Virus record (IMG/VR): IMGVR_UViG_3300020578_000190
Span: 1 to 39,497 of that record
DNA length: 39,497 nucleotides
Direction: 5' to 3' (one strand)
Source of the DNA: a virus
The translations under genes were made by a program, and so were the position numbers. Shown piece after piece: positions 1 through 39,497 of the stretch (positions are counted from its first letter, which is position 1; every line of letters begins with the position of its first letter). Under the pieces are notes generated by a model. The model searched no databases. It saw nothing but the letters and a program-made list of their open reading frames with translations, and had not been told where the DNA came from.

Positions 1-2
1 TA

Positions 3-221
3 GGGGATGCTTATTTAGTTGCCGCACACATTTCAGGTATGATACCTATTACAAAAGTTTTATGGTTTAATTCAACTGATTATGATTTAATAACCAGAAC
101 TAATTTTTCCACTATAAACGCAGTAACGTCATTCACTATCAATGTAACAACTGTTAATGTTACGCAAAATATTAAATATTGTATAATTGGGGACGTAAAC
201 CTTTCCCACTCATCAAATTAA
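3..221 (+). CDS. 3' end of a truncated gene, unknown product
   Basis: The reading frame is open from the left edge of the window to a TAA at 219-221, so this is the C-terminal 72 residues of a longer protein. The visible part starts GDAYLVAAHISG and is rich in Thr, Asn, Val and Ile, with alternating polar and hydrophobic residues that suggest beta strands. This would suit a virion surface or fibre domain, but no family is recognisable. The ATG at 39 is internal and there is no reason to start there. The stop overlaps by four bases the end of the leftward gene at 218-550, so the two genes converge. Function is not assigned. Confidence 0.6.
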   Translation, partial: GDAYLVAAHISGMIPITKVLWFNSTDYDLITRTNFSTINAVTSFTINVTTVNVTQNIKYCIIGDVNLSHSSN

Positions 222-550
222 CAACCTTTCAAACTTTTATATAGTTCGCATATCTCACCACATGTTTCATAATCTTCAATCTTTTCAAAATACGGCATCA
301 TATCTCTTTTTAATATTATTGATTCTGATTTTGTAAAATTAAATTCGGTGTCCCAATCCAAATTACTAATTTTTGCAAAAATTGATAATGTCAAAGTTTT
401 TTTTTCATTATTAGAATTATCAAATCTTTTGAATAATTCAATGATGGATCTGTAAATCGATTCTTTATTTTCATCATAGAAATCCGTAAATTCTTTATAT
501 TTTCCAGTAAAAACCAATTTGATTTCTGGTTTTTTTTGATTTTTTTTCAT
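218..550 (-). CDS. Hypothetical protein, 110 aa
   Basis: A small protein of mixed charge with a Lys-rich N-terminus (MKKNQKKPEIK), a predicted beta start (IKLVFTGKYKEFTDFY) and a C-terminal helical part containing two Cys (ETCGEICELYKSLKGC). No signal peptide or membrane segment is visible and no family is recognised. The ATG at 550 is followed by a normal coding pattern. Upstream lies an AT-rich gap with a degenerate TATAAATTTATA stretch at about 560-571. It is the last gene of the leftward block that begins at the lipoprotein gene. Function unknown. Confidence 0.65.
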   Translation of the reverse strand: MKKNQKKPEIKLVFTGKYKEFTDFYDENKESIYRSIIELFKRFDNSNNEKKTLTLSIFAKISNLDWDTEFNFTKSESIILKRDMMPYFEKIEDYETCGEICELYKSLKGC

Positions 551-587
551 AACTAAATTTTATAAATTTATAAGTAGTAACACAAAT

Positions 588-1250
588 CTATGATATGTAA
601 TCGTGACAAAGTTCTTTTTTTATCTTTTTATTTATCAACAGGTTATAATAATATGTTTCTTGGTCGCAGTATCTTAATAATTTTTCGTAGTTTTTTGGGG
701 GGTATTGATCTATCCAATGAATAATCTCTTCTTTTGTATACATTTGGTATCCATATTTATCACTGTTATATTCTTCTACAACTCCAAAAGTTTCTTCTAC
801 AAAATTTTTTAAGTTATTCAAAATCACAAAATCATAGTGTTGTTTTGATGAAAATTCACACAAAATTTTATATATGGTTTCATATCTTTTTGGGACCCAA
901 TGATGGTTATTTCTTTGATAGTAGATTTCATCTATTACCATTTTTAATTTCTCCTCTGGTTTAAGCAAATAAAAATCTGTAAATGTTTGTCTTATAGATT
1001 CTATGTGCCAAGATCCTATTGTAAAAATTATACTACTTAATAAATGTTCTTTAGGGTCTCTAAGTATAAAAAAAGTTTTACCCGTATAAGGAAATAAAAT
1101 TACATTGGAGTGTTCATCTAATATTGGTTGTATTTCTTTAAAAAAAGGTAATTTTTTTTTGTTTACAATTTGTTTTATATAGCGATGACCACACCTTAGA
1201 AAGGTTATTATTCTTTTTTTATCTTTCTCATAAATTTGAATTCCTTTCAT
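588..1250 (-). CDS. Sulfotransferase-like protein
   Basis: Probably a PAPS-dependent sulfotransferase fold, 220 aa. The N-terminal FLRCGHRYI (residues 17-25) sits where these enzymes have the 5'-phosphosulfate loop after the first strand. FFILRDPKEHLLSS (60-73) matches the conserved RDP-x-E-x-x-x-S block that binds the 3'-phosphate. HHWVP (116-120) and the following FVILNNL (141-147) resemble the H-x-P and ENL landmarks of the Golgi/bacterial Sulfotransfer_2 group. The usual Lys in the first loop is not obvious (RCGHR instead of PKxG), so activity is uncertain. I place the start at ATG 1250 because an upstream start would overlap the previous gene; the ATG then lies four bases after that gene's stop. 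The target could be a glycan or a small molecule. It lies directly downstream of the receiver-like gene, probably in the same transcript. Confidence 0.55.
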   Translation of the reverse strand: MKGIQIYEKDKKRIITFLRCGHRYIKQIVNKKKLPFFKEIQPILDEHSNVILFPYTGKTFFILRDPKEHLLSSIIFTIGSWHIESIRQTFTDFYLLKPEEKLKMVIDEIYYQRNNHHWVPKRYETIYKILCEFSSKQHYDFVILNNLKNFVEETFGVVEEYNSDKYGYQMYTKEEIIHWIDQYPPKNYEKLLRYCDQETYYYNLLINKKIKKELCHDYIS

Positions 1251-1254
1251 AGTT

Positions 1255-1734
1255 TTATTTGTTACTTTTATCCCATTTCGCTTTTCTTGCTTCTGGTGGT
1301 AAAAGATGATCACCCGATATTGTGTGTGATATTTGTTTAATACAACACGTTTGAGGTAATCTGCAATTTTTAAAATAATTATTTATATACCCCATCATAT
1401 TACCACTACCAATTGGATTTGCAGAATGTATAAAAATTTGTGGTAACGGAATACTTTTACTCATACTAAGATCAACTAAAAATCTACAACAATCCATACC
1501 AGTTTTTTCTTTTATATTATCATAATCTAAAGTAAAGTTATTTTTTACATTAGTATAATACTCAACCATAGCACTTTCACCTAAATCATGATCTAATGAT
1601 ATCTCCACAATACTTTCTAAACCATGTAAGTTTACAAAATTTATAAATTCTTGATAATTTTTTACCACACTCCATGATTCGTCATTTGGTATTCTTACGT
1701 CGTCTAAATAAAGTTTTAATTTATCAGTTCTCAC
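1255..1734 (-). CDS. Cyclic-phosphate-processing receiver-like (cREC) protein
   Basis: A 159-aa protein matching the phage and bacterial cREC family, a receiver-like fold predicted to act on cyclic phosphates or RNA ends. Visible landmarks are KLYLDDVRIP (7-16) with the acidic pair D11/D12, ISLDHDLG (45-52) with D48, H49 and D50, and FIHSANPIG (101-109) with H103. In these proteins the phosphorylated Asp of true receivers is replaced by the LDHDLG set, which suggests an enzyme rather than a two-component receiver. The start is GTG at 1734: the in-frame region back to a stop at 1768-1770 has no ATG. Four bases separate it from the sulfotransferase-like gene. The substrate is not known; RNA 2',3'-cyclic phosphate is the family-level guess. 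Confidence 0.65.
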   Translation of the reverse strand: MRTDKLKLYLDDVRIPNDESWSVVKNYQEFINFVNLHGLESIVEISLDHDLGESAMVEYYTNVKNNFTLDYDNIKEKTGMDCCRFLVDLSMSKSIPLPQIFIHSANPIGSGNMMGYINNYFKNCRLPQTCCIKQISHTISGDHLLPPEARKAKWDKSNK

Positions 1735-1802
1735 TTTTTTTAAATAATTTTGAATGGTGTGGATATACTAACTTCTAAATAGTGAAATTATATTTTGGTC
1801 GT

Positions 1803-1821
1803 GTTTGCTTTAAAAGCAAAC
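1803..1821. repeat. Perfect inverted repeat in an intergenic gap
   Basis: GTTTGCTTT and AAAGCAAAC form a 9-base palindrome around one base, so a hairpin would keep six base pairs (GTTTGC/GCAAAC) around a 7-base loop. It lies in the 194-base gap between the receiver-like gene and the lipoprotein gene. There is no strong T-run on the leftward side, so it is a weak terminator for the lipoprotein; a protein-binding site is equally possible. Confidence 0.3.
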
Positions 1822-1928
1822 CATTTTGATAATAACTTTCTTATATATATGAAAATTTTATTTTCATTTTTTTTTAAGTGGGAATTATTATAAAAAGACA
1901 CAAAAAACTTACTCATTAATATTTTAAT

Positions 1929-2135
1929 TTAAAACCTATCTTTCATTATTATAAGTTTTTCATCGGAACCACTTCCATCAGGTATTTGAGCAGTTGTTGA
2001 ATCCACAGCTGTTACTGATGCAGTATCAACTTGGGCAGCGATTGAGTCTGTTACTTCGATAACGCTCGACCCGAAACCACACGACATCAACGATAATGTT
2101 AAACTGATGACTAAAACTAATTTGTATTTCTTCAT
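1929..2135 (-). CDS. Small phage lipoprotein
   Basis: A 68-aa protein with a clear lipoprotein signal: Lys-rich start MKKYK, a hydrophobic stretch (LVLVISLTLSL, 6-16) and a lipobox LMSC with Cys19, followed by Gly. Signal peptidase II would leave a mature acylated peptide of 50 residues rich in Ser, Thr, Val and Asp. The Bacteroidetes surface-export signal (a Lys or Ser followed by several acidic residues just after the Cys) is absent, so a periplasm-facing location is more likely than the cell surface. Small phage lipoproteins can be outer-membrane spanins or superinfection-exclusion factors. This one is not Pro-rich like Rz1 and has no visible Rz partner, so I do not choose. It stands alone between two intergenic hairpins. 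Confidence 0.65.
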   Translation of the reverse strand: MKKYKLVLVISLTLSLMSCGFGSSVIEVTDSIAAQVDTASVTAVDSTTAQIPDGSGSDEKLIIMKDRF

Positions 2136-2161
2136 AGATTTAAATATACAAAATTCTTATG

Positions 2162-2194
2162 AAAATAAAAAACCCCAACGATTTGTCGGGGTTT
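2162..2194 (-). terminator. Intrinsic terminator, leftward
   Basis: Read leftward, the hairpin arms ACCCCGAC and GTTGGGGT enclose a short AAATC loop and are followed by a T-rich run (complement of 2162-2170). It lies downstream of the ClpC-like gene and just upstream of the lipoprotein gene, so it would separate the two transcripts. The other arm also ends in TTTT, so it could work weakly in the other direction. Confidence 0.75.
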
Positions 2195-2231
2195 TAAGGT
2201 CTTTCGGTGAATTCAACTTCACTTACTTATT

Positions 2232-2270
2232 AGAAAAAAAACGAAAAGGCTGTCGGCAAAGAATGCCTTT
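2232..2270 (-). terminator. Possible second terminator after the ClpC-like gene
   Basis: Read leftward, AAAGGC (complement of 2265-2270) and GCCTTTT (complement of 2244-2250) pair around a 14-base loop and are followed by a long T-run (complement of 2233-2241). It sits 42 bases beyond the ClpC-like stop codon. The stem is short and the loop large, so it is weaker than the hairpin at 2171-2194; the two would act in tandem. Confidence 0.4.
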
Positions 2271-2311
2271 GAGTATATAAATATATGTTTTTTTTAAAAA
2301 GTTGAAAATAT

Positions 2312-4330
2312 TTATACATTTTTCTTATTAATTGAAAGTTTTTCATCTTTATATTTAATACTAATCATTTCTTTTTCAGTAATGTTACCTTTTAGTATTT
2401 CCTCACTTAAAAAATCTTCACACAAATTTTGAATTATCCTTTTTATTGGTCTTGCACCATACTCTTCTTGTGAATTTAATTCGAATACTCTATTTATAAT
2501 AGATTTATCAAACATAATCTTGTAATTTTTTTCTTTCAACCTTGAAATCAATTTATTTAATTCTACATTAACGATTTTTTTTAATGTTTCTTCATTCAAA
2601 GAATTAAATAAAATTACGTCATCAATTCTATTTAGAAATTCAGGATTAAATTGTTGTTTTAACGCTTTTTGAATTATAGATTTTCTTACTTCATATTTTT
2701 GTTTTTCAGAAGACACAGTCGAAAATCCAACCCCCCCACCAAAATCTGAAACTTTTTTTGAGCCGACATTTGATGTCATTATGATGATTGTATTTGTGAA
2801 GTTTACTTTTCTTCCAAATGAATCAGTTAAATGACCCTCATCTAAAATTTGTAAAAGTAAATTGAAAACATCTTTATGTGCCTTTTCTATTTCATCAAAT
2901 AAAACAACTGAAAATGGATTATTTTTTATTTTTTCAGTTAATTGTCCACCTTCATCGTATCCAACATAACCAGGAGGTGACCCAATCAATTTCGAAACGT
3001 TGTGTTTTTCCATGAATTCACTCATATCAACGCGAATTATTTTTTCAGGATCACCGAATAATAAATCTGCAATAGATTTTGCTAAATAAGTTTTACCAAC
3101 ACCTGTAGAACCTAAAAATATAAAGGAACCAATTGGTTTATTCGCGTCTTTAATTCCGACTCTATTTCTTCTAATGGCTTTAGATATTATTGAAATTGCT
3201 TCATCTTGTCCAATTACTTTATTTGACAACAAAATTTCCATTTTAAGAAGTTTATCTGTCTCTTTACCATCCAATTTTGTAATTGGAACACCTGTCATAT
3301 TACTTATGATATTATATACATCATCAATTGAAATAGGGGTTTTATTATCTTTTAAAGTGTCTGACCATTTTTGTTTCTCAACATCAAGCTTACTCATTAT
3401 TTTTCTTTCTTCATCTCTAAGCTTAGCTGCTTGTTCGTAGTTTTGTGATTTAACAACTTGTATTTTTTTCTCCTTAATTTCTTCCGCTTCTTTTTTTAAT
3501 TTTTCTATTGACTCTGGAATTTTTGTTGTCACTCTTTTCTCTGAACCAAGTTCATCCAAAACATCAATGGCTTTATCAGGAAATTGTCTGTCAGTTATAT
3601 ATCTTGCACACAATTTAACAATTGTTTCGAAAACACCTTCATCATATGACACTTTATGAAATGATTGATATGAATCTTTTAAATTTTTTAATATATCAAT
3701 TGTTTCAATTTGTGTAGGTTCATTTAAAATTATTTTTTGAAACCTTCTTACTAATGCAGAATCTTTTTCTAAATGTTTTTTATATTCATCGAAAGTAGTT
3801 GCACCAATACATTGAATTTCTCCTCTTGCCAATGCTGGTTTTAAAATATTAGCAGCATCCATTGATCCACTAGCATTACCAGCACCAACCATTGTATGTA
3901 ATTCATCTATGAATACAACAACATTTGTAACTTCTTGTAATTCATTTAGAATTGCCTTGATTCTTTCTTCAAACTGACCCCTATATTTTGTTCCAGCAAC
4001 AAGAGAGGTTAAATCTAATGAAACAATTCTTTTGTCAATTAAGTTTGATGGGCACTCACCTTTATGAATTAGCAAAGCAAGTTTTTCAACCAATGCGGAT
4101 TTACCTACACCAGAATCCCCAACAATAACCGCGTTATTTTTCTTTTTTCTCGAAAGAATTTGTGCGATTCTTTTTACTTCTTTATCTCTACCAACAACAG
4201 GATCTATTTTACCTTCTTCAGCAAGTTTTGTTAAATCTCTTGAAAAATTATCAAGAATTGGTGTTGTTGAATTCCTACGGACCTTTTTAGGATTTGTTTG
4301 TGGTCTCTCTTCAAAAAAATCTACAGACAT
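2312..4330 (-). CDS. ClpC-like AAA+ unfoldase lacking the N-terminal domain
   Basis: A 672-aa two-ring AAA+ unfoldase. NBD1 has Walker A GDSGVGKS (71-78), Walker B VVFIDE (138-143) and the RRF arginine segment (195-197). A short middle region carries a UVR motif (about 296-310, NYEQAAKLRDEERK), which is typical of ClpC and not of ClpB. NBD2 has Walker A GSTGVGKT (407-414), Walker B VVLFDE (475-480) and sensor-2 GARP (625-628). After TSNVG there is a VGF tripeptide (534-536) where ClpC and ClpX place the loop that docks to ClpP. The repeated adaptor-binding N-domain of cellular ClpC (which is over 800 aa) is missing: the protein begins with a Lys/Arg-rich tail and goes straight to NBD1. No phage clpP is visible, so partnership with host ClpP is the natural inference. 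It diverges from hsp20 across a shared 150-base regulatory gap. Confidence 0.9.
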   Translation of the reverse strand: MSVDFFEERPQTNPKKVRRNSTTPILDNFSRDLTKLAEEGKIDPVVGRDKEVKRIAQILSRKKKNNAVIVGDSGVGKSALVEKLALLIHKGECPSNLIDKRIVSLDLTSLVAGTKYRGQFEERIKAILNELQEVTNVVVFIDELHTMVGAGNASGSMDAANILKPALARGEIQCIGATTFDEYKKHLEKDSALVRRFQKIILNEPTQIETIDILKNLKDSYQSFHKVSYDEGVFETIVKLCARYITDRQFPDKAIDVLDELGSEKRVTTKIPESIEKLKKEAEEIKEKKIQVVKSQNYEQAAKLRDEERKIMSKLDVEKQKWSDTLKDNKTPISIDDVYNIISNMTGVPITKLDGKETDKLLKMEILLSNKVIGQDEAISIISKAIRRNRVGIKDANKPIGSFIFLGSTGVGKTYLAKSIADLLFGDPEKIIRVDMSEFMEKHNVSKLIGSPPGYVGYDEGGQLTEKIKNNPFSVVLFDEIEKAHKDVFNLLLQILDEGHLTDSFGRKVNFTNTIIIMTSNVGSKKVSDFGGGVGFSTVSSEKQKYEVRKSIIQKALKQQFNPEFLNRIDDVILFNSLNEETLKKIVNVELNKLISRLKEKNYKIMFDKSIINRVFELNSQEEYGARPIKRIIQNLCEDFLSEEILKGNITEKEMISIKYKDEKLSINKKNV

Positions 4331-4351
4331 TTAATTAGTTTTTATGTAAAA

Positions 4352-4359
4352 CAAATATA
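4352..4359 (-). promoter_or_regulatory. Bacteroidetes-type -7 box before the ClpC-like gene
   Basis: Read leftward this is TATATTTG, a full match to the Bacteroidetes -7 element TAnnTTTG. It would give an untranslated leader of roughly 20 bases before the ATG at 4330. There is no clean TTTG at the expected distance; the TTTA-like bases nearby are degenerate. In DNA this AT-rich, a lone -7 match is only moderate evidence. Confidence 0.45.
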
Positions 4360-4385
4360 ACATAAATTATTCTAAAATAAAAATA

Positions 4386-4428
4386 GACAAAATGTCATAA
4401 AATTTAAAATATTATTGTCAAAATGTCA
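4386..4428. promoter_or_regulatory. TGTCA repeats, candidate operator shared by chaperone genes
   Basis: Three TGTCA units occur at 4393-4397, 4416-4420 and 4424-4428, the last two separated by three bases. The first is also half of a perfect GACA-AAA-TGTC inverted repeat (4386-4396). On the other strand the units read TGACA and resemble -35 hexamers. They lie in the middle of the gap between the divergent ClpC-like and Hsp20 genes, where a shared repressor or activator site would be expected. No binding protein can be named. Confidence 0.35.
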
Positions 4429-4480
4429 AAAAATATCTGTTGGCAGAATATTTGATCAAAAGATTAAAAAATTATAAACT

Positions 4481-4846
4481 ATGATTACGTTATTTAAAGA
4501 TCCGTTTTTTATGGGGTTGGACAGAATGTTCGAGACCCCTAATGAGTCATCTCCTAAAACTTATATTCGTAAAACAGAAAACGAATATAAGGTAATAATT
4601 AGTGTCCCTGGCCTCACTAAAGAAGATTTAGAAATTTCAACCAAGGATGGTTATTTAAAAATTTCATACAAAAAAGAAGAAAGGGATAAGACTGAACATT
4701 TCACATCTAGTTTTGTGAAAACATATTCATTACCTGAAGATGTGAAAGAAAGGGATATTGTTGGTAAGGTTGAAAATGGTGTGTTAGAGTTAACATTACC
4801 AATCGATCGAAAAAAGTTATTATGGAAAACAATATCTTTAAATTAA
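4481..4846 (+). CDS. Small heat-shock protein (Hsp20 family)
   Basis: A 121-aa holdase-type chaperone. The alpha-crystallin domain spans about 27-110, with the strand pattern EYKVIISVPGLTKEDLEI (35-52) and the family hallmark GVLELTLP (100-107). The C-terminal ISL (118-120) fits the I-x-I/L motif that joins subunits into oligomers. The N-terminal arm is short. T4-like phages of several hosts carry Hsp20 proteins, generally thought to protect unfolded virion or host proteins. It is divergent from the ClpC-like unfoldase and shares its regulatory region. The gene is followed within six bases by a strong terminator, so it is probably transcribed alone. Confidence 0.9.
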   Translation: MITLFKDPFFMGLDRMFETPNESSPKTYIRKTENEYKVIISVPGLTKEDLEISTKDGYLKISYKKEERDKTEHFTSSFVKTYSLPEDVKERDIVGKVENGVLELTLPIDRKKLLWKTISLN

Positions 4847-4851
4847 CATAG

Positions 4852-4874
4852 ACCCCGAGAAATCGGGGTTTTTT
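4852..4874 (+). terminator. Intrinsic terminator after hsp20
   Basis: ACCCCGA and TCGGGG pair around a GAAA tetraloop and are followed by TTTTTT. Spacing, tetraloop and T-run are all typical of a rho-independent terminator. It begins six bases after the hsp20 stop. Confidence 0.9.
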
Positions 4875-4910
4875 ATTTAATTTATTTTTATTATATTTTA
4901 AAAAAAAGTT

Positions 4911-5156
4911 ATGAGTATAAAATCAGAAAAAATTGATGGTAAATTTATAATCGTTGAAATCGATTCTTCCAATTTGAATTCAGCAAAATATGATACTGAA
5001 AATGAAATATTATCGGTAACATTCAATAGTGGAAGTATTTATGAGTATAATAAAGTTCCTTGGTCTGTTTTTACCAAACTTAGGGCGGCAGATTCACAAG
5101 GAAAATACTTTAATGAGAATATCTCAAAGAAGTACGATTATTCAAGATTGAAATGA
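4911..5156 (+). CDS. KTSC domain protein
   Basis: An 81-aa protein that is almost entirely a KTSC domain. Family landmarks are VEIDSSNLNSAKYD (15-28), LSVTFNSGSIYEYNKVP (34-50) and the C-terminal ADSQGKYFNENI. KTSC domains are found alone in phages and bacteria, or fused to lysyl-tRNA synthetase and other proteins; their biochemical role is not established. The stop overlaps the start of the next gene by four bases (ATGA), implying translational coupling to the nucleotidyltransferase. Confidence 0.75.
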   Translation: MSIKSEKIDGKFIIVEIDSSNLNSAKYDTENEILSVTFNSGSIYEYNKVPWSVFTKLRAADSQGKYFNENISKKYDYSRLK

Positions 5157-5935
5157 GTTTATTTGAAGACTTGATAGAAGACAAAGAATTTGATAAAAAG
5201 ATTTTAAAATCTTTTAAGGGAAAAAACACTCTTTGCACTCAAATATTTGATAGGGTTGGTGAAGAGTATAAACTTAAAGAAGAAATTAGAAACCGTATAC
5301 TTGAAATAGTAGAACAATATCTTGATTTTATTGATATTGAATTTTTTATTCATGACGTATTATTTACCGGTTCTTTGGCAAACTATAACTGGTCAGAATT
5401 TTCTGATGTGGATATTCATATATTGATTGATAAAAATGAATTTGACCAATCTGAAACTAAAAATTCTGTAGTTTTAAATAAAATAATAGACGAATTTTTT
5501 GATGCTAAAGAAAAAGTTTGGAAATCAAAACAAAATATAAAAATAAAGGGATTTGAGGTTGAAATGTATGTTCAGGATATAGATCAAGAACATATATCTT
5601 CAGGTGTATATTCAGTTTTAAACAACAAGTGGGTCATTACTCCTGAAAAAATGAACCCAAGGATTGACGATAATAAAATCCTACAAAAAGGAGAGGAATA
5701 TGCAAAACAAATAGATGATTTGGTTTCAGAATTCAATTCAAATAAAGATGTCTCAAAAGAAACAAAAGAACTTTACAAAAAAATTAAAACATTTAGAAAA
5801 AGTGGTTTAGAAAAAGGTGGAGAATACTCATATGAAAACCTAACCTTTAAATTACTTAGAAGAAATGGATATATAGGTAAAGTATTAGATTTAAAAAATG
5901 ATATAACGGACAAAAAATTGTCCATAACACAATAA
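5153..5935 (+). CDS. Pol-beta superfamily nucleotidyltransferase
   Basis: A 260-aa protein with the nucleotidyltransferase signature GS (73-74), a short spacer, then SDVDIHI (84-90), giving the metal-binding pair D85 and D87. A third acidic residue is likely E137 in FEVEMYV. Fold and spacing match minimal nucleotidyltransferases, which transfer a nucleotide to a protein, RNA or small molecule. The C-terminal half (about 180-260) is Lys/Glu-rich and helical. The substrate cannot be told from sequence. The gene overlaps the KTSC gene by four bases and ends about 70 bases before the virion block. Confidence 0.7.
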   Translation: MSLFEDLIEDKEFDKKILKSFKGKNTLCTQIFDRVGEEYKLKEEIRNRILEIVEQYLDFIDIEFFIHDVLFTGSLANYNWSEFSDVDIHILIDKNEFDQSETKNSVVLNKIIDEFFDAKEKVWKSKQNIKIKGFEVEMYVQDIDQEHISSGVYSVLNNKWVITPEKMNPRIDDNKILQKGEEYAKQIDDLVSEFNSNKDVSKETKELYKKIKTFRKSGLEKGGEYSYENLTFKLLRRNGYIGKVLDLKNDITDKKLSITQ

Positions 5936-5950
5936 TAATCCTAATTTTTT

Positions 5951-5972
5951 TATTTATATCTATGTATTTATA
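5951..5972 (+). promoter_or_regulatory. Two TATTTATA motifs before the virion block
   Basis: Exact TATTTATA octamers occur at 5951-5958 and 5965-5972, 33 bases before the start at 6006. The same octamer in the same orientation precedes many virion genes in this window and is a candidate late promoter element. Confidence 0.45.
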
Positions 5973-6005
5973 GAATAAGAATAAGTCAATCTTAATATTG
6001 AAACA

Positions 6006-7064
6006 ATGGCAGATTTAAAACCACTTGGTAGCGAGAAGTTACATGGAGATGAAAAATTAAAAAGAATTCTCGAGCTAACTTACTACAATGAAAAGAAAAA
6101 TAAGTCAATATCAACAAAACCTGAATTAATTAAAGAATCTAGTACTGGAGGTGTTTATGGTATTGTAAAAGAAAAAGATGGATACTATGTTAAAAGAGGT
6201 TTGAATGAACAATCACTTGATTATATTGGTGGTATGTTTATGAAAAACAAAAACAAATTTTCATCTTATTCTGAAGCATTAAAAAGACTTGAATTTATTA
6301 AAGGACAAGAAGAATTACAAGAGGCTACAAAATATATTTTAAAACCAAATAAACCTCAAGAGGCTGCACCCGATAAGGGATCGGATGTACCTCCACCTAC
6401 TACAGCTCCTGATATGGGTACAGAAGCATCTCCTCCTGCGGAAAGTGATATGGCTAGTGAACCCGCTCCTGATATGGGTGGTGAACCCGCTCCTGATATG
6501 GGTGGTGAACCCGCTCCTGATATGGGTGGTGAACCCGCTCCTGATATGGGTGGTGAAGAATCTTCAGGGAGTGGTGAGTCTAAAAGATCTGACTACATGG
6601 CAGAAGTTCAAAAATTTGCAGGTAAATTAGGTCAAGAACTCAGAGATCAAAAAGAAAGATTGGAAAGTGATGATATAAAATATGTTTTGAATATGGTTAT
6701 ATCTGCAGTTGACTTGGAAAAGTTAGACTTAGAAGATTTAGAAGAAATAGGTAAAAAATTTGAAAGAGAGAATGAAGAAGGTGGTGAAGATATGGGTTCT
6801 GAAGAACCTGAAAAGCCAGCTGCAGAAGAGCCTGCCTCATCTGAAGAACCATCTGCAGAGGAAAATTTAGGTGAGAAAGATGGTTTAAAATCTTTAGAAG
6901 AGTTAATCAACACGCCATTACAAACACATGAAGTTAATATTGATCAATTTGATGATTTGAGTGAAGGAGATGATCAAGATGATATCAAAGAAGTCGATTT
7001 TGAAAAAATGAAAAATGAAATTAATCAAGCAATTGGTGAAAAATTAAGTAAATATTTTAACTAA
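6006..7064 (+). CDS. Acidic virion-block protein with PAPDMGGE repeats
   Basis: A 352-aa protein of unknown function. The first 115 residues look folded (VYGIVKEKDGYYVKRG, 50-65). A Pro/Glu/Asp-rich linker (116-190) follows, with four near-identical EPAPDMGG units. A helical segment (195-260) comes next, then a second acidic Pro/Ser linker and a C-terminal helical part. The overall charge is strongly acidic. It opens the rightward block that leads into terminase and portal, with two TATTTATA motifs upstream, so a virion or prohead-core role is plausible but inferred from position only. Three bases separate it from the next gene. Confidence 0.7.
   Translation: MADLKPLGSEKLHGDEKLKRILELTYYNEKKNKSISTKPELIKESSTGGVYGIVKEKDGYYVKRGLNEQSLDYIGGMFMKNKNKFSSYSEALKRLEFIKGQEELQEATKYILKPNKPQEAAPDKGSDVPPPTTAPDMGTEASPPAESDMASEPAPDMGGEPAPDMGGEPAPDMGGEPAPDMGGEESSGSGESKRSDYMAEVQKFAGKLGQELRDQKERLESDDIKYVLNMVISAVDLEKLDLEDLEEIGKKFERENEEGGEDMGSEEPEKPAAEEPASSEEPSAEENLGEKDGLKSLEELINTPLQTHEVNIDQFDDLSEGDDQDDIKEVDFEKMKNEINQAIGEKLSKYFN
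6459..6554 (+). repeat. Four tandem 24-base repeats (in frame)
   Basis: The unit GAACCCGCTCCTGATATGGG plus TGGT occurs four times head to tail with essentially no divergence, encoding EPAPDMGG. The unit is a multiple of three, so slippage would lengthen or shorten the linker without a frameshift. Near-identity at the DNA level points to recent expansion. Confidence 0.9.
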
Positions 7065-7066
7065 AA

Positions 7067-7468
7067 ATGAACCTGATCTTTGTCAATGAAATCGGATCCG
7101 ATTATAAAGGTCAAAAACAATATGAGTTTATTTTCAGTGATTCATCTGAACTTGACATAGAGGAATGGTTTGTAATTCCCGCATCTGCGGTCTCACAATC
7201 AAAATCACCAAGTATAGAATATGTGGATTTGGTTGGTTTATTAAAAAATAGTTATATACAATTAGAATTAGTTCAAAACTCCGATTACTTTGGAGTCATT
7301 GATGCTGTGGATGGTGTGGTGGCACTTGCTTGGGAAAAATTTGATTTTGAAAATCAAGATGAAAGATTAACTTTTAAGTTTGGTGAATCAGTTGATTCAG
7401 TTACAAAAAAATTGAAAAATAAAGGATATAATCTTTTAAAAGAAGAAATTAAATTTAAAAATATATGA
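7067..7468 (+). CDS. Hypothetical virion-block protein, 133 aa
   Basis: A compact acidic protein with no recognised family. The start (MNLIFVNEIG, then YEFIFSD) and the central IQLELVQNSDYFGVIDAVDGVVALAWEKF region suggest a beta-rich fold. The C-terminus is Lys-rich. There is no signal peptide or membrane span. The stop overlaps the next ATG by four bases, so it is coupled to the Lys-rich protein downstream. Its place between 6006 and terminase suggests a virion or assembly role. Confidence 0.65.
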   Translation: MNLIFVNEIGSDYKGQKQYEFIFSDSSELDIEEWFVIPASAVSQSKSPSIEYVDLVGLLKNSYIQLELVQNSDYFGVIDAVDGVVALAWEKFDFENQDERLTFKFGESVDSVTKKLKNKGYNLLKEEIKFKNI

Positions 7469-8391
7469 AAAGATCAGATGTGGTTAAAAGTCTTGTTAAG
7501 GAAGGACTTTCAGAAAAAACATTAGTTAATTTTAGTGATAAACAATTAATGTCTTTAAAGGAAAGAATAATTGTAAAGCCAGAACATTTAGGTAATCCTA
7601 ATATCAAAAATTTGGTATCTGATCCAAATATACAAGTTCAAGTTGATGAAAAATCTTCTGATAATATGACTATGTCATGGTTTAAAACTGAGATGGAAAA
7701 AAAATTAGGAAGAAAGGTAACAGATGAGGAAGTTAAAGCGGCTATAAAGAAATTGATTGATACTCCTGTTAAGAGAATAGATAGTAGTGAAAAACAAAAA
7801 GAAATTAATGAGACTAAATCATTTGCTGGTTTATCTAAAGAAAAGAAAAGTAAAAATGTTAAAAAAGTAATGAAAGGTGATGATACTGTAAAAAAAAGTA
7901 AAGGGTTTCAAAAAATAAAAAATAAAGCAGAAAAAAGCGGTGCAAAAAATTCAAAATCTGTAGCAACCACTGCAATCTTGAAAAACGTAAAAGAGGGTGA
8001 AAATTTTACAAAAAATGTTATAAATGATGATTCTATTCGGAAAAATTCCGAATTAACAAAAAAATGGGTTAAGAGTTTAGCTGAAAATACTTTCCATAGT
8101 TTCACTTCAAAAAATGAAATTATGGAATTGATAAAAACTAAATTAAATGAAGTTGAAGTTGGTCCTAATGTAAAAAAAGGACATAATGGTATTCCTGAAT
8201 TTATGACATATGACTCAATAAAAAAGTCTAATGTTGGGAAAACTCAAGATGCTATGGAATCAACCACAACTAAACCAAAAACTAAACCAAAAACTAACCC
8301 AACAACAAAGCCTGGTGATAAACCAAAAACTCCATATCAACCAGGACCCGGAAAAAACCCTAAACCAAAGGCATTAAAAGAATCAAAATAA
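7465..8391 (+). CDS. Lysine-rich virion-block protein, 308 aa
   Basis: A basic, low-complexity protein of unknown function. It begins with a short helix (MKRSDVVKSLVKEGLSEK) containing (L)-x-E sites of the kind cut by T4-type prohead proteases. The middle (about 115-190) is Lys/Ser-rich with no hydrophobic core. The C-terminal 40 residues are a TKPKTKP-type Pro/Lys/Thr tail ending KALKESK. High basicity and lack of globular features suit a DNA-associated internal head protein, but this is inference. It overlaps its neighbours by four bases upstream and one base downstream (TAATG). Confidence 0.65.
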   Translation: MKRSDVVKSLVKEGLSEKTLVNFSDKQLMSLKERIIVKPEHLGNPNIKNLVSDPNIQVQVDEKSSDNMTMSWFKTEMEKKLGRKVTDEEVKAAIKKLIDTPVKRIDSSEKQKEINETKSFAGLSKEKKSKNVKKVMKGDDTVKKSKGFQKIKNKAEKSGAKNSKSVATTAILKNVKEGENFTKNVINDDSIRKNSELTKKWVKSLAENTFHSFTSKNEIMELIKTKLNEVEVGPNVKKGHNGIPEFMTYDSIKKSNVGKTQDAMESTTTKPKTKPKTNPTTKPGDKPKTPYQPGPGKNPKPKALKESK

Positions 8392-9743
8392 TGATTTCTA
8401 AAAAAAATTTGTTATCTTTAGTAAGAAAAAATTTGAAAGAGATGGCAATGGATTTCGATTCACCAGATAGACCGGATCAAGGTTTACAAAATAAGTTGGC
8501 TAGTGGTGATACACCGTTAAGAAAAATTCCGTTACCATCAACAGGACAAGAACCCAACAAAAACTTCCAAGAATTATTGGCATCAGAAAGATACAGACAA
8601 GTTGTTGGTAATTTTAGAAGATATACAGGATCTGATGTTCAACTGAGTGGAACCAATAACATGGGACCCTTAATGATGATGATGTTAGATGCACATAACA
8701 CAATTGTAAACTTAGAACAAAATCACAGATCAGAATTGGAAAATTTAGCGATCGAATTGGTGATGAAAGAAATGGGAATTCCTGAAGGTTCTATAGAATT
8801 TGACGCAAAAATTGTTGGTATGGGTGAAATTGATTCAAGTGATTTTAATAGAGAACAAGGTCAACAACAAAACCCTCAACAAGTTGATATCGAGACGGAA
8901 CAAAATTTATTTAACGAATTACAAAATTTAGATTTAGAAAAGGCAAAAAGAAGACTTATTAACAATATAATACAAGGAGCGTCAAAAAAGGGTCATTACA
9001 TGTATCACTTAGTAAGTGATAAAATTGGTGAAATAACTGGATCTGATCAGTTATTGAATTTGTATGGAATAATGATGTCAATAAATGATATAAATTATTG
9101 GCAGTTAAGTGATGAACAAATTAAGGGGATGGGTAATAGTGTTGCGGGTAAAGAAAGTGTTGAGAGACCTGAGGATGAGGATGGTAAAGCAAAAGTTGTT
9201 GCAAGAGGTATTAATTTTCCGGTTTTAGTTCATGAATTAATAAAAGGAGTTTTAGAATTATTTGCAATTCAAGGAAGACCTGAGGGTGATGAGGGTTTTG
9301 AAGATGTTGAACAATCAGAAGACACATTAGAAAAAGAAATGTGGGATCTTAGATTAGGTCCAGCTATATGGGATAGAATCAGATCTCAATTTCCTGAAGA
9401 AATCGTAACAGATGAAAATAAAGTTGAATTACAAAATTATTTGTTAGTGGAAATTTTCAAATTACCTGCTAAACAAATGTTGATATTAATGAAAGAAGTA
9501 ATATCTGGTTCAGAAAAGGGAAAAGAATTAATGGGTAAAATATTAATCGGTATACAAAAGATGTTCAACGATGAAAATTATGAAGACGTAATGTCTAAAT
9601 TTCATGATGAATTAGAATCTATGGAAAATGAAGTTTCAGATAAAGACCTTGGTAATTTCTTAAGTAATTTAGGTATAGGATTGAGTTCTGATGATGAAGA
9701 AGATGATGAAGACGATGGTGGCGAATTAGTTCCTAGAAAATAA
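8391..9743 (+). CDS. Virion-block protein with acidic tail, 450 aa
   Basis: A protein of unknown function that immediately precedes terminase. It opens with a basic helix (MISKKNLLSLVRKNLKEM), followed by a largely helical body with two Met-rich stretches (for example NMGPLMMMMLDAHNTI, about 85-100). A central region (165-300) may be globular. It ends in an acidic SDDEEDDEDDGGELVPRK tail. T4 small terminase is far shorter, so that identity is unlikely. A neck, internal or assembly protein fits the location. The only signal between this gene and terminase is the TATTTATA at 9773. Confidence 0.65.
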   Translation: MISKKNLLSLVRKNLKEMAMDFDSPDRPDQGLQNKLASGDTPLRKIPLPSTGQEPNKNFQELLASERYRQVVGNFRRYTGSDVQLSGTNNMGPLMMMMLDAHNTIVNLEQNHRSELENLAIELVMKEMGIPEGSIEFDAKIVGMGEIDSSDFNREQGQQQNPQQVDIETEQNLFNELQNLDLEKAKRRLINNIIQGASKKGHYMYHLVSDKIGEITGSDQLLNLYGIMMSINDINYWQLSDEQIKGMGNSVAGKESVERPEDEDGKAKVVARGINFPVLVHELIKGVLELFAIQGRPEGDEGFEDVEQSEDTLEKEMWDLRLGPAIWDRIRSQFPEEIVTDENKVELQNYLLVEIFKLPAKQMLILMKEVISGSEKGKELMGKILIGIQKMFNDENYEDVMSKFHDELESMENEVSDKDLGNFLSNLGIGLSSDDEEDDEDDGGELVPRK

Positions 9744-9772
9744 GTATAAGGTGGTTTATCCACCTTTTTTTG

Positions 9773-9780
9773 TATTTATA
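9773..9780 (+). promoter_or_regulatory. TATTTATA motif before terminase
   Basis: An exact octamer preceded by TG, ending three bases before ATG 9784. If it is a -10-like late element, transcription would begin at or next to the start codon, giving a leaderless message. Confidence 0.4.
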
Positions 9781-9783
9781 AGT

Positions 9784-11559
9784 ATGAATACTAAAATAGA
9801 ACAATTAAAAGAATATGCTCGTATCATAAAAGATGCTCCATATGCTTTAAAAACATATTTACAAACTTACGATAATACACAAAAAAAATATGTTCCGTTA
9901 GAATTGTTTCCTGATCAAATACAATTAATAAAAGATTACGAAGAATTTAATGAGAATATTACAAGAAAATATAGACAAGCTGGTGTATCAACTGTAACCG
10001 CCGCTTGGATTTCGAAAAAATTACAAACTGCAAAACCCGAAAATCCTGAAAGGGTTTTGATTATTGCAAACAAAAGAGATACCGCTATTGAGATGGCAAA
10101 TAAGGTTCGCCATTTTTTAGATCAGTGGCCTGATTGGATTAATGTTGGTTTCCATCCTGATAAAAATTCTGAAAGTAGATTTAGATTAAATAATGGTTGT
10201 GAAGTTAAAGCGGTCGCAACTTCATCAGATGCCTTACGTGGTTATACACCAACAATTCTTATATTTGATGAGGCCGCATATATTGAAGCAGGTGAAGACT
10301 TTTGGGCTGCATCAATGGCGTCATTATCAACAGGTGGTAAAATTATATTAATTTCTACACCAAATGGTTATGATCAAATATACTTCGGTGTATATGACCA
10401 AGCAATACGTGGAAAAAACGATTTTCATATAACAGAATTGAGATGGTTTAAAGATCCTCGTTATACAAAAGATTTAAAATGGATTAAATGTAATGATATT
10501 GTTCATTATATGTTAAATAGAGAACAATATAATGATGATGAGGTTGTTATTCATGATTATGAAATAGAAAAATATCGAGAGTATGAAGAAATGGGATATA
10601 AACCATTTTCATCTTGGTTTGAATCAATGGCGAAAAAATTTAAATACGATAGACGTAAAATTGCTCAAGAAATTGAGTGTGACTTTTTAGGTTCAGGAGA
10701 TGGTATTATACCTTCCGATATTCAGGATAATATAGCTAAGAATATGATTAGACAACCTATAGAAAAATATATGCAAGGAACTTTATGGCAATGGAAAGAA
10801 CCCATAGCGGGTCATCGTTATATTATGGGTGTTGATGTTAGTAGAGGTGATAGTGAAGATTTTTCATCTATTAATATTGTAGATTTTGATGAAAGAGAAC
10901 AAGTTTTAGAGTACATAGGTAAAATACCACCAGATGATTTAGCTGCAGTTGCATATAAATGGGGTGTTTTATATGATTCTTTTATTGTTGTTGATATAAC
11001 CGGTGGTATGGGAATTGCAACTTCAAGAAAATTGCAAGAGATGAATTATAAAAATTTATTTATTGATGGAATAAACGTTCAAAATGTTTGGGAATGGGAC
11101 AAGAAGAAATTAGAAAAAATACCCGGTATTAATTTTAATAATAAGAGAACACAAATAATTGCAGCATTTGAGGAACAAGTTAGAAAGGGTTTTATAATCA
11201 GATCAAATAGATTATTGAATGAACTTAATACTTTTGTTTATATAAATGGTAGGCCTGATCATATGAAAGGTTCACATGACGATTCTATTATGAGTTTATC
11301 TATAGCTCTTTATGCTGGTGATATATCATTTAATCAATTACAAAGAAATACTGCAAAAAATATTGCTATGATGGAATCATGGACTTTAGCAGAAAGAACA
11401 TATGAACCAAATAAATCATTTTATTCTTATGGAACCGCTTTTGACCAAATAGGTCCGATGCAGATGAATAATAATGGGACTTATTATCCAAACAAAACAA
11501 ACAGTCTTTCTAAAAACTTATATCAAGAATATAGTTGGTTATTTTCAAAACCAAAATAA
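9784..11559 (+). CDS. Large terminase subunit (gp17/TerL-like)
   Basis: The DNA-packaging motor ATPase and headful nuclease, 591 aa. The ATPase half shows an atypical Walker A RQAGVST (64-70), Walker B ILIFDEA (158-164) and the STPNG coupling motif (191-195). The nuclease half has the RNase H-like acidic set D351 in MGVDVSRGD, D404 in IVVDITGG and the HDD pair at 498-500. T4 gp17 is about 610 aa, so this is full length. I prefer ATG 9784 to an in-frame ATG at 9751: the extra 11 residues look unlike the family, and the TATTTATA motif falls between the two. No small terminase is recognisable in the window. The portal gene follows after 53 bases. Confidence 0.93.
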   Translation: MNTKIEQLKEYARIIKDAPYALKTYLQTYDNTQKKYVPLELFPDQIQLIKDYEEFNENITRKYRQAGVSTVTAAWISKKLQTAKPENPERVLIIANKRDTAIEMANKVRHFLDQWPDWINVGFHPDKNSESRFRLNNGCEVKAVATSSDALRGYTPTILIFDEAAYIEAGEDFWAASMASLSTGGKIILISTPNGYDQIYFGVYDQAIRGKNDFHITELRWFKDPRYTKDLKWIKCNDIVHYMLNREQYNDDEVVIHDYEIEKYREYEEMGYKPFSSWFESMAKKFKYDRRKIAQEIECDFLGSGDGIIPSDIQDNIAKNMIRQPIEKYMQGTLWQWKEPIAGHRYIMGVDVSRGDSEDFSSINIVDFDEREQVLEYIGKIPPDDLAAVAYKWGVLYDSFIVVDITGGMGIATSRKLQEMNYKNLFIDGINVQNVWEWDKKKLEKIPGINFNNKRTQIIAAFEEQVRKGFIIRSNRLLNELNTFVYINGRPDHMKGSHDDSIMSLSIALYAGDISFNQLQRNTAKNIAMMESWTLAERTYEPNKSFYSYGTAFDQIGPMQMNNNGTYYPNKTNSLSKNLYQEYSWLFSKPK

Positions 11560-11601
11560 TCTTTTTAATTTAGGTAATTAAGTTTATATTCTAAAAAAAA
11601 C

Positions 11602-11609
11602 TATTTATA
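11602..11609 (+). promoter_or_regulatory. TATTTATA motif before portal
   Basis: An exact octamer ending three bases before the portal ATG at 11613, the same arrangement as at terminase. Confidence 0.4.
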
Positions 11610-11612
11610 TAC

Positions 11613-13412
11613 ATGGCGGATCTAAATTTGACAGTTTTTCAGAAATTAACGAGAATGTTTGGATTTCCTGGTCAAAGTAAACCAGAAAAAACTCCTTCTT
11701 TTAATTTTAGTAAAGATGAATTATTAAAAACTGATAACAGAGAAGAATTTCAAAAACAACTTCTTCAAGCACAACAATCTCAATATATTTCGGACAAGTG
11801 GACAAAACTTGACCAATCGCTTTACAATCAATCGGTTTATTATGAGCCTAATAGATTGGCTGCGTATTATGACTATGAATCTATGGAGTTCACACCAGAA
11901 ATATCCGCATCACTTGACATTTATGCAGAGGAGTCTACTACATTATCTGAAAAGGGTGATATATTAACAATCTATTCTGAATCGGATAGAGTTAAATCTA
12001 TTTTAGAAGATTTATTTAATGATAGATTAGATATCAATACAAATTTACAAATGTGGGCTCGTGGATTGTGTAAGTATGGTGATAATTTTGTTTATTTGAA
12101 AATTGATCCACAAAAAGGTATCGTAGGATGTCAACAATTACCGAATATTGAAATTGAAAGAGTTGAGGGTGCAACTTCAAAACCTGTGTCTGATACAGAA
12201 AAAACACCGAATCGTGAATTAAGATTTATGTGGAAAAACAAAGACATAGAATTTCAGGCATGGGAAATTGGACATTTTAGATTATTGGGTGATGATAGAA
12301 AACTTCCATATGGGACTTCTATGTTAGATAAGATTAGAAGAATATGGAAACAACTTTTACTTGCTGAAGATGCAATGTTAATTTACAGAACATCAAGAGC
12401 ACCCGAAAGAAGAGTCTTCAAAATATTTGTTGGTAATATGGACGATAAGGATATTGAACCTTATGTTCAACGTGTTGCAAATAAATTTAAAAGAGATCAA
12501 ATTTCTGATCCAAGAACAGGTCAAGTTGATATGAGATATAATCAAATGGCTGTAGATCAGGATTTCTTTATTCCTGTAAGAGACCCTGCACAATCAAATC
12601 CAATTGAAACATTGGCTGGTGCACAGAACTTAGGTGAAATTGCCGATATTGAATACATTCAAAAGAAACTTTTAGCTGCATTAAGAATACCTAAAGCATT
12701 TTTAGGTTTTGAAGAAGTTGTTGGTGAAGGTAAAAGTTTAGCGTTAATGGATATTCGTTTTGCAAGAACTATTAACAGAATACAAAAATCATTAATTCAA
12801 GAATTGAATAAAATAGCATTAGTTCACCTTTATCTCTTAGGATTGGAAGATGAATTAAATAATTTTTCATTATCGTTAACTAATCCATCTGCACAATCTG
12901 ATTTGTTACGTCTTGAACAGTGGAAGGAAAAAATAACACTATATAAAGACGCTACTTCAGACCAATCTCAAATAGGTATATTACCGGTTTCTCATACATG
13001 GGCAAAGAAAAATATTCTTGGTTTGAGTGATAACGAAGTAATATTGGATCTACAACAACAACGTCTTGAAAGAGCAATGGGATTTGAATTAACAAATACA
13101 CAAAATGTAATTAAACGTAGTGGAATTTTCGATGAGGTTGACTCTAAGTATGGTATACCCGAAGAAGAAAGGAAGAAAATGGAAGATGCAGGTGGGGCAG
13201 CACCTTCTGCAGGAGGAATGGCACCAGATGGGGCAGTACCAACAATTCCACCAGCAGGTGGAAGTGAACCTTTAAGTGAAACAAAAAAATCAAAAATATT
13301 AGGTATGTTGGGAAAAGAAAATTTGAAATTTGAAGATTTATTTGACATGGATAAAGCCCAACACAATATTTATGAAATAGAAACAAAAATAAAAGACATA
13401 TTAAACGATTAG
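11613..13412 (+). CDS. Portal protein (gp20-like)
   Basis: The dodecameric portal through which DNA is packaged and ejected, 599 aa; T4 gp20 is 524 aa. The T4-family core is clear: AAYYDYESMEFTPEISASLD (83-102), a conserved ARGLCKYGDNFVYLKID segment around 145-165, and RAPERRVFKIFVG near 265. The extra length is mainly a C-terminal Ala/Gly/Pro-rich linker (about 525-560) followed by a short helical tail that ends KIKDILND. It lies between terminase and an unassigned gene, as in T4-type head clusters. Two bases separate it from the next gene, so the pair is co-transcribed. Confidence 0.93.
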   Translation: MADLNLTVFQKLTRMFGFPGQSKPEKTPSFNFSKDELLKTDNREEFQKQLLQAQQSQYISDKWTKLDQSLYNQSVYYEPNRLAAYYDYESMEFTPEISASLDIYAEESTTLSEKGDILTIYSESDRVKSILEDLFNDRLDINTNLQMWARGLCKYGDNFVYLKIDPQKGIVGCQQLPNIEIERVEGATSKPVSDTEKTPNRELRFMWKNKDIEFQAWEIGHFRLLGDDRKLPYGTSMLDKIRRIWKQLLLAEDAMLIYRTSRAPERRVFKIFVGNMDDKDIEPYVQRVANKFKRDQISDPRTGQVDMRYNQMAVDQDFFIPVRDPAQSNPIETLAGAQNLGEIADIEYIQKKLLAALRIPKAFLGFEEVVGEGKSLALMDIRFARTINRIQKSLIQELNKIALVHLYLLGLEDELNNFSLSLTNPSAQSDLLRLEQWKEKITLYKDATSDQSQIGILPVSHTWAKKNILGLSDNEVILDLQQQRLERAMGFELTNTQNVIKRSGIFDEVDSKYGIPEEERKKMEDAGGAAPSAGGMAPDGAVPTIPPAGGSEPLSETKKSKILGMLGKENLKFEDLFDMDKAQHNIYEIETKIKDILND

Positions 13413-13414
13413 AA

Positions 13415-14152
13415 ATGAATACTTTTGGCTCAGTTAAAACAAAAATATTACAAAAATTATTGGAATCTTACAGATCTCAAAATAAAGATGAAATGAAAGA
13501 CATTATTAAAACTATAAGTTCAAATAAGGATTTCAAAGAAATGTATTTGTTTTATGAAGAAGTGGAGAATAAATATATTGGAGATAATGATGTTGCCAGA
13601 ATATATGTAGAGGAACTCACATCAATTTTAAAAAATAAGTTCATTACAATAAAAGAATTTTGTAAGACATTAAATGAAAAAATTGGTGATGTAGAGATAT
13701 CAGAAAATGAATTATATACAAATTTAGATCAATTATTATTAGAGGATAGTTTAACGAATATAGAAAATAAAGTTATCGCCAAAAGAAAACTTTATGAACA
13801 TTTAACAACAGTAAAAGAAGTTACTAATGTAAGTAAAAATTTACACACTATTCATGAAAATTTATTGAATTCAGTGTTGGCAAATAATTTTAATGTATTA
13901 TATAGTAATTCATTAAACGAGGAACAAAAAACACTTTTGAAATCTATATTATCATTATCTACTGATGAATTGAAAACTAAATTAAGTGAAGTTAAAGAAT
14001 CACTTATTACAAAAATAGATTTATTATTAGTTGAATCAACAGACGATACATTTAAATCAAAACTTCAAAATGTAAAAAGTGAGGTATCTAATATGGATAC
14101 ATCGAAATTTAACTACTATAGATTACTTGAATTAAAAAATGATCTAAATTAA
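13415..14152 (+). CDS. Hypothetical helical protein between portal and protease
   Basis: A 245-aa, Lys/Glu/Leu/Asn-rich, probably all-helical protein with repeated Leu heptad-like spacing (for example LLNSVLANNFNVLYSNSL, about 151-168). No family is recognised. In T4 the corresponding slot holds the prohead-core genes 67 and 68, so a core or chaperone function is a positional hypothesis only; it is much longer than gp67. It starts two bases after the portal stop and converges on the bS21 gene, with two bases between the two stop codons. Confidence 0.65.
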   Translation: MNTFGSVKTKILQKLLESYRSQNKDEMKDIIKTISSNKDFKEMYLFYEEVENKYIGDNDVARIYVEELTSILKNKFITIKEFCKTLNEKIGDVEISENELYTNLDQLLLEDSLTNIENKVIAKRKLYEHLTTVKEVTNVSKNLHTIHENLLNSVLANNFNVLYSNSLNEEQKTLLKSILSLSTDELKTKLSEVKESLITKIDLLLVESTDDTFKSKLQNVKSEVSNMDTSKFNYYRLLELKNDLN

Positions 14153-14154
14153 GG

Positions 14155-14337
14155 TTATTTTTTAATTTTTTGAATGTAAATCGCTTTTAGAATTTCTTCC
14201 CTTCTTTTGACAGATTGTTTCACATATGTTTGTCTTTCTCTTAACATTTGAATCTGTTTTGTTCTTTGAACCTTTTGTTTATAAATTCTTAATGCAGACT
14301 CAATGTTTTTTTCTTTATTAACTTCAACTATGATCAT
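14155..14337 (-). CDS. rpsU: Ribosomal protein bS21 (phage-encoded)
   Basis: A 60-aa protein that aligns along its whole length with Bacteroidetes bS21: MIIVEVNKEKNIESALRIYK at the start, then RTKQ, LRERQTYVKQSVKRRE and the end KAIYIQKIKK. bS21 sits on the 30S platform next to the 3' end of 16S rRNA. In Flavobacterium ribosomes bS21, with bS18 and bS6, buries the anti-Shine-Dalgarno sequence. Tyr54 of this protein falls in the C-terminal AIYIQK block that is conserved in Bacteroidetes bS21. The gene points against the surrounding head genes and has its own host-type promoter. Its leader lacks the strong Shine-Dalgarno sequence reported for flavobacterial rpsU. It is full length with no broken residues, so likely functional. 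Confidence 0.92.
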   Translation of the reverse strand: MIIVEVNKEKNIESALRIYKQKVQRTKQIQMLRERQTYVKQSVKRREEILKAIYIQKIKK

Positions 14338-14353
14338 ATCAATAATTATATTA

Positions 14354-14384
14354 CAAATATATTAAAAATTTTTTTGTTTTTAAA
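14354..14384 (-). promoter_or_regulatory. Host-type promoter for bS21
   Basis: Read leftward: TTTA (complement of 14381-14384), a 19-base spacer, then TATATTTG (complement of 14354-14361). The -7 is a perfect TAnnTTTG and the -33 differs from TTTG at one base. Transcription would start about 10-15 bases before ATG 14337. No purine-rich Shine-Dalgarno sequence is present in the leader. Confidence 0.6.
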
Positions 14385-14437
14385 ATATTATTTAGTATAT
14401 TTTAAAAGCACCATAAAATATATAATATGAAATATTG

Positions 14438-14863
14438 ATGAAAACAGGAAAGTATATCCATTTAGGATCATACAAAAACGTGAAGATTGGCTACGGAACA
14501 GTAGACTATAAAAATTTAAAAACAATTTATTTAAAATTAAATTCTTGGTTAAAACCCGAAAATGATACGGATAATTTTGATTATACAATTTTAAGATCAA
14601 AAAGAAAAATTAAAGAAATAATACACGATTTAAAAAATCAAAATTTTAAAAAACAATCAATAGTTGATTTAGATATAAGAACAAAGAGTATCAAATTAGA
14701 AAAAAGGTCTTTTATGAATTTGGAAATAACATTATACGTTGATAAACAATTTGATGTTAAATCAAAAGATATTAAAAATTTAGTTAAAGACGTTTTAGAA
14801 CAAATTATTAATCACGGTTTGGAAAACAAAGAATTGTTTAATTTCTACAAAACAAAAAAATAA
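14438..14863 (+). CDS. Hypothetical protein, 141 aa
   Basis: A basic protein of unknown function. The start MKTGKYIHLGSYKNVKIGYG suggests beta strands. A Lys-rich helical middle follows, and the second half (IVDLDIRTKSIKLEKRSFMNLEITLYV) looks alpha/beta. I use ATG 14438; the TTG codon just before it would add one residue. It occupies the position of T4 gene 68 (a prohead-core protein) between portal and protease, but I see no sequence similarity that I would rely on. It is divergent from bS21, with 100 AT-rich bases between them. Confidence 0.6.
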   Translation: MKTGKYIHLGSYKNVKIGYGTVDYKNLKTIYLKLNSWLKPENDTDNFDYTILRSKRKIKEIIHDLKNQNFKKQSIVDLDIRTKSIKLEKRSFMNLEITLYVDKQFDVKSKDIKNLVKDVLEQIINHGLENKELFNFYKTKK

Positions 14864-14877
14864 TTCCGATTATGATG

Positions 14878-14885
14878 TATTTATA
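14878..14885 (+). promoter_or_regulatory. TATTTATA motif before prohead protease
   Basis: An exact octamer preceded by TG, 19 bases before ATG 14905. This spacing would allow a short leader. Confidence 0.45.
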
Positions 14886-14904
14886 GAAATAATTTATTCT
14901 ATAA

Positions 14905-15588
14905 ATGAGGGTACTAGGACCAAATGAGACGGGCAAAGGAATTTTAATTGAATATGATGCTGGTCACATATCTCCCGAAGATAATAAAAAAATTATTTCT
15001 GAAATGAAGGATGTTGACTTTTCACAAGACATCGTCCTTTATGCTGTTTTACAAAAATTTGATACTCCAAACAAAAACGGAAGAATATATCCTGAGGTAT
15101 TACTAAAAAGAGAAAACGAAAAGTATCAATCACTAATTAAAAAGGGTGGAGCTTTAAACGAACTTAATCATCCTTCTTCTTCACTTATCGATTTAGATAG
15201 AGTCTCACATTCAATTTTAGAAACATGGTGGGATGGAAAAATGTTAATGGGTAAAATAAAATTATTTACTTCACCAGGTTGGAAAAAAATGGGTATAGTA
15301 TCAACAAAAGGTGATCAAGCAGCTATGTTGCTTATGAATGGTGCTACATTGGGAATATCATCTCGTGGAGTTGGTTCTTTAAAAACTGTAAAAGGTGAAA
15401 ATGTTGTTCAAGATGATTTCGAATTAGTTTGTTTCGATTTAGTTTCATCACCCTCTACACCCGGTGCATACATCTTCAAAGATCCCTCTGAAAGAGAACA
15501 ATATCAAGAACATATTGATGAAAAACCTATAGTAGACGACAGAATGAAAAAATTAATGGGAAATTTAGATAGATTTTTATCTAAATAA
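14905..15588 (+). CDS. Prohead maturation protease (gp21-like)
   Basis: The T4-type serine protease that cleaves scaffold, capsid and internal head proteins, 227 aa; T4 gp21 is 212 aa. Family features are NKNGRIYP (56-63), the catalytic His89 in ELNHP, and the catalytic Ser in LGISSRGVGS (149-158). The strand VCFDLVSSPSTPGA (175-188) follows, as in the family. The C-terminal tail carries RMKKLM (213-218), a peptide also found at the C-termini of the scaffold and two other proteins here. Gene order protease-scaffold-capsid is that of T4 21-22-23. A TATTTATA motif lies 19 bases upstream. Confidence 0.93.
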   Translation: MRVLGPNETGKGILIEYDAGHISPEDNKKIISEMKDVDFSQDIVLYAVLQKFDTPNKNGRIYPEVLLKRENEKYQSLIKKGGALNELNHPSSSLIDLDRVSHSILETWWDGKMLMGKIKLFTSPGWKKMGIVSTKGDQAAMLLMNGATLGISSRGVGSLKTVKGENVVQDDFELVCFDLVSSPSTPGAYIFKDPSEREQYQEHIDEKPIVDDRMKKLMGNLDRFLSK

Positions 15589-15641
15589 ACAATTTTATAT
15601 GGTTAGAGATATCGAAATCTAAATTTTTATCAATTACAAAG

Positions 15642-15649
15642 TATTTATA
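15642..15649 (+). promoter_or_regulatory. TATTTATA motif before scaffold
   Basis: An exact octamer 19 bases before ATG 15669, the same spacing as before the protease gene. Confidence 0.45.
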
Positions 15650-15668
15650 TTAAAATAAATTTACACAA

Positions 15669-17060
15669 ATGAGTGAAAAATCCATTTTAGAACAAGCCCT
15701 ACTTCAAGTTCAAACACTAGAAGAGGCAGTGAAGCAAAATGCAAAAGGTATACTTGCATCTACAATGAAGCAGGAACTAAACGAGTTGCTTAAAGAATCA
15801 CAAGTGGGAGAAGAGGAAAAGGTTGATAATATTGCAGAAGAAAATTCTAATGCAGAATTAAAAGAACAACCCGATCCTGAAGAAGAGGAAAAAGATGATA
15901 TGTCAGACGAAGATGAGGCCGATGATGAAGAGGCTGACGATGACTCTGAAAATGATGACGACCTCGATAATGAACCCAAAAAAGGAATCGACGATGTTAA
16001 TTCAGATGATGAATTAGACACAGATGATGAGATGGGATCAGATGATGAGATGGGATCAGATGATGAACCAATGTCGGCTGATGATCTCGGACCGTCAGTC
16101 GATGACGATGACGTTATGGACATGACCGGTGCAACAGATGATGAAGTATTAAAAGTTTTCAAGGCAATGAAACCAGAAGATGGTATTGTTGTTAAGAAAG
16201 ACGGTAATCAACTTGACGTTGACATGGGTGACGATGAGTATATCATCAAACTTGACGACGATTCTACTGAGGAAGAAACTTCTATGGAGGAAGTCAAAAA
16301 CCCTGAAAAAGATTGTAATGAGGAAGACTCTTCTTTAGAAGAAGAGACAATTTATGAAATTGAATTAGGTGAAGAAGACGAATTCACAGAAGAAAAGGAA
16401 CCAAAAGAAGAAAAGGAACCAAAAGAAGAAAAGGAACCAAAAGAAGAAAAGGAACCAAAAGAAGAAAAGGAACCTAAAGAAGAAAAGGAACCAAAAGAAG
16501 AAAAGGAACCAAAAGAAGAAAAGGAACCTAAAGAAGGGTCAATTGTTAAAAAAATTGAAGCAACTGAGGCTTCAAGAACTAAATCAAATCCACATGGTAA
16601 TAAAGGTGAAGCAAAAAGAGCTGGTTTACCAAGTAAGAAGGTATTCAAAGCGGGTTCAGGTGTATTTGGTATAAACGAAGAAGTTGAAATCTTGAAAAAA
16701 CAAAATGAAGAATATAAAAAGGCATTAGTGTTATTCAAGGATAAACTTAATGAGGTTGCCGTTTTCAATGCAAGTTTGGCGTATGCTACTCGATTATTTA
16801 CAGAACATTCTACAACAAAACAAGAGAAATTGAACATTTTAAAGAGATTTGATTCAATTTCTAATATAAATGAGGCTAAAAACTTATTTAATTCAATAAA
16901 AAGCGAACTCGAAACAAAAAAACCTGTAACCGAGTCTGTAGTTGAAAAAATCTCTACCACTCCTCAACCTTCAAGTTCTCAAGAAATGTTGGCAGAAGCT
17001 AAAGCTTATGAAAATCCACAATTCAAAAGAATGAAAGATTTGATGAGTAAAATAAAATAA
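15669..17060 (+). CDS. Prohead scaffold/core protein (gp22-like)
   Basis: Assigned from position (between protease and capsid) and composition. The 463-aa protein has a helical start (MSEKSILEQALLQVQTLEEAV), a long Asp/Glu region (about 45-240), eight EKEPKE units (242-289), and a C-terminal coiled coil from FGINEEVEILKKQNEEYKKAL onward. T4 gp22 is about 270 aa; the added length is mostly the acidic low-complexity region and repeats. It ends QFKRMKDLMSKIK, sharing R-M-K-x-L-M with the protease tail. It is expected to form the prohead core and be degraded by the protease during maturation. The capsid gene follows after 28 bases with no promoter motif, so the two are probably co-transcribed. 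Confidence 0.82.
   Translation: MSEKSILEQALLQVQTLEEAVKQNAKGILASTMKQELNELLKESQVGEEEKVDNIAEENSNAELKEQPDPEEEEKDDMSDEDEADDEEADDDSENDDDLDNEPKKGIDDVNSDDELDTDDEMGSDDEMGSDDEPMSADDLGPSVDDDDVMDMTGATDDEVLKVFKAMKPEDGIVVKKDGNQLDVDMGDDEYIIKLDDDSTEEETSMEEVKNPEKDCNEEDSSLEEETIYEIELGEEDEFTEEKEPKEEKEPKEEKEPKEEKEPKEEKEPKEEKEPKEEKEPKEEKEPKEGSIVKKIEATEASRTKSNPHGNKGEAKRAGLPSKKVFKAGSGVFGINEEVEILKKQNEEYKKALVLFKDKLNEVAVFNASLAYATRLFTEHSTTKQEKLNILKRFDSISNINEAKNLFNSIKSELETKKPVTESVVEKISTTPQPSSSQEMLAEAKAYENPQFKRMKDLMSKIK
16392..16535 (+). repeat. Eight tandem 18-base repeats (in frame)
   Basis: The unit GAAAAGGAACCAAAAGAA occurs eight times; two copies have CCT instead of CCA for Pro. It encodes EKEPKE. The unit keeps frame, so copy-number changes are tolerated. 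The repeats create long Ser-rich antisense and Lys-rich frame-shifted open frames that are not genes. Confidence 0.92.
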
Positions 17061-17088
17061 ATAAAAACCAAAAATAAAATTTTAAAAA

Positions 17089-18810
17089 ATGGGAGCATTA
17101 TTAGAATCAGGTATGGTTGGTAACATCGGTCTTAAGCACCTTCGTGTTATCAAAGAAGATACCATTAAAAAATGGGATGACCTCGGTTTCTTAGAGGGAT
17201 TAGAAGGTCATCAAAAAGATAACATCGCACAATTATATGAAAACCAAGCGTCTTATTTAATCAACGAAGCAGCTGTTGCTGATGCGTCTGGTTCTTTCGA
17301 GACTGTTGTTTTCCCTATCATTCGTCGTGTTTTCTCTAAATTATTAGCTAACGATATCGTTTCAGTTCAAGCAATGAACTTACCTATCGGTAAATTATTC
17401 TACTTTATTCCAAAAATATTGGATAGAGTTGGAACACATCATACAGAACCATTTGGTTATCCATCATCAAGAACTAACACAACTGGTTACACAGATTCAA
17501 GAAGTCTTTATGACAGATTCTATGAAGGTTCTGATGATGCGGATGAAGGTCTGTTCGACTATTCAAAAGGAAAATACTCTGCAGAAACTTTATCGGCTGA
17601 CGCAGTTGTAACTTTCTCTAACGGCGCCGCCGCTGACGTAACATTCCCTAACGCTTTAACAGGATCAACTCAATCATCAGTAATATTGATGTTTTCGGGT
17701 TTCACAAAAGACGGTCAAGGAAAGTTAATCGGACCTAATGGTAACGCAATGGATACAGAAGAATTTTTAGCATCAGCTGAAGTAAAACTTTCAGGTGTTT
17801 CTAAAAACTTCAATGTTGTTACTCAAAAATATGGTAAAGGTATTGTTGAATACGGTTCAAAAGCAACTAAGTCAACTTTCCCTTCAGGTAGATTTGATGA
17901 CATTTGTGATGAAGATGGTAAAATTTATGTTAGTGTAGATTTACAATCTTATTCAAGCTCATCAGGTTTCTCTAACGCAACAATCAACGCAGGTGCGGTT
18001 ATCGGTGATTTCACATTAACATTTAGAACTTATGATTCTTTAGAATTTGAAGAGGAAATTGGTGAGGTGTCTTTTGATCTTCAATCAGTAACAGTTTCTG
18101 TAACTGAAAGAAAGTTAAGAGCTAGCTGGTCTCCAGAATTAGCACAGGACGTATCTGCATTCCATAACATAGATGCTGAAGCTGAATTAACAGCTTTATT
18201 ATCTGAGCAAATCGCCGCTGAGGTTGACCGTGAAATTTTACGTGACCTTAGAAAAGGTGCTGCTTGGACATCTAAGTGGGATTACAATGAGTGGAAGTAT
18301 GGTGCGACTGGTAACACTCCATTCTTGGGTTATACTCAAAAGGATTGGAACCAAACGTTAATCACAAAGATTAACCAAATTTCAGCTCAAATCCATAAAA
18401 CTACATTAAGAGGTGGTGCAAACTGGGTTGTTGTTTCTTCAGAAGTATCTGCAGTATTCGATGATTTAGAATATTTCCACGTATCTAACGCAGCTCCTGA
18501 GCAAGATCAATACAACATGGGTATCGAGAAAATCGGTTCTCTTGCTGGTAGATATCAAGTATATCGTGATCCTTACTTTCCAGCTGGTAAAATCTTAATT
18601 GGTCACAAGGGTAAATCATTATTGGACGCTGGTTACATCTATGCTCCATATGTACCTTTACAATTAACTCCAACAATGTACAATCCATTTAACTTTACTC
18701 CAATCAAGGGTATCATGACTAGATACGCTAAGAAAATGGTTAACAACCGTTACTTTGGTGTAATCAATGTAAGTGGTTTACAAACATTCAGTTTGGATAC
18801 TTTAAGATAA
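17089..18810 (+). CDS. Major capsid protein (gp23-like)
   Basis: The hexamer-forming capsid subunit, 573 aa; T4 gp23 is 521 aa. The N-terminus matches the T4 family: a helical prodomain (1-60) with NIAQLYENQASYLINEAAVA, then ETVVFPIIRRVFSKLLANDIVSVQAMN (71-97) and PIGKLFYF. The likely gp21-type cleavage is I-N-E60/A61, close to the position used in T4. A mid-protein insertion (about 180-340, Ser/Thr/Gly-rich) probably forms an outer domain. The C-terminal body includes the EREILRDL-like segment VDREILRDLRKG and KIGSLAGRYQVYRDPYFPAGKILIG. Codons are visibly less AT-rich than in neighbours, as expected for the most highly expressed gene. A strong terminator follows. Confidence 0.95.
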   Translation: MGALLESGMVGNIGLKHLRVIKEDTIKKWDDLGFLEGLEGHQKDNIAQLYENQASYLINEAAVADASGSFETVVFPIIRRVFSKLLANDIVSVQAMNLPIGKLFYFIPKILDRVGTHHTEPFGYPSSRTNTTGYTDSRSLYDRFYEGSDDADEGLFDYSKGKYSAETLSADAVVTFSNGAAADVTFPNALTGSTQSSVILMFSGFTKDGQGKLIGPNGNAMDTEEFLASAEVKLSGVSKNFNVVTQKYGKGIVEYGSKATKSTFPSGRFDDICDEDGKIYVSVDLQSYSSSSGFSNATINAGAVIGDFTLTFRTYDSLEFEEEIGEVSFDLQSVTVSVTERKLRASWSPELAQDVSAFHNIDAEAELTALLSEQIAAEVDREILRDLRKGAAWTSKWDYNEWKYGATGNTPFLGYTQKDWNQTLITKINQISAQIHKTTLRGGANWVVVSSEVSAVFDDLEYFHVSNAAPEQDQYNMGIEKIGSLAGRYQVYRDPYFPAGKILIGHKGKSLLDAGYIYAPYVPLQLTPTMYNPFNFTPIKGIMTRYAKKMVNNRYFGVINVSGLQTFSLDTLR

Positions 18811-18830
18811 TCATTGTCTTAGTATATAAA

Positions 18831-18857
18831 AAACCCTCGAGAAATCGGGGGTTTTTT
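18831..18857 (+). terminator. Intrinsic terminator after capsid gene
   Basis: CCCTCGA and TCGGGGG pair around GAAA (one T-G pair), followed by TTTTTT. It ends the head transcription unit 20 bases after the capsid stop and directly abuts the next promoter. It uses the same GAAA loop and GC stem type as the hsp20 terminator. Confidence 0.9.
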
Positions 18858-18860
18858 ATT

Positions 18861-18891
18861 TTTGGAATATCCCAAATTATTATTATATTTG
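18861..18891 (+). promoter_or_regulatory. Consensus Bacteroidetes promoter, probably leaderless
   Basis: TTTG at 18861-18864, a 19-base spacer and TATATTTG at 18884-18891 match the Bacteroidetes housekeeping consensus exactly. Only CATA separates the -7 box from ATG 18896. Transcription should therefore start at or within a base or two of the start codon, leaving no leader. Confidence 0.8.
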
Positions 18892-18895
18892 CATA

Positions 18896-19210
18896 ATGAC
18901 TGAGGTTGATTACAGTAAATTAAGACAGGATGTCCTTGAAAAGATGATATACCAAAGAGGTATTGAGTGTAAAATGAAAAAGGACGAAATGGTTAAAATG
19001 TTAAAACTATATGATGAGGGAAAATATAGTCAACCACAGAGAGAAACCATTTACACTAAAGATGGAGAAGGTTATAATGTAGGTATAGACTTAAGAAATA
19101 AAGAACATATTTTACAAGTCAGTAAAATAATAGAAAAAAAAGAAGGTAAATCATTAAACAGATTTGCAGAAGATAGAATTTGGTATTGGATACCACAAAA
19201 ATTATTATGA
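18896..19210 (+). CDS. Hypothetical protein upstream of dCMP deaminase, 104 aa
   Basis: Function unknown. The first 40 residues (LRQDVLEKMIYQRGIECKMKKDEMVKMLKLYDEGKY) have the helix-loop-helix spacing of SAP-type DNA-binding motifs, with the GIECKMKKDEMVKML part closest. The second half (NVGIDLRNKEHILQVSKIIEK) looks like a separate small module ending with W-x-x-P (YWIPQKLL). It is the first gene of a two-gene operon and overlaps the deaminase start by four bases (ATGA). The SAP suggestion is only from spacing and hydrophobic pattern. Confidence 0.65.
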   Translation: MTEVDYSKLRQDVLEKMIYQRGIECKMKKDEMVKMLKLYDEGKYSQPQRETIYTKDGEGYNVGIDLRNKEHILQVSKIIEKKEGKSLNRFAEDRIWYWIPQKLL

Positions 19211-19647
19211 ATTGGACAGAGTATTTTTTAGGATTGGCAGAACAAGTAAAACTAAAATCTAAAGATCAATCAACACAAATAGGTGCAGTTATCGTTGGTG
19301 AGGATAATGAGGTTCTTTCTACGGGTTATAATTCTTTTCCAAGGGGTTTAGATGATTCAAAAGAAGAACGACAGGAAAGACCTGAAAAATACTTTTGGTT
19401 TGAACACGCGGAACGTAATGCAATTTATAATGCCGCACGTGTTGGAGTACCTATTAAAGGTGCTACAATTTATTTAACGTCAGGATTACCTTGTATGGAC
19501 TGTGCTAGAGGTATAGTAAATAGTGGTATTAAAATTGTTTATTGTAAAAAAGAATGTACCACAAAAAACAAGGAAAAATGGGTTGAATCTCAAACTAAAA
19601 GTTTTGAGTTACTTAGAGAATGCGGTGTGGAGATTTTTTTCTATTAA
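19207..19647 (+). CDS. dCMP deaminase
   Basis: A zinc-dependent deoxycytidylate deaminase, converting dCMP to dUMP for thymidylate synthesis, 146 aa. The zinc site is complete: H67-A-E69 (FEHAERNA) and PC-x-x-C with C96 and C99 (GLPCMDCARG). The substrate segment TGYNSFPRGLDD (39-50) is typical. I start at ATG 19207, which overlaps the upstream stop as ATGA; an in-frame ATG at 19180 would overlap far more. Together with the dUTPase at 31567 it supplies dUMP by two routes. Its 3' end overlaps the convergent SGNH-like gene by 39 bases. Confidence 0.9.
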   Translation: MNWTEYFLGLAEQVKLKSKDQSTQIGAVIVGEDNEVLSTGYNSFPRGLDDSKEERQERPEKYFWFEHAERNAIYNAARVGVPIKGATIYLTSGLPCMDCARGIVNSGIKIVYCKKECTTKNKEKWVESQTKSFELLRECGVEIFFY

Positions 19648-20475
19648 TATTTTTATAAGATTTTCAACAATAACATCTTGAGTAAATCTTCCACTGTGAG
19701 AAAGATCACGAGCTTTAATATCTCTTTTATAGTCATCAAATATTGAAAGGTCGATATTCAAACCAATTGATTTTGTATCTTTGAAATTAAAATTTTCCCA
19801 TGTGTAATTTAAAACGGGAATATTTAAAGATTTCCAAACATTATTTGCAAAATTTATCATCATAGAGGAATTAAATAATTGTTGACCACAATTATTAACA
19901 AATCCCATATAATACCACTCAATAAATTCATTATATGGATTTGATCCTTTTTGTTTTTTACAATGTGGAGAATAAAATTCAAAATATAACGAATCTTGAT
20001 CCATAAAAGGTGCCAAAACTCTTGTTGTATGTGGCCATTGATAAACCACAAGTTTTGGTAATTTTTTATTATTATTTAATAAAAATTGTTGTAATAACAT
20101 TGTATTATAAAACTGAAAATCTATACCAGTACCACCGACCCCTAAATTTAAAGTATCTAAATTTAATTTTTGACCTAATTTAATTGGCCAAATGTCTTTA
20201 TATTCTAATCCAATTCCTTCAGTATACGAACATCCAAATGTAACAACATAGTCATCATTTATATCTTCAAAATTTTTTGTTCTATATCCCCATGAATTAT
20301 ATTTATATTCTATTTCGAGGTCATAGTAATACCAATCTTTACCTAAAAGATTTTTGTTTTCTAAATATTTTTCTTTTGAATCTGTAGAATGAAAATATTT
20401 GGTTTTGTTAACTAAATAATTATTTAGAATAATTGGTGTATTTTTATTTAGAATTGTCTTTTTTACGTCATCCAC
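19609..20475 (-). CDS. SGNH/GDSL hydrolase-like protein
   Basis: A probable esterase of the SGNH fold, 288 aa. The nucleophile motif appears as VTFGCSYTEG with Ser83, the glycine block as NLGVGGTG (110-117), and the C-terminal catalytic pair as D257-L-S-H260. No signal peptide is visible, so it acts in the cytoplasm or on the virion. Such enzymes remove acyl groups from glycans or lipids; with three glycosyltransferases and a sulfotransferase-like gene in the window, a glycan substrate is plausible but unproven. The start is GTG at 20475 with an AAAGG just upstream; no in-frame ATG is nearby. The first 60 residues precede the hydrolase core. Confidence 0.6.
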   Translation of the reverse strand: MDDVKKTILNKNTPIILNNYLVNKTKYFHSTDSKEKYLENKNLLGKDWYYYDLEIEYKYNSWGYRTKNFEDINDDYVVTFGCSYTEGIGLEYKDIWPIKLGQKLNLDTLNLGVGGTGIDFQFYNTMLLQQFLLNNNKKLPKLVVYQWPHTTRVLAPFMDQDSLYFEFYSPHCKKQKGSNPYNEFIEWYYMGFVNNCGQQLFNSSMMINFANNVWKSLNIPVLNYTWENFNFKDTKSIGLNIDLSIFDDYKRDIKARDLSHSGRFTQDVIVENLIKILIEKNLHTAFSK

Positions 20476-20514
20476 CTTTTTTTATTTATGAATTCCCTAA
20501 TTAAATTTTTTATA

Positions 20515-21414
20515 TTACCAAGTCCTACAGGCCCAATATCTCGCTTTCCATTTTGGTCCTGGATTATCACAATTATGTCTAGCCCTAAACGATTTTCTTC
20601 TTTCAGGATTATTTTTTTTGATTTTCATCACTTTACCTTTAGCGGATTTACCACCGAACCCAAAATTTACCTTAACCACTTTACCTTTATCATTTTTTAC
20701 GTAAACCTTGAATTTCTTTATGTCCCCTTGCATGATTTTACCTAATTGAACTTTACGTCCTTGATATTCGGCTTCGTTTAATAAATCATCAGGTATGTAG
20801 TCAGTATCTTCCTCAGATCCTAAATCATCAGAATCTTCGATATGTTTTTCAATGTACATAATGTACATTTCCATATCAGTCAAATTATAATAATCAATAT
20901 CATTTTCATTAAACCAATCAATAACTTCTTGTTTTTTTACAAATTTATCAATTTTTTTAAGTGTTTCTAATTCCTCAAAAGAAATCTCACTATTTAATTC
21001 TTCTATAACTAAATTAGTAATTCTTTTAAGATCGGATTCTGTAATTTTAATAATTTTAGGGGTTTTCATTTCTTCGTCAAATTTTGTCATAGTGGGTTTA
21101 TTACCCTTACCTATCTTAGGTTCTTTCTTTTCTGCTCTTCTTTTTTGTGAAGTCATAGATTTTTTTTCTTTTTTACTATAAGAACTGGCAGTTTTTGGAG
21201 TATCTTTAGATACTTTTTTAGATGGTCTACATTTTGGATAGGATCTACCCTCGCCATCTTTTCTACCACAGGGTGGATGTTTACCATCTACCTTACGACT
21301 TACGTCCACCCACTTTTCCTTAAACCAACGTCTAAGGTCTTCTTTTAGGATTTCACCACTATCAAGGCACTCTTGAATATATTTCTTATCCTCTTCGTTA
21401 ACAATAATTTTCAT
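20515..21414 (-). CDS. Multi-module virion-associated protein with Cys motifs (DUF5872-like)
   Basis: A 299-aa protein built of short modules. Residues 30-64 contain WVDVSRK, CGR and YPKCRPS, a pattern I associate with DUF5872 of phages and large viruses. A Lys-rich linker (66-115) follows. Then comes IIKITESDLKRITNLVIEE (121-139), a helix type frequent in marine phage proteins. After an acidic helical part the C-terminus has a conserved-looking basic block, KSFRARHNCDNPGPKWKARYW, ending ACRTW. The LNEAE at 212-216 resembles a prohead-protease site. I place the start at ATG 21414, one base beyond the upstream stop; longer versions would run through the neighbouring gene. Function unknown; a packaged virion protein is an inference. 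Confidence 0.65.
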   Translation of the reverse strand: MKIIVNEEDKKYIQECLDSGEILKEDLRRWFKEKWVDVSRKVDGKHPPCGRKDGEGRSYPKCRPSKKVSKDTPKTASSYSKKEKKSMTSQKRRAEKKEPKIGKGNKPTMTKFDEEMKTPKIIKITESDLKRITNLVIEELNSEISFEELETLKKIDKFVKKQEVIDWFNENDIDYYNLTDMEMYIMYIEKHIEDSDDLGSEEDTDYIPDDLLNEAEYQGRKVQLGKIMQGDIKKFKVYVKNDKGKVVKVNFGFGGKSAKGKVMKIKKNNPERRKSFRARHNCDNPGPKWKARYWACRTW

Positions 21415-21415
21415 A

Positions 21416-21928
21416 TTATTTACATTTTCTCCAACGACCACCTTTTGATTTATAATTCTTCGCAGCCCAACCATTTGCATATGCTGAAGGATAAACATCA
21501 AATTTTGCTTTAGCTGCCGCTTTTGAAGCAGCCCATTTACCTGGGTCTGTGGGACAATTCTTACTTTCGTCAATTTGGTTTTCTTCATTTAGAAATGAAT
21601 CATCAAATAAATCCTCCTCGTTAAGATTAAAAGTAGATAAATCAGCTTTCATGGTATTCATTTCCCTTTCCATTTCTTTTGTTTTATTCATAAAGAAATC
21701 AAATACTTGATCCATATTTGTTTTAGCTTCTGTAACGTGATCATCGGCCCAATCGTGTCCGTCTTGAATTATAGAATCTAATAATTGTGGATTCATTTTA
21801 AGTAACATTTCACATTGTCTTTTAATCTGTTCTAGATTACTGAAAAACATGTAGTTTTCTTGTGAACTTATGTCACTTTCTGATAATGATTTTAGGTGTT
21901 TTTTTATAATTTTATCTAAATTCTCCAT
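21416..21928 (-). CDS. Virion-associated protein with YPSAYAN module
   Basis: A 170-aa protein. The N-terminus is a basic helix (MENLDKIIKKHLKSLSESD) with an L-S-E site. The middle is helical and Met-rich. The C-terminal 45 residues contain KFDVYPSAYANGWAAKNY and GGRWRKCK, a compact basic module I have seen at the ends of various phage proteins; it has no assigned function. I start at ATG 21928 because the TATTTATA motif (21956-21963) and the upstream gene's stop both lie before it. It is followed one base later by the Cys-motif protein, so the two are co-expressed. Confidence 0.65.
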   Translation of the reverse strand: MENLDKIIKKHLKSLSESDISSQENYMFFSNLEQIKRQCEMLLKMNPQLLDSIIQDGHDWADDHVTEAKTNMDQVFDFFMNKTKEMEREMNTMKADLSTFNLNEEDLFDDSFLNEENQIDESKNCPTDPGKWAASKAAAKAKFDVYPSAYANGWAAKNYKSKGGRWRKCK

Positions 21929-21955
21929 AGTTTTAAATATTTTATTTTTTATAGT

Positions 21956-21963
21956 TATAAATA
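21956..21963 (-). promoter_or_regulatory. TATTTATA motif (leftward)
   Basis: Read leftward this is TATTTATA, 27 bases before ATG 21928 and just after the stop of the upstream virion gene. Confidence 0.4.
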
Positions 21964-21965
21964 TT

Positions 21966-23339
21966 TTATATTTCTGATATAATTTCAAATTTTATATAAT
22001 CATCATAAAATATCTCTTCATTATTAATTTTACCCTTAAATTCAATGTAATATTCTCTAGGAATATAATATGAAGTATCTAAATAAAAACAATTTTCATT
22101 TGAAAAATCAACTTGTGACCAATCGTGAATAATAACATTTGTTCTACCTTCCTTTATAAACATTCTGTAGAATACTCTATCAAAAACCAAATTTTTTAGG
22201 TTATTTATTGATTTGAAATAAATTACAATTTTTTTACTTTCACCCCTTATTACTTTTTCACCTTGTTTTATACCTGAAAATTGAATTGCATACTTTGTGG
22301 ATTCGGTGGTATTTTCACCTATTGAGTATAATGATGTAAATGGTTTGGGTATAAATTTTTGAGTAATGTCTTCTATGGCTATTCCATCTATTTCTAAACT
22401 TTTCCATTTATCGTAAAAGAATTTTTTACCGTCACAAATTATACCGTTAATACCGAATGTTACTTTATAAACACCTCTTTTTATTTTTGTAGTTGTTAAC
22501 CCTGTTAAACCACTAATTGATACTTTGGTAGAGTCTAGTATATCTACAGTTGGGTTGTTATCTAAATCTTGGTAGTTTCCACCATTTGTAACATATAGGT
22601 ATAAATTTTGATTCTTTTTTTCTATAAAATTATATCTATCATCATCTATTCTATCTTCAAAATATGTTTCAACATAAGGTTCAAAAAAGGTTTGTGTATA
22701 TTTTGTAAAAAAAGCAACTGATTGATCAATTTCAGGAGTTAAATCTTGATATAAAACTGCAAATGCTAAACCAAGACCATGATTTGTGTTACCCGATACA
22801 ATAATACCATTTATATAATTTGTAATATCAACATTTATGTTTTCATTACCGTTATCAAAATGTATTGTTTCTAAAATAGTAGGTGAATTACTGTATATAC
22901 CCTCGACCGACCACATATCTAAAGTGGTTCTATTAAAATAGTTAGATGGTCTTTCGTCAAAAGTATCATTACCTGTTGTAAAATCATATCCACCATCCTC
23001 ATAATCAAAACCTAAACCTTCATCCCAAAACTCATTTATTTTAAAAAGTATTAGATCGAATGAATTTGCTCTTTGTCTACCTGTTCCTCTTTTTGCACCT
23101 AAAAAAGTCTCGTCACCGAATATTGTATTTGTAAGGTGTAGAGTGTGTGTTGTACCAGAGGTAATTACTTTTTGACCAGAATCTACTATGTTTTGTAAAG
23201 TGTCTAAATTTATTTTGAATATAAATTTAGAAAATCCTGAACCATAAAAAATTTCTGTTGTTGGATTTTTAGCGGTATTTGTATGAGAATCTTTTATAAT
23301 TGTATTGTTTTTATAAAAATATGAACGGAAATATGACAT
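21966..23339 (-). CDS. Putative tail or baseplate-associated structural protein
   Basis: A 457-aa, Thr/Asn/Tyr/Phe-rich, beta-rich protein. The first 190 residues (for example FKINLDTLQNIVDSG, then ITSGTTHTLHLTN, and later INVDITNYINGIIVSG) resemble a carbohydrate-binding or DNRLRE-type jelly roll. The rest looks like repeated Ig-like strands (VSISGLTGLTTTKIKRGVYKVTFG style segments). No enzyme motif or membrane span is visible. It lies next to the baseplate OB-fold gene and has a TATTTATA motif 10 bases upstream, consistent with late expression. A tail fibre, baseplate decoration or adhesin role is inferred. Confidence 0.6.
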   Translation of the reverse strand: MSYFRSYFYKNNTIIKDSHTNTAKNPTTEIFYGSGFSKFIFKINLDTLQNIVDSGQKVITSGTTHTLHLTNTIFGDETFLGAKRGTGRQRANSFDLILFKINEFWDEGLGFDYEDGGYDFTTGNDTFDERPSNYFNRTTLDMWSVEGIYSNSPTILETIHFDNGNENINVDITNYINGIIVSGNTNHGLGLAFAVLYQDLTPEIDQSVAFFTKYTQTFFEPYVETYFEDRIDDDRYNFIEKKNQNLYLYVTNGGNYQDLDNNPTVDILDSTKVSISGLTGLTTTKIKRGVYKVTFGINGIICDGKKFFYDKWKSLEIDGIAIEDITQKFIPKPFTSLYSIGENTTESTKYAIQFSGIKQGEKVIRGESKKIVIYFKSINNLKNLVFDRVFYRMFIKEGRTNVIIHDWSQVDFSNENCFYLDTSYYIPREYYIEFKGKINNEEIFYDDYIKFEIISEI

Positions 23340-23349
23340 CTTTTTATTT

Positions 23350-23357
23350 TATAAATA
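23350..23357 (-). promoter_or_regulatory. TATTTATA motif (leftward)
   Basis: Read leftward, GATATTTATA with the octamer ending 10 bases before ATG 23339. Confidence 0.4.
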
Positions 23358-23364
23358 TCAAAAT

Positions 23365-24894
23365 TTAGTTTATTCTGATAGATCCGTTCAAGATATCGTC
23401 TTTAATTGTTTCAAATAGTCTTGCTAATGTGTCGTGTTCTGAATTCGATGACCTACCATAAGGTTCATTTATATTGTGTGTATGTGTTAAAAGAAGATAA
23501 TACATAGCCGTTAAAAAATTAATCAAATTTTCTCCTCTAACTGAAGAATATGTCTTTGGTTCAATGTTAACTAAATAGTCATCTTGTGTGTATTCATATT
23601 TGTTTAATTTCTCGAACTCTATTTTTTCACTTTTATCTGTAGGGGTTGGGTCAGTTGATAGGAAATATGTTTTATCAGCCACCACAGATGCAAAACTTTG
23701 TTCTCTGTTTCTTGAAACCGTCCTCAATACTTTTTTTATAATAGGTGTCTCCTTAATTGGTGGATCAGGATTTAAAATTGAATAAACTAACCCACTACCA
23801 CCATCTTTGACACCTGTTAGTCCCACATTTTTAATAATATTTTCTCTATCTGTTACAAGTTCATCAGGTGTTACTGTTCTCTCCCTAAAATTTTTTGTAG
23901 GTCTAAAAAAATAAGGATGTAGATCATCATTTGGTAATAATTGATCTACTTCGAATAAATTTTTTTCATCAATAGTTGATAATATATCACTAAGTAAAAT
24001 ATATGCCCCGTTTGCAGAATCAACTTCTTCAGAATATGTGTAACCTGAGGTAACACCAGTTATTAGTTGAGTATATCCTGATAATGGTATTTCCGTAAAT
24101 TCTGTGAAAATATCGGTATCAAATATATTAGATTTTGGGTCTTTTGCATCTTTATCCTTTGTTACTTTATAAACATAGATTTGAACATTTGTGTTGCCCG
24201 TAAAATAAAGATTATTAGTGTCATATTCTACAATATATTTTAATCTTCCTTTTTCAATTTTTCTTTCAACATATGTTTCATTTTTAAGTTCCATTTTTTT
24301 AGAAAACTTTTTCAAAGATATTTTTGAAGAGGTTTTTGCCATCAAAGGAAAATTTACTAAATTTTCTTTTTCTTTTCTTGACGCAAATTCTTTAGATATT
24401 AATTTACCACCTCTTAATATTAAACCATTTTCAGTAAAAAGGATGTCTGATCCATATTTTCCATACACTCCAATATCTGAATTATTTGCAAAGGCACCTT
24501 CAGTTCTTTTGTCGACTAATTCACCATTTCGTTTTATAATATCCTTTCCATGTTTTACAGCTATACCATATGTTGTATTTTCAATCTGTTGTGAAAATGT
24601 TTGTGAGCTAAAATCATACTGTGTGGTAAATGGGCCAGCAATATATTCATTATTAACTGTGTTTTTATCGGTATTATATGTCATAACTTTTACTAACTGC
24701 CCAACGTTTGGTATGTAGTTACTTGTCAGTGGTAAAAATGGATTTGCAACAAAAACATCTTTTTCATCCCATTTTTCATAATCAAATGATTTGGATTTCT
24801 CACTAATCCAATCACTATATTTAACACATCTTATTCTTCCGACTTGTTTTGGATCAAAATTGTCAATACATATGGCAAGATCAATTATTTTCAT
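23365..24894 (-). CDS. Baseplate hub OB-fold protein (gp5 N-domain-like)
   Basis: A 509-aa virion protein. The N-terminal 90 residues have the OB-fold pattern of T4 gp5 and related spike proteins: NFDPKQVGRIRCVKY, then VFVANPFLPL and VGQLVKVMTYN. The remainder is beta-rich, with no visible lysozyme motif (no E-x8-D-x5-T arrangement) and no obvious VGxGxxxx beta-helix repeats. The C-terminal part (FLTAMYYLLLTHTHNINEPYG, about 463-483) is helical and His-containing. I infer a baseplate hub or central spike adaptor. The start overlaps the stop of the small upstream gene by four bases. Confidence 0.65.
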   Translation of the reverse strand: MKIIDLAICIDNFDPKQVGRIRCVKYSDWISEKSKSFDYEKWDEKDVFVANPFLPLTSNYIPNVGQLVKVMTYNTDKNTVNNEYIAGPFTTQYDFSSQTFSQQIENTTYGIAVKHGKDIIKRNGELVDKRTEGAFANNSDIGVYGKYGSDILFTENGLILRGGKLISKEFASRKEKENLVNFPLMAKTSSKISLKKFSKKMELKNETYVERKIEKGRLKYIVEYDTNNLYFTGNTNVQIYVYKVTKDKDAKDPKSNIFDTDIFTEFTEIPLSGYTQLITGVTSGYTYSEEVDSANGAYILLSDILSTIDEKNLFEVDQLLPNDDLHPYFFRPTKNFRERTVTPDELVTDRENIIKNVGLTGVKDGGSGLVYSILNPDPPIKETPIIKKVLRTVSRNREQSFASVVADKTYFLSTDPTPTDKSEKIEFEKLNKYEYTQDDYLVNIEPKTYSSVRGENLINFLTAMYYLLLTHTHNINEPYGRSSNSEHDTLARLFETIKDDILNGSIRIN

Positions 24895-25094
24895 ATACTT
24901 CTTGTTCTTTTACTTATTTCTTTTTGAACCTTATCAAAATATTCTTCTATGGCATCTAAATGATTTATTAAATCTAAAATCAAATCTTTAGTATTTTTGT
25001 GTTCTTCTATTAATAAATCTGATACTTCAAATAAATCTTTATTAGGTTTATTTTGAACATCACTAACAACATTTATGACTTTTTCTTTTTCCAT
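24891..25094 (-). CDS. Small helical protein, 67 aa
   Basis: An acidic, helical protein with Leu/Ile at heptad-like spacing (LLIEEHKNTKDLILDLINHL) and a basic end (KEISKRTRSI). No family is recognised. It is wedged between the hydrophobic virion protein (zero-base gap upstream) and the OB-fold protein (four-base overlap), so it is translated with them and may be a small baseplate part or assembly chaperone. Confidence 0.65.
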   Translation of the reverse strand: MEKEKVINVVSDVQNKPNKDLFEVSDLLIEEHKNTKDLILDLINHLDAIEEYFDKVQKEISKRTRSI

Positions 25095-27008
25095 TTAGAA
25101 CATTTTTCCAGAACTGTTTATTATTCCTGGTGGAATTACAATTGGTCCAACTGGTGAAGGTATTATTATTTCTTTATTAGATGTTTTAACAAATGAATTT
25201 TTATCAAATTCTTCCATCAATCCACGAACCATTCCATTAATAACTTTTGGTAATTTATTTTCATCTCCACCGACGTCTCCTAAATTGATTCCTAATGACG
25301 ATAGTCTCTCATTTATATTTAAAATTGCTCCGTCTTCACTAAATCCTGGACTTTTATCTGCAAAACCAAGTAATAAACCCGGTATGTTAATTTTTAAATT
25401 TTGTGATAGTGCTGATTCTATCGTTCCTAAAATTGAATTAAATAAATCTTGGCAGTTATCTAAATTAGTTTCCAATATTCGTCTTAATAACGCAATAAGT
25501 GCGGTAACAATCGTGACATATCTTTTATATTTATTTTTTAAAACTTGTGAAACTATTACGGTCAAAAACGCTAATAATTCTGGTTTTATCAATTTCCAAA
25601 AATTTGAAATAAATACCCAATATATTTTTTCAATAACTGTTAAAAATAATTTTTTTAAATTTTTAATTATTTCCATCACAGTTGGAGCCGCACTTAAAAT
25701 TGATGATTTAAAATATTTGTATACAACTACAATTGGAAAAACTAATTTTGGAGAAAAAACTGCAGATAAAAGTGCTTTTGGTAATTTAAAAATATAATTA
25801 CCTAAAATTGAAAGTTGTAAATCTTTTAATTCTATAGATCCATTGGATTTTGCATGTGCGTCTTTAGCTGCATTATTTAAAGCTTTGTCAACAGCACTAT
25901 CAATATTTTTTTTGGATGACAAATAGACAAAATCTTCAAAAACTCTTTTATTTACAGGAACTTCAAAATTATTACAATCTCTGAATCTCAAAACTTTTCT
26001 CAATCTGGCACTCTCATCGTCTAAATCAATACCTTCGACATCGTCAAAATCAAAATAAAATTCATCTTCTTCATCATTTTCATTAAATTGATCTTTAGGA
26101 TTTTGATTTAAATCTTTTGGTTTAGGTGTTCCGCAGATTGATGTTAATTTTTTCAAAAGTCTTTCAACTCTATTCATTCCCAAATCAAATTGTTTAGATT
26201 GTGAATCGTCTCCTTGTAGTACCATTAACATAGCGGTTTTTGTTATACCTGTAATGTCAGGTAACTCTATTGAACTAAAATAATCATTTAAAAAATCGTC
26301 TATTTTCACATAATTAGATCCAACCATTGGTTTCAAATTCACACTATACTGCTGAGTGGAAGAATTCCAAGTCATATCAAACAGATCTGTTGTGTTTTTA
26401 CTTTTGAATGTAAAAGTTGATCCTGAAAAATAATTAAAAAATTCTCTGTTCATTTTTACCAACCCTTGATCTGATGAGGTAGGTTCATAAACTATTTTAC
26501 CTGCATTTGTTGATGGGTCCTGAGATAAAATTTCCATCAAATCAAATTCTTTTGGTGAAACATTTATAGGTGAACTTGTGTCTATGTTTCTATTTGTTCC
26601 ACATGGGCCGTCTCCCGCAAAGAAAACTTCTTTTGCAGATTCTAATATTATATTTTTTAAATCTTTAACTGTAAAACTGATAGATGTTTTGGTATGTTGT
26701 TTTAATTTTTGTCTTGATTCGATTAATAATTTTGATTGATTTTGTTGATCGTTATCTTTACTGAATCCTAAAAAACCCTCTACTGTTTCAGAAAGTTCTT
26801 CAAATATATCTTTTTTTTCTTCTTTTTTTCTTTTTCTTTTTTCTTGTAACTGAGATAATTTTTTTCCTAAAAGTTGATCGGTGCTAGGTAAGTCTTTAAT
26901 ATATTTGTCATATAACTCATCTGCATTTTTTTGTGGGTTATCATTAATTTTTTTGATAGCCTCAACTCTGGATTTTATTTTATTTTTTGTCTTTTTAACC
27001 TTACTCAT
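25095..27008 (-). CDS. Large virion protein with a long hydrophobic region
   Basis: A 637-aa protein, unassigned. Residues 1-70 are strongly basic and helical. A middle domain (about 125-300) contains AGDGPCGTNRNID and an acidic stretch (310-335). Residues about 405-510 are unusually hydrophobic, with at least three segments that could span a membrane (LVFPIVVVYKYF, LFLTVIEKIYWVFISNF, LLAFLTVIVSQVL and VTIVTALIALL). The C-terminus ends with an IIIPSPVGPIVIPPGI strand pair. Position among baseplate genes and the hydrophobic region suggest a tail-tip or hub protein that contacts or inserts into a membrane during DNA entry. It overlaps the upstream gene by one base. Confidence 0.6.
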   Translation of the reverse strand: MSKVKKTKNKIKSRVEAIKKINDNPQKNADELYDKYIKDLPSTDQLLGKKLSQLQEKRKRKKEEKKDIFEELSETVEGFLGFSKDNDQQNQSKLLIESRQKLKQHTKTSISFTVKDLKNIILESAKEVFFAGDGPCGTNRNIDTSSPINVSPKEFDLMEILSQDPSTNAGKIVYEPTSSDQGLVKMNREFFNYFSGSTFTFKSKNTTDLFDMTWNSSTQQYSVNLKPMVGSNYVKIDDFLNDYFSSIELPDITGITKTAMLMVLQGDDSQSKQFDLGMNRVERLLKKLTSICGTPKPKDLNQNPKDQFNENDEEDEFYFDFDDVEGIDLDDESARLRKVLRFRDCNNFEVPVNKRVFEDFVYLSSKKNIDSAVDKALNNAAKDAHAKSNGSIELKDLQLSILGNYIFKLPKALLSAVFSPKLVFPIVVVYKYFKSSILSAAPTVMEIIKNLKKLFLTVIEKIYWVFISNFWKLIKPELLAFLTVIVSQVLKNKYKRYVTIVTALIALLRRILETNLDNCQDLFNSILGTIESALSQNLKINIPGLLLGFADKSPGFSEDGAILNINERLSSLGINLGDVGGDENKLPKVINGMVRGLMEEFDKNSFVKTSNKEIIIPSPVGPIVIPPGIINSSGKMF

Positions 27009-27382
27009 TACAACTTGTAGTTTTCGGTCTCCTTGTTATTATCATCATTAATTAATTTATCTAACAAATCTCTATCTTCATCAGATAAGTTAAGTTTGCC
27101 TATAGATGTGTTTTTACCACCACCTTGATTTTGTTTTAATAAAACACTTTGGAGTTTTACCAATGAAATCTTTTTTTCGGTGCAATCGTTTAAAATTTTC
27201 TGTTGTTCTTTAATCACCGGTCCAATTACACTCATGTCTTCGGCGTCTTTCATAAAAGACATCATTTTACGCATAATTGCAGACGCCGTATTTCTGTTTT
27301 CAACAACGTCATTATAAATTTCTTGCATCAAAGCAAGTGCTGAATCTATATCAAGTGATATGTTGTTTCTTTTATCTCTCAT
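27008..27382 (-). CDS. Hypothetical helical protein, 124 aa
   Basis: A helical protein with Met-rich amphipathic segments (IMRKMMSFMKDAEDM) and a Gly/Asn linker (QNQGGGKNTS) before an acidic C-terminal helix. It has no known motif. It starts 18 bases after the sigma-factor stop and overlaps the hydrophobic virion protein by one base. The upstream gap holds TATTTATTAATA, a near match to the late motif. Confidence 0.65.
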   Translation of the reverse strand: MRDKRNNISLDIDSALALMQEIYNDVVENRNTASAIMRKMMSFMKDAEDMSVIGPVIKEQQKILNDCTEKKISLVKLQSVLLKQNQGGGKNTSIGKLNLSDEDRDLLDKLINDDNNKETENYKL

Positions 27383-27400
27383 AGTATTAATAAATAGATT

Positions 27401-28099
27401 TTATTCCAAAAATCCACCTAAAATACCGTCATAGAGAATTTTAAACCTTTTAAGAGATATTCTTATTTCTTTAGTAGAAAGAGATGTCATTTCTCTTAAC
27501 GACAATAATATTAGGTTTTTATTGAATTTATTACCATCTCCAACCTGAAATATTTTATCAAAATTGCTGAAAATTTCAAGTAATGCGTATCCTAATTTTT
27601 GTTCGTTGTCTGTTAATTCTTCCGTTTCAATAAATTTTTCCAAAGAAATCGTTAACTTAATTATAACGTCTCTGTGATCAATAACGTGTTCGTCGATAGT
27701 GTAAGATAATGCGGGATTATCCTCCATATCTGATGAAATGTCATCATATGAAACACTTCTATTTTGTTCCTTAGTGTCTTTTTGGATGGCACCCATAAGA
27801 TAATTCTTGCATATTGTTCCAAAATATGAATACGCTTTATGATTTTTTGTTGGGTCGAATTTGTTAATCTTAGTGATTAAAAAAGACATTGTATCCGTAT
27901 GTATGTCTTCAAATTCGAAATCTTTTCTGTAAAGTTTATAACGTCGAATAATTGATTCGACCATTATAATTAGGGGTTCTCTTAAATATTCGTTGAATAT
28001 CTTATTCTTTTCTACCTCGGATTCAGATGTTAAATATCTTTTTACCGCTTGTTCTTGATCCTCCCCAAAATATATTCTTTGGATCCTTTTTCTCGGCAT
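27401..28099 (-). CDS. Late sigma factor, gp55-like
   Basis: A 232-aa protein resembling T4 gp55, the sigma that directs host RNA polymerase to late promoters. The region-2-like core runs from about 40 to 115: IRRYKLYRKDFEFEDI, then KINKFDPTKNHKAYSYF, then the basic NYLMGAIQKDTKEQ that would read the -10 element. T4 gp55 is 185 aa and has the equivalent FDETKYKNPHAY block. A second helical region (150-225) with the SLREMTSLSTKEIRISLKRF helix-turn-helix-like stretch could be a reduced region 4. Classical region 4 DNA-binding is not clear. The gene's start overlaps the glycosyltransferase stop by one base. Confidence 0.75.
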   Translation of the reverse strand: MPRKRIQRIYFGEDQEQAVKRYLTSESEVEKNKIFNEYLREPLIIMVESIIRRYKLYRKDFEFEDIHTDTMSFLITKINKFDPTKNHKAYSYFGTICKNYLMGAIQKDTKEQNRSVSYDDISSDMEDNPALSYTIDEHVIDHRDVIIKLTISLEKFIETEELTDNEQKLGYALLEIFSNFDKIFQVGDGNKFNKNLILLSLREMTSLSTKEIRISLKRFKILYDGILGGFLE

Positions 28100-28878
28100 T
28101 AAGTTTCTACATAATTTAACTCTCGTTTATTTTTAAAAAAGAATTCTTTTTTGGCTGTTTCCAACCAAAATTTCACCTCATTTTCTGAAAGCATAGACTC
28201 ATTATTGTTTTTGTAACTCCAAAATAGAGAATCTTCTCTAAAATTTACGTGTTGGTATCCAATTTTTGGAACAACCATTATCTTTACACTATTATGTGTA
28301 AGTCTTAGTAAAAATTCATAACTGAATGTTAGTTTGATATTTTCTTTAAAAGAACCATTTTCTTTTATTACACTTGTTTTATATAAACCACCACTTGTTT
28401 GATAATTTTGATAATCAAGTAAAATTTCATTATCTAAGTATCCTTGTTTTTCTGCAAATCCATATGCCCAAACAGACTCATTAGTAAAAGACATAAATTT
28501 ACCTTCTACATTCACATCTTTTACTATTGGTAAGAACACATCAACATCGTTATATGTTTCAATATATAAATTCATAGATTTTAACCAACTACTTTTAAAT
28601 TCGTCATCTACTTCTAATATTGTAAACCATTCAGTATCACAATTATCAATACCTTTATTAATTTGTGAACAAAAATCTGTGGATCCATTATTTACAACAA
28701 TATTAATTTCTAATGTTTGAGATATAGCTTCAAAATTTTTAAACAAATTAGGTGGACATACAATAGAAATTTTTACATCGTTATGAAATTCTTCCATAGA
28801 AAGAATTGCATTTTTCAACATTTCTGTGTGTAGTTCATCTAATTTATGGATAGGTAATATCACTGTAATTTTTTTCAT
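28099..28878 (-). CDS. Family 2-like (GT-A) glycosyltransferase
   Basis: A 259-aa glycosyltransferase of the GT-A fold. The start KKITVILPIHKLDE is the usual first strand. NNGSTD (63-68) matches the nucleotide-sugar loop, and EVDDEF (89-94) provides the D-x-D-like metal site. EFLLRLTH near residue 208 resembles the acceptor-side segment. There is no membrane helix, so it is cytoplasmic. It overlaps the GT-B gene by four bases, which suggests that the pair adds successive sugars. Targets could be virion proteins, phage DNA or host surface glycans. Confidence 0.75.
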   Translation of the reverse strand: MKKITVILPIHKLDELHTEMLKNAILSMEEFHNDVKISIVCPPNLFKNFEAISQTLEINIVVNNGSTDFCSQINKGIDNCDTEWFTILEVDDEFKSSWLKSMNLYIETYNDVDVFLPIVKDVNVEGKFMSFTNESVWAYGFAEKQGYLDNEILLDYQNYQTSGGLYKTSVIKENGSFKENIKLTFSYEFLLRLTHNSVKIMVVPKIGYQHVNFREDSLFWSYKNNNESMLSENEVKFWLETAKKEFFFKNKRELNYVET

Positions 28879-29936
28879 ACTGTTTCTTCTTTAAGTTTTT
28901 CTAATGCTTTTTCTATTGTTTCAACTCTTTTGTTTTTGAATGAACTAAAAATCGAAACTATATTATTTTCTGTTATTGATGATTCATATGGTAGTAAAGT
29001 CTCTTTCATTTTTTTCATAACATCTTGACCTAATTCAACTCCTTCTAACCATGCTAAAACATACGTCCCTAATATATCTATAATCTTTTCACTATCATAT
29101 GTCCACATACCATTTTCACTTAACCAATCTGGTTCAATATCAGGAATTTTACCAATCACAGGAACTTTACATTTCATAGATTCTAAAGGAAATGTTCCAA
29201 ATGTTGATTCGTCGTCAACCCAAACAGATACCATACATTCTTTTAAAGATTCTGCAAATTCGTTATATGACATTTGAATCATATCTCTAAAAGTTATCCA
29301 TCTTAATTGTGGATATTTCAAATAAAATTGTGAAATTAATTTTCTATGTAAAACACGATCTCTTACGGAGATTGCAATATATGGTTTTGTTGGTTTATAA
29401 GATTCTACGAAATTATCCTCAATTATTGGTGGAATTATGTGAACAATAGATTCTGGAAAATAATTTAAAATAAGTTTTTTAGAACCTTCTGTTGTTGTTA
29501 TAACCCTATCAAACCCATAATCACTCCATCTACTTCCTATTGGTAAAGTGTCGAATATGTAATCTTTTTGTTGAACTAACATTACTTTTACACATTTGAT
29601 ACTTGAAAGTTGTTCTAATACATTTGAATAATATTCAGGAACAACAATAACATCATCAATTTTTAATTCTACTTTATCATCTTTAATCGATACAACATTC
29701 AAATGATCGTATTTTTTATCAAGCCATGAAGATACTCCCGTATATTTGTTATCTTCTACTAAAATTTTTGATTTGTATCCGTTTTTGTTTAATACATCAC
29801 ACAAATCATAAATGTATTTAATTGACGCTTTTGCATTATTTCTGGTATCATAAGTTAAAAAATAAATTATGTTTTCATTTTTATCTAATCTACCTAATGC
29901 CAATTCTAATTTTTCAATATTTTCTTTGTTATTCAT
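28875..29936 (-). CDS. GT-B glycosyltransferase
   Basis: A 353-aa glycosyltransferase. The C-terminal Rossmann half has the GT4-type donor-binding segment: ESTFGTFPLESMKCKVPVIG (243-262), where the E-x7-E spacing is replaced by E243 and E252. The N-terminal half starts at about residue 22 with IIYFLTYDTRNNAKASIKYIYDL, a usual acceptor-domain start. No membrane segment is present. It sits in a four-base overlap with the GT-A gene, and its N-terminal coding end overlaps the 93-aa gene by eight bases. The sugar and acceptor are unknown. Confidence 0.75.
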   Translation of the reverse strand: MNNKENIEKLELALGRLDKNENIIYFLTYDTRNNAKASIKYIYDLCDVLNKNGYKSKILVEDNKYTGVSSWLDKKYDHLNVVSIKDDKVELKIDDVIVVPEYYSNVLEQLSSIKCVKVMLVQQKDYIFDTLPIGSRWSDYGFDRVITTTEGSKKLILNYFPESIVHIIPPIIEDNFVESYKPTKPYIAISVRDRVLHRKLISQFYLKYPQLRWITFRDMIQMSYNEFAESLKECMVSVWVDDESTFGTFPLESMKCKVPVIGKIPDIEPDWLSENGMWTYDSEKIIDILGTYVLAWLEGVELGQDVMKKMKETLLPYESSITENNIVSIFSSFKNKRVETIEKALEKLKEETV

Positions 29937-30210
29937 CGTCTTCTATTAATATTTCGTTTTTTATTAAAGTATTAAATGCTATTCTGAAAGAGATTGTTGT
30001 ATCTTTTTCTGCAAATGGTCCCATCTCGTCGTCTACATCTTGAAATTCATTTATCACTCTTTCTAAACATAATTTTAAAATTTCATATTTGAAAATGTTT
30101 ACCTCTTGTGAAACAGCTCCATCTTCATCTTTTATTACTTTTCCTGTTCTACATCTCTCTGTGATTGCGTCAAGGTCAATGTAGTAGGATTTTCCAAAGA
30201 TTTCGACCAT
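29929..30210 (-). CDS. Hypothetical protein, 93 aa
   Basis: A small acidic protein with a distinctive start (MVEIFGKSYYIDLDAITERCR) and an acidic end (ILIEDDE). No family is recognised. Its first 25 codons overlap the end of the upstream HAD-like gene on the same strand by 76 bases in a different frame, unusual for this compact genome. Both frames look coding there. It overlaps the GT-B gene by eight bases. Confidence 0.6.
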   Translation of the reverse strand: MVEIFGKSYYIDLDAITERCRTGKVIKDEDGAVSQEVNIFKYEILKLCLERVINEFQDVDDEMGPFAEKDTTISFRIAFNTLIKNEILIEDDE

Positions 30211-30782
30211 ATATCTGTTATTTCAGTTAATTTAGATATTTCATTTTTATATGTAAAGTATTTGTTATAATCAGTGTTAAATTTATAACATATTTTATTT
30301 TCAGGACACTTATCAATAATTTCTTTATTGTCTGTTATCCAAACATCACAATTATGCCATGTTTTATCTATTTCAACACTTTTTATAAATTTGATATTAC
30401 TACCCAAAAATCCATTTTTTGAAAGAAAAAATAATGTTGCGGGTTTTGCTTTACCAAATTCATTACAACCTACAACGGTAAAATTAATACCATTGTTATC
30501 ATGTATAATTTTATTCAAATCACTAATAACAGTAGGATAGCTTATGCCAGCATGACCAAAAATTTCTATTGGGTATTCGATAAATAAAAAATATTCAAAT
30601 TCATCAACTGATTGGAATTTGTGTGAGAGTAACAAATTGTTGTTTTTGATCTCATCAATTATTCCATATTCGAAATTGTTTTCATTTTCAAATTCAGAAT
30701 TTAAATATGCATCTTTATAATGGTAGTCAAACTTTTGTATGGTATTTCTTAATACACCATCAATACTTATAAAAATTTCCAT
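30135..30782 (-). CDS. HAD-like protein lacking the nucleophile Asp
   Basis: A 215-aa protein with a HAD-fold outline. The first motif appears as FISIDGVLRN (4-13), equivalent to D-x-D-G-x-h, but the nucleophilic first Asp is Ser6 while the second Asp8 remains. A Lys (KPATLFFLS) fits motif III, and VWITDNKEII fits the motif IV acidic site. HAD enzymes without the first Asp cannot form the phospho-aspartate, so it may be a binding protein or use another chemistry. The C-terminal 25 residues, in the region shared with the downstream gene, are polar and may be a tail. No promoter motif is obvious upstream. Confidence 0.5.
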   Translation of the reverse strand: MEIFISIDGVLRNTIQKFDYHYKDAYLNSEFENENNFEYGIIDEIKNNNLLLSHKFQSVDEFEYFLFIEYPIEIFGHAGISYPTVISDLNKIIHDNNGINFTVVGCNEFGKAKPATLFFLSKNGFLGSNIKFIKSVEIDKTWHNCDVWITDNKEIIDKCPENKICYKFNTDYNKYFTYKNEISKLTEITDIWSKSLENPTTLTLTQSQRDVEQEK

Positions 30783-30818
30783 GATAAAATATAATATGTT
30801 ATAACTTATAAGTAAATG

Positions 30819-31526
30819 TTATTCATATCTTTGTAAAATTTCTGTGATGATTGGATTACGGACAATGTCCCGATTACCAAATTCAAATATTCCAACACCT
30901 TTAACATCGTGTAATCTTACTTTGGCATCATATAAACCTGATTTAGTTTTATCTTTAAACTTATCAGATTGTTCTAAGTCACCAGAAATAAAAAATTTTG
31001 AATTAAAACCAATTCTTGTTAAAAGTAATTTTATTTGAGCAGGACTTGCGTTTTGTGCCTCTTCAAAAACTAATATTGTGTTATCTACATTCCAACCTCT
31101 CATGTAAGCCAATGCTGCAACTTCAATGTATCCTTCGTCTTTTAATCTTTCTCTAGACTCTTTACCAATTATTTTATTCAATAAATAATATGATGGATAT
31201 ATATAAGGGTCAAGTTTTTCCTCCAAACCACCAGGAAGTGATCCTAACTTTTCTTCGGCTTCAACCGCCGGTCTTACAATTATTATTTTTTCATATTTGT
31301 TTGTATCATCCCACAATAAATCAACGGCTTTTTTCATGGCTATGTATGATTTACCGACACCAGCTGGACCAAAACATAGTGTAATTTGATTATCACCAAG
31401 TATTTTCCAATATTCTTCTTGGGAATTTGTTAAGAATTTTTCTTTTGGTCTTTTAATAATTTCTCTAATTCTTTGTTTATGAGTTGTTCTCTTTTCTTCT
31501 ATACTTTTAATCTTCTGTTTTAACAA
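30819..31526 (-). CDS. phoH: PhoH-like ATPase
   Basis: A 235-aa P-loop NTPase of the PhoH family, very common in marine and T4-like phages and thought to have RNA- or helicase-linked activity, though its role in infection is not established. Walker A is GPAGVGKS (53-60) and Walker B is ILVFEEAQNAS (151-161). The family segments RPAVEAEEKLGSLPGG (85-100) and FFISGDLEQSD (178-188) are present. The only usable start is TTG at 31526: an in-frame stop at 31554-31556 precedes it and no ATG occurs before the P-loop. A TATTTATA motif lies 28 bases upstream. Confidence 0.9.
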   Translation of the reverse strand: MLKQKIKSIEEKRTTHKQRIREIIKRPKEKFLTNSQEEYWKILGDNQITLCFGPAGVGKSYIAMKKAVDLLWDDTNKYEKIIIVRPAVEAEEKLGSLPGGLEEKLDPYIYPSYYLLNKIIGKESRERLKDEGYIEVAALAYMRGWNVDNTILVFEEAQNASPAQIKLLLTRIGFNSKFFISGDLEQSDKFKDKTKSGLYDAKVRLHDVKGVGIFEFGNRDIVRNPIITEILQRYE

Positions 31527-31554
31527 ATTTTTATTTTTATTAAGATTTATTGTT

Positions 31555-31562
31555 TATAAATA
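31555..31562 (-). promoter_or_regulatory. TATTTATA motif (leftward) before PhoH
   Basis: Read leftward GATATTTATA, 28 bases before the TTG start. It lies just after the dUTPase stop (31567). Confidence 0.4.
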
Positions 31563-31566
31563 TCAA

Positions 31567-32169
31567 TCATTTTCCTGTTGAACCAAAACCTCCTAATCCT
31601 CTGTCTGTTTCAGATAATTCATCCGATTCGATAAAATCTATACTCGGATATGGTAATATTATAATTTGTGCCGCTCTCTCTCCAACATCATATTTGATAT
31701 TATCCATAGTATATGTTTTTTTGAAAGTTGCTTGTAATTCACCTCTATATCCACTATCAACAACACCTACACAATTTGATAATATCAAATCTTTATTTCT
31801 AATTGATGATCTTGGAAATACTAATCCAACATAACCTTTTGGAATTTCCATAGCAATACCGAATCCATATGTAACACTAAAAGATGTATTTTCAATCATA
31901 CTCGTGATGGTTAAATCCATTCCAGCATCTCCTAATTTAGAGTACTTAGGAATGACGGCATTCTTATTTAATTTTTTTACTTTAATTTTTATAGAATCTA
32001 AAGCCGTATTAATTTTATTATATTCATTTTGTAATTCATTGGTGATTACATTAATAGTTTTATCAAGTTCAGATAAAAAATTAAAATCCTTATTATCATC
32101 AGAATTTAATTTTTCTTCAAATTCTTTTAGAGTTTCTATAAATTGTTGTATTTGACTTTTATCCATCAT
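31567..32169 (-). CDS. dut: dUTPase with N-terminal extension
   Basis: A trimeric-type dUTP pyrophosphatase, 200 aa, that removes dUTP and makes dUMP. All five motifs are present: DAGMDL (81-86), PRSS (119-122), GVVDSGYRGE (135-144), ERAAQII (164-170) and RGLGGFGSTG (190-199). The enzyme is normally about 150 aa; here 65 extra residues at the N-terminus form a probable coiled coil (FIETLKEFEEKL and NVITNELQNEYNKI). Two adjacent ATGs (32169 and 32166) can start it. It overlaps the upstream small gene by 11 bases. It pairs functionally with the dCMP deaminase at 19207. Confidence 0.92.
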   Translation of the reverse strand: MMDKSQIQQFIETLKEFEEKLNSDDNKDFNFLSELDKTINVITNELQNEYNKINTALDSIKIKVKKLNKNAVIPKYSKLGDAGMDLTITSMIENTSFSVTYGFGIAMEIPKGYVGLVFPRSSIRNKDLILSNCVGVVDSGYRGELQATFKKTYTMDNIKYDVGERAAQIIILPYPSIDFIESDELSETDRGLGGFGSTGK

Positions 32170-32380
32170 TATTTTTTTTATCCAAAATCCATTTATCTAG
32201 TTTTTTAATTCTTTCTTTTAGATTACTATCTAATGGTCGTAAACAACATTCTACAAAAACATCTGTAATTCTTTGCAATTCTTCAACTGTAACAGTAATA
32301 CCACTTTGACTTACATATTCTAAAGCAAGTTTACTTTGAGATTGTCTTAGGATTTGTAAGTCTCTGCTGTAAAATTCCAT
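32159..32380 (-). CDS. Hypothetical protein, 73 aa
   Basis: A small helical protein (LQILRQSQSKLALEYV, then VTVEELQRITDVFVECCLRPL) ending in a basic stretch. It has a Cys pair at about 46-47. No family is recognised. It overlaps the dUTPase start by 11 bases, so it is translationally coupled to it. It has no signal or membrane segment. Confidence 0.65.
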   Translation of the reverse strand: MEFYSRDLQILRQSQSKLALEYVSQSGITVTVEELQRITDVFVECCLRPLDSNLKERIKKLDKWILDKKNNDG

Positions 32381-32423
32381 CCTTAACTTTGCTTTTAATT
32401 ATTAATGTAGGAGAAAATCAACA

Positions 32424-32660
32424 TTATTTTAATTTGTAATATTCAGGTGTATTTTTTTTATCAATAACACATTCAATTAACATTTTAACAATTGAGATAC
32501 TTTCACTACCTCTTGTGTCGCCAGCTCGGTATTTTGATGCAACAATTGTTGCTTCTTCTACTGATTCCGCTTCAACAATGTATTTTAATTTTTGAAGTCT
32601 TGGGTTTCCGTTTCTGTCCATTTGTTCGGTTTCATAACCGATTGTTACTAAATAATGCAT
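32424..32660 (-). CDS. DUF4494-like small protein
   Basis: A 78-aa protein whose first part, HYLVTIGYETEQMDRNGNPR, and the following YIVEAESVEEATIVASKY resemble DUF4494, a family of Bacteroidetes and their phages in which a Y-L-V strand is followed by a V-x-A-x-S-x-x-E-A helix. Function is unknown. It stands in a leftward run between a GT-B glycosyltransferase (10-base gap) and the 73-aa gene (43-base gap). Confidence 0.5.
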   Translation of the reverse strand: MHYLVTIGYETEQMDRNGNPRLQKLKYIVEAESVEEATIVASKYRAGDTRGSESISIVKMLIECVIDKKNTPEYYKLK

Positions 32661-32670
32661 AGTTTTAATT

Positions 32671-33900
32671 TTATTTTTTTATAATTGATTTAAAAAATTG
32701 AACTCTGTCTGAACATACTTTTCTTAATGAATATTTGTCTTTTACTGTTTCATATAGTTTATTTCCGAGGTCCTCAATCATATTTGGATTATCTATTAAT
32801 CTTTTCATTTGTTTCGCCCAATCTTTATGGTTCCTTTTTAGATTAACAAATAAAGCATTTCCTTTATTATTGAATTTACCTTTGTCTATCGCGTTTATTA
32901 AATCTAAAGTATATGGTTCAGTCTCACTTGCAATCAGGGCTTTTTTATGAAATCCAGCTTCTATGACTTTTAGTTGAGATTTATTATTATTAAACTGTGA
33001 TTCTAATAAAGGTGCCAATGAAATATCAAAATAATTGTAATTCAACCCATATTTGTTGATATCTTGTGTCCATCTTCTAACATAATTTTTTTCTAAATCT
33101 CCTTTATATTGTTCTTGGTTGAATGATAAAAGATATTTTGCGTATTCGGGATCCACACATTTATATCCATCTGTAAAAATTAATTCATATTTAAACCAAA
33201 CGGTTTCCATTGGTTGGATGTCTCTTTTTGTTGTTTTACCAGTTTCTTTATTTATTTCTGAAACCGTTCCTCTCAAGTCAAAACCACATAAAACAAATTG
33301 AACTTTGTCTTTATAGGAATTATGAGTGGAAGAAATACCAGATCTCATTAAATCTATATCATGTAAGTGAGATGATCCCCCAAGCCAACCAAATCGTATT
33401 TTGTCAGATTGTATTGGATTGGGTTGAAATTGTTGTTCTTTGTCATTTACTGCATTTGGAAAAATGTAAACATTTTTTATACCCAATTTTTCAACAATTG
33501 TTTTTGCAAAAACGGGAGTTGTTGTAGAAATATAATCTACAGCTCTCATCATTTCTACCTTCATTAAATTAAATTTACTTTCCCTTATTTGAACATACAT
33601 TGGATGTCTCATATCAACACTCCAATAATCGTCAATATCCATTATAACTTTGATACCTTCTTTTTTTAGCCAATTTATTCTATTCATGTTTGTGACATGA
33701 TTTATTTGGTGAATAAATGTATGAAAAAATACTATATCGTAGTTTCTAAAAAATTCGTCATCGTTAGGCACTTCGTATGATATATCAACGTGTATATCGT
33801 CCGTATAATTATCTCCTATAAAAATAAAAGGATCTAATACTCTATACTTACCAACCCCGTGTTTATCTGATGGAATTGCTAAAATTTTTATCTTCGACAT
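32671..33900 (-). CDS. GT-B glycosyltransferase-like protein
   Basis: A 409-aa protein of the GT-B type. The N-terminal domain starts KIKILAIPSDKHGVGKYRV, with HGVGKYR as the glycine-rich acceptor loop. IMDIDDYW (86-93) is a segment common in phage GT4-like enzymes. The second domain begins near IRFGWLGGSSHLHDIDLM (about 168-185) and contains QLKVIEAGFHKKALIASE, the donor-site helix with E at the expected place. The C-terminal helix DLGNKLYETVKDKYS is typical of GT4. It is the third glycosyltransferase of the window. Acceptor and sugar are unknown; it is probably cytoplasmic. Confidence 0.75.
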   Translation of the reverse strand: MSKIKILAIPSDKHGVGKYRVLDPFIFIGDNYTDDIHVDISYEVPNDDEFFRNYDIVFFHTFIHQINHVTNMNRINWLKKEGIKVIMDIDDYWSVDMRHPMYVQIRESKFNLMKVEMMRAVDYISTTTPVFAKTIVEKLGIKNVYIFPNAVNDKEQQFQPNPIQSDKIRFGWLGGSSHLHDIDLMRSGISSTHNSYKDKVQFVLCGFDLRGTVSEINKETGKTTKRDIQPMETVWFKYELIFTDGYKCVDPEYAKYLLSFNQEQYKGDLEKNYVRRWTQDINKYGLNYNYFDISLAPLLESQFNNNKSQLKVIEAGFHKKALIASETEPYTLDLINAIDKGKFNNKGNALFVNLKRNHKDWAKQMKRLIDNPNMIEDLGNKLYETVKDKYSLRKVCSDRVQFFKSIIKK

Positions 33901-33953
33901 TAAACATTACTATTATATCAAATAATATAACGAATAATATTGAAAAAACAAAA

Positions 33954-34526
33954 TTACTTTGATTTGTTTACTCCTGTGATTTTTCCTTTGAATACGGAAT
34001 CACCAACTTTTAATACTAAATTTTCATTAATAGTTTGTGTTTGTTGTGCTGTGAGTATTTGATTTAACTTTTCGTCTAAGACTTTTCTAACTGTATTTTC
34101 TATTAGAACGGCGATTGCGTTCATGTCAAAATTTTGTGTTGGGATAGATTGTTGTTTTAATGGTTGTGATTTTTTTGTTTGAATTCCTTCTTGTTCCATT
34201 AAACGTTTTGCCTCTTTTACAAAATTCATATCTAAACTATCATTCAGTGATATTTGTGGAATTGGGTTATCAATATATGCTTTTTTAATCGCGTCTGGTA
34301 ATTTTGAGTTTAGAATTTTGTCTACACTTGGTGTTGGGTTTTCTTTAATTCGCACATTTGTATTAACTTGTGATTCTGATAAATTATCTTGACTTGATGT
34401 AATCAAATCCCTGTTTATGTTTCCTGTTTCATATTTTCCGGAATCAACTTTGTTCATAACTTTTTTTGCCTGTACTAGTTTCATCATTAAATCATTAGTT
34501 GATATTGTTCCTTTTCCTTGTGACAT
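33954..34526 (-). CDS. Hypothetical virion-associated protein, 190 aa
   Basis: A protein of unknown function with Ser/Asn-rich disordered N-terminal half, a central KLPDAIKKAYIDNPIPQ segment (75-91) and a C-terminal helix (AIAVLIENTVRKVLDEKLNQIL) followed by a short strand pair (LVLKVGDSVFKGKITGV). The helix could oligomerise. It is the last gene of the leftward cluster of repeat-containing and tagged proteins (33954-37205). The late-type motif TATTTATA directly abuts the ATG. Confidence 0.65.
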   Translation of the reverse strand: MSQGKGTISTNDLMMKLVQAKKVMNKVDSGKYETGNINRDLITSSQDNLSESQVNTNVRIKENPTPSVDKILNSKLPDAIKKAYIDNPIPQISLNDSLDMNFVKEAKRLMEQEGIQTKKSQPLKQQSIPTQNFDMNAIAVLIENTVRKVLDEKLNQILTAQQTQTINENLVLKVGDSVFKGKITGVNKSK

Positions 34527-34533
34527 ATAAATA
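34526..34533 (-). promoter_or_regulatory. TATTTATA motif touching the start codon (leftward)
   Basis: Read leftward, TATTTATATG: the last A of the octamer is the first base of the ATG at 34526. If it were a -10-like element, transcription would start inside the gene, so here it may be coincidence or serve another function. Confidence 0.25.
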
Positions 34534-34558
34534 AATATTTAATCTAATTTAAATAAAA

Positions 34559-35323
34559 TTACCAAATCATTAAAGATTTAATTCTTTTTATTTCCTCTGA
34601 TAAAGTTGTGTTTTCCTCATCATCAGGATTATCCTCAGGATTTTCTTCTGGTTTATTTTCTGGTTCAGGTTGTGGTAAATCTGTTGCTGGAACCTCTTGT
34701 TTTGGTTTTTCTTTTGGTAACTCGGGTTTTTTTTCTGGTTTTGGTTGTGGTAATATTTCTTTTTTAGGTTCAACTTTTTGTTGTGGTTGAACTTGGGGTT
34801 CTTTAATTGATGGTTCTTCTGGTTTTTCAGGTTCAGTAGAAACCGGTTCTTTTTTTATTCTTGGTTTTAGAGGTTCTTTATATTTTTTTAGTGATGGCGT
34901 TTTTGTCCAATTTGATGTGACGTAGGTCACTGACATGGATCCGTCATCACCTTCTTTATAACCTGGTCTTTTTTGATCAAAAATCTCGTCTGTAATTTCA
35001 ATATCTCTGGCCCTTGCCAAAATGAATGTCCTCCAATTTGACTTACTAAAACCTTTTTTTGAAATCGATGGTGGTTCAACCCAAGCCCTGATTATAAGTT
35101 TACCTTTAAAATTTAAACCCATTGCAACAGGCTCAACCAATATTCTTTTACCAGCCTGAACACTATTTTTTTTTGGTTTTCTTGGTCCCGAATAATAAAA
35201 ACTAATTTTTCTTCTATTTTTAATTGCATCAGCAATTGGTTTAGTGTTACTTGCTTGAACAATTAACTTACCAATTCGATCTCTTTCAAGAATAATATTT
35301 TCTATGAATTTGATTAATTTCAT
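34559..35323 (-). CDS. WYL-like domain protein with Pro/Lys/Glu tail
   Basis: A 254-aa protein. Residues about 31-115 fit a WYL-type fold: ADAIKNRRKISFYYSG (31-46), KRILVEPVAMGLNFKGKLIIRAW (59-81), WRTFILARARDIEIT (97-111) and EIFDQKRPGY (113-122). WYL domains usually sense a nucleotide-like ligand in regulators that also have a helix-turn-helix; none is present here. Residues 150-235 are a Pro/Lys/Glu linker. The protein starts with a short helix (MKLIKFIENIILE) and ends EEIKRIKSLMIW, sharing the R-I-K-x-L-M tag. It is in a run of probable virion-associated genes with one-base overlap upstream. A packaged or injected regulator is a speculation. Confidence 0.6.
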   Translation of the reverse strand: MKLIKFIENIILERDRIGKLIVQASNTKPIADAIKNRRKISFYYSGPRKPKKNSVQAGKRILVEPVAMGLNFKGKLIIRAWVEPPSISKKGFSKSNWRTFILARARDIEITDEIFDQKRPGYKEGDDGSMSVTYVTSNWTKTPSLKKYKEPLKPRIKKEPVSTEPEKPEEPSIKEPQVQPQQKVEPKKEILPQPKPEKKPELPKEKPKQEVPATDLPQPEPENKPEENPEDNPDDEENTTLSEEIKRIKSLMIW

Positions 35324-35958
35324 TAGAAATCTGGATATCTTTTATTGTCTCTAAATTTATTTCTTACAACATGATCTGCCCTTTCTAATATATCTTTAGA
35401 AGAACCAACATTTCCTGATAATTCACCCTTACCTTTTTCATCTCCATTTGATAATGCATTTGGATGAAGACTACTATATCGATTATCTGTTTTATATAAA
35501 TTTTTTCCAATAAGTTCTTTTCTTTTATTAATATCAGTTAATGATCCAATATTGTTACCATTTTCACCTTTTCCCTTTTCATCACCATCGGATATGGCGT
35601 TTTTATTTTTAGAATCATAATCGTTTCTAAAATTGTATATATTTTTTGCCAACAATTCATTTCTTGTTTTTATATCCAAAGACCCACCTAATTCATTTTT
35701 TCCCTTTTCATCACCGTCGGATATGGCGTTTTTGTGTTCACGACTATATTCGTTTTTTGATGTATAAGTATTTTTTACAACATTGTTTGTTCTCGACTGA
35801 ATATCAACAGAACTACCTAATTCATTTTTTCCTTTTTCGTCTCCATCTGATATGGCGTTTTTATGTTCTGTTCCATATCTATCTTCTAAATTATAGATAT
35901 TTCTTGATACGTGTTCTTGTCTAAATTTTTCCGCCAGCATTTCTAATTGTGTTGCCAT
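35323..35958 (-). CDS. Four-repeat SDGDEKGK protein
   Basis: A 211-aa protein made of four diverged repeats of about 43-47 residues. Each contains N-A-[I/L]-S-[D/N]-G-D-E-K-G-K (34-44, 77-87, 120-130, 167-177), then a Gly/Asn/Ser linker, a DI-x-x-R helix and a YxxxNxY-type segment. The D-x-D-x-K-G core is Asp/Gly-rich and could bind calcium, but is not a canonical EF-hand. The first ten residues, MATQLEMLAE, resemble the T4 capsid-targeting peptide in length and ending. Function is unknown. It lies among probable virion genes, with one base between it and the next gene upstream. Confidence 0.7.
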   Translation of the reverse strand: MATQLEMLAEKFRQEHVSRNIYNLEDRYGTEHKNAISDGDEKGKNELGSSVDIQSRTNNVVKNTYTSKNEYSREHKNAISDGDEKGKNELGGSLDIKTRNELLAKNIYNFRNDYDSKNKNAISDGDEKGKGENGNNIGSLTDINKRKELIGKNLYKTDNRYSSLHPNALSNGDEKGKGELSGNVGSSKDILERADHVVRNKFRDNKRYPDF

Positions 35959-35959
35959 A

Positions 35960-36451
35960 TTACATTAGTTTTTTTATTCTTTCTAATTGTTCAAATAATT
36001 TTAAATCAATGATAGGTGAAACATATGATTTATGTGAGTTTGATTTTATCAAATTTGTAGGTATTTTAAAATTAAAACGTTTTGTGTGTTTTTTGTTAAA
36101 ACTATTTTTTCTTTCACCATCTAAACCACCAACCTCATCTGCCATCATTCTTGAATGTTTTTTAGATTTTATCAAATCTCTTTCTCCTTGCAAATGTTTC
36201 TCCGCCCATTCTTTCATTTTATCGCCACCACACAAGTCATATTTAATTTTTTCTTTTACTTTGTCTATATTTTGACAATCATGAAGAATTCTTTTTAATT
36301 GTCCATATTTTACTTTTTTATCACTCAATAATTTTTTTGCTCTCATTAGTCCAGAATGATGTTTTCCATTTAAACCAGTTACAGTGTGATTTATTAAATT
36401 CAAAACTCCTTGTGGAATATCAAAAATTCTACCTTTTAAATCTTTATTCAT
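35960..36451 (-). CDS. Hypothetical basic protein, 163 aa
   Basis: A basic protein with IPQGVLNLINHTVTGL near the start, KYGQLKRILHDCQNI (about 48-62) and YDLCGGDKMKEWAEKHLQGERD (71-92). The pattern looks conserved, but I cannot name a family. The last residues are LERIKKLM, which match the C-terminal R-[I/M]-K-x-L-M tag found in scaffold, protease and the WYL-like protein. Eight bases of overlap with the upstream gene imply coupling. A virion or prohead association is inferred from the tag. Confidence 0.65.
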   Translation of the reverse strand: MNKDLKGRIFDIPQGVLNLINHTVTGLNGKHHSGLMRAKKLLSDKKVKYGQLKRILHDCQNIDKVKEKIKYDLCGGDKMKEWAEKHLQGERDLIKSKKHSRMMADEVGGLDGERKNSFNKKHTKRFNFKIPTNLIKSNSHKSYVSPIIDLKLFEQLERIKKLM

Positions 36452-37205
36452 TTTCTTTAAAATGTTTCAAAATATCGTCAATTGATAAATTGTGACTATC
36501 TAAACTATTTTTCAATGATTTAATTTGTCTTTTTATTAATGAGCTCACTTCTTTTACTTCTTCATTTTTACTTATAAGTTCACCATTTTGACTTTTACTT
36601 TTTAACACACTTTCGATATATTCTTCAATGTATTTTTTGGGGTTTTCAATTAATCTCACCTTATCCTCAGGTAAATTTTCATCATAACCCATTTTTTCTA
36701 GTCTTTCCTCTGCCTCATTATCGTCTAAACCCAATTTATCTTCCATATGATTTTTAGCATCATCATATGATAAATCTTTAAGTATAGTATCTTTTGCCCC
36801 CAAAACTTTTCTTTGATCCGATTCCGCCCAATATTTCAAAGATGTTCCCGTCCCATGCATACCGCCACCAAAAGCACCAAATGCGTGATTTCCCATTGCA
36901 CCTGAAGAAGCTTTAACAACTTGATCGGTTGTTTTCCTTTGAGTAATTCCTTTACTATTAAAATTTCTTGGTTTTTTTCCTCTTTTGATATTTCCTCTTT
37001 CATCGACAATCTCGTCAACCTCTTTTTCCTTATTTTCAACTTTATCAGGAATTTCTTCAAAATCTGTTTTATCTGAGAATTCTTTTGCCCATTTAGCCCA
37101 TTTTTTACCCTTTTTACCTCCCTTTCCAGCTTGAGCATAAAAAAATCTTTGTTGAGCCTTTGATGCAAACTTTTCTTCGATTACTTGTTTTATAAAATTA
37201 TTCAT
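36444..37205 (-). CDS. Virion-associated protein with basic KAQQRFFYA module
   Basis: A 253-aa protein. Residues 1-10 (MNNFIKQVIE) form a short helix ending in I-x-type Glu, like a prohead-protease substrate. Residues 13-50 hold FASKAQQRFFYAQAGKG, then KWAKWAKEFSDKTDF, a small basic module seen in many phage proteins but unassigned. A Gly/His-rich stretch (NHAFGAFGGGMHGTGTS, about 108-124) follows, then helical and acidic regions. It is the first gene of the leftward cluster, with TATTTATA 15 bases upstream, divergent from the adhesin-like gene. Confidence 0.65.
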   Translation of the reverse strand: MNNFIKQVIEEKFASKAQQRFFYAQAGKGGKKGKKWAKWAKEFSDKTDFEEIPDKVENKEKEVDEIVDERGNIKRGKKPRNFNSKGITQRKTTDQVVKASSGAMGNHAFGAFGGGMHGTGTSLKYWAESDQRKVLGAKDTILKDLSYDDAKNHMEDKLGLDDNEAEERLEKMGYDENLPEDKVRLIENPKKYIEEYIESVLKSKSQNGELISKNEEVKEVSSLIKRQIKSLKNSLDSHNLSIDDILKHFKENE

Positions 37206-37220
37206 GTAAAAACACTTTTA

Positions 37221-37253
37221 TATAAATATCAAACTCAAGGAAAGATATTTATA
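37221..37253. promoter_or_regulatory. Divergent pair of TATTTATA motifs
   Basis: One octamer reads leftward (37221-37228, 15 bases before ATG 37205) and one rightward (37246-37253, 5 bases before ATG 37259). Each faces its own gene and both are preceded by GA. This 53-base gap has little else, so it is the cleanest example of the motif acting as a divergent promoter pair. Confidence 0.5.
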
Positions 37254-37258
37254 GGAAC

Positions 37259-39025
37259 ATGAATATCCAAAATATTTTAAGATCTTATGGGTCTAAATTA
37301 GATATAAAACTAGATTCCTCGGAATTCTATGATTATACAATTGGTAAAGTTGAGACTGACTATGACGTAGATGTATTAGATTTATCAACACCCATAAATT
37401 ATACAACACTAAAAATTAACCAATCTCTAAATGGTGCTTCTTGTTCAAGAAACACAATATATTTGATCGAATATGACAATTCTGTAAACGATTTAGACTA
37501 CAAATACTCAGGACTAACGGCTTGTATTGATTATGATAATTTTATTGATCATTTTGAAACAAATTATGAGTATACAATTTTAAATAATCAAATTTTTTCA
37601 TTTACAGGTATAACAGATGAAACCCATTATTTTAGGATATCGGCCTATAATGAAAATTTAACTATACATACAGGATTTAGTGTCACAAATGAAGCAGAAT
37701 TATTAAGTGGTTTTACAAAAAATAGAATAAGATGTTTAAATAAATTAGCAAACTTACAAGCATGCTGTCCAATCACTTCAACACTTAACAACAAACCGTG
37801 GGCATATCAATTTAAACAAAATGACTTAAATAATTGCACTTCTGATATCATTCAAAGAAGACCAGAAAAAGGATGGACTTTAGATTTTATTTTTAATAGA
37901 AATAGTTTACCGTGGACAAGTGGTGGTGTTTTTTACTACTATGGTGTTAGGGGTTCAGATACGTCTTCAGCATATGCAGACAATAATTTGTCTTTTAAAT
38001 TCACTTCCGATAGAAGAATTAAATGGGTTGCTCATCATTATTCGGGATATTGTAATACAACAACAGGTTATGATGAAAGTTATTACATAAGTTCAGGTCA
38101 AACACCACAATTGTGCACAACAGGTGAAACTAAAGATTTCAACATAACAATAACATTCGACAGATATTCAAGGTATACTGATTGTGATTTAGAAAACAAA
38201 GGAGGATGGAACGATATGTTAGGTTGGGTTATTAGTGATTATCAAGATACAGAAGTGTCTGCTGTAACGTCCACTCAATTATCAACTTATGAAAGTGAGT
38301 CAGAATTTTTAAATAAAAAATGGACAGATGAAAGAAACAGAAGACTTGGAACTTTAAAGATTTATTTAAATGGTAGACCCATTTACAAATTAGAAAATTG
38401 GGAAGAAATTGTTCCTTCAAATAGGGGAACACAACCATTTATACAATCATGGGGTGGTGGAACAGGTCTTATGGGTAATATTCATAATGGTGTTTGTTGT
38501 TTTAATATTAAATCAATAAAATATTATGAAGAACCATTAGGTTTCATTCATGTTAGACATAACTTCTTAACAAGGTTGGATGATTATGATTTTGCCATAT
38601 GTGGAGAAAAGTGTGAAGATGAAATTACAGGATTAATTACACCAACTCCTACACCAACAGCAACGGAAACTCCTACGCCAACAGCAACTCCTACACCAAC
38701 AGCAACGGAAACTCCTACACCAACAGCAACTCCTACGCCAACAGCAACGGAAACTCCTACGCCAACAGCAACTCCTACACCAACAGCAACTCCTACACCA
38801 ACAATTACGCAATCAATTTCATGTTTCTGTTATGTAGTATCAAACACCACTTTTTCACCTGAGTATTTTACGTACACTGATTGTGTGACTCAAGAACTAA
38901 TTTCTTTTAACTTATCCGCAGGAGGAACAATATCACGTTGTTCTTCTACGATTCCGATTGCAAATCCTGGTGTAATTGTTACGGGTGGTACAGAACCGTG
39001 TTCTAATTTATTTGATTGTATTTGA
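37259..39025 (+). CDS. Adhesin or tail-fibre-like protein with Thr-Pro linker
   Basis: A 588-aa, Thr/Asn/Tyr-rich protein. The first 190 residues look beta-rich. About 200-445 resembles a concanavalin/LamG-type sandwich (WTLDFIFNRNSLPW, then LGTLKIYLNGRPIYKLENW and QSWGGGTGLMGNI). Residues about 461-515 are a Thr-Pro-Ala-Glu repeat, followed by a small Cys-containing C-terminal domain (SCFCYVVSN, FTYTDCVTQE and the end NLFDCI). More than a dozen Cys residues occur overall, high for this window. No signal peptide is visible. A virion protein that binds a host glycan is the natural reading. A TATTTATA motif is five bases upstream. Confidence 0.7.
   Translation: MNIQNILRSYGSKLDIKLDSSEFYDYTIGKVETDYDVDVLDLSTPINYTTLKINQSLNGASCSRNTIYLIEYDNSVNDLDYKYSGLTACIDYDNFIDHFETNYEYTILNNQIFSFTGITDETHYFRISAYNENLTIHTGFSVTNEAELLSGFTKNRIRCLNKLANLQACCPITSTLNNKPWAYQFKQNDLNNCTSDIIQRRPEKGWTLDFIFNRNSLPWTSGGVFYYYGVRGSDTSSAYADNNLSFKFTSDRRIKWVAHHYSGYCNTTTGYDESYYISSGQTPQLCTTGETKDFNITITFDRYSRYTDCDLENKGGWNDMLGWVISDYQDTEVSAVTSTQLSTYESESEFLNKKWTDERNRRLGTLKIYLNGRPIYKLENWEEIVPSNRGTQPFIQSWGGGTGLMGNIHNGVCCFNIKSIKYYEEPLGFIHVRHNFLTRLDDYDFAICGEKCEDEITGLITPTPTPTATETPTPTATPTPTATETPTPTATPTPTATETPTPTATPTPTATPTPTITQSISCFCYVVSNTTFSPEYFTYTDCVTQELISFNLSAGGTISRCSSTIPIANPGVIVTGGTEPCSNLFDCI
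38641..38802 (+). repeat. Thr-Pro coding tandem repeats
   Basis: Nested in-frame units, ACTCCTACACCAACAGCAAC with an optional GGAA insertion, repeat across about 160 bases and encode TPTPTA and TPTPTATE. Copies differ only by A/G in one Pro codon. The array forms the linker before the C-terminal Cys domain of the adhesin-like protein and is prone to copy-number change. Confidence 0.9.
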
Positions 39026-39046
39026 TAAAACTTTGATTGTAAATAA

Positions 39047-39054
39047 TATTTATA
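39047..39054 (+). promoter_or_regulatory. TATTTATA motif before the 122-aa gene
   Basis: An exact octamer four bases before ATG 39059, in the 33-base gap after the adhesin-like gene. AAGG follows it and may serve as a weak ribosome-binding site. Confidence 0.4.
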
Positions 39055-39058
39055 AGGT

Positions 39059-39427
39059 ATGGAATTTTTTATTAGACAAGGTGCATCAGACCCAATATTG
39101 AAACTTAGATTAGTTGATGACGGAAAAAACGATAAATCATCATTTAATGATTTGTTGGAAAATTCTGATATCACCTTTGAAATGTTCGATGTTACAACAC
39201 AACAATATCAAGTATTAAATGGAGATTGTATACTCACAACAAGAACAAAAAAATATGACCAAACTACAGATGAATATTACATAACCTACAGATTTACAGA
39301 AGAAAATACATCAGTTAGAGGTAGATATGAGGGTTTAATTAATATACAATTTTTGGACACAAATTCAAATCCAACAAATAAATTGATAGTTCCGGTAAAG
39401 GAAAAACTATTTATAAACATAATATAA
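39059..39427 (+). CDS. Probable virion protein, Ig-like/BppU-N-like, 122 aa
   Basis: A single beta-rich domain. The start MEFFIRQGASDPILKLRLVDDG, the central SDITFEMFDV and the end of GLINIQFLD, then NKLIVPVKEKLFINII give the strand order seen in BppU N-terminal-type domains that join fibres to baseplates. That relationship is by pattern only. It lies between the adhesin-like gene and a truncated gene that it overlaps by one base (TAATG). Confidence 0.6.
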   Translation: MEFFIRQGASDPILKLRLVDDGKNDKSSFNDLLENSDITFEMFDVTTQQYQVLNGDCILTTRTKKYDQTTDEYYITYRFTEENTSVRGRYEGLINIQFLDTNSNPTNKLIVPVKEKLFINII

Positions 39428-39497
39428 TGTCAAATTTAATTAAAACATCAGGAAGTACAACTAAATCAGTTGCAACAAGAAATACTAATTTTAAAAT
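39427..39497 (+). CDS. 5' end of a truncated gene
   Basis: The ATG at 39427 overlaps the previous stop by one base, and the frame stays open to the window edge, giving MSNLIKTSGSTTKSVATRNT and a few more residues. The Ser/Thr-rich start is compatible with a virion structural protein following the adhesin cluster. Nothing more can be said from 23 codons. Confidence 0.55.
   Translation, partial: MSNLIKTSGSTTKSVATRNTNFK

Follow-up and report, generated by a model that had tools for sequence, protein, structure and literature searches.

A phage bS21 gene without a Shine-Dalgarno sequence that might fill Bacteroidota ribosomes and silence host bS21 synthesis

bS21 is the ribosomal protein most commonly found in phages, and the reason for its carriage is unsettled. 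In 47 Bacteroidetes jumbo phages of a lake phage family, with genomes of 293-331 kb and assigned to clades a-e, Chen et al. 2022 (PMC9723584) described a bS21 gene that lies reversed within the genes for the large terminase subunit (TerL), portal, protease and major capsid protein (MCP) and is flanked by two hypothetical genes. Its product carries Tyr54 or another aromatic residue and diverges in the N-terminal helix, and the authors proposed that the phage protein takes the place of host bS21 in ribosomes. On the host side, most genes of the Flavobacteriales lack a Shine-Dalgarno (SD) sequence, rpsU typically being the sole gene with a strong one (PMC9976891), and McNutt et al. 2023 (PMC9976891), who also discussed phage bS21, reported that host bS21 is autoregulated via this extended SD by ribosomes lacking bS21. 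In the ribosome of F. johnsoniae, Tyr54 of bS21 stacks on A1534 (PMC9976891). Furthermore, Mizuno et al. 2019 (PMC6375957) found that 70S ribosomes of E. coli take up bS21 of the pelagiphage HTVC008M. The layout, Tyr54, the Bacteroidetes hosts, late expression and the idea of ribosome takeover were thus already published between 2019 and 2023, while Chen et al. 2022 (PMC9723584) appear to report no comparison of promoters or of the rpsU SD. The Bacteroidota provide a sharp test for the role of phage bS21, since here strong SDs are nearly absent from the genome apart from the one through which host bS21 controls its own synthesis.

The stretch analysed here (the window) is a virus record of 39,497 bases, that is, a 39.5-kb fragment of a phage whose relatives are found on contigs of 335,630 and 286,785 bases. 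It contains a T4-type head block in which the genes for the terminase large subunit (9784-11559, plus strand; Pfam Terminase_6N, PHROG 5989) and the gp20-like portal protein (11613-13412, plus; Pfam Portal_T4, E 6.7e-75) are followed by a hypothetical gene (13415-14152, plus), the reversed bS21 gene (14155-14337, minus), a second hypothetical gene (14438-14863, plus), the prohead protease gene (14905-15588, plus; Pfam Peptidase_S77, E 3.3e-21), a gene for a long acidic protein and that for the gp23-like major capsid protein (17089-18810, plus; Pfam Gp23, E 5.6e-74). Short in-frame repeats (PAPDMGGE, EPKEEKE and TPTPTATET) occur in acidic or Pro/Thr-rich proteins encoded at 6006-7064, 15669-17060 and 37259-39025. 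bS21 runs antiparallel to the portal, protease and capsid block, convergent with 13415-14152 across a gap of 2 nt and divergent from 14438-14863; the original prediction, which saw it placed head-on against the head genes, is therefore right for the preceding gene but not for the next one. The convergent gene flanks bS21 in relatives as well, and its product matched nothing in Pfam or PHROG. A profile scan of IMG/VR for bS21 relatives confirmed 215 places, of which the best 80 were kept. bS21 occupied the strand opposite its neighbours in 202 of 202 loci, overlapping ones counted, and every one of the 144 portal loci that extended far enough contained both bS21 and the divergent neighbour; since either set includes several loci per contig, these counts are not independent. 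In Microcystis phage Mel-JY01, whose portal is related to that of the window (41% identity over 69% of the query), a sense-strand bS21 gene (L298:10557-10784) lies between the protease and capsid genes.

The 60-aa product of 14155-14337 matches Pfam PF01165 (Ribosomal_S21) with an E-value of 1.4e-11 and 44.3 bits, above the curated cut-off of 27 bits, as well as PHROG 21469. Among solved structures, its best match is bS21 of F. johnsoniae (PDB 7JIL; E 1.1e-9), to which it aligns from residue 1-59 to residue 1-59, Tyr54 of its AIYIQK block falling on Tyr54 of the F. johnsoniae protein. The aromatic residue expected at position 54 of an anti-SD-sequestering, Bacteroidia-type bS21 is thus present, as originally predicted. 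To call the protein full-length agrees with its colinearity over 59 residues but is slightly generous, as most relatives continue into an NGL tail that is missing here after residue 60, and F. johnsoniae bS21 comprises 64 aa. The gene is under purifying selection in the family of the window phage, with a median pN/pS of about 0.17 among relatives. The structure predicted for the protein folded alone, a single long helix with a pTM of 0.41, was uninformative.

The feature that most clearly separates the phage gene from its host counterpart lies in the leader. When GGAG, GAGG or GGGGG within the last 25 bases was taken as an SD core, 78 of 79 distinct Flavobacteriaceae-type host rpsU leaders possessed one, as against 0 of 98 distinct bS21 leaders of the window phage family; the extended SD of autoregulated Flavobacteriales rpsU was likewise missing from the window leader and from all 98. 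In the lone host leader without a core (L238), the start had been called upstream of the true start. The host leaders were drawn with a host-based profile, a search of genome contigs with the phage bS21 profile having recovered no hosts, and the rpsU rule was checked in Flavobacteriaceae-type genomes only. Within the window, a GGAG or GAGG core was found before none of the 47 genes searched, bS21 included, which agrees with the original prediction that the bS21 leader and most phage genes lack an SD. Other Bacteroidota-type phage bS21 lineages mostly lack it too. A universal absence from phage bS21 genes is nevertheless ruled out by two related leaders: the 735-kb uncultured phage LR756501 (also L301) and the IMG/VR contig L302 carry AAAGGAGG and AAGGAGGT, respectively, directly before bS21, so that this huge-phage lineage has kept AAGGAGG on bS21, whereas almost all neighbouring ORFs are without an SD. 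In a bS21 tree of 63 columns with rough support, both proteins fall on the phage side beside the window family and away from hosts. Because these related leaders keep the SD among neighbours that mostly have none, the window family appears to have lost it; retention in one lineage and loss in the other is a simpler reading than regain. Comparatively, then, the leaders support the prediction that the phage copy escapes SD-based autoregulation. However, the loss may have been passive, the absence of an SD being the default state of Bacteroidota genes, and phage bS21 does not in general depend on such an escape, given the two related phage leaders that retain the signal.

Comparison of 71 distinct host bS21 sequences, essentially from one family, with 93 distinct ones of the phage family revealed a set of near-fixed differences in the N-terminal half (positions 5, 9, 10, 14, 18, 21, 23, 24, 27, 28 and 30), some of which may reflect lineage given the narrow host set. 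K40, S42 and R46 are common to both groups, and K51, A52 and Y54 nearly so, while in the C-terminal half the host Q50 is mostly Leu in phages. Tyr54 at the anti-SD pocket, whose alteration would have spoken against the original prediction, is unchanged, with Tyr in 90 and His in 3 of the 93 phage proteins. This clustering of changes in the N-terminal half, next to a shared core (about residues 40-46, 51-52 and 54), is what would be expected if phage bS21 made translation selective, as suggested by Chen et al. 2022, the changed helix altering mRNA entry such that phage late messages are preferred; the helix was indeed mapped to where mRNA would bind (PMC9723584). Since SDs are missing from phage and host genes alike (PMC9976891), the altered N-terminal helix would have to be the source of any selectivity between them, yet phage leaders are not known to carry a feature of their own that bS21 reads, and part of the divergence could be lineage, so that we consider selective translation improbable. 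The same consideration weakens the earlier argument that a hidden anti-SD favours phage genes: with most Flavobacteriales genes also devoid of an SD (PMC9976891), hiding the anti-SD does not in itself favour phage over host, and its predictable victim is host rpsU.

The bS21 gene was further predicted to possess a host-type promoter and to act early. A host-type -7 box (TAnnTTTG), TATATTTG, is present at 14354-14361 on the minus strand, starting 24 bases before the ATG, and is conserved in 50 of 81 distinct family leaders, compared with 0.4 expected from shuffles and 0 in antisense orientation. The host -33 box TTTG, in contrast, reads TTTA in the window and is not conserved in relatives, most of which have CCAAAA upstream in its place; only the -7 half of the predicted promoter thus stands. 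A different element, TATTTATA, precedes the portal gene (11602-11609, plus) and the protease gene (14878-14885, plus) and recurs at 9773-9780, 15642-15649 and in other leaders, before late genes on both strands, amounting to 10 of 26 intergenic leaders of the window versus 1.0 in shuffles. Among relatives it occurs, in sense orientation only, before the terminase (54/60), portal (67/70) and protease (49/58) genes, and in two further phages, the isolate Flavobacterium phage immuto and Mel-JY01, it stands before some of the head genes; it is a candidate late promoter. Its distance of 3-4 bases from the ATG of the terminase and portal genes would be odd for a -10 box unless these messages are leaderless. 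A sigma-like protein encoded at 27401-28099 (PHROG late sigma factor, E 4e-5) is a possible reader of TATTTATA.

A weaker form of this element, TA[TCA]TTAT, occurs in 69 of 81 bS21 leaders of relatives versus 22 in shuffles, the best examples lying 4-5 bases before the ATG. bS21 of those relatives that carry TACTTATA or TATTTATC is likely served by a late promoter. For the window this simple assignment was rejected, as its degenerate counterpart TAATTATT (14341-14348, minus), at the site that is just before the ATG in relatives, scored -0.46 against the head-gene element, that is, no match; expression of the window gene may be timed independently. In metatranscriptomes, phages of this kind express bS21 highly, together with the core structural genes, at a late stage (PMC9723584). 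In favour of an early host-takeover factor whose gene host RNA polymerase would transcribe from a promoter of the host type, as first proposed, one could cite the conserved TATATTTG box and, next to the capsid gene, the gene at 18896, whose host-type promoter is complete (TTTG-N19-TATATTTG). Such a factor is nonetheless very unlikely in view of the unconserved -33 box, the late-like element in many relatives' leaders and the grouping of bS21 with late genes in the published RNA (PMC9723584). The gene after the capsid gene in question (18896-19210) is small, has a terminator-like hairpin before its promoter and keeps TATATTTG in 28 of 37 relatives.

The divergent neighbour (14438-14863, 141 aa), which always accompanies bS21 on the opposite strand, is probably the bS21_CN (fam498) of Chen et al., as judged from its position and constant presence with bS21. 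A conserved element, CACCATAAAATA (14409-14420, plus), lies upstream of it, and CCATAAAATA occurs in 38 of 82 distinct leaders of this gene and in none of the shuffles. Its AlphaFold model is confident (pLDDT 89) and matched no solved fold in the PDB at E<0.001; neither a biotin ligase fold, the best but poor PDB match (E 0.0037, TM 0.45), nor DUF3194, a weak Pfam match under its cut-off, was accepted. The model resembles an uncharacterized viral protein, A0A8S5L9A5 (BFVD; Myoviridae sp. ctPuP5; E 4.9e-9, TM 0.81), for which a sequence search of the phage record collection returned no matching record. The constant linkage of bS21 to this neighbour and to the head genes might also betray an extraribosomal role, bS21 being packaged into virions, a possibility raised by Chen et al. 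(PMC9723584), or acting off the ribosome, perhaps together with the neighbour. With the ribosome-binding features including Tyr54 kept, and nothing else indicating packaging, such a role appears extremely unlikely.

Following from these comparisons, we hypothesize that phage bS21, made from an SD-free message, occupies ribosomes poor in bS21 and, by keeping their anti-SD hidden, shuts off host bS21, a reading to which we give an even chance. Phage bS21 would enter host 30S subunits and replace or supplement host bS21, which is plausible by analogy with the pelagiphage bS21 found in E. coli 70S ribosomes (PMC6375957), and its C-terminal part with Tyr54 would retain the 3' tail of the 16S rRNA in the pocket formed by bS21, bS18 and bS6, so that the anti-SD stays hidden. 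Unlike host rpsU, the phage message would not be confined to bS21-deficient ribosomes; because it has no SD, the protein could be produced even while ribosomes are replete. Filling of the bS21-poor ribosomes would remove those that translate the SD-bearing host rpsU, and since ribosomes without bS21 translate rpsU best (PMC9976891), the host's own feedback would then turn off host bS21 synthesis. The ribosome pool would drift toward the phage form, mainly late in infection, during virion protein production. The hypothesis builds on the bS21 homology, Tyr54, the missing SD, the conserved layout and the purifying selection observed here, complemented by late expression (PMC9723584) and autoregulation in F. 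johnsoniae (PMC9976891) from papers on relatives; from these we infer incorporation, the shutdown of host rpsU and a benefit to the phage. Incorporation could also impair ribosomes rather than help them, as the pelagiphage protein, the sole phage bS21 assayed, left E. coli ribosomes with only about 5% activity in vitro (PMC6375957).

More simply, host bS21 might become limiting or be lost in a long jumbo-phage infection, the phage copy merely completing ribosomes of unchanged selectivity. Ribosomes with intact bS21 initiate SD-less messages best (PMC9976891), the C-terminal part is conserved and expression is late in relatives (PMC9723584), all of which would suit such a top-up; but it leaves the near-fixed changes of the N-terminal helix relative to hosts unexplained, and the host already has a feedback that restores bS21, so we regard it as rather unlikely. 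More tentatively than the shutdown of host bS21 itself, we suggest that the window family may have freed bS21 from SD feedback and turned this same feedback against rpsU, without a protease or degradation step; if so, the SD-keeping huge-phage lineage would do the reverse and confine bS21 synthesis to times when the protein is missing from ribosomes. The contrast between SD-bearing hosts, the SD-free window family and a related SD-bearing phage lineage renders the takeover idea testable with reporters in F. johnsoniae. Since the viral bS21 gene is without the start signal that limits the bacterial copy, its product can probably be made without restraint and so come to fill host ribosomes.

With regard to known systems, the window shares the layout and a Bacteroidetes-type bS21 with Tyr54 with the phages of clades a-e (Chen et al. 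2022, PMC9723584), although, as a 39.5-kb fragment, it is likened to them by layout. F. johnsoniae bS21 (7JIL; PMC9976891) belongs to the same family, is colinear over 59 residues and has the same Tyr54, but its N-terminal helix differs from that of the window protein (R21Q, F23V, D24Q and T28Q), and its gene carries an extended SD and is autoregulated, whereas the window gene has no SD. The bS21 of pelagiphage HTVC008M is phage-encoded like that of the window, yet of the alphaproteobacterial type, and strongly reduced the activity of E. coli ribosomes (PMC6375957). Finally, bS21 of LR756501, 55% identical to the window protein and on the same phage side of the tree, is encoded, like that of L302, by a gene that keeps a strong SD, which the window gene lacks.
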